Positions 1 to 36,399 of a DNA stretch of 36,399 bases are shown piece by piece. Within the stretch, counting starts at the first letter, position 1. Each line of letters begins with the position of its first letter. Source of the DNA: Bordetella parapertussis (GTDB lineage: Bacteria > Pseudomonadota > Gammaproteobacteria > Burkholderiales > Burkholderiaceae_C). The notes below the pieces were generated by a model. That model was given only the letters and a program-made list of their open reading frames with translations. It made no database searches and was not told where the DNA came from. The stretch lies in the NCBI GenBank assembly GCA_945870575.1, contig CAMBSK010000026.1:1-36399 (forward strand), written 5' to 3'. The translations under genes and the position numbers were made by a program.

Positions 1-237
1 ATGAATGCGCATTTTTGCGCGGTCATCCCTAACTTTCGCATCATGGAAGTAGATATAGACCGGATTGCCTGGGACCACGAACTCTATACCCATGAACCGG
101 TTTACAAAGACGGCCACTTGGTCATGCCCGATCGCCCAGGTTGGGGTACTGAACCCGTTGAGTCGGCACTGCTGGCGCACCCGCCGCTGCAAACACATGG
201 TTTTCTAGCACTTGGTGTGAAGATGGACCGGGCCTGA
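1..237 (+). CDS. C-terminal fragment of an enolase-superfamily (MR/MLE) enzyme, cut by the window edge
   Basis: This is the last 78 residues of a longer gene that begins left of the window. The ATG at base 1 is probably an internal methionine. The HFCAVIPNF stretch followed by an acidic segment and the ending DGHLVMPDRPGWG resembles the C-terminus of galactonate dehydratase-like members of the mandelate racemase/muconate lactonizing group, where the His lies near the end of the barrel and the tail packs on the capping domain. The catalytic Lys and the metal ligands would be upstream and cannot be checked. It is followed closely by the GlpD-like gene on the same strand, so it is probably the upstream part of the same catabolic operon. 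The subfamily and substrate are unknown. Confidence 0.7.
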   Translation: MNAHFCAVIPNFRIMEVDIDRIAWDHELYTHEPVYKDGHLVMPDRPGWGTEPVESALLAHPPLQTHGFLALGVKMDRA

Positions 238-276
238 AATTCTCTCCCATCCGCGGTTAAACGTTTGTCCTTCAAG

Positions 277-1902
277 ATGGCAAACATCACCCGTGCGCAA
301 CTTATCCAGCAACTCAGATTGCCCAAGCGCTATGACCTGGCAGTCATAGGCGGCGGGGCCACCGGTCTGGGTATCGCACTGCAAGCAAGCCTGCGCGGTT
401 ACAGCGTCCTGTTGCTTGAAGCGTATGACTTTGCCAAAGGCAGTTCATCACGTTCCACCAAATTGGCACACGGCGGTGTGCGCTACCTGGCCCGGGGCGA
501 GATCGGCATGGTGCGCAAGGCTTTGCAAGGGCGCGCCGGTTTGCTAGAAGATATTCCTCATCTGGCCCAATCTATTTCTTTTGTCGTGCCTTCATATAAC
601 TGGCCGGACATAGGTTTTTACGGTTTAGGCCTCAAGTTGTATGAATGGCTGGCCGGATCACGCGGACTTGGTAAAACCGCGTACCTGAATGCAAAAGCTG
701 TTCTCGCGCATTTGCCGGGACTGAAAGCAGATGGTTTGCGCGGCGGTGTGAAATACATTGACGGTCAATTCGACGATGCGCGTTTTGCCATCAACCTGGC
801 CAGAACCGCACAGAACGCAGGTGCTTTATTGGTCAATTACTGCCGGGTCGAAAATTTTAATTACCAGGCCGGCAAGATAAACGGTTTGTATTGCACTGAT
901 GCAGAAAGTGCAGAAACTTTTTCAATACAAGCCGCTTGTGTGATCAATGCAACCGGCGTATGGGTGGATACGCTTTGTCAACAAGACGCGTTATTTTCAA
1001 ATGAAAAAATTTCTGATCTGATCAACGCCAGCCAAGGCGTGCATCTGGTGGTAAACAAAGAATTTCTACCCTCAGAGCATGCATTGCTCATACCTGATAC
1101 CCGGGATAAACGCATGTTGTTTGCCATTCCATGGCTTGGCAAGATTATTCTTGGCACGACTGATACACCGAGAACCGACATGCCGCAAGAGCCTTTGGCG
1201 TATGAGCAGGAAATCTCGTTCATATTGGCTGAAGCTGCAAGGTATTTGACGCGCCCGCCCAAGCGCAGTGATGTGCGCAGTGTCTGGGTAGGTTTGCGTC
1301 CCTTGGTCATCAAGGATAAACACCAAGCAGTGGCTACGGGGAAATTGAGCAGAGACCATTTCATCGGTTTGAGCAGCACCGGATTGTTGACCATCACCGG
1401 CGGTAAGTGGACAACCTATAAAGCCATGGCGGAGGATGTTTTGTTGCATGCCATCAACAGCAAACTATTGCACTCTGAAAAAATTCCCATTGACACAGCC
1501 GTGACATTCATGGGCTGCGCGCAGACCGGTAAACCCGCGGTGTCGCTGACCTTGCCCCAGGGAATACATTTGTATGGCGATGAGGAAAGCAGCGTGAACA
1601 GCCTGCCTGGCGCTGAGCACTGGTTGCTGCCCGGATTCAGCGAAGCCATGGTGCGTTTTGCAGTGCGCTACGAATTTGCCAGAACGGTGGAAGACGTGTT
1701 GGCACGCAGGTCGCGCTGGTTATTTCTTGATTCAAAATTAGCGTTGTCGGTTGCCGCTCAGGTTGCTGACATTCTTATTGACGAAGGTGTTTCAAATGCT
1801 CAACTGCAAGAATTCAAAGCCTTGGCCTTAGGTTACCAACCGGCACCGCTTTGTTCAGATCCTGATAACTACGAGACAGCAGACGGCCAGCCGCCGGGTT
1901 GA
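277..1902 (+). CDS. FAD-dependent glycerol-3-phosphate dehydrogenase family protein (GlpD-like)
   Basis: The protein is a GlpD/GlpA-type flavoprotein. Family members oxidise glycerol-3-phosphate to dihydroxyacetone phosphate and pass electrons to membrane quinone. It has the FAD Rossmann motif near the N-terminus (VIGGGATGLG, about residue 25), the family pattern GSSSRSTKLAHGG...RYL and the C-terminal TGGKWTTYKAMAED motif. Its length, about 541 residues, fits the family. The ATG at 277 was chosen; an in-frame TTG at 265 would add four residues, and neither has a clear ribosome binding site. It stands 60 bases before a mandelate racemase-like gene in a run of same-strand catabolic genes, not with glycerol kinase or a glycerol facilitator. 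It may therefore act on another 2-hydroxy or phosphorylated substrate; this is inference. Confidence 0.85.
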   Translation: MANITRAQLIQQLRLPKRYDLAVIGGGATGLGIALQASLRGYSVLLLEAYDFAKGSSSRSTKLAHGGVRYLARGEIGMVRKALQGRAGLLEDIPHLAQSISFVVPSYNWPDIGFYGLGLKLYEWLAGSRGLGKTAYLNAKAVLAHLPGLKADGLRGGVKYIDGQFDDARFAINLARTAQNAGALLVNYCRVENFNYQAGKINGLYCTDAESAETFSIQAACVINATGVWVDTLCQQDALFSNEKISDLINASQGVHLVVNKEFLPSEHALLIPDTRDKRMLFAIPWLGKIILGTTDTPRTDMPQEPLAYEQEISFILAEAARYLTRPPKRSDVRSVWVGLRPLVIKDKHQAVATGKLSRDHFIGLSSTGLLTITGGKWTTYKAMAEDVLLHAINSKLLHSEKIPIDTAVTFMGCAQTGKPAVSLTLPQGIHLYGDEESSVNSLPGAEHWLLPGFSEAMVRFAVRYEFARTVEDVLARRSRWLFLDSKLALSVAAQVADILIDEGVSNAQLQEFKALALGYQPAPLCSDPDNYETADGQPPG

Positions 1903-1962
1903 AGTGTTGCAAAATAGGATTCACTGTATCTGTACATCAGTTCAATTTCCGGAAAGCATTTC

Positions 1963-3075
1963 ATGACAAATACCCAGCCACCTGCTGCCGCGCGCCTGAC
2001 ATTTGAAAGCGTGAACATGCGCGCAGTGTCCGTGCCTTTGACCAACCCTATCGTTTCCAATGTCGGTGAATTCACGCACTGGCCTTTGATACTCATAGAC
2101 GTGCACACGCGCGAAGGCGTGACAGGTCACAGTTACCTGGAACCCTATGTGCAAAAGACGATTCCTGCCATCACAACCATGATTCAAGTGCTGGCCGATC
2201 ATTTCAAAGGCAAACCGCTGGCGCCTTTGGATATTTACGCAGACGCCATGAAAATGTTTCATTTGGTCGGGCGCGAAGGCATCAGCTTGATTGCTATGGC
2301 TGGTCTGGATATGGCGGTGTGGGATGCATTAGCCCGCGCTGCCCAACTGCCGCTGGTCAGTTTGCTCGGCGGACAGCCCGGGCAGATCCGCGCTTACAAC
2401 ACCAACGGCTTTTGGTTGATACCTTTGAATCAACTGGCGGCTCAAGCGAAAAAACTGGTGGCGCAAGGCGGCTTCAAGGCCGTGAAAATGCGCTTAGGCA
2501 GAAAGACCTTGGCTGAAGATGTACAGGCCATACGCATCGTGCGTGAAGCCATAGGCGACGACATATTGCTAATGACCGACTTCAACCAAGGCATGAGCTA
2601 CGGTGAAGTACTGCAACGCATGCACCAACTCGACGACCAGAACCTGTACTGGTTTGAAGAACCCATCACTTACGACAACCTGGAAGGCTGCGCTCAAATT
2701 GCCGCGCAAATCAAAACGCCTGTGCAAATCGGTGAAAACATTTACGGCCCGCGCGAGTTTTACAAAGCGGTCAAAGCCGGTGCCGCTGATTTGTACATGC
2801 CCGATTTGATGCGCATAGGCGGTGTCACCGGGTGGATGCGGGCTGCGGCCATCGCCGGCGCCGCCGGTTATCCCTTGTCCAGCCATTTGTACCCCTTGGT
2901 GTCGGCGCATTTATTGCGCGTCAGCGAATCTGCCGACTGGCTGGAATGGAGCGATTGGGCTGAACCCATACTGGCTGAGCCGTTCACCGTGAACAACGGT
3001 TATGCCACGGTGTCCGACAAGCCCGGTAATTCCATTGAATGGAACGAAGCAGGTATCAAGAAATACGCCATTTAA
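1963..3075 (+). CDS. Mandelate racemase-like enolase-superfamily enzyme (paralog 1)
   Basis: This 370-residue protein matches the layout of Pseudomonas mandelate racemase along the whole barrel, with a constant offset of 11 residues. The metal ligands are Asp206, Glu232 and Glu258. The His308-Asp281 dyad lies in SSHLYP and MPDLMRIGGVTGW, and Glu328 lies in WLEW. The one key change is in the Lys-x-Lys pair, which is Lys175-Met-Arg177, so the second lysine (the S-face base, Lys166 in mandelate racemase) is arginine. The reaction abstracts a proton alpha to a carboxylate. With Arg177 the enzyme may be a dehydratase or use only the His-Asp dyad; the substrate is unknown. The start is supported by GGAAAG at 1951-1956, which is part of a 10-base palindrome. 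A close paralog lies at 12836-13957 on the other strand. Confidence 0.9.
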   Translation: MTNTQPPAAARLTFESVNMRAVSVPLTNPIVSNVGEFTHWPLILIDVHTREGVTGHSYLEPYVQKTIPAITTMIQVLADHFKGKPLAPLDIYADAMKMFHLVGREGISLIAMAGLDMAVWDALARAAQLPLVSLLGGQPGQIRAYNTNGFWLIPLNQLAAQAKKLVAQGGFKAVKMRLGRKTLAEDVQAIRIVREAIGDDILLMTDFNQGMSYGEVLQRMHQLDDQNLYWFEEPITYDNLEGCAQIAAQIKTPVQIGENIYGPREFYKAVKAGAADLYMPDLMRIGGVTGWMRAAAIAGAAGYPLSSHLYPLVSAHLLRVSESADWLEWSDWAEPILAEPFTVNNGYATVSDKPGNSIEWNEAGIKKYAI

Positions 3076-3092
3076 TTTTTTAATAAAACACT

Positions 3093-3971
3093 ATGAAAAC
3101 CTACAACACAGTTCGCTACGAGGTCGCAGACAAGATTCTGACCTTGACTCTAAACCGCCCGGATCAAATGAACGCATTCACGGTGGAGATGGCGCGGGAA
3201 CTGGTTCACGCGTTTGAGCGTGCCAGCGAAGACGACGAGGTCGGTGCCATCGTCGTCACCGGGGCTGGCAAGGCGTTTTGCGCCGGCATGGACTTGAGTG
3301 TGCCGGGCAATGTCTTCGGTCTGGACGAAAGCCTGCACCCGACGCTGGAAGATATGCAAACCCGGTTGCATACGGAAGCCATCACCGAAGGTGTGCGCGA
3401 CACCGGCGGCACGGTCACCCTGGCCATGTACGAATGTAAAAAACCCGTCATAGGCGCCATCAACGGTGCCGCTGTCGGTATAGGCGCAACCATGACCTGC
3501 GCCATGGACATCCGGCTGCTGTCTGACAAAGCCCGCATGGGTTTTGTGTTCAACAAAATCGGCATCACGCCTGAGGCCTGCTCAAGCTGGTTTTTGCCGC
3601 GCCTGGTCGGGCTGCAAACCGCTTTGGAATGGTGTTACACCGGCGAAATTCACAGCGCGGACACTTTACTGGCAGCCGGTTATGTCAAAGCCGTGTATCC
3701 GGCAGAGTCATTGTTGGAAGAGGCGTACAAGATAGCCCGCAAAATCGTCGCCCACAGCCCGGTGGCTATCGCACTTACCCGGCAAATGCTTTACCGCAAC
3801 TCGGCCCAGGATCATCCGCTCAAAGCCCACGAGGTGGATTCACTGGCGATTTTTTATGTCAGCACCACCAGCGGCAAGGAAGGCGTTGACTCTTTTCTGG
3901 AAAAACGCAAACCCGTGTTCACGGACAAAGCTTCCAGCGATATGCCTGACTTTTACCCCTGGTGGGCTTAA
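3093..3971 (+). CDS. Crotonase-fold enoyl-CoA hydratase/isomerase family protein
   Basis: This 292-residue crotonase acts on acyl-CoA thioesters. The oxyanion-hole segments are AFCAGMDLS (about 61-69) and INGAAVGIGA (about 123-132). The two glutamates of classical enoyl-CoA hydratase (rat Glu144 and Glu164) are not conserved: the segments read GIGATMTCAMD and GFVFNKIGITP. Instead a glutamate (Glu161) sits in TPEACSSWFLPRLVG. That is where delta3,delta2-enoyl-CoA isomerases such as yeast Eci1 carry their catalytic acid, so an isomerase or related role is more likely than plain hydration. The gene follows the racemase-like gene by 17 bases. Its stop codon shares one base with the next start (TAATG), which suggests translational coupling. 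Confidence 0.88.
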   Translation: MKTYNTVRYEVADKILTLTLNRPDQMNAFTVEMARELVHAFERASEDDEVGAIVVTGAGKAFCAGMDLSVPGNVFGLDESLHPTLEDMQTRLHTEAITEGVRDTGGTVTLAMYECKKPVIGAINGAAVGIGATMTCAMDIRLLSDKARMGFVFNKIGITPEACSSWFLPRLVGLQTALEWCYTGEIHSADTLLAAGYVKAVYPAESLLEEAYKIARKIVAHSPVAIALTRQMLYRNSAQDHPLKAHEVDSLAIFYVSTTSGKEGVDSFLEKRKPVFTDKASSDMPDFYPWWA

Positions 3972-5842
3972 TGCAGGTATTCGGGTTGACCTCCTCAAAA
4001 TTTCTTTTTGTTTTTTTTCTTTCACTGCAGGTTTTCATCACTGGCGTTCATGCCGGCCAGCTCGAGAGAGAAGATGTTTCCAGGCAACTTGACGGCCGCT
4101 ACACCATTGGAGAAGTGCAGGCTGATATGCGTGCTTATCCGGTGTTTACGCCGGCAGAAGAGACCGCTGACGGCAAACCCAAGTTGCTCGGCTACGCTTT
4201 TGAGACGGTCGACTTCACCAATTTGCGCGGCTACAGCGGCAAGCCCATAAATTTGTTTGTGTTCATGGATTTGGACGGTCGTTTTTTAAAAATAAATCTG
4301 ATTGACCACACTGAACCCTTGTTTCTTTCGGTATTCAGCCACGCCAAACTGGTGGCGTTTGCGGCGCAGTACGTGAAGCTGACATTCCACCACTTCATTG
4401 AAATACACGGGCCGAATGACCCGCTGGTTCATATAGACCGAAATGTGTCCATGCAAGGCGTGCACCGTGGGACCATTTCGGCCAAGGCCATAGACCGCAG
4501 CCTGCTGGCTGCCGCCGCCAAAGTGGCGCGCGCCAAATTGGATCCGTCAGTGCTAGAACACACGCCGTCCTGGTACTTCAGCGGGCCGGGTGGCGCTTCC
4601 GCTGTTCCCGCCGCCGCAGTACCGGATAAAACGCCTGAACCTGTGGCTCCGGTGGCAGGCAATACATCGCGCGCACCGATTGTCACCACGTATGCGCCTG
4701 CGGCTACCAAGACAGCTGAGAGCGGCGACACCAAAGACAAAGTACCCGCAAGCGAAGCGGATAAGTCGGCTGGCAAATACGCTGAAGTCAAAAAGCCTGA
4801 CTCAACAGTCCCCATAGCGGTCGAACAAGCGGTGGAAACAGTGGCTCAAACGGTGGTTACCGCCGATGCTCAGACAAGGTTAGATCAACTCGAGCGCATT
4901 CAACACATGGACGAAGACTCCTCCGGCCGGCATGAGTGGCTGCAGGTCTGGCAATCCCAGCGGGTTGATATTACTGTTTTGTTGTTGGGTTTGGTCGTTC
5001 TCACCACAGGGTTGATCGCTCAAAAACGCATGAGCGCCACGGACACACGGCTGCGTATATTGCGCAGCGCTTATTTGGTGTTTACCGTCGGCTTCATAGG
5101 CTGGTATGCACAAGGGCAACTCAGCATCATCAACATCACAGGCGCGATTGAATCACTGAGCACCGGCGGCGATTTAAGCTTTTTGATGAACGACCCGATC
5201 ACCGTGATTCTGTGGGTGTTTGTCGCCGGGACTTTGCTGGTTTGGGGGCGCGGTACGTTTTGCGGCTGGTTGTGTCCTTTCGGCGCTTTGCAGGAGTTGA
5301 TCAGCCTCATCGCCAATGCCGCAGGTTTGCAGCAAAGACGTTTGCGCGCAGCGCTGGACCGCCAGTTGAAATGGTTGAAATACGGCGTGCTGGCAACTAT
5401 TTTGGTATCGATTTTTGCCGCACCTTCTTTTGCACGAATTGCCATAGAGGTCGAGCCTTTCAAAACCGCCATCAGCTTGTACTTTGATCGCGAGTGGCCG
5501 TTTGTATTGTGGGCCTTGTCGTGCCTGGCGCTTGGTGTGTTTGTCTACCGTGGTTATTGCCGCTACATCTGTCCCTTGGGCGCGGCGCTGGCTTCGGTGA
5601 ATTTTTTACAGCGCTGGTCATGGATACCTCGACGCAATGAATGCGGCACGCCTTGTCAGTCTTGCCGTTACAAATGCGAATACCAGGCGATTGAAGACAC
5701 CGGCAAAGTGAATTACAGCGAGTGTTTCCAGTGTCTGGATTGTGTGTCTATCTACCAGGATACCAAGCGTTGCCTGCCTTTGATTCAAGAGGGTCGGGCT
5801 GCCAGAACGGTGATTCCTGTGGTGTCTGTGAAAGAAAACTGA
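3971..5842 (+). CDS. NosR/NirI-like membrane flavoprotein with polyferredoxin-type [4Fe-4S] clusters
   Basis: The 623-residue protein has the domain order of NosR. An N-terminal hydrophobic export segment (about 10-28) is followed by a periplasmic FMN-binding domain ending in HRGTISAKAID. Thr168 of this motif aligns with the flavin-attachment Thr of SGATVT. Next come an Ala/Pro-rich linker (about 205-300) and several membrane helices. Two CxxxCP motifs sit at Cys431/435 and Cys530/534. A C-terminal cysteine set (558, 562, 565, 569 and 585, 588, 591, 601) should hold two [4Fe-4S] clusters. NosR moves electrons from quinol across the membrane to nitrous oxide reductase, but no nos gene is visible here. 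The gene is coupled to the crotonase, so it probably serves a redox step of this pathway; that role is inferred. The ATG at 3971 overlaps the upstream stop. Confidence 0.85.
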   Translation: MQVFGLTSSKFLFVFFLSLQVFITGVHAGQLEREDVSRQLDGRYTIGEVQADMRAYPVFTPAEETADGKPKLLGYAFETVDFTNLRGYSGKPINLFVFMDLDGRFLKINLIDHTEPLFLSVFSHAKLVAFAAQYVKLTFHHFIEIHGPNDPLVHIDRNVSMQGVHRGTISAKAIDRSLLAAAAKVARAKLDPSVLEHTPSWYFSGPGGASAVPAAAVPDKTPEPVAPVAGNTSRAPIVTTYAPAATKTAESGDTKDKVPASEADKSAGKYAEVKKPDSTVPIAVEQAVETVAQTVVTADAQTRLDQLERIQHMDEDSSGRHEWLQVWQSQRVDITVLLLGLVVLTTGLIAQKRMSATDTRLRILRSAYLVFTVGFIGWYAQGQLSIINITGAIESLSTGGDLSFLMNDPITVILWVFVAGTLLVWGRGTFCGWLCPFGALQELISLIANAAGLQQRRLRAALDRQLKWLKYGVLATILVSIFAAPSFARIAIEVEPFKTAISLYFDREWPFVLWALSCLALGVFVYRGYCRYICPLGAALASVNFLQRWSWIPRRNECGTPCQSCRYKCEYQAIEDTGKVNYSECFQCLDCVSIYQDTKRCLPLIQEGRAARTVIPVVSVKEN

Positions 5843-5847
5843 TTCCT

Positions 5848-6966
5848 ATGAAACGTCCTGAATACGCCAAAGCCGCCGTGTTGCGTGAATTCGGCAAGCC
5901 CTTGGCTGTCGAAGAAGTGCAAGTGCCGCACGAACTCGAAGCCGGTGCCTTGCTCGTCAAGATCGAAGTCTGTTCGATATGCGGCACCGATGTGCACCTG
6001 GCGCATGGCGCCTTGGCCATCAAAGTGAATCTGCCGGTCATACTTGGTCACGAAATGGTGGGCCGCGTCATTGAAGTCGGGCCCAACGCCAATATCGATT
6101 CCATGGGTCAGCAGGTCAAGGTTGGCGACCGCGTGATCTGGGCGCATTCCTATTGCGGCCACTGCTTTCAATGCACCCAGGCCAAGCAACCGTATTTGTG
6201 CATCAACAAACGCATGTACATGTACGAGAGCATGGAAAAACATCCTTTTTTAATGGGCGGATTTGCCGAGTACGGATACGTGCTGCCGACCTCCGGGCGC
6301 GTCAAAGTGCCGGACGATGTGGACAGCACGCTGGCCAGTTTGTCGAGTTGCGCGTTTCGCTCGGTGATGAATGCGTTTGACCAGATCGGTGATATCTCGC
6401 CCTCAGACACAGTGGTGATTCAAGGGGCCGGGCCGCTGGGCATACTCGCCACCGGCGTGGCGCGCATACGCGGCGCCAAAAAAGTCATCACCATAGGTGC
6501 GCCCGAGCAAAGGCTATCGCTGGCCACTGACTTCGGTGCGGACGAAGTCTTGTCTGTCACCGGCTTGGACGCCGCCGCGCGACTAGAGCGCGTGCGCGAG
6601 TTGACCCAAGGCCGGGGCGGCGACATCGTGTTTGATTTTTCCGGGGTGCCCGGCGCATTCGCGGAGGGCATGGACCTGGTGCGTACTGGCGGGCGTTACA
6701 TGGTGGCCGGGCAAACCAGCAAAGGCAAGATCGAGTTTCAACCCTCGCTCATCACCTTGAAGAACGTGCATTTGCAAGGTTCGATTTCTGCCGATATCAG
6801 CCACTACCATAAGGCCTTGGAATTCATCTCCCGGCATCAGTCCAGCCTGCCGTTTGGCCGCATGCTGACCAACCGCTACGGCTTAGGTACCATCAACGAA
6901 GCGCTGGCAGGTATGTCGGCAGGCAATGAAATCAAACCGCTGGTGCTGCCTTGGGGCGACGCTTAA
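5848..6966 (+). CDS. Zinc-dependent medium-chain alcohol dehydrogenase
   Basis: This 372-residue MDR-family dehydrogenase oxidises an alcohol with NAD(P)+. The catalytic zinc site is formed by Cys45 in CSICGTDVH and His68-Glu69 in LGHEM. The structural zinc cysteines are Cys103, 106, 109 and 118; the last gap is eight residues, one longer than the common seven. The dinucleotide-binding motif is IQGAGPLGILA. Best resemblance is to the threonine/sorbitol/2,3-butanediol dehydrogenase type, but the substrate cannot be named. The reading frame is open upstream inside the NosR-like gene, yet homology begins at MKRPEYAKAAVL. The ATG at 5848 lies five bases after that gene's stop, so it is taken as the start. 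It is part of the same operon. Confidence 0.9.
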   Translation: MKRPEYAKAAVLREFGKPLAVEEVQVPHELEAGALLVKIEVCSICGTDVHLAHGALAIKVNLPVILGHEMVGRVIEVGPNANIDSMGQQVKVGDRVIWAHSYCGHCFQCTQAKQPYLCINKRMYMYESMEKHPFLMGGFAEYGYVLPTSGRVKVPDDVDSTLASLSSCAFRSVMNAFDQIGDISPSDTVVIQGAGPLGILATGVARIRGAKKVITIGAPEQRLSLATDFGADEVLSVTGLDAAARLERVRELTQGRGGDIVFDFSGVPGAFAEGMDLVRTGGRYMVAGQTSKGKIEFQPSLITLKNVHLQGSISADISHYHKALEFISRHQSSLPFGRMLTNRYGLGTINEALAGMSAGNEIKPLVLPWGDA

Positions 6967-6990
6967 ACGGTTTTACACAAAGAACACACC

Positions 6991-8220
6991 ATGAGCACAA
7001 CGGATACCCGGCAACTGCTGCAAGGCTACAAAATTTGCGATTTCACCCGTGTGCTGTCCGGGCCGTACTGCACCCGTTTGCTGTCAGACCTGGGCGCGGA
7101 TGTGTACAAAATCGAAAAGCCGGGCGAGGGTGATGAGATCCGCTACATCATTCCGCAGATGAACGATGACGCCGCAGACCAAAGCGCTTATTTCGCGCGG
7201 GTCAACGCAGGCAAAAAAAGCATTGCACTGGACTTCACCCGGCCCGAAGCATTGGACATCGTCAAAGACCTGGTGTTGCAATGCGATGTGGTGGTCGAGA
7301 ATTTCTCGCCCGGCGTCATGGCCAAGTACAAACTGGATTACGCCAGCCTCAAAGCCATCAAGCCCGATCTGGTGTACTGCTCTATCTCCGGGTTCGGCCA
7401 GACCGGACCCTTGCGCCAGACCCAGGCTTATGCGCATTTGATCAACGCGTTCTCCGGCATGATGGAGTTGGAGCGTGCCGGTTTGCACCCGCCGCGTGTG
7501 TCCAATTTGCAAGCCGCTGATGTGCTGGCCGGTGCCCACGCCTTCGGTCTGGTGTGCGCGGCTTTGTTGCGCAAGGCCAAAAACGGTCATGGTGCTTACC
7601 TGGATGTGTCCATGCTCGAGTGCCTGATTTGCGCCGACGATGTGAGTTATGCGGCCTTGTTAAACGGCCATGAGGCCACCCGCCAACCGCGGCCTAGCAT
7701 GGTGATTCACTCGGTGGGCGGCAAACACATTGCCATGCAAATCGGCGGCGCGCCCGGCATGTGGGAGAAATTGATACGCATCATGAACCGCCCCGATCTG
7801 GCCGCCGATGAACGCTTCTTAACCGGTCCTGCCAGACGGCAAAACTGGCCTCAGGTGCTGGAGATTATTTACGCCTGGCTTGATAAGTTTGATTCTGTGG
7901 ACGAAGTCATGGCGCTGCTCTCGGCAGAACGTTTTCCAGCCGTGCCCATGCTGCAACCCGAAGACATCGTCAATCACCCGCATTTGCAACTCAGGCAGGC
8001 GTTTCCGGTCATTCAACACCCCGCCAGACCCGGCGGTGTCAAGGTGACTGCTGCCCCTTTCCATGTCGACGGTGCACCGCTTGCGCCGCCTGTGAACGCG
8101 CCTTGGCGCATCGGCCAGGACACGATGGACATCTTGCACGATGTTCTGCATTACCCGGATGAGCGCATTCAGTCCTTGCAGGAAAAAGGCTTGCTACCCG
8201 GTCTGTCCGAAATCAAATAA
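6991..8220 (+). CDS. Family III CoA-transferase (CaiB/BaiF type)
   Basis: The 409-residue protein is a CaiB/BaiF-type CoA-transferase, which moves CoA between carboxylic acids through a covalent aspartyl-CoA intermediate. The N-terminal family pattern is DFTRVLSGPYCTRLLSDLGADVYKIE written as DFTRVLSGPYC, then LLSDLGADVYKIEKPG. The catalytic aspartate is probably Asp177 in NLQAADVLAG, which corresponds to Asp169 of formyl-CoA transferase. Length fits the family. It follows the alcohol dehydrogenase by 24 bases and precedes the dioxygenase by 9 bases. In this operon it would activate an acid so that the crotonase can act on the thioester; the identity of donor and acceptor is unknown. Confidence 0.92.
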   Translation: MSTTDTRQLLQGYKICDFTRVLSGPYCTRLLSDLGADVYKIEKPGEGDEIRYIIPQMNDDAADQSAYFARVNAGKKSIALDFTRPEALDIVKDLVLQCDVVVENFSPGVMAKYKLDYASLKAIKPDLVYCSISGFGQTGPLRQTQAYAHLINAFSGMMELERAGLHPPRVSNLQAADVLAGAHAFGLVCAALLRKAKNGHGAYLDVSMLECLICADDVSYAALLNGHEATRQPRPSMVIHSVGGKHIAMQIGGAPGMWEKLIRIMNRPDLAADERFLTGPARRQNWPQVLEIIYAWLDKFDSVDEVMALLSAERFPAVPMLQPEDIVNHPHLQLRQAFPVIQHPARPGGVKVTAAPFHVDGAPLAPPVNAPWRIGQDTMDILHDVLHYPDERIQSLQEKGLLPGLSEIK

Positions 8221-8229
8221 GGAGTGAAC

Positions 8230-9117
8230 ATGCATAGTGCCTCTAACGCTGTAGCAAGCACTGTTTGGCCTTTTCAAGTGCGGGCCTTGACGCCGCACAT
8301 GGGCGCTGAAATCAGTGGCATTGATTTTTCATCAGACTTGTCTGCAGAAACTCTGCAAGCGGTTCACCGGGCTTTTTTGCAATACCAGGTGCTGGTGTTT
8401 TCAGCCCAGCATATTTCCCCTGAACAACAGGTACAACTGGCGCGCGGTTTTGGCGAAGTGCAAATCCACGTCATGAACCAATACCACACCGAAGGCTTGC
8501 CGGAGATTTACAGACTTTCCAATTTGAATGAGCAAGGACTGCCTAACGGCAAACACCCCGACAGAGGCACGCTGGCCTGGCACACTGACGGTTCCTGGCT
8601 GCGGGTCACCGGTCATGCCACCATGATTTACGGTGAAGTCATGCCTGAACCCGGGCAGGGCGGTCAAACCCATTTCTGCGATATGTACGGCGCTTACGAG
8701 CGGTTGGGCGCGTCAATGAAACAACGCATTGCCGATATGCGAGCTGTGCACAACCTGGATTTTTCGCGCACCCGCAGGCACGCTGAAAACCCCATGACCG
8801 ATGAGCAACGCCAAATAGCCCCGCCGGTGGATCACCCGGTGGTCAGAACGCATCCTGAAACGGGCCGCAAATGTTTGTACCTGGGTGACCACGCCGAATA
8901 CATTGTCGGCATGGACTATGAAGCTGGCAGAAAGCTGATCGAGGAATTAAACAGCTTTGCCTTGCAAGCCGATTTGATTTATGAACACGAGTGGCAAGTT
9001 CATCAATTGCTGATCTGGGACAACCGTTGCCTGATGCACAAAGCGACGACTTACGATCCATTCACCCAAAAGCGGGTGATACGCCGCTGTACCGTATTGG
9101 GTGAGATTCCGCACTAA
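8230..9117 (+). CDS. TauD/TfdA-family Fe(II)/2-oxoglutarate dioxygenase
   Basis: This 295-residue enzyme belongs to the TauD/TfdA family, which hydroxylates small acids with O2 and 2-oxoglutarate, often cleaving C-S, C-O or C-N bonds. The iron ligands are His118 and Asp120 in WHTDGSW and His270 in LMHKAT. Arg285 or Arg286, about 15 residues later, fits the 2-oxoglutarate-binding arginine. An in-frame GTG at 8224 falls inside the ribosome binding site TAAGGAG (8218-8224), so the ATG at 8230 is the start. It is the last gene of the run of same-strand catabolic genes and ends 13 bases before the convergent ybaK gene. The substrate is unknown; 2,4-D-like ethers and taurine-type compounds are possibilities for the family only. 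Confidence 0.92.
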   Translation: MHSASNAVASTVWPFQVRALTPHMGAEISGIDFSSDLSAETLQAVHRAFLQYQVLVFSAQHISPEQQVQLARGFGEVQIHVMNQYHTEGLPEIYRLSNLNEQGLPNGKHPDRGTLAWHTDGSWLRVTGHATMIYGEVMPEPGQGGQTHFCDMYGAYERLGASMKQRIADMRAVHNLDFSRTRRHAENPMTDEQRQIAPPVDHPVVRTHPETGRKCLYLGDHAEYIVGMDYEAGRKLIEELNSFALQADLIYEHEWQVHQLLIWDNRCLMHKATTYDPFTQKRVIRRCTVLGEIPH

Positions 9118-9130
9118 GCCCAAGGTCGGT

Positions 9131-9622
9131 TTATTCGATCGGCGCACAGTTGACCGGTTTGGCGTTGAGCAATTGCACACATACCTGGGGTTCTATACCG
9201 ATCAAATAACCGCGCTTGCCGCCATTGATACAAATGCGCGGCAAAGAAAGAATGCTTTGCTCGATAAACACCGGCATGTCGCGGCGCGTGGCAAACGGCG
9301 AGGTACCGCCGACCAGGTAACCGCTGTGCCGGTTGGCCACTTCAGGTGTGCACGGTTCTATCGATTTCAGTCCCAGTTGGCGGGCCAGATTTTTTGTCGA
9401 GACCTTGCGGTTTCCGTGCATCAACACCACCAGCGGTTTCGCGTCCTGATCTTGCATGATCAAGGTCTTGACCACAGAAAAAGCATCCATGCCTAAAACT
9501 TCTGCGCTGTGCTGTGCACCGCCATGTTCCAGGTAGTCATATATGTGCTCGGTGAAGACCACCCCGTGACGGCGCAGCAGCGCGATGGCCGGGGTTTCGC
9601 TGACTTTGTCTTTTTTCGCCAT
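9131..9622 (-). CDS. ybaK: Cys-tRNA(Pro)/Cys-tRNA(Cys) deacylase, YbaK family
   Basis: The 163-residue protein has the YbaK fold, which hydrolyses Cys wrongly attached to tRNA-Pro. Recognisable pieces are ALLRRHGVVFTEHIYDY at the N-terminus, VVKTLIMQ, the lysine-containing VVLMHGNRKVSTKNLAR and GYLVGGTSPFATRR near the C-terminus. The conserved lysine is in VVKT. The ATG at 9622 is one base after the stop of the upstream phosphatase gene, giving a two-gene operon. The frame is open further upstream but only by running into the phosphatase sequence, so that extension was left out. It is convergent with the dioxygenase gene. Confidence 0.93.
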   Translation of the reverse strand: MAKKDKVSETPAIALLRRHGVVFTEHIYDYLEHGGAQHSAEVLGMDAFSVVKTLIMQDQDAKPLVVLMHGNRKVSTKNLARQLGLKSIEPCTPEVANRHSGYLVGGTSPFATRRDMPVFIEQSILSLPRICINGGKRGYLIGIEPQVCVQLLNAKPVNCAPIE

Positions 9623-9623
9623 C

Positions 9624-10364
9624 TCAGGCGAGAAATCGTTCTGCCAGTGCTTGTCTTTTTTGCGCGTCAAGACCCAAGGCCTTGTCCAGGTAAGTATCCA
9701 AATGGCCATGTGTCTGAGTAATCGTATCTAGGGCTGCTTGTAAAAATTCAGGCTGTACGGTTTGCAGCACCCGCGCGACTTCCGGTGCGGCTTCAAAAAA
9801 AGGCATGTGCCGCAAACGTTCGTTGGTGACCATGTAGTCACGCCAAATAGTCTCCATGGGAACCTGCAAAGCGTGCAACAAGCAAGTGGCAGCCATGCCG
9901 GTTCTGTCCTTGCCTGCGGTGCAATGAAACACCACGGTGGATTCAGGGTGCGAAAGAATGGCGTCGAAAAATTCAGAAAACCGGTGGGAGTGCTGAAGAA
10001 TGAAGTTGCTGTAGGTGTCTTGCATCAATTCAACGGTTTTTTGCGAAGACACCGCCACGCCGCTGGCGATCAAGTCGGTCAGTGTTTGCACCACGGTGGG
10101 TTCTATGGACAAAGAGAGCACTTTGGCATCGGTCAAAGTACAAGCATGTAACAAACGTTCTTCTACGCCCCGGAAATCCAGCACCAGCCAGGGCCTGGTG
10201 TTCAGAGTTTTCAAGTGCTTGATGTCGTCGCCAGTCAGTTTTCCCAAATGGTCAGACCTGTAAATCAACTGGTGCTTGAGTGTTTGACCATGGATGTTGG
10301 CATAGCCGCCCAGATCGCGGAAATTGGGCGCACCTTCAAGATGCAAGGGTGGGTACATGGTCAT
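9624..10364 (-). CDS. Tyrosine-protein phosphatase of the NFRDLGG (Y_phosphatase3) type
   Basis: The protein, about 246 residues from the chosen start, has the cysteine-phosphatase loop HCTAGKDRTG with nucleophile Cys148 and Arg154. The upstream NFRDLGGY motif and YRSDHL are typical of bacterial dual-specificity or lipid phosphatases of the Y_phosphatase3 family. Family members remove phosphate from tyrosine or phosphoinositide substrates; the actual substrate is not predictable. Three starts are possible (10385, 10364, 10358). The ATG at 10364 was chosen because homology begins just after it and a weak GAG lies upstream. It is followed after one base by ybaK, so the two are probably co-transcribed. 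Confidence 0.88.
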   Translation of the reverse strand: MTMYPPLHLEGAPNFRDLGGYANIHGQTLKHQLIYRSDHLGKLTGDDIKHLKTLNTRPWLVLDFRGVEERLLHACTLTDAKVLSLSIEPTVVQTLTDLIASGVAVSSQKTVELMQDTYSNFILQHSHRFSEFFDAILSHPESTVVFHCTAGKDRTGMAATCLLHALQVPMETIWRDYMVTNERLRHMPFFEAAPEVARVLQTVQPEFLQAALDTITQTHGHLDTYLDKALGLDAQKRQALAERFLA

Positions 10365-10500
10365 GGCTGTTTTTCTCAGGGGCATCAACGCCCGGTGGTG
10401 TCGGGGTGACCGGGAATTGATCGGCCATGCGGGGCAGGAGACGGGGTTCGTGGACAAGTTTACTTTCTCTGCGTGACACAAGAACCCGCGCGTTTTTCTG

Positions 10501-10513
10501 CACTGTTACAGTG
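10501..10513. promoter_or_regulatory. Perfect 13-base palindrome in a divergent intergenic region
   Basis: CACTGT-T-ACAGTG is a perfect inverted repeat with a one-base centre. It lies in the 199-base gap between the divergent phosphatase (start 10364) and DMT transporter (start 10564) genes, 50 bases before the latter. Its form and place suit a dimeric repressor site, but no cognate regulator lies next to it. A second weaker pair, GGGTTC (10444-10449) and GAACCC (10482-10487), lies upstream. No convincing -35/-10 pair was found in the gap. Confidence 0.3.
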
Positions 10514-10563
10514 GCCGTTCTTGGCTTTCTAAGCCCTTGTCTGACTCCTTCTACTCATATTGC

Positions 10564-11430
10564 ATGCTTGCGCGCTACCACCGTTTTTTTCCTTTGCTAT
10601 TTGTACTGTTGTGGTCTACCGGTTTCATCGGTGCCCGCCTGGGCATGCCGCACACCGAACCTTTGACCTTTTTGTTTGTGCGTTATTTGCTGGTGATGGC
10701 CTTGATGCTTGTGATTGCGCTGGCAAGCCGCGCACCCTGGCCGCAGGGCTGGCGCGCCTGGTTTCACATTGGCATGGCGGGGCTTTTATTGCACGGTGTC
10801 TACCTGGGCGGCGTGTTCATTGCCATTTCTTTGGGCCTGCCGGCCGGTGTGGCCGCGCTGGTGGTCTGCGTGCAGCCTTTGCTGACCGCAGCGGGGGCAG
10901 GTTGGTTGCTGGGCGAATCTGTGCGACCGCGTCAGTGGATCGGCTTGTTGCTGGGACTGTCGGGCGTGGCGCTGGTGGTGGCCAACAAGATAGGCGCGGG
11001 CTTTGGTGCCGCGGCCTTGTTGTTTGCGGTGCTGGCCTTGCTGGGTATCACCGGCGGTACGCTGTACCAAAAGCGGTTTTGCCCGAAGTTTGACTGGCGT
11101 ACCGGCGTCATCGCGCAGTTTGTGCCGACGGTTGTGCTGACCGGACTCTGCGCCTGGTGGTTTGAAACCGGCCGACTGGACTGGGGGGGCGAATTGGTAT
11201 TTGCCTTGGCCTGGCTGGTGCTAGTTTTGTCGGTAGGTGCTGTCAGTTTGCTGAACTGGCTGATTCGGCAAAGCACAGCGGTGAATGTGGCCAGTTTGTT
11301 TTACTTGGTGCCGCCGTGTACCGCTGTGGTCGGCTGGGCATTGTTCGGCGAAGCCTTTTCGCAATGGGCGCTGGTCGGTATGGCCATGGTGGTCGGCGGG
11401 GTGTATTTGGCGAGTCAACAAAGCGCATAG
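10564..11430 (+). CDS. EamA/DMT-family membrane transporter
   Basis: The 288-residue protein is almost entirely hydrophobic, with about ten membrane helices in two repeated halves, as in drug/metabolite exporters of the EamA (RhaT/YdcZ-like) type. It begins with LLFVLLWSTGFIGARLG, a common DMT opening (WSTGF near helix 1). The second repeat includes GITGGTLYQKRF and ends with a GEAFSQWALVGMAMVVGG helix, the usual last helix of the family. The ATG at 10564 is preferred; an upstream TTG at 10537 would add nine residues. No ribosome binding site is evident. Substrate is unknown; amino acids or metabolites are typical. It is 100 bases upstream of the SDR gene and may or may not be co-transcribed. 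Confidence 0.9.
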   Translation: MLARYHRFFPLLFVLLWSTGFIGARLGMPHTEPLTFLFVRYLLVMALMLVIALASRAPWPQGWRAWFHIGMAGLLLHGVYLGGVFIAISLGLPAGVAALVVCVQPLLTAAGAGWLLGESVRPRQWIGLLLGLSGVALVVANKIGAGFGAAALLFAVLALLGITGGTLYQKRFCPKFDWRTGVIAQFVPTVVLTGLCAWWFETGRLDWGGELVFALAWLVLVLSVGAVSLLNWLIRQSTAVNVASLFYLVPPCTAVVGWALFGEAFSQWALVGMAMVVGGVYLASQQSA

Positions 11431-11530
11431 ACTTTGCGCGTCGATATGTCGCGTTGTTCGCCGCGCTGAGAAAGCTTGACTTAGACTTTGCGTCAACATT
11501 GTTCAATCAATTTAAACAGGGACAGACACC

Positions 11531-12280
11531 ATGCTTTTACAAGACAAAGTTGCAGTGATCACTGGTGGCGCAGGTCCGAATGGATTGGGTTTTGCCACAG
11601 CCAAGTTGATGGCTGCGCAAGGTGCCAAAGTGGCGGTACTGGATCTGGAGCGCGCCCATCCGGCACAAGCTGCGGCGCAACTTGGCGCAGAGCACCTGGG
11701 GCTGGTCGCCGACGTGACCGATCTGGCGCAGTGCCAGGCAGCGGTCACTGCCACGCTGGCGCGATTCGGCCGCATCGACATACTGGTGAACAACGCTGGC
11801 ATCACCCAGCCTGTGAAGACACTGGACATCACCGGTGCGGATTACGACCGCATTCTGGACGTGAGCTTGCGCGGCTCGCTGTACATGTCGCAGTCTGTGA
11901 TTCCGGCCATGCGTTTGCAAGGCAGCGGCTCCATCATTTGTATTTCTTCGGTGTCGGCCCAGCGCGGCGGTGGCATATTCGGCGGGCCGCATTACTCTGC
12001 GGCCAAGGCCGGCATTCTGGGACTGGCCAGGGCCATGGCGCGCGAATTCGGTGCTGAAGGCATACGGGTGAACTGCATCGCGCCCGGGTTGATTGAAACC
12101 GATATCACCCAGGGCAAACTCGATGACGCCAGAAAGGCCGACATCATTGCGGGCATCCCTTTGTCGAGGCTGGGCTGCGCCAACGACGTGGCTGGTGCGT
12201 GTGTGTTTCTGGCCAGCGATTTGTCTGCTTACTGCACAGGCATCACGCTAGATGTGAACGGCGGCATGTTGATTCACTGA
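11531..12280 (+). CDS. Short-chain dehydrogenase/reductase (SDR), NAD(H)-type
   Basis: The 249-residue protein is a classical SDR. The cofactor motif is TGGAGPNGLG (residues 11-20), with a slightly longer glycine loop than TGxxxGxG. Asp38 at the end of beta-2 predicts NAD(H) over NADP(H). The NNAG motif is at 87-90. The catalytic triad is Ser142, Tyr155 and Lys159 (YSAAK). It ends with DVNGGMLIH. CAGGGA a few bases upstream supports the ATG at 11531. The likely reaction is reversible oxidation of a secondary alcohol or 3-hydroxyacyl substrate. It converges on the Lrp gene, with 15 bases between the stops. Confidence 0.93.
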   Translation: MLLQDKVAVITGGAGPNGLGFATAKLMAAQGAKVAVLDLERAHPAQAAAQLGAEHLGLVADVTDLAQCQAAVTATLARFGRIDILVNNAGITQPVKTLDITGADYDRILDVSLRGSLYMSQSVIPAMRLQGSGSIICISSVSAQRGGGIFGGPHYSAAKAGILGLARAMAREFGAEGIRVNCIAPGLIETDITQGKLDDARKADIIAGIPLSRLGCANDVAGACVFLASDLSAYCTGITLDVNGGMLIH

Positions 12281-12295
12281 AACCGCAGACCGTGT

Positions 12296-12769
12296 TTACC
12301 TGGCTTGCGGTATGCGCACCGGTAATTGACTTTGCTTTAAACGGCGCAACACAAAGCTGGATTTGCTGTTGCGTATGCCCGGGATTTTGTAGAGTTTCTC
12401 GCGCAAAAAACGCTCGTAACCGCGCGTGTCTTCGACCGCCACGCGTATGTAGTAGTCGTAGTCGCCCGACACCAGAAACGCTTCCAGCACCTCGGGGATG
12501 CTTTCCAGCGCGCGGCCGAATTCGAACAAGGCTTCGTCGGAGTGGCTGTCAAGCGACACATGCAGGATGACGGTTTCAGGCAGGCCGAGTTTTTCCGGGC
12601 TCAGTCTGACGGTATAGCCTTCGATGATGCCGGCATCCTCTAGCCGCTTGACCCGGGTCCAGCACGGCGAGGCGGTGAGGCCAACTATTTTGCCCAGGTC
12701 TTGCAAGCTCAAGCGGGCGTCCTTTTGCAAGGCTTCTAGTATGGAAATATCAAATTTATCCAGTTTCAT
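12296..12769 (-). CDS. Lrp/AsnC-family transcriptional regulator
   Basis: This 157-residue protein has the Lrp/AsnC arrangement. An N-terminal winged helix-turn-helix (KLDKFDISILEALQKDARLS, then GLTASPCWTRVKRLEDAG as the recognition region) is followed by a RAM ligand-binding domain with VSGDYDYYIRV. Such proteins form octamers and sense amino acids or similar small acids. It lies 66 bases downstream of the second racemase-like gene on the same strand. The gap carries a near-palindrome that could be its own operator. It is a candidate regulator of the divergent racemase/transketolase genes. Confidence 0.95.
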   Translation of the reverse strand: MKLDKFDISILEALQKDARLSLQDLGKIVGLTASPCWTRVKRLEDAGIIEGYTVRLSPEKLGLPETVILHVSLDSHSDEALFEFGRALESIPEVLEAFLVSGDYDYYIRVAVEDTRGYERFLREKLYKIPGIRNSKSSFVLRRLKQSQLPVRIPQAR

Positions 12770-12806
12770 GCGTTGTTAGCTCACTTAATCGATGGTTTGA
12801 TCTGAA

Positions 12807-12828
12807 TAATACCGAATTTACGGAATAA
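12807..12828. promoter_or_regulatory. Imperfect palindrome upstream of the Lrp/AsnC gene, candidate operator
   Basis: The 22 bases read TAATACCGAATTTACGGAAT plus AA. Fourteen of 22 positions match the reverse complement, with arms CCG (12812-12814) and CGG (12821-12823) around an AT centre. Lrp/AsnC sites are commonly degenerate palindromes with an AT-rich middle. This one ends 38 bases upstream of the Lrp start codon (12769), a position suited to autoregulation. It also lies directly after the stop of the racemase paralog. The assignment is inference. Confidence 0.35.
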
Positions 12829-12835
12829 ATTTTCG

Positions 12836-13957
12836 TTAAATCGCGTACTTCGCCACAGCAGCTTCGTTCCATTCGATGCCGTTGCCAGGCCGATCTGCCA
12901 CATTGACCACGCCGTCCTTCACTTCACACGGGTGTTCCAGAATCGGATCAGCCCAGTCGCTCCATTCCAGCCAGTCGGCGGTTTCGCTGGCGCGCAGCAG
13001 GTGAGACGATACGCTGGCGTACAAATGGCTGGACAGCGGCAAACCGGCTGCACCTGCGATAGCCGCCGCGCGCATCCAGCCGGTGACACCGCCTATGCGC
13101 ATCAAATCGGGCATGTACAAATCGGCGGTACCGGCGGCCACCGATTGGTAAAACGCGCGCGGACCGTAAATGTTCTCACCGATTTGCACCGGCGTTTGGA
13201 TTTGCCGTGTGATGTCGGCGATGCGCTGCGGCTGGTCGTAGACCAGCGGTTCTTCAAACCAATACAAGCCTTGGTCATCCAGCGCGCGCAGCCTGTGCAA
13301 TGCCCCGGCGTAGGTCAGGCTTTGGTTGAAGTCTGACATCAGGTGTATGTCCGGTCCGACCGCATCGCGGATACAGCTTATGGCCTGCAAGTCTTCTTGT
13401 ACCGTGGCCCGGCCCAGGCGCATTTTCAAGGCGTTGAAGCCGCCTTGGGCGACCAATGCTTTGGCCTCGGCGCCCAACGTTTCTATGGGCGACAGCCACA
13501 GCCCGGTAGTGTTGTAAGCGCGCACCGGCCCGGGCTGGCCGCCCAGCAGTGTGGCCAGCGGCAGGCCGCAGGCGCGTGCCAGCGCGTCCCAGATCGCCAT
13601 GTCCAGTCCGGAAATAGCAATCAGAGTCACGCCCTCGCGCCCCAGCAGGTGCAGAGATTTCAAACCATCGCCGTAGGCGTCCAGCGGTGCCAGTGGTTTG
13701 CCTTGAAGCTTGTCAGCCAGGATGTCCAGCATGCTGTGTATCGCCGGTATGCATTGCGGCAAATGCGGCTCCAGGTAACTGTGGCCTGTCACGCCCTCGC
13801 GGGTGTACACGTCGATCAGCAGCAGCGGCCATTGGTGAAACGTGCCCACCTTGGCAAACACCGGGCGGCGCAAGGGAACCGAGACGGCGCGAATACGCAG
13901 GCTTTCAAAAGTCAGTTTCAAAGAAGAGGTGTCCGTTTGATTCATGGGGTTTGTCAT
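12836..13957 (-). CDS. Mandelate racemase-like enolase-superfamily enzyme (paralog 2)
   Basis: This 373-residue protein is a close paralog of the protein at 1963-3075, nearly identical through GENIYGPR...DLYMPDLMRIGG. It has all the mandelate racemase catalytic positions at a constant offset of 14. The metal ligands are Asp209, Glu235 and Glu261, the dyad is His311 with Asp284, and Glu331 is present. As in paralog 1, the second lysine of the KxK pair is arginine (Lys178-Met-Arg180). The start at 13957 was chosen because its MTN opening matches paralog 1; a TTG at 13975 and an ATG at 13945 are also in frame. It is divergent from the transketolase genes, with 68 bases between, so both may share a control region. 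The Lrp gene follows it. Confidence 0.9.
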   Translation of the reverse strand: MTNPMNQTDTSSLKLTFESLRIRAVSVPLRRPVFAKVGTFHQWPLLLIDVYTREGVTGHSYLEPHLPQCIPAIHSMLDILADKLQGKPLAPLDAYGDGLKSLHLLGREGVTLIAISGLDMAIWDALARACGLPLATLLGGQPGPVRAYNTTGLWLSPIETLGAEAKALVAQGGFNALKMRLGRATVQEDLQAISCIRDAVGPDIHLMSDFNQSLTYAGALHRLRALDDQGLYWFEEPLVYDQPQRIADITRQIQTPVQIGENIYGPRAFYQSVAAGTADLYMPDLMRIGGVTGWMRAAAIAGAAGLPLSSHLYASVSSHLLRASETADWLEWSDWADPILEHPCEVKDGVVNVADRPGNGIEWNEAAVAKYAI

Positions 13958-14025
13958 GTCGAATGAGCAGGTCAAAGTATCTTATGGTTCCGGTTTAGCG
14001 CAATGACGTGATGCAAGGAATAAAC

Positions 14026-14859
14026 ATGGACACACACGCACAGGTTCTCAGACTGAAACAAAGGGCGAAAAACATAAGGCGTTTATCGCTGCTGATGGGC
14101 CAGGTACAAGGCCAGGGTTACATCGGGCAGGCCTTGGGCATTGCCGATGTGCTGGCCGTGGCTTACGGCCATGCCTTGCAATACCGCGCGGATGATCCGC
14201 ACTGGACCGGACGCGACCGGTTTTTGTTATCCCACGGTCATTACGCCATCGCGCATTACGCAGCCATGATGGATGCCGGCATGCTGAATGAAAGCGAGCT
14301 TGAGACCTACGGCAGCGACGACAGCCGTTTGCCCATGTCGGGCATGGCCAGTTACACGCCGGGCATGGAAATCTCCGGCGGCTCGCTGGGCCAGGGTTTG
14401 TGCATAGGCGTGGGCATGGCGCTGGGCTTGCGCCACCAGGGCAACCCGGCGTTTGTTTACAACTCCATGTCGGATGGCGAACTCGATGAAGGCGCCACCT
14501 GGGAAGCGGCCATGTCTGCTGCGCACCACGGTCTGGGCCATCTGATTTGTCTGGTCGACATCAACAACCAGCAGGCTGACGGACCGTCCGGCAAGGTCAT
14601 GGGCTTTGAACCGCTGGCGGACAAATGGGTAGCGTTCGGCTGGCATGTGCAACGCATCAACGGCAACGACATGACGGCTGTGCTGCACGCGTTTGATGCG
14701 GCAAGAGCATTGACAAGAGAACAACCACGCGTGATTTTGTGCGACACGCTGATGGGCAAGGGCGTGGACTTTTTGGAAAAGCGCGAAAAAAACCATTTCA
14801 TACAAGTCGATCCGCCCGAATGGCAACGCGCGCTGGATTTGCTTGAAGCCACGGCCTGA
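14026..14859 (+). CDS. Split transketolase, N-terminal (TPP-binding) subunit
   Basis: The 277-residue protein matches the N-terminal half of transketolase, which binds the diphosphate of thiamine pyrophosphate. The metal/TPP motif is SDGELDEG (149-156) followed by VDINNQQADG; the usual GDG is SDG here. The LSHGHYAIAHYAAM segment corresponds to the SKGH motif of split transketolases. It also has SGGSLGQGLCIGVGMALG, diagnostic of the family. AAGGAA (14015-14020) sits five bases before the ATG at 14026, which decides the start over the in-frame GTG at 14008. The C-terminal subunit follows after 11 bases. Split forms often act on unusual ketose phosphates or sugar-acid products rather than in the core pentose pathway. 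Confidence 0.93.
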   Translation: MDTHAQVLRLKQRAKNIRRLSLLMGQVQGQGYIGQALGIADVLAVAYGHALQYRADDPHWTGRDRFLLSHGHYAIAHYAAMMDAGMLNESELETYGSDDSRLPMSGMASYTPGMEISGGSLGQGLCIGVGMALGLRHQGNPAFVYNSMSDGELDEGATWEAAMSAAHHGLGHLICLVDINNQQADGPSGKVMGFEPLADKWVAFGWHVQRINGNDMTAVLHAFDAARALTREQPRVILCDTLMGKGVDFLEKREKNHFIQVDPPEWQRALDLLEATA

Positions 14860-14870
14860 GGAGACACGCC

Positions 14871-15872
14871 ATGAACACAGTCACAGACAAAAAACCCCGT
14901 CTCACCACCTCGGCCATGATTGCCTCGATTGCCGCCGAGGGACAAAAAGTCACGGCTGCGCCGTTCGGCAAAGCCTTGGTCGAGTTGGCCGCGCAGCGGC
15001 CCGATATCGTCGGCATGACCGCCGACTTGGCCAAGTACACCGACTTGCATTTGTTTGCCCAGGCCTACCCGGAACGCTTTTTTCAAATGGGCATGGCCGA
15101 ACAGTTGCTGATGGGTGCGGCCGGCGGCATGGCCAAAACCGGACTCACGCCTTTTGTCACCACCTACGCTGTGTTCGGCACCCGCCGGGCCTATGACTTT
15201 ATCCACCAGGTGATTGCCGAGGAAGCGCTGAACGTGAAAATCGTTTGCGCCTTGCCCGGTTTGACCACGGGCTACGGGCCCAGCCACCAGGCTTGCGAGG
15301 ACTTGGCGCTGATGCGCGCCATGCCAGGCATGACGGTGCTCGATCCTTGCGACGCGCTTGAAATTGAACAAATGGTGCCGGCCATGGCGGCTTACCAGGG
15401 CCCGGTGTACATGCGCTTGTTGCGCGGTCAGGTGCCGCGTGTGCTCGACGATTACGGTTACACCTTTCAATGGGGCAAGGCCCAGCTGATACGCCCGGGC
15501 AACGAGGTACTGGTCATCTCCACCGGGCTCTTAACCATGCGTGCGCTGGAAGCTGCGGCTCAATTGCACAAGGACGGCATAGACTTAGCGGTGTTGCACG
15601 TGCCCACCGTCAAGCCTTTGGATTTGCAAACCATTGTGCGTGAATCTGAGCAAGCGGGCAGGCTGGTGGTCGTGGCTGAAAACCACAGCGTCACCGGTGG
15701 CTTGGGCGAAGCAGTGGCTGCTGGCTTGATGCGCGCCGGGGTACACCCGGTGTTCAAACAAATTGCCTTGCCTGATGCTTTTCTGGACGCCGGTGCCTTG
15801 CCCACGCTGCATGACCGCTACGGTATTTCTACCCAGGCGATTTGCCAAACGATCAAAAGTTGGCTGACATGA
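14871..15872 (+). CDS. Split transketolase, C-terminal (pyrimidine-binding and C-terminal domain) subunit
   Basis: This 333-residue partner completes the transketolase. The middle domain includes AQRPDIVGMTADLAKYTDL, RFFQMGMAEQLLMGAAGGMA (the conserved Glu in MAEQ contacts the TPP pyrimidine ring) and PGLTTGYGPSHQACEDLALMRAMPG. The C-terminal transketolase domain follows from about residue 200 (PGNEVLVISTG). An AGGAG ribosome binding site precedes the ATG. The stop overlaps the next gene's start by four bases (ATGA at 15869-15872), indicating coupled translation. The reaction is transfer of a two-carbon ketol unit between sugars; the actual sugars are not known. Confidence 0.93.
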   Translation: MNTVTDKKPRLTTSAMIASIAAEGQKVTAAPFGKALVELAAQRPDIVGMTADLAKYTDLHLFAQAYPERFFQMGMAEQLLMGAAGGMAKTGLTPFVTTYAVFGTRRAYDFIHQVIAEEALNVKIVCALPGLTTGYGPSHQACEDLALMRAMPGMTVLDPCDALEIEQMVPAMAAYQGPVYMRLLRGQVPRVLDDYGYTFQWGKAQLIRPGNEVLVISTGLLTMRALEAAAQLHKDGIDLAVLHVPTVKPLDLQTIVRESEQAGRLVVVAENHSVTGGLGEAVAAGLMRAGVHPVFKQIALPDAFLDAGALPTLHDRYGISTQAICQTIKSWLT

Positions 15873-16789
15873 GCAAACAACGCATTGGGCTGATAGGTAT
15901 CGGTGCTATGGGTCGCGGGGTAGCGGCCAATTTGCTGGCCAAAGGCTTTGAGTTGACAGGTTTCGATGTGCGCGCCGAAGCCGGTGACTGGCTGCTAAAG
16001 CAAGGCGGCAGCGTGGCCGCAGATTTGCCCTCACTCGCCGAGGAATGCCGCACCATCATCAGCTTTGTGGTGAATGACGCGCAAACCGAGGACGTGCTGT
16101 TCGGCGACAAGGGTTTGGTCGGCAGCATGCAACCGGGCACGGTATTCGTGGCGTGCAGCACCATGCCGGTGGACTATGTCAGCCGTCTTGGCGACAGACT
16201 GGCTGCGCTTGGTATTCATCTGCTGGACGCGCCGGTGACCGGCGGCGCGGCCGGTGCCGCCAAAGGCAGTCTGACCATCATGGCCGCCGGTGAGCGCGCG
16301 GTGTTTGACGCCGTGCATCCCGTGTTGCAAACCTTTGGCGGACGTATTTTTTTTGTCGGCGACAAGCCAGGCGCTGGGGCTCAACTGAAGGTGCTCAACC
16401 AGCACTTGTGCGGCGTGCACTTGGCGGCTGCGGGCGAAGCGCTGGCGCTGGCCCAACGCCAAGGTTTGCCGCTGGACATTGCTCTCGAAGTGCTGAGCAG
16501 CGGCTCCGCGTTTTCGTGGATGCTGGGTGACAGGGGGCCGCGCATGGCTACTGAAGATTTCGGTCAGGTCACCTCGGCGGTGGATATTTTTGTCAAAGAT
16601 CTGGGGCTGGTGTTAGCGACCGCCCGTCAAGCTGGGTTTGCTGCACCGCTGGCCAGTGCCGCCTTCAATGCCTTTGTATCTGTCAGCGGCCAAGGCATGG
16701 GCACCTGGGACGACTCGGCTGTCATGTGTTTTTATGACCGGCAACCTGGCACGGCGGAACTGCCTAAACCGCCACCCAAAACAGCTTGA
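15869..16789 (+). CDS. LtnD-like beta-hydroxyacid dehydrogenase (L-threonate dehydrogenase/HIBADH family)
   Basis: The 306-residue enzyme has the Rossmann motif GLIGIGAMGRG (7-17), the substrate-binding segment DAPVTGGAAGAAKGSLTIM and catalytic Lys174 in GAGAQLKVLNQ. Its C-terminal half (SAVDIFVKDLGLVLATA, then APLASAAFNAF and DDSAVMCFY) resembles LtnD, which oxidises L-threonate at C2, more than 3-hydroxyisobutyrate dehydrogenase. Together with the coupled split transketolase and the racemase-like enzyme next door, it suggests catabolism of a short sugar acid. The ATG at 15869 overlaps the transketolase stop. A TTG at 15842 is in frame but lies inside that gene. Confidence 0.88.
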   Translation: MSKQRIGLIGIGAMGRGVAANLLAKGFELTGFDVRAEAGDWLLKQGGSVAADLPSLAEECRTIISFVVNDAQTEDVLFGDKGLVGSMQPGTVFVACSTMPVDYVSRLGDRLAALGIHLLDAPVTGGAAGAAKGSLTIMAAGERAVFDAVHPVLQTFGGRIFFVGDKPGAGAQLKVLNQHLCGVHLAAAGEALALAQRQGLPLDIALEVLSSGSAFSWMLGDRGPRMATEDFGQVTSAVDIFVKDLGLVLATARQAGFAAPLASAAFNAFVSVSGQGMGTWDDSAVMCFYDRQPGTAELPKPPPKTA

Positions 16790-17185
16790 TTTCCGCCGAT
16801 CAGACTGCCTGCCGTACCTCTTACAAAGCAGGTGCTTGGGCGTGGTTCAAGCCGTTACAGCACAACCGGGCTACAAACCTCTTATTCCGTTGATATTCTG
16901 TAAATACATTATAAATTCTTTGTAAATAAATAAATTCAGAATATTTTTCTGATTAATCCCTACTTCTAAGAAAAAGAAAAAGCATCTTCTGAGCGGTAAA
17001 AGTTACATTGAAGCCCTGAAACATCTTCGCGCAGCAGCGATGAATGCGAGCAGATGCAACAGATGCAGTTTTGGATACACCGTCAACCTGGTGCCGTTAC
17101 CGCGGCACCGTGCGCAGGGTCTGAGCCGGCCTTACCGGGCAGGCAAAGGCTTTGCGCCAACCCCGATCAACCATTGGAGTTTTTT
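16790..17185. other. Intergenic leader region with AT-rich island
   Basis: This 396-base gap has no convincing gene. It holds an AT-rich stretch at about 16888-16980 with TTGATA (16890-16895) and TATAAA-like hexamers about 14-16 bases later. That is a possible but poorly spaced promoter for the oxidoreductase gene. The second half (about 17000-17175) is GC-rich leader with a stem-loop at 17090-17109. The large coding frame downstream is open back to 17054, but the extra residues look non-coding. No thiamine-type riboswitch core was recognised, although the downstream enzyme uses TPP. Confidence 0.5.
17090..17109 (+). other. Stem-loop in the leader of the oxidoreductase gene
   Basis: GGTGCCG (17090-17096) pairs perfectly with CGGCACC (17103-17109) around a six-base loop. 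No T-run follows, so it is not a typical terminator. It lies about 80 bases before the start codon and could be a leader structure or an operator. Function is unknown. Confidence 0.35.
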
Positions 17186-20100
17186 ATGCAATACGCAACC
17201 GACGCGGCGCAAACCGTTGCCGACACCCACAGGCTCACCCGTTCTGGCACCACGTTAGACGACAAATACACCAGGCTTGACGGCCGTATCTACCTCTCAG
17301 GCATACAGGCGCTGGTGCGCTTGCCCTTGTTGCAACGCTTGCGCGACCATGCTGCCGGTTTGAACACGGCGGGATTCATCAGCGGCTACCGCGGCTCACC
17401 GCTGGGCACGTTGGACGAGGCCTTGTGGAAAGCGCAAAAGCATTTAGACACACACCATGTGAAATTTGTGCCCGGCGTGAACGAAGAACTGGCTGCTACT
17501 GCGGTCTGGGGCACGCAAACCACCGGTTTGCTGGGTCCTATGACATACGACGGTGTGTACGCCATGTGGTACGCCAAAGGCCCGGGGGTGGACCGCTGCG
17601 CTGACGTGTTCAAACACATGAACCACGCCGGTACCGCGCCACACGGCGGCGTGCTGCTGGTGGCGGGCGACGACCACGGTGCGTATTCGTCTACCTTGCC
17701 GCACCAGTCTGACCACGTGTTTTCCGCTTGCATGATTCCCATGCTTTACCCCTGTAATGTGCAGGAGTACCTGGATCTTGGCTTGCACGCCTGGGCCATG
17801 TCACGATTCAGCGGTTGTGCGGTCGGCTTCAAGGCGCTGGCGGATACGGTGGAGTCCAGCGCGTCGGTAGACGCTGATCCTTTTCGTTTGAAGATCGTCT
17901 ACCCGCAGGCGTTTGCCATGCCGCAGCAAGGTTTGAACACGCGTTTGTCCACCGACACGCTGGGTATGCAGGCGCGCGCGCAGGAAGCCTTGATGCAGGA
18001 CTACAAAATTTACGCCGCGATTGCCTATGCACGTGCCAACCGGCTTAACCGCACCATGATCGACAGTTCTCAAGCCAGACTCGGCATCATTGCCAGTGGC
18101 AAGTCCTACCTGGATGTGTTGGAGGCGCTGGAAGAGCTAGGCATAGACACACAAGGCGCCGCAGACATAGGCATACGCGTCTACAAAGTGGCCATGCCCT
18201 GGCCGTTAGAGCCTGACGGCATACGAGAATTTGCGCAAGGCTTAGACGAGATATTGGTGGTCGAAGAGAAGCGCCAAATCGTCGAATACCAGTTGAAAGA
18301 GCAACTCTACAACTGGCGTGAAGATGTGCGCCCGCGCGTCATCGGAAAGTTTGATGAAAAAGGCGAGTGGGTCAACCAGCGCGGTGACTGGTTGCTCAGC
18401 GCCAAAGCCGATTTTTCAGTCGCGCAGATTGCCGGTGTGATTGCTCAGCGGATTGCGCGTTTTCACACCAGCAACATGATCAGCGAGCGATTGGCTTTTT
18501 TGCAAGCCAAATCGCTGATGTTGAGTCTGGCGGTGGCGACTCCTGCGCGAGCGGCTTACTACTGCTCGGGTTGCCCGCACAACACCTCGACCCGAGTGCC
18601 TGAGGGCAGTCTGGCGTTGGCCGGCATAGGTTGTCATGTGATGGCAACGTCTATTTTTCCTGAGTCCAACAAACTCACCACACACATGGGCGGCGAGGGC
18701 GCGCCGTGGATAGGTCAGTCGGCTTTTTCGCAGTTGCCTCATGTGTTTCAAAACCTGGGCGACGGTACGTATTTTCATTCGGGCTCCATGGCCATACGCG
18801 CCGCCATCGCGGCCAAGGTCAACATCACTTACAAAATTTTGTACAACGATGCCGTGGCCATGACCGGTGGTCAATCGGTGGACGGAACTTTGTCCGTACA
18901 AATGATTGCGCAGCAAATGGCGGCCGAAGGCGTGCAACGCATTGCGCTGGTCACCGAAGACTTGACGCGTTATGAAGACAAAAGTGGCTTGCCGCCAGCC
19001 GTGACATTGCACGATCGCAGCCTGCTGGACACGGTGCAACGCGAATTGCGCGAAGTCAAAGGCGTGTCGGTGCTGATTTACGACCAGGTGTGTGCGGCAG
19101 AAAAACGCCGCCGGCGCAAACATGGTGAACTCGCACCGGTTGCGCAACGCGTGGTGATCAACCCGGCGGTCTGCGAAGGTTGCGGCGACTGCGGTGAGCA
19201 ATCGAATTGCACGTCAATTGCGCCGCTGGAAACACGGCTCGGTCGCAAACGCGTGATTGATCAATCCTCTTGCAACGCTGACTATTCCTGTATCAAAGGT
19301 TTTTGTCCGAGTTTTGTGACTGTCAGCGGGGCAGTCCCCAAGTCTTTGCAAGATAAGCGCCGGCTTGAACCCGACTGGCCTGAACTGCCTGAACCTGAAA
19401 CCGCAGCCTGCGACAAACCGTACAACATATTGATCAACGGCATAGGCGGTACCGGCGTCATCACCATTGGCGCTTTGCTTGGCATGGCCGCGCACCTGGA
19501 AGGCAAGCAAGTCTCGGTGCTGGACATGACAGGCATGTCACAAAAAAACGGATCGGTCAGCTCACACGTGCGCATAGCCTCAGCAACGCAAAACATACAC
19601 GCGCAACGCATTGCTTCGGGTGAAGCTGATCTGGTGCTGGGCTGCGACATGCTGACCTCGGCCTCGCACGATGCGCTAGCCAAAATGCGCGCTGAGCGAA
19701 CACATGCGGTGATTAATCTGCACCAGCAAGCCACCGGTCAATTCACGCGACAGCCCGACTGGCAATTTCCGGCAGACGATATACAGACTTTGCTCAAGCA
19801 AGCGGTTGCAGACAACATCGATTACGTGGACGCGACACGCTTGGCAACGGCTTTGTGCGGCGACGCCATGGCCACCAATTTGTTCATGCTTGGCTTTGCC
19901 TGGCAAAAGGGTTTGCTGCCCTTGTCGGCGCAAGCGTTACTGGGCGCTATAGAACTCAACGGCGTGGCGGTCGCCGCCAATGCCAAGGCTTTCATGTGGG
20001 GCCGTCGCACGGCAGCTGACCCCAAAGGGGTTGAAGCTTTCGTAACCCCGGCCAAACCTTTGCTTTTCAAACCCAGGGAATCATTGGATGTAGTCATCAA

Positions 20101-20731
20101 CTACCGGGCTGCTTATCTAAGGGCCTACCAGAACCCGGCTTATGCAGACCAATACACTGCGCTGGTTCTGCAAGTGCGCCAGGCCGAGGCAGGTCTGGGT
20201 AAGAGTGAGTCTCTGACTCAAGCAGTGGCGATTTCCTTATTCAAACTGATGGCCTACAAAGATGAATACGAAGTGGCCAGGTTGTACACCGATGGTGAAT
20301 TTCAGGCGCAGCTTAAACAACAATTTGACGGTACGTTGCGATTGCGCTTGAATTTGGCACCGCCTTTGTTCGCCAAAAAAGACGCGCACGGTGTACCTCA
20401 GAAATCCGAATACGGTGCCTGGGTTTTGTCCGCCATGTCTTTGCTGGCGAAATTGAAATTTTTACGCGGCACGCGTTTCGATCCTTTTGGCTTGACCGCC
20501 GAGCGGCAAATGGAGCGTCAGTTGGTGGCAGAGTACCGCGAACTGGTGCTTGGTTTGCTGCCATCTCTGAATGCAGAGAATCACACGAGCTTGGTCAAAT
20601 TGTTTTCACTGGCGCAACAAATACGCGGCTTCGGCCATGTCAAACAGGCTGCGGTGGACAACTACCGCAGACAACTCGCGCACATGCTGCAAGACAAGGA
20701 CACAGCGCAGCACATGCCCTTGGCGGCCTGA
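17186..20731 (+). CDS. Indolepyruvate ferredoxin oxidoreductase family protein, fused alpha-gamma type
   Basis: This 1181-residue enzyme is the long fused form of 2-oxoacid:ferredoxin oxidoreductase, which decarboxylates aryl- or branched 2-oxoacids to acyl-CoA and reduces ferredoxin. The N-terminal PP domain contains GFISGYRGSPLGTLDE. A TPP domain with YCSGCPHNTSTRVPEGS (about 458) and NDAVAMTGGQ follows. An iron-sulfur region carries CEGCGDCGEQSNC (about 662) and further cysteines ending in GFCPSF. The gamma-subunit domain starts near 745 (NILINGIGGTGVITIGALL), and a long C-terminal extension follows. GGAG at 17176-17179, six bases before the ATG at 17186, fixes the start; the frame is open for 44 more codons upstream. 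It ends nine bases before the convergent BKACE gene. The substrate is not certain. Confidence 0.93.
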   Translation: MQYATDAAQTVADTHRLTRSGTTLDDKYTRLDGRIYLSGIQALVRLPLLQRLRDHAAGLNTAGFISGYRGSPLGTLDEALWKAQKHLDTHHVKFVPGVNEELAATAVWGTQTTGLLGPMTYDGVYAMWYAKGPGVDRCADVFKHMNHAGTAPHGGVLLVAGDDHGAYSSTLPHQSDHVFSACMIPMLYPCNVQEYLDLGLHAWAMSRFSGCAVGFKALADTVESSASVDADPFRLKIVYPQAFAMPQQGLNTRLSTDTLGMQARAQEALMQDYKIYAAIAYARANRLNRTMIDSSQARLGIIASGKSYLDVLEALEELGIDTQGAADIGIRVYKVAMPWPLEPDGIREFAQGLDEILVVEEKRQIVEYQLKEQLYNWREDVRPRVIGKFDEKGEWVNQRGDWLLSAKADFSVAQIAGVIAQRIARFHTSNMISERLAFLQAKSLMLSLAVATPARAAYYCSGCPHNTSTRVPEGSLALAGIGCHVMATSIFPESNKLTTHMGGEGAPWIGQSAFSQLPHVFQNLGDGTYFHSGSMAIRAAIAAKVNITYKILYNDAVAMTGGQSVDGTLSVQMIAQQMAAEGVQRIALVTEDLTRYEDKSGLPPAVTLHDRSLLDTVQRELREVKGVSVLIYDQVCAAEKRRRRKHGELAPVAQRVVINPAVCEGCGDCGEQSNCTSIAPLETRLGRKRVIDQSSCNADYSCIKGFCPSFVTVSGAVPKSLQDKRRLEPDWPELPEPETAACDKPYNILINGIGGTGVITIGALLGMAAHLEGKQVSVLDMTGMSQKNGSVSSHVRIASATQNIHAQRIASGEADLVLGCDMLTSASHDALAKMRAERTHAVINLHQQATGQFTRQPDWQFPADDIQTLLKQAVADNIDYVDATRLATALCGDAMATNLFMLGFAWQKGLLPLSAQALLGAIELNGVAVAANAKAFMWGRRTAADPKGVEAFVTPAKPLLFKPRESLDVVINYRAAYLRAYQNPAYADQYTALVLQVRQAEAGLGKSESLTQAVAISLFKLMAYKDEYEVARLYTDGEFQAQLKQQFDGTLRLRLNLAPPLFAKKDAHGVPQKSEYGAWVLSAMSLLAKLKFLRGTRFDPFGLTAERQMERQLVAEYRELVLGLLPSLNAENHTSLVKLFSLAQQIRGFGHVKQAAVDNYRRQLAHMLQDKDTAQHMPLAA

Positions 20732-20740
20732 GGTTTAGCG

Positions 20741-21619
20741 TCAGTGCATGCGTTCGCGCACTTGAGCTGCCGTGGCCAAATATCCGCCTGCAGATTCAAT
20801 GCGCTGGCGCGCCTGGCGCAGCAAAAACAGGTTGTCGTGCGCACAACCCATGGGTGAGTCTTCCAAGCCAACGCGAACATGGCCGCCTTTCGTCACGGCT
20901 TCTTCTATCAAATCGCCCAGTTCAACCCCGAGCCCAGCCACCATCCATGGCGAGCCCGGGTGTTCCTGTTCCAGCAGTTTCAAATAAGCATTCAGCGCCC
21001 AGGTGCTTGGCGGAAAACCAAAGGCTATGGTTTGAGAAAACATCAAACGGTAAACCGGGTTGGGGGCGCCCGGGTACAAACGGTGCAATGCCGCACCCAT
21101 GCGCATAAAGCCGGGTTCGTAAATCGCATACGAGGGGCTGATGCCGTGTTGCTGCGCCAGTTGCAGGCCGTAGCGTATGTGCGATTCGGGGTTGCTGTAG
21201 ACAAAACCTTCTTTGCCGTTGACCATGTCTTCGTATTGGCTGATGTTGGTTGAACCCGGGTCGACCACCGACCACTCAATCAACCCGGCACGCACCAGTT
21301 TGTCGACAGCGCCGTAGCGCTCGGCCGGGCTGAGCGGTTTGAGGGCATCGACACTGCCTGCAAACGGCAAGGTGCCGTAGCAAATCACATCGGCTTTGGC
21401 GCGTATGCGCTCGATGATGGGCGCGTAAATATCGTAGTCATCGCGTTGACGACCCGTCACCGGATCGTAGGCGTGAAAGTGAATGATGGATGCGCCTTCG
21501 GCGGCACAGGCCAGCGCAGCTTCGACGATTTCGTCGGCTTGCACAGGGATATTCGGTTGCCGCACGCGCGACCAGGGGCCGTTGATAGCGACTTCAAGCC
21601 AGGTGGCAGATGTACTCAT
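20741..21619 (-). CDS. BKACE (beta-keto acid cleavage enzyme, DUF849) family protein
   Basis: The 292-residue protein belongs to the family of 3-keto-5-aminohexanoate cleavage enzyme. Members condense a beta-keto acid with acetyl-CoA and split it to acetoacetate and a CoA ester. The zinc ligands are His47 and His49 (IIHFHAYD) and Glu253 in HVRVGLEDS. Glu9 in the N-terminal LEVAINGPW may match another active-site acid. The ATG at 21619 has AAGGAC upstream; the frame extends further only through a TTG. The DUF849 family has many substrate groups, and the variable residues here do not identify one. The gene is divergent from the methyltransferase gene, with 103 bases between them. Confidence 0.92.
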   Translation of the reverse strand: MSTSATWLEVAINGPWSRVRQPNIPVQADEIVEAALACAAEGASIIHFHAYDPVTGRQRDDYDIYAPIIERIRAKADVICYGTLPFAGSVDALKPLSPAERYGAVDKLVRAGLIEWSVVDPGSTNISQYEDMVNGKEGFVYSNPESHIRYGLQLAQQHGISPSYAIYEPGFMRMGAALHRLYPGAPNPVYRLMFSQTIAFGFPPSTWALNAYLKLLEQEHPGSPWMVAGLGVELGDLIEEAVTKGGHVRVGLEDSPMGCAHDNLFLLRQARQRIESAGGYLATAAQVRERMH

Positions 21620-21722
21620 GGGTTGTCCTTTATTGCATTGGCGCGTATTTTTGCACGACAAACGCTCTGGACTTAGAGCGAGACAGATATAACATGCGAC
21701 TAACAATGAAAGCGAATTCCCT

Positions 21723-22511
21723 ATGCGTGAAACAACGATCCGCTTTGACGACGGTGCAGGCTACGAGCAAATGATGGGCAAGTGGAGCCGGTTGGCCGGC
21801 GATATTTTTCTCGACTGGCTGCAAGCGCCTGCGGGTCTGCACTGGCTGGATATAGGTTGCGGCAACGGTGCCTTCACTGAAACGCTGATTGATCGTTGTG
21901 CGCCTTCTGCCATCTCCGGTATTGACCCGTCTGAAGGGCAGTTGCTGTATGCGCGGCAACGACCCGGTTGCCGCATGGCCGACTTTCAGCAAGGCGACGC
22001 CATGTCGCTGCCTTATGACAACGCTGGTTTTGATGCGGCTGTCATGGCACTGGTCTTATTTTTTGTGCCTGAGCCTGCCAAAGGCGTGGCCGAGATGAAG
22101 CATGTGGTGCGACCCGGCGGTACGGTGTCGGCCTATGTCTGGGATTTGCTGGAAGGCGGTTTCCCTTTAGCGGCTGTTCAAGAACAAATGCGCGCCATGG
22201 GTATGACGCCTATGCTGCCGCCAAGCCCTGAAATTTCCAAAATGGATGCCTTGCAACAAACCTGGATGGCAGCCGGTTTGTTGTCGGTGCAAACCACGGT
22301 GATCAATGTGCAAAGAACGTTCAGTGGTTTCGATGACTACTGGAACACCGCCTTGCTCGGGTCGAGTGTGGGGCCTGCCATCAAGGCCATGTCGGCCAAT
22401 GATTTTGAAACATTGCGCTCAGGCGTTCAGCAACGCTTGCCACTGCAAGCCGATGGACACATGGTCGTCAGCGCTCGCGCGCATGCGGTGACTGGCCGCG
22501 TACCCGGCTGA
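21723..22511 (+). CDS. Class I SAM-dependent methyltransferase (UbiE/methyltransferase-11 type)
   Basis: This 262-residue protein has a Rossmann SAM-binding fold: motif I WLDIGCGNGAFTE (about 40-52), an acidic loop GIDPSEGQLLYA, GDAMSLPYDNAGFDAA for the adenine-side loop, and VRPGGTVSAYVWD after it. The N-terminus has GAGYEQMMGKWSRLAGDIFLDWL, a pattern typical of small-molecule methyltransferases. The methyl acceptor is unknown. It is converged upon by the RsmH-like gene (34 bases between the stops). The start codon ATG at 21723 has only a weak upstream site. Confidence 0.88.
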   Translation: MRETTIRFDDGAGYEQMMGKWSRLAGDIFLDWLQAPAGLHWLDIGCGNGAFTETLIDRCAPSAISGIDPSEGQLLYARQRPGCRMADFQQGDAMSLPYDNAGFDAAVMALVLFFVPEPAKGVAEMKHVVRPGGTVSAYVWDLLEGGFPLAAVQEQMRAMGMTPMLPPSPEISKMDALQQTWMAAGLLSVQTTVINVQRTFSGFDDYWNTALLGSSVGPAIKAMSANDFETLRSGVQQRLPLQADGHMVVSARAHAVTGRVPG

Positions 22512-22544
22512 GGCCGTTTGTCAGAGCTGATTCGCCAGCCGCAG

Positions 22545-23606
22545 TCAAGACCCGCCGGCTGCCACCGCCCAGCGCAGCTTGGTAGAAGTGCAGCGCGGGT
22601 TGGCGCGGCGTTCTTCAGCCGACGGGCGCACCGGGTCGGGTGCGACCCGTGCGTACGCGCCGCTGCGTTCACCGGATTGAAATGCTTTTTTCACGCGCCG
22701 GTCTTCGCCTGAATGAAAGCTCATGATAGCCACGCGTGCGCCCGGCTTTAAACAAGATGGCAAAGCATCCAGAAATCTGTCAAGCACACCGAACTCATCG
22801 TTGACAGAGATACGCAATGCCTGAAATGTGCGCTGCAAGGATTTGGTGGTTTCAATCTTGCGCTCGGCCTCGGGCATGCGTTTGGGCAAGGAAGTTTGCA
22901 GCGTCAGACGTATCAGATCGGCCAGTTCAAGCGTGGTTTGCAGGTATTGGCCTTGCAAGGCGGCTGCCAAAGGCACGGCAAAAGGCTCGTCGGCGTTATC
23001 CGTCAGCAGATCGCGCAGGGCTTGACGGGTAACCGATTGCAACAACTCGGAAGCGGATGGACCGCTGCCCGGGTTTAAGCGCAAATCCAGCGGGCCGTCG
23101 GTTTTGAAGCTGAAGCCGCGTGCCGGGTTGTCTATTTGCATGGACGATACGCCTAGGTCGGCCAGCACAAAATCAAAGCCGCCACCAGCCTCGGCTAACA
23201 GCGAAGTTACCTGGTCAAAGTTGGTGCGGTGCAGTACCAGCTTTGATTCATCAAAACCAGCCTGGCGCAAACGTGCGCTTGTGCGTGCAAATTCAGCGGC
23301 ATCCACGTCTATGCCAAACAAACGGCCGGCCGGTGCCACACGTGCCAGCAATTCACGTGCATGGCCGCCGTAACCAAGTGTGGCATCCAAGCCTGTTTCG
23401 CCGGGTTGCGGCGACAGTATGTCCAGGATTTCATTCAGACAAATCGGCCGGTGCGTACCTGCCGGGGTTTGTCCGCGCGCCAAGATATGTTCTATCTCTG
23501 CGGCGTAGCGCAGCGGGTCCAGCTCTTTGTATTTTTCAGTAAAGCTTTTAGGGTGCGTGCCGGCATAACGCACGCGCCGCTGATGGTTGGGGTTTTCGCT
23601 GGACAT
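22545..23606 (-). CDS. RsmH-type 16S rRNA m4C1402 methyltransferase, divergent stand-alone paralog
   Basis: The 353-residue protein has the RsmH (MraW) motifs: DATLGYGGHARELL for SAM binding, DLGVSSMQIDNPARGFSF, GPLDLRLNP, and SFHSGEDRRVKKAF where the usual form is SFHSLEDR. The known reaction is N4-methylation of C1402 in 16S rRNA. It differs from housekeeping RsmH in two ways. It has an N-terminal extension of about 50 residues with YAGTHPKSFTEKYKELDP before the HRPICLNEIL region. It also lies outside any division/cell wall cluster. It is therefore probably a second paralog whose target may differ. The ATG at 23606 is preferred to the TTG at 23642. Confidence 0.85.
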   Translation of the reverse strand: MSSENPNHQRRVRYAGTHPKSFTEKYKELDPLRYAAEIEHILARGQTPAGTHRPICLNEILDILSPQPGETGLDATLGYGGHARELLARVAPAGRLFGIDVDAAEFARTSARLRQAGFDESKLVLHRTNFDQVTSLLAEAGGGFDFVLADLGVSSMQIDNPARGFSFKTDGPLDLRLNPGSGPSASELLQSVTRQALRDLLTDNADEPFAVPLAAALQGQYLQTTLELADLIRLTLQTSLPKRMPEAERKIETTKSLQRTFQALRISVNDEFGVLDRFLDALPSCLKPGARVAIMSFHSGEDRRVKKAFQSGERSGAYARVAPDPVRPSAEERRANPRCTSTKLRWAVAAGGS

Positions 23607-23693
23607 GGTGGATTGTGCGGCAGCGGCGCAACCATGCGTCAAAAGTCGCTCAGGCGGTTAAGCAAACAAGCACTTTCAAGTACTTATCCGGAT

Positions 23694-24905
23694 TTATTGA
23701 ACAGTGATGGGCTTTCCGTAATTTACCCACCTTGCACCGTCGAACTTGACAAGTTGAATGGTTTGAAACAAAGTGAAATCAGAAGCTGAGGTGGAAGCAA
23801 TCACACCAGGCAGGACAATCGGTATCTGGTAGTTATTCAAGCTGGTCGAAATTTTTATGATGTTTTCCCGGGTCAGGTTGTCACCGGCTTGAATCAATAT
23901 ATGGTGGGTTATTTGTGCTACGGCATAACCGAAGGTTGCATTGCCATCATCCGGGTTGATTTCAGGTAAATATTTTTTAACTAAGGCTTTGAATTCAAGC
24001 ATGGACGGGTCTTTATCCCAGCTCTTGTCAGTCGGGTCTTTGATATATTGCATGGAAATAATACCGGCGGCTTTATCAAGTCCGGCTGGTTTGAGTACGC
24101 TGCCGACGGACGTAGAAACCTGATTTAAGTACTGCACAGGCTTCCAGCCTATTTCATCAACTTTGCGAATGGCTTGGGCAGCGAACTTAGGCGTTGTGAT
24201 ATTGAAAAAAGTGTCCGCACCTGAACCCTTGAGTGTCACTATCTGTGAGTCTATCGTTGGATCGGTGACTTCATAAGAAGCTTCAGCCACAATCATGGTT
24301 TTAGCTTTGTCGCCAAGGCCATCTTTGAAGCCATTGAAATAATCTTTGCCGTAATCGTCATTTTGAAAAAGCACTGCAATTTTGGCGTTAGGCCGGGTAC
24401 GCAAGATATCTAATGCATATAACTTGCCTTCAGACCTGTAGTTGGGATTGAATCCTAAAGTCCAAGGAAAGTTTTTTGGGTCATTCCATTTTGACGCACC
24501 TGTGGCAAGAAACAAGTGCGGCACCTTTTTCATATTCATGTATTTGTGAATGGCTGAGTTGGATGGTGTTCCAAGGGTTCCCACCAGAAACAGCACTTCC
24601 TCCTGCTCAACCAGTTTGCGCACCATTTCAACTGTTTTCGGCGGACTGTATCCATCGTCTAAGCTGATGAAATTGATTTTTCTACCGTTGATACCTCCAG
24701 TTTCATTTAGGCGAGTAAAGTAGGCGGCTTGCACTTTGCCTATCACTGCGTAAGCCGAAGCAGGGCCGCTGTACGGCATGGTTTGTCCGATTTTTATGGA
24801 CTTATCAGTCGCACCGGGGTCGTATTTTTTCTGTCCCCAGGAAAGCGAAACAGTACAAGCCACGAACAAAGAAAGCATCATCTTCAAAATTTTACGGTTA
24901 TTCAT
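23694..24905 (-). CDS. Branched-chain amino acid-type ABC transporter substrate-binding protein
   Basis: The 403-residue periplasmic protein has a signal peptide (MNNRKILKMMLSLFVACTV, cleavage near SWG-QKK). A type I bilobed binding fold follows, with IKIGQTMPYSGPAS and NETGGINGRKINFISLDDGYSPPKT, the hallmark LivJ/LivK-like openings. The second half includes AVLFQNDDYGKDYF. AAAGGA before the ATG at 24905 supports the start over a TTG at 24920. It is the last gene of the liv operon, 43 bases after livM. The ligand could be a branched amino acid but also an aromatic or other carboxylate, since this protein family in Burkholderiales binds many. Confidence 0.92.
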   Translation of the reverse strand: MNNRKILKMMLSLFVACTVSLSWGQKKYDPGATDKSIKIGQTMPYSGPASAYAVIGKVQAAYFTRLNETGGINGRKINFISLDDGYSPPKTVEMVRKLVEQEEVLFLVGTLGTPSNSAIHKYMNMKKVPHLFLATGASKWNDPKNFPWTLGFNPNYRSEGKLYALDILRTRPNAKIAVLFQNDDYGKDYFNGFKDGLGDKAKTMIVAEASYEVTDPTIDSQIVTLKGSGADTFFNITTPKFAAQAIRKVDEIGWKPVQYLNQVSTSVGSVLKPAGLDKAAGIISMQYIKDPTDKSWDKDPSMLEFKALVKKYLPEINPDDGNATFGYAVAQITHHILIQAGDNLTRENIIKISTSLNNYQIPIVLPGVIASTSASDFTLFQTIQLVKFDGARWVNYGKPITVQ

Positions 24906-24948
24906 ATCAAATCCTTTCAATCAATTCGCAGAAGAAGTTTTCAAAAAT

Positions 24949-25929
24949 TCAATGTCTTGTTAAGCGTTTACCAAGCAAAGCTAAGGCGCCTGCAATACCC
25001 ATGGGCATAAGGTACATGAATGCAATCATAGATACACCGTAAATAGCCCAAGGTGCTGCTTTAGAAATTTCATCGGCCAGGTTGGGAATAAATTGGATGA
25101 ACAATGCCCCCCATAAAGCCCCAGACAAAGTGGCGGCTCCACCAATGACCATGCCAACCAGCAAAATAATAGATAGAAAGACATTAAAGCTGTCAGGTGC
25201 AACAAACGAGATCAGTAGGGCGCTCAGACTTCCTGCAACGCCCGTGAACAAGGCGCTGACACCGAATGCCAGGCTTTTGTACAAAGAGGTGTTGATGCCC
25301 ATGGAAGAAGCTGCAATCGGATGGTCTCTGATGGCAATAAGTGCTCTGCCTACACGGCCTTTTAATATGTTTCTGGCCAGAATGAACATCACAATGGCGA
25401 TGAAGAGGCTAACAAAATACATCCAACGATCAGCGTTGATTTGCAAACCCATAATTTCTTTAAGCGGCGATTCAGGCTTCATGATCACTATGCCTTGTAC
25501 TCCACCTGTCCATTCTTCAAGATGCTTGAATTTAAGTAACTGAGGCAAAGCCACGGCCAAGGAGAAGGTGGCCAAAGCAAGATAGTGACCCTCTAGCCTG
25601 AGTGCGGGTAAGCCGAATAAAAATCCAGCCACAAAACAAATCAAAGCGGCCAAGGGTATGGTTAAGGCATAGTGCATATCGTATTTATCAATAAGTATTG
25701 CCGTGGTGTATGCGCCTATGGCCAGAAATGCACCATGTCCCAGGGAAATCTGTCCGCTGTAGCCGGTCAAAATATTCAAACCCACCAAAGCGATGGCGTA
25801 TGAAAGCACCATCGCCATTTGGAAAACATGGTAATTGGAGAGATTGAAAGGCAATACGACTGCTGTGACCGCAAGGACCAAGCCAAACACCCATTGCATA
25901 TTGCTGATACCGGTTGAATATTGAGTCAT
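24949..25929 (-). CDS. livM: Branched-chain amino acid-type ABC transporter permease LivM
   Basis: The protein of about 326 residues is a polytopic membrane permease of the LivM family. It has about eight to nine helices and the family segment LNILTGYSGQISLGHGAFLAIGAY near residue 50-75, plus a cytoplasmic EAA-like loop (GRVGRALIAIRDHPIAASSMGI). It forms a heterodimeric channel with LivH. The ATG at 25929 is five bases after the livH stop; a TTG at 25938 would overlap that stop. It lies between livH and the binding-protein gene. Confidence 0.93.
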   Translation of the reverse strand: MTQYSTGISNMQWVFGLVLAVTAVVLPFNLSNYHVFQMAMVLSYAIALVGLNILTGYSGQISLGHGAFLAIGAYTTAILIDKYDMHYALTIPLAALICFVAGFLFGLPALRLEGHYLALATFSLAVALPQLLKFKHLEEWTGGVQGIVIMKPESPLKEIMGLQINADRWMYFVSLFIAIVMFILARNILKGRVGRALIAIRDHPIAASSMGINTSLYKSLAFGVSALFTGVAGSLSALLISFVAPDSFNVFLSIILLVGMVIGGAATLSGALWGALFIQFIPNLADEISKAAPWAIYGVSMIAFMYLMPMGIAGALALLGKRLTRH

Positions 25930-25934
25930 ATTTC

Positions 25935-26807
25935 TCAAACCCGGGTCACAAGGTTTTTACCGAACAGGCCGGCAGGTTTGAAAGTCAGCACTGAAACAAT
26001 CAACACCAGAGCCACTGGCAGTTTGAGTTCGGTACCGATGAGGTACGCGCCCAAAACGTTTTCCAGAATGCCTACGATAAATCCGCCGATCACAGCGCCA
26101 AGTGGACTGTCTATGCCGCCTACCAAAGCGGCTGCAAACGCGTAAAGCAAAACGCCTGACATCATGTTCGGCTCCAGAAAAACCACGGGTGCAATCATCA
26201 TGCCGGCAATCGAGCCGATCATGGCCGCCATTCCCCAGCCCAAGGCCAGCATGCGGCTGACACGAATGCCTACCAGGCGACTTGAGTCCGGGTTTTGAGC
26301 AGCTGCACGCATGGCCAGCCCCAAGGTGGTGAAGCGAAAAAATAAAAACAACAAGACCAGTAACACCAGGGTCACGCCTATGGAACCTAGTTCGTGAGAG
26401 GAAATGATGCTCCAGCCGAAAGGAGGTTCTTTGGGGAATGGCGAGGGAAAGGGTTTGATGGTGTAAGAAAAAATCCAGCCAGCAAGACTATTGAGAATCA
26501 CCAATAAGCCGATAAAGACCACCACCACATTAAATACAGGAGCTCGTTCAACCGGCTTGATGATGATTCTCTGTATCAGCGCGCCCAGCAAAAATGACAA
26601 CACCAGCGTTGAGAAAAAAGCAATCCAATAAGAAACACCGGCATTGATCAAACTCCAGGCCAGGTAAGTGGCAAACATGGCGATTTCGCCTTGAGCGAAA
26701 TTGATATGGTGTGTCGACTGGTAAATCATCACCAATGCGAGTGCCAGGCTGGCATAAATACCGCCTGTCGCAATCCCCGCCATGATTTGATGTAGAAAAG
26801 TTTCCAT
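25935..26807 (-). CDS. livH: Branched-chain amino acid-type ABC transporter permease LivH
   Basis: The 290-residue membrane permease begins with IMAGIATGGIYASLALALVMIYQ, the LivH-type first helix. HHINFAQGEIAMFATYLAW follows, and the EAA-like loop is TTLGLAMRAAAQNPDSSRLVGI. It partners LivM to form the channel. The ATG at 26807 is two bases after the livF stop; a TTG at 26813 overlaps that stop. Gene order and spacing (livG-livF-livH-livM-binding protein) show one operon. Confidence 0.93.
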   Translation of the reverse strand: METFLHQIMAGIATGGIYASLALALVMIYQSTHHINFAQGEIAMFATYLAWSLINAGVSYWIAFFSTLVLSFLLGALIQRIIIKPVERAPVFNVVVVFIGLLVILNSLAGWIFSYTIKPFPSPFPKEPPFGWSIISSHELGSIGVTLVLLVLLFLFFRFTTLGLAMRAAAQNPDSSRLVGIRVSRMLALGWGMAAMIGSIAGMMIAPVVFLEPNMMSGVLLYAFAAALVGGIDSPLGAVIGGFIVGILENVLGAYLIGTELKLPVALVLIVSVLTFKPAGLFGKNLVTRV

Positions 26808-26809
26808 GA

Positions 26810-27523
26810 TCAAGCGCCTAAATAGGAACGACGGATAGATTCATCCTGCTTCATGACATCAGCCGCAGCAGATTTCACAAGACGCCCGGTTTCTAGTAAA
26901 TAAGCATGATCAGCCAAATTCAAAGCCATGGCGGCATTTTGCTCAACCAGCAAGATCGTGACTTTTTCCAATTGATTGACAGTGCGCATGATGTCAAAGA
27001 TTTCCTGTACGACCAAAGGAGCAAGCCCGAAAGAGGGTTCGTCCAGCAACAATAAACGGGGGCGTAGCATCAAGGCCCGTGCAATCGCCAGCATTTGCTG
27101 TTCACCGCCCGACAAAGTACCGGCTTGCTGCAGTTTTCTTTCCCTCAGTTTGGGGAAATAGCCGTACATTTTTTCAAGGTCTTGTTGCTGGCTTGGTTTG
27201 TCATTGCGCGAGTAAGCGCCAAGACGTAAATTTTCTTCTGTTGTCAAACCGGTGAACGTACCCCGTCCATCCGGTACGTGTGCAACACCGAGGCGGACAA
27301 TCTCTTCGGTGGCAAGTGTGTCTATGCGTTGCCCGTTGAAATGCAATTCCCCGCTCATGCTGATCATGCGGGTAAGCGCACGCAAGGTAGTTGTTTTACC
27401 CGCCCCATTAGAGCCGAGCAAGGCGGTGACAGATCCTTCCATGATGTCCATATTGATATCGTGAATCACATGTCCTTGACCGTATCCGGCACACATATTT
27501 TTGACGGTCAGTAGCACATTCAT
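26810..27523 (-). CDS. livF: Branched-chain amino acid-type ABC transporter ATPase LivF
   Basis: This 237-residue ATPase has Walker A GSNGAGKTTT, signature LSGGEQQMLAIARAL and Walker B LLLLDEPSFGLAP, with the switch histidine replaced by the Gln of LVEQNAAMAL as usual in LivF. The gene overlaps the livG stop by four bases (ATGA), indicating coupled translation. It energises the transporter together with LivG. Confidence 0.95.
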   Translation of the reverse strand: MNVLLTVKNMCAGYGQGHVIHDINMDIMEGSVTALLGSNGAGKTTTLRALTRMISMSGELHFNGQRIDTLATEEIVRLGVAHVPDGRGTFTGLTTEENLRLGAYSRNDKPSQQQDLEKMYGYFPKLRERKLQQAGTLSGGEQQMLAIARALMLRPRLLLLDEPSFGLAPLVVQEIFDIMRTVNQLEKVTILLVEQNAAMALNLADHAYLLETGRLVKSAAADVMKQDESIRRSYLGA

Positions 27524-28284
27524 GCTGCTGTGCCCAAATAAGCACGAATCACTTCAGGATGATTACGCACATTTGCCGGAGTGTCGTCAGCAATTTTCCG
27601 GCCGAAGTTAAGCGCAACGACCTTGTCGGATACACGCATGACCAGACTCATGTGATGCTCGACAAGCAGCACCGTGGTATTGAATTCATCTCGTATTTTG
27701 CGAATCAAATCCCCTAATTCATGGACTTCCTGGTGATTCAAACCTGCGGCAGGTTCATCAAGCAGCAATAATTTTGGCTGACTTGCCATAGCGCGTGCCA
27801 ACTCAACGCGTTTTTGAGTGCCAAATGGAAGGTCTGCCACTTTTCTATCCGCAACGCCCTCAAGTTGAAGTAACTCTAAAAGCTGTTGAGATTGCGCGTG
27901 AATTTTTCTCTCTTCAGTGATCACACCTGGAAGACACAGCGCGTGCGATAAAAACCCCTTGACGGCTCGACAATGCGCTCCTACCTTGATGTTGTCTGTG
28001 ACTGACATTGATTTGTATAAGGCCAAGTTTTGAAAAGTACGGCCAATCCCTATTTCAGCCGTACGGTAACGCGGCATCTGATCCAGCAGATGTCCGTCAA
28101 ATGTAATGTGTCCCTGGCTGTATGAATAAAGGCGAGACAGGCAATTAAATAAGGTGGTTTTGCCTGCACCGTTAGGTCCTATCAGTCCTGTGATTTCACC
28201 TTTTGCCACTTCAAAGGAAACACTGTCCAGTGCCACGATACCTTGAAATCGGACAGTTATATTTTCTACGTTCAGCAGCGGCAT
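27520..28284 (-). CDS. livG: Branched-chain amino acid-type ABC transporter ATPase LivG
   Basis: The 254-residue ATPase has Walker A GPNGAGKTTLFN, the GIGRTFQNLALYKSMSV Q-loop segment, signature-like LPFGTQKRVELARAM, Walker B LLLLDEPAAGLN and the H-loop VEHHMSLV. It is first in the liv operon. The promoter should lie in the AT-rich gap upstream (28285-28689), which is shared with the divergent Sia-type operon. Confidence 0.95.
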   Translation of the reverse strand: MPLLNVENITVRFQGIVALDSVSFEVAKGEITGLIGPNGAGKTTLFNCLSRLYSYSQGHITFDGHLLDQMPRYRTAEIGIGRTFQNLALYKSMSVTDNIKVGAHCRAVKGFLSHALCLPGVITEERKIHAQSQQLLELLQLEGVADRKVADLPFGTQKRVELARAMASQPKLLLLDEPAAGLNHQEVHELGDLIRKIRDEFNTTVLLVEHHMSLVMRVSDKVVALNFGRKIADDTPANVRNHPEVIRAYLGTAA

Positions 28285-28689
28285 GTGTAGTCAAAAATTA
28301 TTAATATAATTATTTATATTTTAAATGCTTACAACCTGCATGAATATACATACAAACCATTAGAGTTTGTGTATCACTGTTTACGAATGAGAGATGTATC
28401 TATTTATTATTAAATCGGATTGTCTTCATTGCACTGTATCAATGCTGACTCTCGCAAACCATATTTGTACTTCGGTAATAGTAGGCAAAGTTAATTCAAA
28501 CTTATGAAGCTAAGTATCTGGCGATGTGTCGATTAAATTTAATTTTTAGAGTTTTAGAGGGCAAGAGTAATCCAGCATTAATTCAGCAGTTCATCACTGG
28601 CGAAAAGAGGATTTCACTGGTAATATTTTAAGAATAATGTTAAATTGAACTGCCCATTACACTGTCAGCAAATACTACAGGGAGTACCG
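28285..28689. promoter_or_regulatory. AT-rich divergent intergenic region between liv and the SiaB/SiaC-cyclase operon
   Basis: This 405-base gap contains no convincing gene. The side near livG is very AT-rich (28293-28325) with several TATAAA/TATAAT-like hexamers on the minus strand, one of them about 17 bases from a TTGTAA, so it could hold the liv promoter. The side near the SiaB gene has weak candidates, TTCACT and TAATGT 16 bases apart around 28614-28641. A small inverted repeat is listed separately. No terminator was found. Confidence 0.4.
28352..28370. repeat. Inverted repeat ACAAAC-N7-GTTTGT
   Basis: Six-base perfect arms at 28352-28357 and 28365-28370 flank seven bases in the liv/Sia divergent gap, 67 bases upstream of livG. 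It could be a dimeric regulator site. No cognate regulator is next to it. Confidence 0.25.
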
Positions 28690-29211
28690 ATGGAATTAAG
28701 TCATGCTATTGATCTTCGCAATTCATTGCGGAAAAACAGAGTCATCATGGCTTACAACGGAACCGTGTCAGATGAGTTAATGTTGACACTGGCCGATATG
28801 CTCAAAACCAGATTGCTGGCCCATGACGATTCCAAGCGATCCAAGTTGATTTTCTCCGTGTTTATGGAAGGCGTACAAAACCTTATCTGGCACGGCAAGG
28901 AAAATGATGATGATCACGGCATGATTCTGATCACTGAAGTCGGTAATGAAATTACTATTTTGTGTGGAAACCGAATTTTGAAATCGGAAACGCACGATTT
29001 GAAGGAAAGGCTAGACCGGATCGCAGGTGCAGACAAGGAAACCATTCGTCAGATGTACCGGGACGGCATGGCGGAATCCGGTGAGCACGAAGGCCCGGGC
29101 GCGGGATTGGGCTTGCTTGAAATTGCCCGTCGCTCAACTCACCCTATTAATTATACTTTTGAGGATGTTGACGATCGCTCTGTTGACTTCATTCTGTCGG
29201 CCACAATTTAA
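28690..29211 (+). CDS. SiaB-family histidine-kinase-like (GHKL) protein kinase
   Basis: This 173-residue protein fits the SiaB family, single-domain GHKL kinases that phosphorylate SiaC in Pseudomonas aeruginosa. The N-box is FMEGVQNLIWHG with Glu60, Asn64 and His68. The ATP-lid/G-box is GPGAGLGLLEIARR (136-148), and an ILCGNRI strand lies between them. There is no sensor domain or membrane segment, so it is cytoplasmic. GGGAG six bases before the ATG at 28690 supports the start. It is followed after 12 bases by the SiaC-like gene. No PP2C phosphatase (SiaA) is visible in the window, so the counteracting enzyme, if any, is elsewhere. Confidence 0.85.
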   Translation: MELSHAIDLRNSLRKNRVIMAYNGTVSDELMLTLADMLKTRLLAHDDSKRSKLIFSVFMEGVQNLIWHGKENDDDHGMILITEVGNEITILCGNRILKSETHDLKERLDRIAGADKETIRQMYRDGMAESGEHEGPGAGLGLLEIARRSTHPINYTFEDVDDRSVDFILSATI

Positions 29212-29223
29212 AGGAAATTGAAA

Positions 29224-29601
29224 ATGAATTTGCATATTGCTGCCACAGACAGAACCCCAGAAATTTCTTTAACTTACCAGCCTTTAAAGTTGCTGATTCA
29301 AGGCGAATCATTTCCTGAGGACGTGTCCGCTTTTTACGGTCAAGTGATCAATGCCATCAATTCATTGCAGACCCAGGCTAAGGGTGAATTGCAGGTTGAA
29401 ATGGCAATGATTTATATAAATAGTTCCAGTATCAAAGCCATGTACCGGATTTTTGAAGGACTGGATGCCTATCGTAAGGCGGGCAATCAGGTGGAAGTGG
29501 TGTGGAAAGCCGAAGAAGATGACGACATCATGCAAGAATTAGGCGAAGACTTTAAAGACCGCTTTCAGGAATTAATTTTCTCCATCATCCAGCATGGCTG
29601 A
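29224..29601 (+). CDS. SiaC-family (DUF1987) partner-switch protein
   Basis: The 125-residue protein matches the SiaC/DUF1987 family, small proteins whose unphosphorylated form binds and activates the diguanylate cyclase SiaD in Pseudomonas. Family features visible are SLTYQPLKLLIQGESFPEDV near the N-terminus, the YINSSSIKAM segment and an acidic C-terminus. Ser68 in INSSS sits at the position recalled for Thr68 of P. aeruginosa SiaC, the residue phosphorylated by SiaB. The ATG at 29224 follows AAGGAA (29211-29216). Its stop overlaps the cyclase gene by eight bases, so the two are translationally coupled. It is likely the direct regulator of that cyclase; this is inferred. Confidence 0.85.
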   Translation: MNLHIAATDRTPEISLTYQPLKLLIQGESFPEDVSAFYGQVINAINSLQTQAKGELQVEMAMIYINSSSIKAMYRIFEGLDAYRKAGNQVEVVWKAEEDDDIMQELGEDFKDRFQELIFSIIQHG

Positions 29602-30682
29602 AGTTGTTTTTGATCTTTATGACCGGGAGAAATTGTTGCTTGCCGAAGGGCAGGCTATTCTTGACAACGGTGACAGCCTGGCAATACGTCAATTTGCCGA
29701 ACGATTGTTTGATCGTTTCAGCAAACTCGTTCGTGAAAACGAAGATTTGACCCGCCATTCCGACAGGCAGGAGCAACGTCTTGTCAAACTCAACAGAAAT
29801 CTAAAAACCCAAACCTTGGAACTTGAACAGCAACGCAGTCGTCTCGAAGGCTTGTCAAACCAGTTGGCTAAATACCTTCCGCCCCAAATTCACGATGCAT
29901 TGTTTGCAGGCAAGTACGATACGCAAATTACCACTCAACGAAAAAAACTTACTGTATTTTTCAGCGATATCAAAGACTTCACCCGGACGGCCGAATCTTT
30001 GCAACCCGAAGCTTTGACTGAGTATTTAAACGAGTATTTTTCCGAAATGACGCAGATTGCTTTGTCGTACGGGGCAACCATAGACAAATACATAGGCGAC
30101 GCGGTCATGCTGTTTTTCGGTGATCCTGAATCAAAAGGTGTTCGTGAAGATGCGCGTGCTTGCGTGTCCATGGCATTGGAGATGCAGGAGCAAATGCTGG
30201 TTTTACAAAGACGCTGGCTGGAAAGAGGTTTTGAAAATCCTTTTGTCATTCGCATCGGTATTAACACCGGCTATTGCAATGTAGGTAATTTCGGATCCGA
30301 ACAAAGACTGAGCTACACCATCATAGGTGGTGAAGTTAACGTGGCGCAACGACTTGAAGCCAGCAGTGACCCAGGAGGTATTTTGATCAGTTACGATACT
30401 TTTGTTCACGTGGATGATCTGGTTGAGGTGGAAGAGCGCCAGGCTGTCAATCTCAAAGGGATTGACAGAAGCATCAAAACTTATGCCGTTAAAGGTAGAA
30501 AATCTGAAGCCGATAAGCCGTTGCGACTCAGCCATGCGCAAGGCGTTTATATTGACTTGTCGCCCAAATCCTTGAGCAGCCAGGATTGCCTGTTGATTGC
30601 TGAGCAACTGAAATCATTGGCTAGACAACTCGAAGATTTACAAGCTGAGCAGTTGTCTCTTTCAAAGGAATTGATTGGATGA
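29594..30682 (+). CDS. Class III adenylate cyclase with N-terminal coiled coil
   Basis: This 362-residue soluble protein has an N-terminal helical region (1-90) rich in charged heptads, a short linker LAKYLPPQIHDALFAG, then a class III nucleotide cyclase domain (about 117-300). The metal aspartates are Asp125 (FFSDIKDFT) and Asp169 (YIGDAVMLFF). Lys165 (IDKYIGD) and Thr242 (SYTIIGG) are the adenine-selecting pair. Asn249 and Arg253 (NVAQRLEA) fit the transition-state residues. These predict cAMP as product. SiaD of Pseudomonas, a c-di-GMP synthase, holds the equivalent place after SiaC. A C-terminal helical tail (about 325-360) may serve dimerisation. The gene overlaps the SiaC gene by eight bases and the next gene by four (ATGA). 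Confidence 0.93.
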   Translation: MAEVVFDLYDREKLLLAEGQAILDNGDSLAIRQFAERLFDRFSKLVRENEDLTRHSDRQEQRLVKLNRNLKTQTLELEQQRSRLEGLSNQLAKYLPPQIHDALFAGKYDTQITTQRKKLTVFFSDIKDFTRTAESLQPEALTEYLNEYFSEMTQIALSYGATIDKYIGDAVMLFFGDPESKGVREDARACVSMALEMQEQMLVLQRRWLERGFENPFVIRIGINTGYCNVGNFGSEQRLSYTIIGGEVNVAQRLEASSDPGGILISYDTFVHVDDLVEVEERQAVNLKGIDRSIKTYAVKGRKSEADKPLRLSHAQGVYIDLSPKSLSSQDCLLIAEQLKSLARQLEDLQAEQLSLSKELIG

Positions 30683-31170
30683 GTGAAGTAGCTGCCAGTT
30701 TTGAAGTTGATATCGATCATCTACACTCGTTGGGCGTTAAAGATCCTTACTCCAGCGCCAGTTTACAGATTTACAAATCCGGTAAGCTCAATAGCAATCA
30801 GCGTTTGTATTTCAGCTTGTGGGGTTCGAAGTTGCTCAGTACCGTGAGCTTTGATGCCAAGAAAAAAATAATTACAGAAGGTGTTGAATTATCCGCCGCC
30901 TATTTCATCGTATCCGGCGACCTGATCGCTGTCAAAGGTGAGCGTCTAGAGCGCTACGGGCCGGGTAGTGTGATTGGATTAGCTGAAGGGTTGGCGGGCT
31001 TGCCTTACCCGAAAACCATTGTCAGCATCACGCCTGTTCAAGCGCGCATTATCCCGCTAACAAAGGTAGACCACATTATTCCGAAATTGCCTCAGGCCTT
31101 GCGCGATATTTTGCAAACGACCATCAAACGCACGCTTGGCCTTGCTGCCTCAAAGAAAGGCAAACCTTGA
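30679..31170 (+). CDS. Cyclic nucleotide-binding-like protein with degenerate binding cassette
   Basis: The 163-residue protein has a CNB/CRP-like beta-barrel segment (about 58-130: ITEGVELSAAYFIVSGDLIAVKG), but no DNA-binding domain or other effector domain. The phosphate-binding cassette reads GPGSVIGLAEGLAGLPYPKT. The usual FGE spacing is lost and the arginine that binds cyclic phosphate is Lys. Canonical cAMP binding is therefore doubtful. The start ATG at 30679 overlaps the cyclase stop (ATGA), and its stop overlaps the next start. It may be a structural or regulatory partner of the second CNB protein. Confidence 0.7.
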   Translation: MSEVAASFEVDIDHLHSLGVKDPYSSASLQIYKSGKLNSNQRLYFSLWGSKLLSTVSFDAKKKIITEGVELSAAYFIVSGDLIAVKGERLERYGPGSVIGLAEGLAGLPYPKTIVSITPVQARIIPLTKVDHIIPKLPQALRDILQTTIKRTLGLAASKKGKP

Positions 31171-31517
31171 GTGATTTTCAAGTCATTACATTCAAAGCAG
31201 GAGACAGAATATTCAACGCGGGTGATGCTGCAGACCGGCTTTTTTTCATCAAACAAGGCGTGGTTCAATTGCTTGGCGCTGACAACAATGTGATTGCCAG
31301 TATCGGTGAAGGCGAATCATTTGGAGAGCAGGCTTTTTTAACCGGAGGCATACGCGGGGCATCAGCGCAAGCGCAAGGTGAAGTCAGTTGCGTGGTTATC
31401 ACAACTAATGAGGCCAATGCCATTTTGGCCGGGGCTTCGCCTTTGCTGGTGCCAGTCTTCGAGGCCTTGTTATTGCAGCAAAACATGCATAACGCACTTC
31501 GTTCTCAACGTTCCTAG
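31167..31517 (+). CDS. Stand-alone cyclic nucleotide-binding domain protein (TTG start)
   Basis: This 116-residue protein is essentially one CNB domain: ITFKAGDRIFNAGDAADRLF, then FFIKQGVVQLL and GEGESFGEQAFLTGG, followed by IRGASA. Phe52-Gly53-Glu54 and Arg63 match the phosphate-binding cassette FGE-A-(x)n-R-x-A, so cAMP or cGMP binding is credible. There is no effector domain, so it probably acts through protein contacts. No ATG or GTG is in frame near the N-terminus. The TTG at 31167 overlaps the upstream TGA as TTGA and is taken as the start. It is a candidate cAMP receptor for the cyclase two genes upstream. Confidence 0.85.
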   Translation: MSDFQVITFKAGDRIFNAGDAADRLFFIKQGVVQLLGADNNVIASIGEGESFGEQAFLTGGIRGASAQAQGEVSCVVITTNEANAILAGASPLLVPVFEALLLQQNMHNALRSQRS

Positions 31518-31525
31518 GTTTAACC

Positions 31526-32362
31526 ATGTTAATACCCAACGTTACAGCAACAAGCAGGTCAGATACAGCAAGACTTTGGAGCAGCAGTCTGCAAAATTTA
31601 CGTTCCGCATGGCCACATCATTGGCCGGGATTGCCTGTGGTGGTGCGAGCCTGTCAGTTGCAAATCTGGGGAGATCAGCCGCCATCTGACGGAATTGCTG
31701 CTCACATGCTGCAGACTGCCTATGCTTTGGCCGCGCACATGGAATCTTTGTCGCAGTCTTTGTCGCAGGAACCGCATTACCACAACCGTTTGCATACGGC
31801 AGATGCGCTGGTCAGTCTTACAGTCATGCTGTGTCTATTGAAGCGTCAACATGAAGTTGTTCCAGATGAATGGGCTGCGGCTTTGTTACTCGCGGTGACT
31901 TCTCATGATGTATTGCATCCTGGCGGAGCCAATAGCTACTTACAGGAATTCGAACTTCAATCGGTCAAGGAATTGAAGCTCTGGCTTGAGCGTTATGAAA
32001 TCAATTCTCACTGGAGTCGATGTATTGAACAACTGATTTTGAACACCGATCCCAGCCTAGTGCAAACCAACCATGACAAAGTGATTGGTACTCAATTTAC
32101 TTTCAATATGGATTGGGCCACAGTACTTGTGAACGAGGCCGATATTCTTGCAAGCGCAAGTGCCGAATTTGGACAAGATCTTGGTAATCACTTGGCGCAA
32201 GAATGGCAATGGAAAGATCACCCTTTGCACACCATCGTGGGTACGGCTGGAGGAAGAGTGAATTTTTTGAAATCTCTTCGTTTTTCAAGTCCGGCAGCAC
32301 TGGCCTTGAATATGCCGTTGATCGTAGCCAAACAGGTACAAAATCTCACTGCCGGTATATGA
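31526..32362 (+). CDS. Class I (PDEase I-type) cyclic nucleotide phosphodiesterase-like protein
   Basis: The 278-residue protein carries the metal-site pattern of class I phosphodiesterases, a family best known from eukaryotes. YHNRLHTADAL gives His86 and His90, SHDVLHPGGANSYL gives His127, Asp128 and His131, and Asp206 is in NEADILASA. The segment IEQLILNTDPS resembles the VIDxVLATDMS helix after the metal site. The spacing of the first ligands matches PDE4 (36-37 residues between H and HD), but the later part is shorter and the YND-LENHH segment is missing. It should hydrolyse cAMP or cGMP made by the cyclase upstream; activity is inferred. It starts eight bases after the CNB gene and has no membrane or sensor domain. 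Confidence 0.82.
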   Translation: MLIPNVTATSRSDTARLWSSSLQNLRSAWPHHWPGLPVVVRACQLQIWGDQPPSDGIAAHMLQTAYALAAHMESLSQSLSQEPHYHNRLHTADALVSLTVMLCLLKRQHEVVPDEWAAALLLAVTSHDVLHPGGANSYLQEFELQSVKELKLWLERYEINSHWSRCIEQLILNTDPSLVQTNHDKVIGTQFTFNMDWATVLVNEADILASASAEFGQDLGNHLAQEWQWKDHPLHTIVGTAGGRVNFLKSLRFSSPAALALNMPLIVAKQVQNLTAGI

Positions 32363-32420
32363 AGTGAAACCAGACAGGGTTGGTGATATTCTGTGGTCTA
32401 TTTACTTGGTTACTCTCGAC

Positions 32421-33224
32421 ATGACACCTGAAAAACTACTGCAGCATATTGACACAGGCCGACTGTGGCCGCAAGACTTTACTCAAGGCATTCCTGCTGA
32501 TGTTTCTGCGGCTTACCAAACGGCTTTGCAGGTGCGCCGGCTGCGCGAGCAACGCGGTGAACTGCCGTGCGGTTACAAAATTGGCTTTACCAACCGCAGT
32601 ATTTGGGAGCGCTACCAGGTGTTCGAACCCATCTGGGGAACTGTCTGGGACAGCACCTTGACCTATGCTGATGAAAACGGGGAAGGGACTGTTGATATCA
32701 GTCGCATGAGTCAACCGCGCCTTGAGCCTGAACTGGTTTTTGGTATGCGCAGCACACCATCCTCTGATTTGAATCTTGAAACCCTGTTTGACGCTATCGA
32801 ATGGATGGCCTGCGGTTTTGAGATTGTTCAATCGCATGCCGAAGATTGGCGTTTCAAGCTTGCCGACACAGTGATTGACAGTGGTTTACATGCACATTTA
32901 CTGTTGGGCAAACCTTTTGCCTTAAAGAAATTTGCCGCCGATGGCCGCAGCTTGCATGAGCTGCTTGCAGGTATGACGTTGCAACTTGTGCATCAGAGTA
33001 AGGTTGTTGAAACAGGCTTTGCATCCAATGTGCTTGACAGTCCATTGATGGCCTTGCTTTATTTTTTAAAAGCTTTGCGACAATGCCCCGGTGCAACTGA
33101 TGTAAAAGCAGGTGATGTGATCACCACCGGTACGTGGACTGACGCGGCGCCTCTTAAGGCAGGGCAGCAATGGGAAAGCCGTTATCAGCAGCCGTTGAAT
33201 GGTTTGAAAATAAAACTGATATAG
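32421..33224 (+). CDS. MhpD/2-keto-4-pentenoate hydratase or 4-oxalocrotonate decarboxylase family protein
   Basis: The 267-residue protein belongs to the fumarylacetoacetate-hydrolase-fold hydratase/decarboxylase group. The metal ligands are Glu102 and Glu104 (LEPELVFG) and Glu134 (GFEIVQSH), with spacing close to MhpD. Lys53 is in GYKIGFTNR, and WRFKLADTVIDSG follows the third ligand. The reaction is addition of water to 2-hydroxypentadienoate-type acids, or decarboxylation of oxalocrotonate. The ATG at 32421 gives the usual family length; a GTG at 32364 would add 19 residues. No partner meta-cleavage genes are near. It lies 58 bases after the phosphodiesterase gene, and a link to that operon is unproven. 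Confidence 0.85.
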   Translation: MTPEKLLQHIDTGRLWPQDFTQGIPADVSAAYQTALQVRRLREQRGELPCGYKIGFTNRSIWERYQVFEPIWGTVWDSTLTYADENGEGTVDISRMSQPRLEPELVFGMRSTPSSDLNLETLFDAIEWMACGFEIVQSHAEDWRFKLADTVIDSGLHAHLLLGKPFALKKFAADGRSLHELLAGMTLQLVHQSKVVETGFASNVLDSPLMALLYFLKALRQCPGATDVKAGDVITTGTWTDAAPLKAGQQWESRYQQPLNGLKIKLI

Positions 33225-33234
33225 GACTTATCTC

Positions 33235-34716
33235 TTGCGAAAGATTATTTTTTCTTCAACTACAAGAGTGCTTTTTTTTCTAGCTCTTTTGATACCGTTT
33301 GTGGTGCAAGCTCAATCTGCAGTCTGCTGGGAATCAGCCGATTGCGGCTTAAACCATCAACCTGTGCAATTTAGCAGTTACAACATTGACAGCACATTGC
33401 TGCCATTGAATGTGAGCAAAACAACTTATTCAAAGTATTACACCCTTAATTTCCCTGGCTTGATCACAGCCATTCATGACAGATTGATGTTGTCTGATTC
33501 ATCTGGGAATATGAGTTTTATCAACGGAGATACATTCTTGGAAGCCGGTTTTCCTGCTATTACGAAAAAAAATGTAACGCTTAGAGATATTAAATACAAA
33601 GAAAAATTTGATTCCTTGTTTGCCTGCTTTCATTACCAGGATGACATTGATAATTCTCACCATACAGCGATTGGCCGATTACAGATAACTAAGAAAACCG
33701 CTGATAACACGTCGAGATGGATTGTTTTATACGATACCAATCATAAAGATATTCAACCTGATAACTGTGTTTTAGATGTGACTGATGCCAAGGTTTATTT
33801 CATCATTGGTAGTCTTAAAGAAGGTCAAGCAGAGCGTCCATATGCGCAAGACAAAGAAAACAGTTTGGGTAAGTCATTCGCACATGAACTTGGTACTGGA
33901 AAAACTAAATTGCTGGCAACCGGACACCGAATGTCTTTAAGTATTCTCAGCAGGAAAAACGGACAAGTTTGGTTCACTGAAAATGGAGAACGCGGCGGGG
34001 ATAAGTTATCTTTTCTGGAATCAGGCCAGAATTACGGCTGGCCTGTGAATATTTCTGGCACCAAATATTTCCGTTTTTCAAAATCAACTAAGCATCGCAA
34101 AGAGGAATCAAGTCCATTTACAGAAGCTGTGTACAGTTGGCTACCTTCTATTGCCCCAAGTTCTTTGATTGAATTGAATGATTTTCATCCTGAGTGGGAC
34201 GGTGATTTACTAATGGGCTCTCTCAAGGCTCAAAGTCTTTACCGGATTCGTCTGGTAAATAACCATATTCAGTCTATTGAACAAATACATATAGGGCAAC
34301 GTATCCGTGGCATGCAACAAATGGGTAAAACCATTTGGTTGACTACTGACGAAGGGGCGCTGGTCACCGTCAATGTGGATGAACGGCGTTTGAATTCAAA
34401 TACGGCTTTACCCGACATACCCGGCGGATCTTCGCTGGGTTTGTGTGTGAATTGCCATTCTTTTTCACACCCGGATGTGACTTCAGCTTTCGGCCCCCCT
34501 CTTTCCGGCATTTTCGGCAGAAACATCGCCATGCATAATTTTTCTTATTTTAGCGACAGTTTAAAGAAGAAAATTGGAATATGGGATGAGGCTTCTTTAA
34601 CCTCATTTTTATTGGATCCACAAGCGTTTGCACCTGGGACAACCATGAAGATTGGCGTTAAATTGTCAATAGAAGAAGTGAGTAAAATTGTAGGTGCGTT
34701 AAAGAATATGAAATAA
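33235..34716 (+). CDS. Secreted PQQ-type sugar dehydrogenase-like beta-propeller fused to a cytochrome c domain (TTG start)
   Basis: This 493-residue protein has a signal peptide (charged MRKIIFSSTTR, then a hydrophobic core, cleavage near VQA-QS). A soluble glucose/aldose dehydrogenase-type beta-propeller follows. Its family hallmark is QVWFTENGERGGDKLSFLES, then GQNYGWPVN. The C-terminal cytochrome c domain has heme site Cys404-x-x-Cys407-His408 and distal Met471 in GTTMKIG. The likely role is periplasmic oxidation with electron transfer through heme. The propeller is divergent (ENGE for the usual EHGP), so PQQ use is not assured. AGGAC (33223-33227) seven bases before the TTG at 33235 supports that start, and no ATG is suitable. 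Its DNA is AT-rich. Confidence 0.85.
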   Translation: MRKIIFSSTTRVLFFLALLIPFVVQAQSAVCWESADCGLNHQPVQFSSYNIDSTLLPLNVSKTTYSKYYTLNFPGLITAIHDRLMLSDSSGNMSFINGDTFLEAGFPAITKKNVTLRDIKYKEKFDSLFACFHYQDDIDNSHHTAIGRLQITKKTADNTSRWIVLYDTNHKDIQPDNCVLDVTDAKVYFIIGSLKEGQAERPYAQDKENSLGKSFAHELGTGKTKLLATGHRMSLSILSRKNGQVWFTENGERGGDKLSFLESGQNYGWPVNISGTKYFRFSKSTKHRKEESSPFTEAVYSWLPSIAPSSLIELNDFHPEWDGDLLMGSLKAQSLYRIRLVNNHIQSIEQIHIGQRIRGMQQMGKTIWLTTDEGALVTVNVDERRLNSNTALPDIPGGSSLGLCVNCHSFSHPDVTSAFGPPLSGIFGRNIAMHNFSYFSDSLKKKIGIWDEASLTSFLLDPQAFAPGTTMKIGVKLSIEEVSKIVGALKNMK

Positions 34717-34800
34717 ATTGCTCTGTTTATTTATTCCAACCCGCTTGAATTGGTTTATTTGTCGCCTTGAACCCGATCAAATGTTAATTCTGGAAATCTT

Positions 34801-36291
34801 TCAGTAGATCAACGCTTGTGTTGTTGCAGGCAATGAGACTGTAAAACAAGTGCCATTGCTCGCACTGGTTTCGAATTCTATCGTTCCGTTATGTGATTCA
34901 ACTATGGATTTGCTTAACCACAAACCTATGCCCATCCCATCTATTTTGTTTGTTCTTAGCAATTCAAATACAAATAGCTCTATTTCAGATGCAATGCCAC
35001 TGCCGTTATCACTGACTGTCAAAATGATTCTTTCATTTTCTAATTTCGTGGCAATAGTAATATGCTTTTCTTTTTGAGTTGCTTTGTCAAATGATTGACT
35101 TGCGTTAGTGATTAGATTGAGTAACACCTGCTGCAATTGAGAATTGTCTCCAGTGAAATTCAGAACTTCAGCTGACAAATGTAAGTTCAGCTTGATCTGT
35201 TTATTGTTAAGTGTGGGTGTACTCAGCAGCAGTACATCATTGACTAAATCATTGATATTAAAACTGGATACTGATTTGCTACCGTTTCCAAACATATTGC
35301 GCAAGCTACTGATGATAGTGGCTGCTCGCTGGTTTGCTTTTTTTAATCCAATCATTGCCTTATCTATACTTTGATGTTGAGTCAGTTGTGATTCATTGCT
35401 GGACAATATCAGATCAATCATTTCAGTGTTCATTTGAATGACTGTCAAAGGTTGATTGAGTTCATGTGCCAGGCTTGCTACCAAAGCCCCCATGCCTGCA
35501 GTTTTATTAAATAAACTCAGTTGTCGAATGATTTCTTCTCTTTCCAGCAGTAGTTTTTTTAAACTCATGCTGTTCTTTTGCATGTAATCTGCACGCTCAT
35601 TGGTAACCGCGAGTTCACTTGCGACTGCCAGTTTTTGTCTTTCAGCTATTTCAAGAAAAATACGAAGAAAAGCAATATTGCTCAGGGTAATAGCAACGAA
35701 TTGACCGATGACCATCAGTGCCTGATGCCAACTCGGAGCATAAATATTATCAATAGTGCCTGATACCGCAACTCCTAGTGTTCTGACGGCAAGTGTCGAG
35801 GTCAAAATCAATCCTGCCCATATCAATAGCTTTGCACCGAGTGATTTTTCCAGTTGATTGAGTTTTAGTCCAATGCGAAAATAGTCAAAGCAGAGCAGGG
35901 CATAAAAACCGTTGAATAAAATCAGGGCTTCCCATTCAGCTTGTTTGAAATACATAAGGTAGCAAAAAATGATGAAGTAGCTCGAGTTTGCAATGTTATA
36001 AATAAGGTATATGCTTTGCTTTGGTTGGTGCGGCAGGTACATGCGTAATGCGACCATTCTTCCCCAATTGCCGATTAGCATTAAAAGTTGAGCAACGTAT
36101 ATAAATAAATATTCAGAAATGTTGCCCCGCATGGCCAGTAAGGCCACGGCAACCCCGCTAAATATGCCAGAGGCACACCATAATTTAACTTGATAACTCC
36201 GGTACTCCTGTAAAGCCAACCAGATAGCGCTGTGCAGAATCAGGTACACAAAACTGATCATGAAAATGGTGGTCTGCGTATCTAAGTTCAT
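34801..36291 (-). CDS. 7-TM sensor histidine kinase
   Basis: The 496-residue protein has about seven membrane helices in residues 1-215 and a coiled-coil linker (about 215-255). The kinase core follows: H-box SLAHELNQPLTV with His276, N-box NLITNASQSF with Asn396, G1 SDNGSGI with Asp428 and G2 DGMGIGLWLSKSI. There is no receiver domain and no response regulator in the window. The input domain has no known ligand site. The ATG at 36291 is preferred; a TTG at 36324 would add 11 residues. It converges on the cytochrome fusion gene, with 84 bases between the stops and no clear terminator. Confidence 0.9.
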   Translation of the reverse strand: MNLDTQTTIFMISFVYLILHSAIWLALQEYRSYQVKLWCASGIFSGVAVALLAMRGNISEYLFIYVAQLLMLIGNWGRMVALRMYLPHQPKQSIYLIYNIANSSYFIIFCYLMYFKQAEWEALILFNGFYALLCFDYFRIGLKLNQLEKSLGAKLLIWAGLILTSTLAVRTLGVAVSGTIDNIYAPSWHQALMVIGQFVAITLSNIAFLRIFLEIAERQKLAVASELAVTNERADYMQKNSMSLKKLLLEREEIIRQLSLFNKTAGMGALVASLAHELNQPLTVIQMNTEMIDLILSSNESQLTQHQSIDKAMIGLKKANQRAATIISSLRNMFGNGSKSVSSFNINDLVNDVLLLSTPTLNNKQIKLNLHLSAEVLNFTGDNSQLQQVLLNLITNASQSFDKATQKEKHITIATKLENERIILTVSDNGSGIASEIELFVFELLRTNKIDGMGIGLWLSKSIVESHNGTIEFETSASNGTCFTVSLPATTQALIY

Positions 36292-36311
36292 TATTTCTGA
36301 ATGTAATCTAT

Positions 36312-36325
36312 GTTGAATTTTCAAC
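36312..36325. repeat. Short inverted repeat upstream of the histidine kinase gene
   Basis: GTTGAA-TT-TTCAAC forms a two-base-spaced palindrome with 6-base arms, 20 bases upstream of the chosen start. It overlaps the alternative TTG start at 36322-36324. A TATAAA-like hexamer lies at 36348-36343 on the minus strand. The rest of 36292-36399 holds nothing else recognisable before the window ends. Confidence 0.25.
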
Positions 36326-36399
36326 CTGAACTGAGCGCTGTTTTTATATGCCTAGAAATTATGAGTTGCGGGATAGGTATATCTTTATGGTTTTAGTCA

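Follow-up and report, generated by a model that had tools for sequence, protein, structure and literature searches.

Which second messenger does a SiaB/SiaC phosphorylation switch serve when its effector gene encodes an adenylyl cyclase? The question is raised by a locus in the window, the whole stretch of 36,399 nucleotides that was analysed, where six genes run in the order siaB, siaC, cyclase, CNB1, CNB2 and PDE. An ORF check of the window places all six on the + strand, overlapping or nearly so. A gap of 12 nt separates siaB from siaC, siaC and the cyclase gene overlap by 8 nt, the cyclase gene and CNB1 by 4 nt, CNB1 and CNB2 again by 4 nt, and 8 nt lie between CNB2 and the PDE gene. The initial annotation had described such an array of six same-direction genes, and both the coordinates and the family matches bear it out. 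We consider it probable that a phospho partner switch of the SiaA/B/C type was redirected here from c-di-GMP to cAMP, when the catalytic head behind a common SiaC-docking stalk was replaced by another.

The switch itself is encoded by the first two genes. SiaB (28690..29211, +, 173 aa) is a SiaB-family protein kinase by NF038262 (SiaB_fam_kinase; 5.1e-40, 136.9 bits, cut-off 85) and Pfam DUF6272 (2.5e-31), and it matches 6kko_A, a chain of the SiaB-SiaC entry in the PDB (5.6e-13). The switch phosphoprotein SiaC (29224..29601, +, 125 aa, ATG start) matches PF09345 (5.5e-34, 116.9 bits) and the SiaC chains 6kko_C / 7e6g (1.2e-16). SiaB scores 76.4 bits where the P. aeruginosa-type equivalog NF038264 requires 225, and SiaC 84.9 bits where the equivalog NF038265 requires 150. 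The ungapped alignment YINSSSIKAM / YLNTSSIKAM puts Ser67 of SiaC (codon 29422..29424, +) at the position of P. aeruginosa Thr68, with N-S-S at the T68 site, so that the Thr/Ser acceptor of this family is predicted to be Ser67. Serine occupies this site in 33/33 SiaC proteins linked to window-type cyclases, and N67, S/T68, S69 and E/D110 are present in all 63 aligned rows.

The third gene (29594..30682, +, 362 aa) encodes a class III adenylyl cyclase with an N-terminal stalk. Its head matches Guanylate_cyc PF00211 in Pfam (7e-28), and its best PDB match is CyaB, 3r5g (2.8e-64), in agreement with the initial annotation, which had placed a class III cyclase in the SiaD slot with an 8 nt overlap. 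No GGDEF domain was found in it with Pfam, and it is not a diguanylate cyclase of the SiaD type. D125, K165, D169, T242, N249 and R253 are invariant across 23 aligned SiaC-linked cyclases; they presumably serve as the metal, base and transition-state residues, which together with the catalytic domain define the class. Lys165 and Thr242, already pointed out in the initial annotation, are taken by us, following a general residue rule, to specify adenine, and the predicted product is cAMP. A joint clade, as expected if the two siaC-cyclase types had a single origin, was neither recovered nor rejected (p 0.26).

How SiaC may reach this enzyme is suggested by the stalk. Cyclase residues 28-92 (29675..29869, +) are modelled by AlphaFold2 as a helix leading towards the catalytic domain, and they match a profile built only from the stalks of 19 SiaC-linked GGDEF proteins. 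This GGDEF-stalk profile matched 36/36 SiaC-linked cyclase ORFs at 20.1-37.8 bits (35.4 bits for the window cyclase), and not one of the 84 other cyclase ORFs exceeded 11 bits. The N-terminus of the window cyclase scored 37.9 bits, and its best-scoring shuffle reached 10.9. Within the helix, the contact motif VRENEDLTRHSDRQEQRLVKLN (residues 46-67; 29729..29794, +) keeps the equivalents of SiaD R80, S82, D83 and R84. Those of R80 and D83 occur in 63/63 rows, and that of S82 in 31 of the 33 window-type cyclases. Profile, shuffle and contact-residue comparisons together identify a SiaC-docking stalk motif on the effector. Direct similarity to P. aeruginosa SiaD was rejected, as the one-to-one comparison with the cyclase N-terminus is not significant (phmmer E 3.9); nor is the match of the NCBIfam SiaD model to the cyclase (E 0.024). 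The homology of the stalks rests on intermediate profiles; a profile-profile comparison gave a probability of only 77% (P 2.1e-5). In one genome, the stalk apparently sits on a PP2C phosphatase.

At one contact, both partners have changed. A contact between SiaC 114 and stalk position 77 is listed for the P. aeruginosa SiaC-SiaD crystal in the available sections of PMC8457831. Here the charges are reversed on both partners, SiaD K77 being D51 in the cyclase and SiaC D114 being R113 in the window. GGDEF-linked pairs (n=23) combine D/E at SiaC 114 with R/H at stalk 77, and window-type pairs (n=33) combine R with D/N/Q; position 114 could not be read in the 5 SiaD-type rows. The charge swap counts as one evolutionary event, shared by descent among 33 related sequences. 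It has no counterpart at stalk position 74, where most GGDEF-linked stalks are acidic as well. Nor does the window type retain the listed pairing of SiaC R103 and SiaD D91, where it has I/V and mostly K.

The initial annotation had tied its reading to a gene order conserved in relatives, and such an order was found. Among 76 fetched cyclase loci, siaC lies directly 5' of the cyclase gene in 32, and siaB is present at 30 of these, the remaining two being cut by a contig end. Because it recurs in many relatives, the order is more than chance. The initial annotation had also suggested checking whether SiaC stands beside class III cyclases more often than beside GGDEF proteins, and the count came out the other way: within 1.5 kb of siaC, at 41 distinct loci from two genome samples, there were 29 GGDEF neighbours, 4 class III cyclases and 8 loci with neither. 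GGDEF is the commoner partner of SiaC, and the cyclase form is a lineage trait, found in a group of environmental bacteria. Of the 12 genomes with a SiaC-linked cyclase, 8 have no GGDEF match and the others at most 5; eight other SiaC genomes have 22-50. Taken together, the gene order, the residue set of the cyclase, the shared stalk and the two-sided charge swap argue that SiaC acts on the cyclase, and that the SiaBC partner switch most likely controls a soluble adenylyl cyclase.

Downstream, CNB1 (30679..31170, +, 163 aa) and CNB2 (31167..31517, +, 116 aa, TTG start) both match cNMP_binding PF00027, the former at 4.3e-7 (30.3 bits, cut-off 27.5) and the latter at 2.1e-17 (63.3 bits). An intact domain followed by a degenerate one had been proposed; the order is the reverse. 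The phosphate-binding motif FGE(x8)R belongs to CNB2 only, a stand-alone intact domain, whose F52, G53, E54 and R63 do not vary across 11 aligned sequences. It is absent from CNB1 in 11/11 aligned, a conserved GSVxGLAEG-like stretch standing in its place. Pfam gave no other match in either protein, neither a helix-turn-helix or other DNA-binding domain nor an output domain, and they are not CRP/FNR regulators. The pair occurs in 12/12 genomes with a siaC-cyclase locus and is fused into one chain at two loci. Unlinked copies lie mostly beside chemotaxis genes, with an MCP gene at most 6.5 kb from 7 of 9 unlinked CNB1 loci; a Pfam scan of 18 ORFs, a part of those in the window, showed no chemotaxis gene.

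The last gene (31526..32362, +, 278 aa) had been read as a PDEase I-type enzyme, rightly by PF00233 (1.2e-7, 32.1 bits, cut-off 24.8, profile columns 1-57 of 238 only) and by the invariance of H86, H90, D93, H127, D128, H131, N136, D175 and D206 in 12 aligned sequences. The best PDB matches of its model are TcrPDEC1 and PDE10A (best Foldseek E 4.8e-4). The fold, together with the metal-site motif HD...H....N / D, assigns it to the class I cyclic-nucleotide phosphodiesterases. It was not found in 3 of the 12 siaC-cyclase genomes. CNB1 and PDE also occur in four genomes without a siaC match, and they are therefore not exclusive partners of the SiaBC switch. Restriction of CNB1 to siaC genomes was rejected, as 4 of the 7 CNB1-positive genomes among 299 lie outside the 28 siaC-positive ones.

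A circuit can be drawn from these parts. SiaB would phosphorylate SiaC on Ser67 and so keep it off the cyclase, and a SiaA-type PP2C phosphatase would dephosphorylate SiaC upon some cue. Free SiaC would bind R54-x-S56-D57-R58 on the coiled-coil stalk and set the cyclase dimer active. The cAMP produced would bind CNB2, working in complex with the pseudo-receptor CNB1; the target of this complex is probably chemotaxis or the function of the flagellum, so that the output is perhaps motility, and the phosphodiesterase would end the signal. In many relatives the phosphatase gene, of the SpoIIE kind, lies next to the operon, and 12/12 genomes with a SiaC-linked cyclase have SpoIIE matches; within the 36 kb of the window, our own SpoIIE profile detected no phosphatase of the SiaA type. 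For this reason, and because the CNB proteins have no output domain, the circuit is not self-contained, contrary to what had been supposed. The chances look about even for a wider reading, in which SiaC would serve generally as the adaptor for a portable docking stalk with swappable enzymes (GGDEF, class III cyclase and, apparently once, PP2C phosphatase). Where bacteria have few c-di-GMP synthases, the same switch would then run a cAMP circuit steering motility via receptor CNB2 and pseudo-receptor CNB1.

SiaC could instead be a scaffold or localiser, for example at the pole or a chemosensory array, with the stalk for assembly only and cyclase activity not regulated by SiaB/SiaC. The HsbA-HsbD switch protein also drives polar localisation according to the available part of PMC6482189, and the chemotaxis neighbours of unlinked CNB pairs would fit; we nevertheless hold this to be unlikely, given a helix that leads towards the catalytic domain and a docking motif aligned with the SiaD site whose occupancy, in the accessible text of PMC8457831, activates the enzyme. 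Mere co-transcription, in which a conserved SiaBC pair with some other target stands beside an independent cAMP cassette derived from a chemotaxis cluster, could account for CNB1 and PDE in genomes without a siaC match, where a different class III cyclase lies in the same region. It is decidedly improbable, since the siaC-cyclase linkage persists at three loci where the CNB pair is elsewhere, and the stalk profile detected every SiaC-linked cyclase ORF but no other above 11 bits. Least probable to us is a cyclase making cGMP or another cyclic nucleotide, on which CNB2 and PDE would then act: the specificity is read from two residues by a general residue rule, yet both are invariant in the 23 sequences, and CyaB is the closest solved relative.

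If the preferred reading, control of the cyclase by SiaC, is true, a phospho-switch has moved between second messengers by catalytic-head exchange, and soluble bacterial adenylyl cyclases gain a defined protein regulator. The stalk motif and SiaC position 114 would serve as a sequence rule for predicting SiaC targets. A putative two-protein CNB receptor without a DNA-binding domain, linked to chemotaxis loci, would open a non-CRP cAMP output to direct testing in bacteria that can be cultured, Limnohabitans among them.

Among known systems, CyaB (3r5g) has the closest solved catalytic domain, to which the matched entry region is limited; the protein differs in its ties to a membrane domain and to the Chp system. 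TcrPDEC1 and PDE10A share with the modelled phosphodiesterase the fold (TM 0.5-0.6) and the conserved metal-site residues, whereas the window enzyme is shorter, bacterial and only 14-19% identical. With the CRP/Vfr family the CNB domain is common, but no DNA-binding domain was found by Pfam in CNB1 or CNB2. The merging of PP2C/STAS and c-di-GMP systems, with SiaABCD named, is described in the available portion of PMC9239204. A partner-switch protein also acts on a cyclic-nucleotide synthase in HsbA-HsbD of P. aeruginosa and BgrV-BgrR of Sinorhizobium meliloti, which differ in pairing STAS proteins with diguanylate cyclases and c-di-GMP (both as far as the accessible part of PMC8457831 goes). 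No report tying SiaC to an adenylyl cyclase was found in the portions consulted of open-licence PMC papers, including PMC8457831, PMC12834913, PMC7647112, PMC4976288, PMC6482189, PMC9239204, PMC10714779 and PMC9228545. As P. aeruginosa SiaABCD appears in the accessible sections of PMC8457831 and PMC7647112, the window system resembles it in the SiaB-family kinase, the SiaC phosphoprotein, the order siaB-siaC-cyclase, the stalk with its R-x-S-D-R contact motif and, in many relatives, the adjoining SpoIIE phosphatase. It differs in a class III adenylyl cyclase head where SiaD has GGDEF, in Ser for Thr at the phospho-site, in the reversed charges at one SiaC-stalk contact, in the added CNB1, CNB2 and PDE, and in that no siaA was found in the window. 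What is new is the predicted SiaD-type SiaC-docking stalk carried on a class III adenylyl-cyclase head.

The six genes of the operon lie on the forward strand at the place first proposed, and their families are borne out by Pfam and, apart from CNB1 and the last gene, NCBIfam. The gene siaB (28690-29211) is followed after 12 nt by siaC (29224-29601), which overlaps the cyclase gene (29594-30682) by 8 nt. CNB1 (30679-31170) overlaps the cyclase gene and CNB2 (31167-31517) overlaps CNB1, each by 4 nt, and the phosphodiesterase gene, PDE (31526-32362), begins after a gap of 8 nt. Both databases assign siaB, siaC, the cyclase and CNB2, while CNB1 and PDE (PF00233) are assigned by Pfam, with no NCBIfam match to either. 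Because the PDE match spans only the first 57 columns of PF00233 and an NCBIfam match is absent, the structure of PDE was modelled with AlphaFold2 (mean pLDDT 83.4). Among the PDB matches listed for this model, 50/50 are class I phosphodiesterases, such as TcrPDEC1 and PDE10A (best match E 4.8e-4; TM 0.5-0.6), and the putative metal residues are invariant in 12 sequences. Past PDE lie a 2-oxopent-4-enoate hydratase-like protein (32364-33224, starting 1 nt past the PDE stop or at ATG 32421), whose matches all fall below curated cut-offs, and one protein (33235-34716) in which a cytochrome c-like domain comes after a sugar dehydrogenase (GSDH) domain.

Lys165 and Thr242, picked out in the initial annotation, are present in the cyclase; 23 SiaC-linked cyclases share both without exception, along with D125, D169, N249 and R253, and we take these six to be the complete adenylyl-cyclase set under class III rules. 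The nearest solved domain in a PDB search is CyaB, and the product is very probably cAMP, judging by sequence. The two CNB proteins had been read as intact first and degenerate second, an order that the aligned motif residues reverse. CNB2 is intact, with F52, G53, E54 and R63 invariant in 11 aligned sequences, and CNB1 is degenerate, without the CNB2-type FGE...R motif and with its own stretch invariant at G94, G96, S97, V98, A102, E103 and G104.

A gene order not conserved in relatives had been named as grounds against the proposed circuit; the order does recur. A cyclase search of genome contigs left 76 loci, and siaC lies immediately 5' of the cyclase in 32 of them (L001-L031, L076), with cyclase identity to the window down to 59% (L030). 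In 30 of these 32, siaB precedes siaC, and the contigs of L004 and L029 start too late to tell. The CNB1-CNB2 pair is 3' of the cyclase in 16 loci (L001-L012, L014, L030, L031 and L034, the last starting within the cyclase) and divergent, upstream of siaB, in 10 (L016-L022, L024, L028, L076). PDE comes next in 15 loci, some loci being cut by contig ends. The relatives are labelled as Comamonadaceae, Limnohabitans, Oxalobacteraceae and other betaproteobacteria, including pond and lake MAGs and, judging by isolate names, presumably marine ones.

Whether SiaC co-occurs with class III cyclases more than with GGDEF proteins had been posed as a check, and the counts within 1.5 kb flanks run the other way. 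In a class sample, siaC was found in 10/369 genomes (13 genes: 7 by GGDEF, 2 by a cyclase, 4 other), and in a family sample in 28/299 (32 genes, 30 with loci: 22 GGDEF, 4 cyclase, 4 neither). Together, the 41 distinct loci, two being common to both samples, divide into 29 GGDEF, 4 cyclase and 8 other. By these neighbour counts, SiaC is commonly partnered by GGDEF, and its pairing with a class III cyclase is specific to a lineage. Window-type sequences form a supported group in the SiaC tree (100/99, 23 rows); a joint clade with the second cyclase type (L088, L150) was not recovered, nor was it rejected (p 0.26). A second module, siaB2-siaC2-cyclase2-SpoIIE in one direction, occurs at L193 (G007), L195 (G003) and L194 (G472). 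A further SiaC subgroup (L155-L158; 100/99) adjoins siaB and SpoIIE, with neither kind of cyclase found within 1.5 kb; an N-S-A-S motif in 4/8 "other" SiaC rows presumably marks this subgroup.

The 12 siaC-cyclase genomes, mostly MAGs of no stated completeness, have few GGDEF matches: none in eight, and 1, 5, 3 and 1 in the remaining four. Limnohabitans sp. G3-2 (G007, 3.2 Mb, no MAG label) has zero, while eight other siaC genomes have 22-50 and G230 has 79. No class III cyclase besides the SiaC-linked one was found in G002, G010 and G011. The 'Hydrogenophilales' MAG AH-321-K14 (G006, 1.7 Mb) carries tandem class III cyclase arrays (L037, L040, L042, L047, L051) and 35 PF00211 matches, and G009 has 13; in each of these two, the CNB1-CNB2 pair gives the sole CNB matches.

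Alignments to the window protein begin at residue 1-6 for SiaC-linked cyclases, truncated ones apart, and at residue 28 at the earliest, mostly 49-83, for cyclases of loci without siaC. The gene 3' of siaC in other genomes usually encodes a GGDEF protein whose N-terminus resembles that of the window cyclase. A profile built solely from 19 SiaC-linked GGDEF stalks, chosen by an R-x-S/G-D-type motif, matches 36/36 class III cyclase ORFs with siaC within 600 nt (20.1-37.8 bits; window cyclase 35.4). It exceeds 11 bits in 0/84 other cyclase ORFs, an imperfect negative set: overlapping loci count some genes more than once, and several ORFs cut short by a locus end (L032, L034, L099, L102, L105, L107) are, or could be, linked to SiaC. 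The window N-terminus scored 37.9 bits against 10.9 for the best of 2000 shuffles (1993 scored). Among 6485 ORFs, six proteins reached E<0.01, all encoded right 3' of siaC (five GGDEF proteins and L077, with a head of no assigned family); training and cyclase-tagged rows were left out of this listing, which also hid the GGDEF protein L085. A profile-profile comparison yielded P 2.1e-5 with a probability of only 77%. Set directly against P. aeruginosa SiaD, the cyclase N-terminus gave no significant match (E 3.9), in an alignment that places LEKVARISDRYQ opposite NEDLTRHSDRQE. The cyclase model (mean pLDDT 79.7, pTM 0.54) has a single helix, 28-92, ahead of the catalytic domain. Two proteins 3' of siaC in G230 have stalk-like N-termini: L077 (contig C7; 21.2 bits, ORF cut by the locus end) and L089 (C1; 337 aa, including RRLVRMSDRNEERL), which has a SpoIIE phosphatase head (Pfam 1.7e-19) and is not among the profile matches listed.

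The SiaC-SiaD crystal contacts listed in PMC8457831 place SiaC Y65, N67, T68 and S69 near SiaD S82, D83 and Q86, E110 with R84, R103 with D91 and, as we read the list, D114 with K77/R74. We aligned 63 rows (33 window-type and 2 second-type cyclases, 23 GGDEF group 1, 5 SiaD-type GGDEF). SiaC N67, S/T68, S69 and E/D110, and stalk R80 (cyclase R54) and D83 (D57), are conserved in 63/63; in window-type cyclases, stalk R84 (R58) is kept in 33/33 and S82 (S56) in 31/33. SiaC 114 is D/E in 23/23 GGDEF group 1 rows, E in 2/2 second-type rows, R in 33/33 window-type rows and a gap in the five SiaD-type rows. Stalk 77 is R/H, R and D/N/Q in the same three groups (23/23, 2/2, 33/33) and K/R in 5/5 SiaD-type rows. 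Charges are therefore reversed on both partners in the window type, which fits direct docking of SiaC on the stalk, although the reversal is one inherited change and not 33 independent events. Stalk 74 is out of step with the swap, being acidic also in 20/23 GGDEF group 1 rows, and window-type sequences do not retain the R103-D91 contact. The second-module copies L088 (G007) and L150 (G472) carry GGDEF-like charges at this contact. Ser67 of the window SiaC is the predicted switch residue, corresponding to Thr68 in P. aeruginosa.

CNB1 and CNB2 are adjacent in 12/12 siaC-cyclase genomes, lying apart from siaC in G003, G007 and G008, and their fusion as a single CNB2-CNB1 chain in L210 and L211 suggests a complex of both. 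Unlinked pairs mostly adjoin genes for methyl-accepting chemotaxis proteins (MCPs), cheA, cheB or fliD/flagellin-like/flgK genes, none of which was seen at L205. Of nine unlinked CNB1 loci, seven have an MCP no more than 6.5 kb away (P ~1e-11 under random placement; 35/38 MCP places counted, the other three being sub-cut-off pieces, and the 3.8 kb contig of G472 excluded), a value only indicative because places were dropped, genome sizes rounded and loci partly related. Another class III cyclase lies about 11 kb or less from CNB1 in G003, G007, G008, G467, G503, G594 and G663, as does PDE in 6/7 (about 21 kb in G467). These genes sit in chemotaxis/flagellar regions (G007:C20, G003:C49, G008:C19, G467:C10, G594:C2, G663:C1, G503:C19), which is a putative second cAMP-chemotaxis arrangement. 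PDE is present in 9/12 siaC-cyclase genomes (not found in G005, G006 and G009) and in 5/5 further CNB1 genomes, versus 0/8 other siaC genomes.

The SpoIIE profile has no match within the 36,399 nt window. Many relatives encode a SpoIIE protein, in several cases about 730-770 aa long, directly 5' of siaB or 3' of the cyclase, and matches occur in 12/12 genomes with a window-type siaC-cyclase, so we infer that the SiaA of this system probably lies outside the window. No SpoIIE gene was found near siaB or the cyclase in the DNA of L016-L022. SiaB and a SiaA would determine the phosphorylation state of SiaC, and free SiaC would bind the stalk and activate the soluble cyclase, as with SiaD. In our judgement, it is likely that SiaC docks on and controls the cyclase, and fairly likely that the unphosphorylated form activates it. 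The cAMP would be read by CNB2/CNB1 with an effect on motility, an output to which we give an even chance, and PDE would reset the signal. Searches of open-licence literature, whose hits were opened in part, turned up no report that links SiaC to an adenylyl cyclase. Compared with SiaABCD, the window operon lacks both the GGDEF effector and an in-operon SiaA and is no member of that system, yet it should work like SiaABCD.
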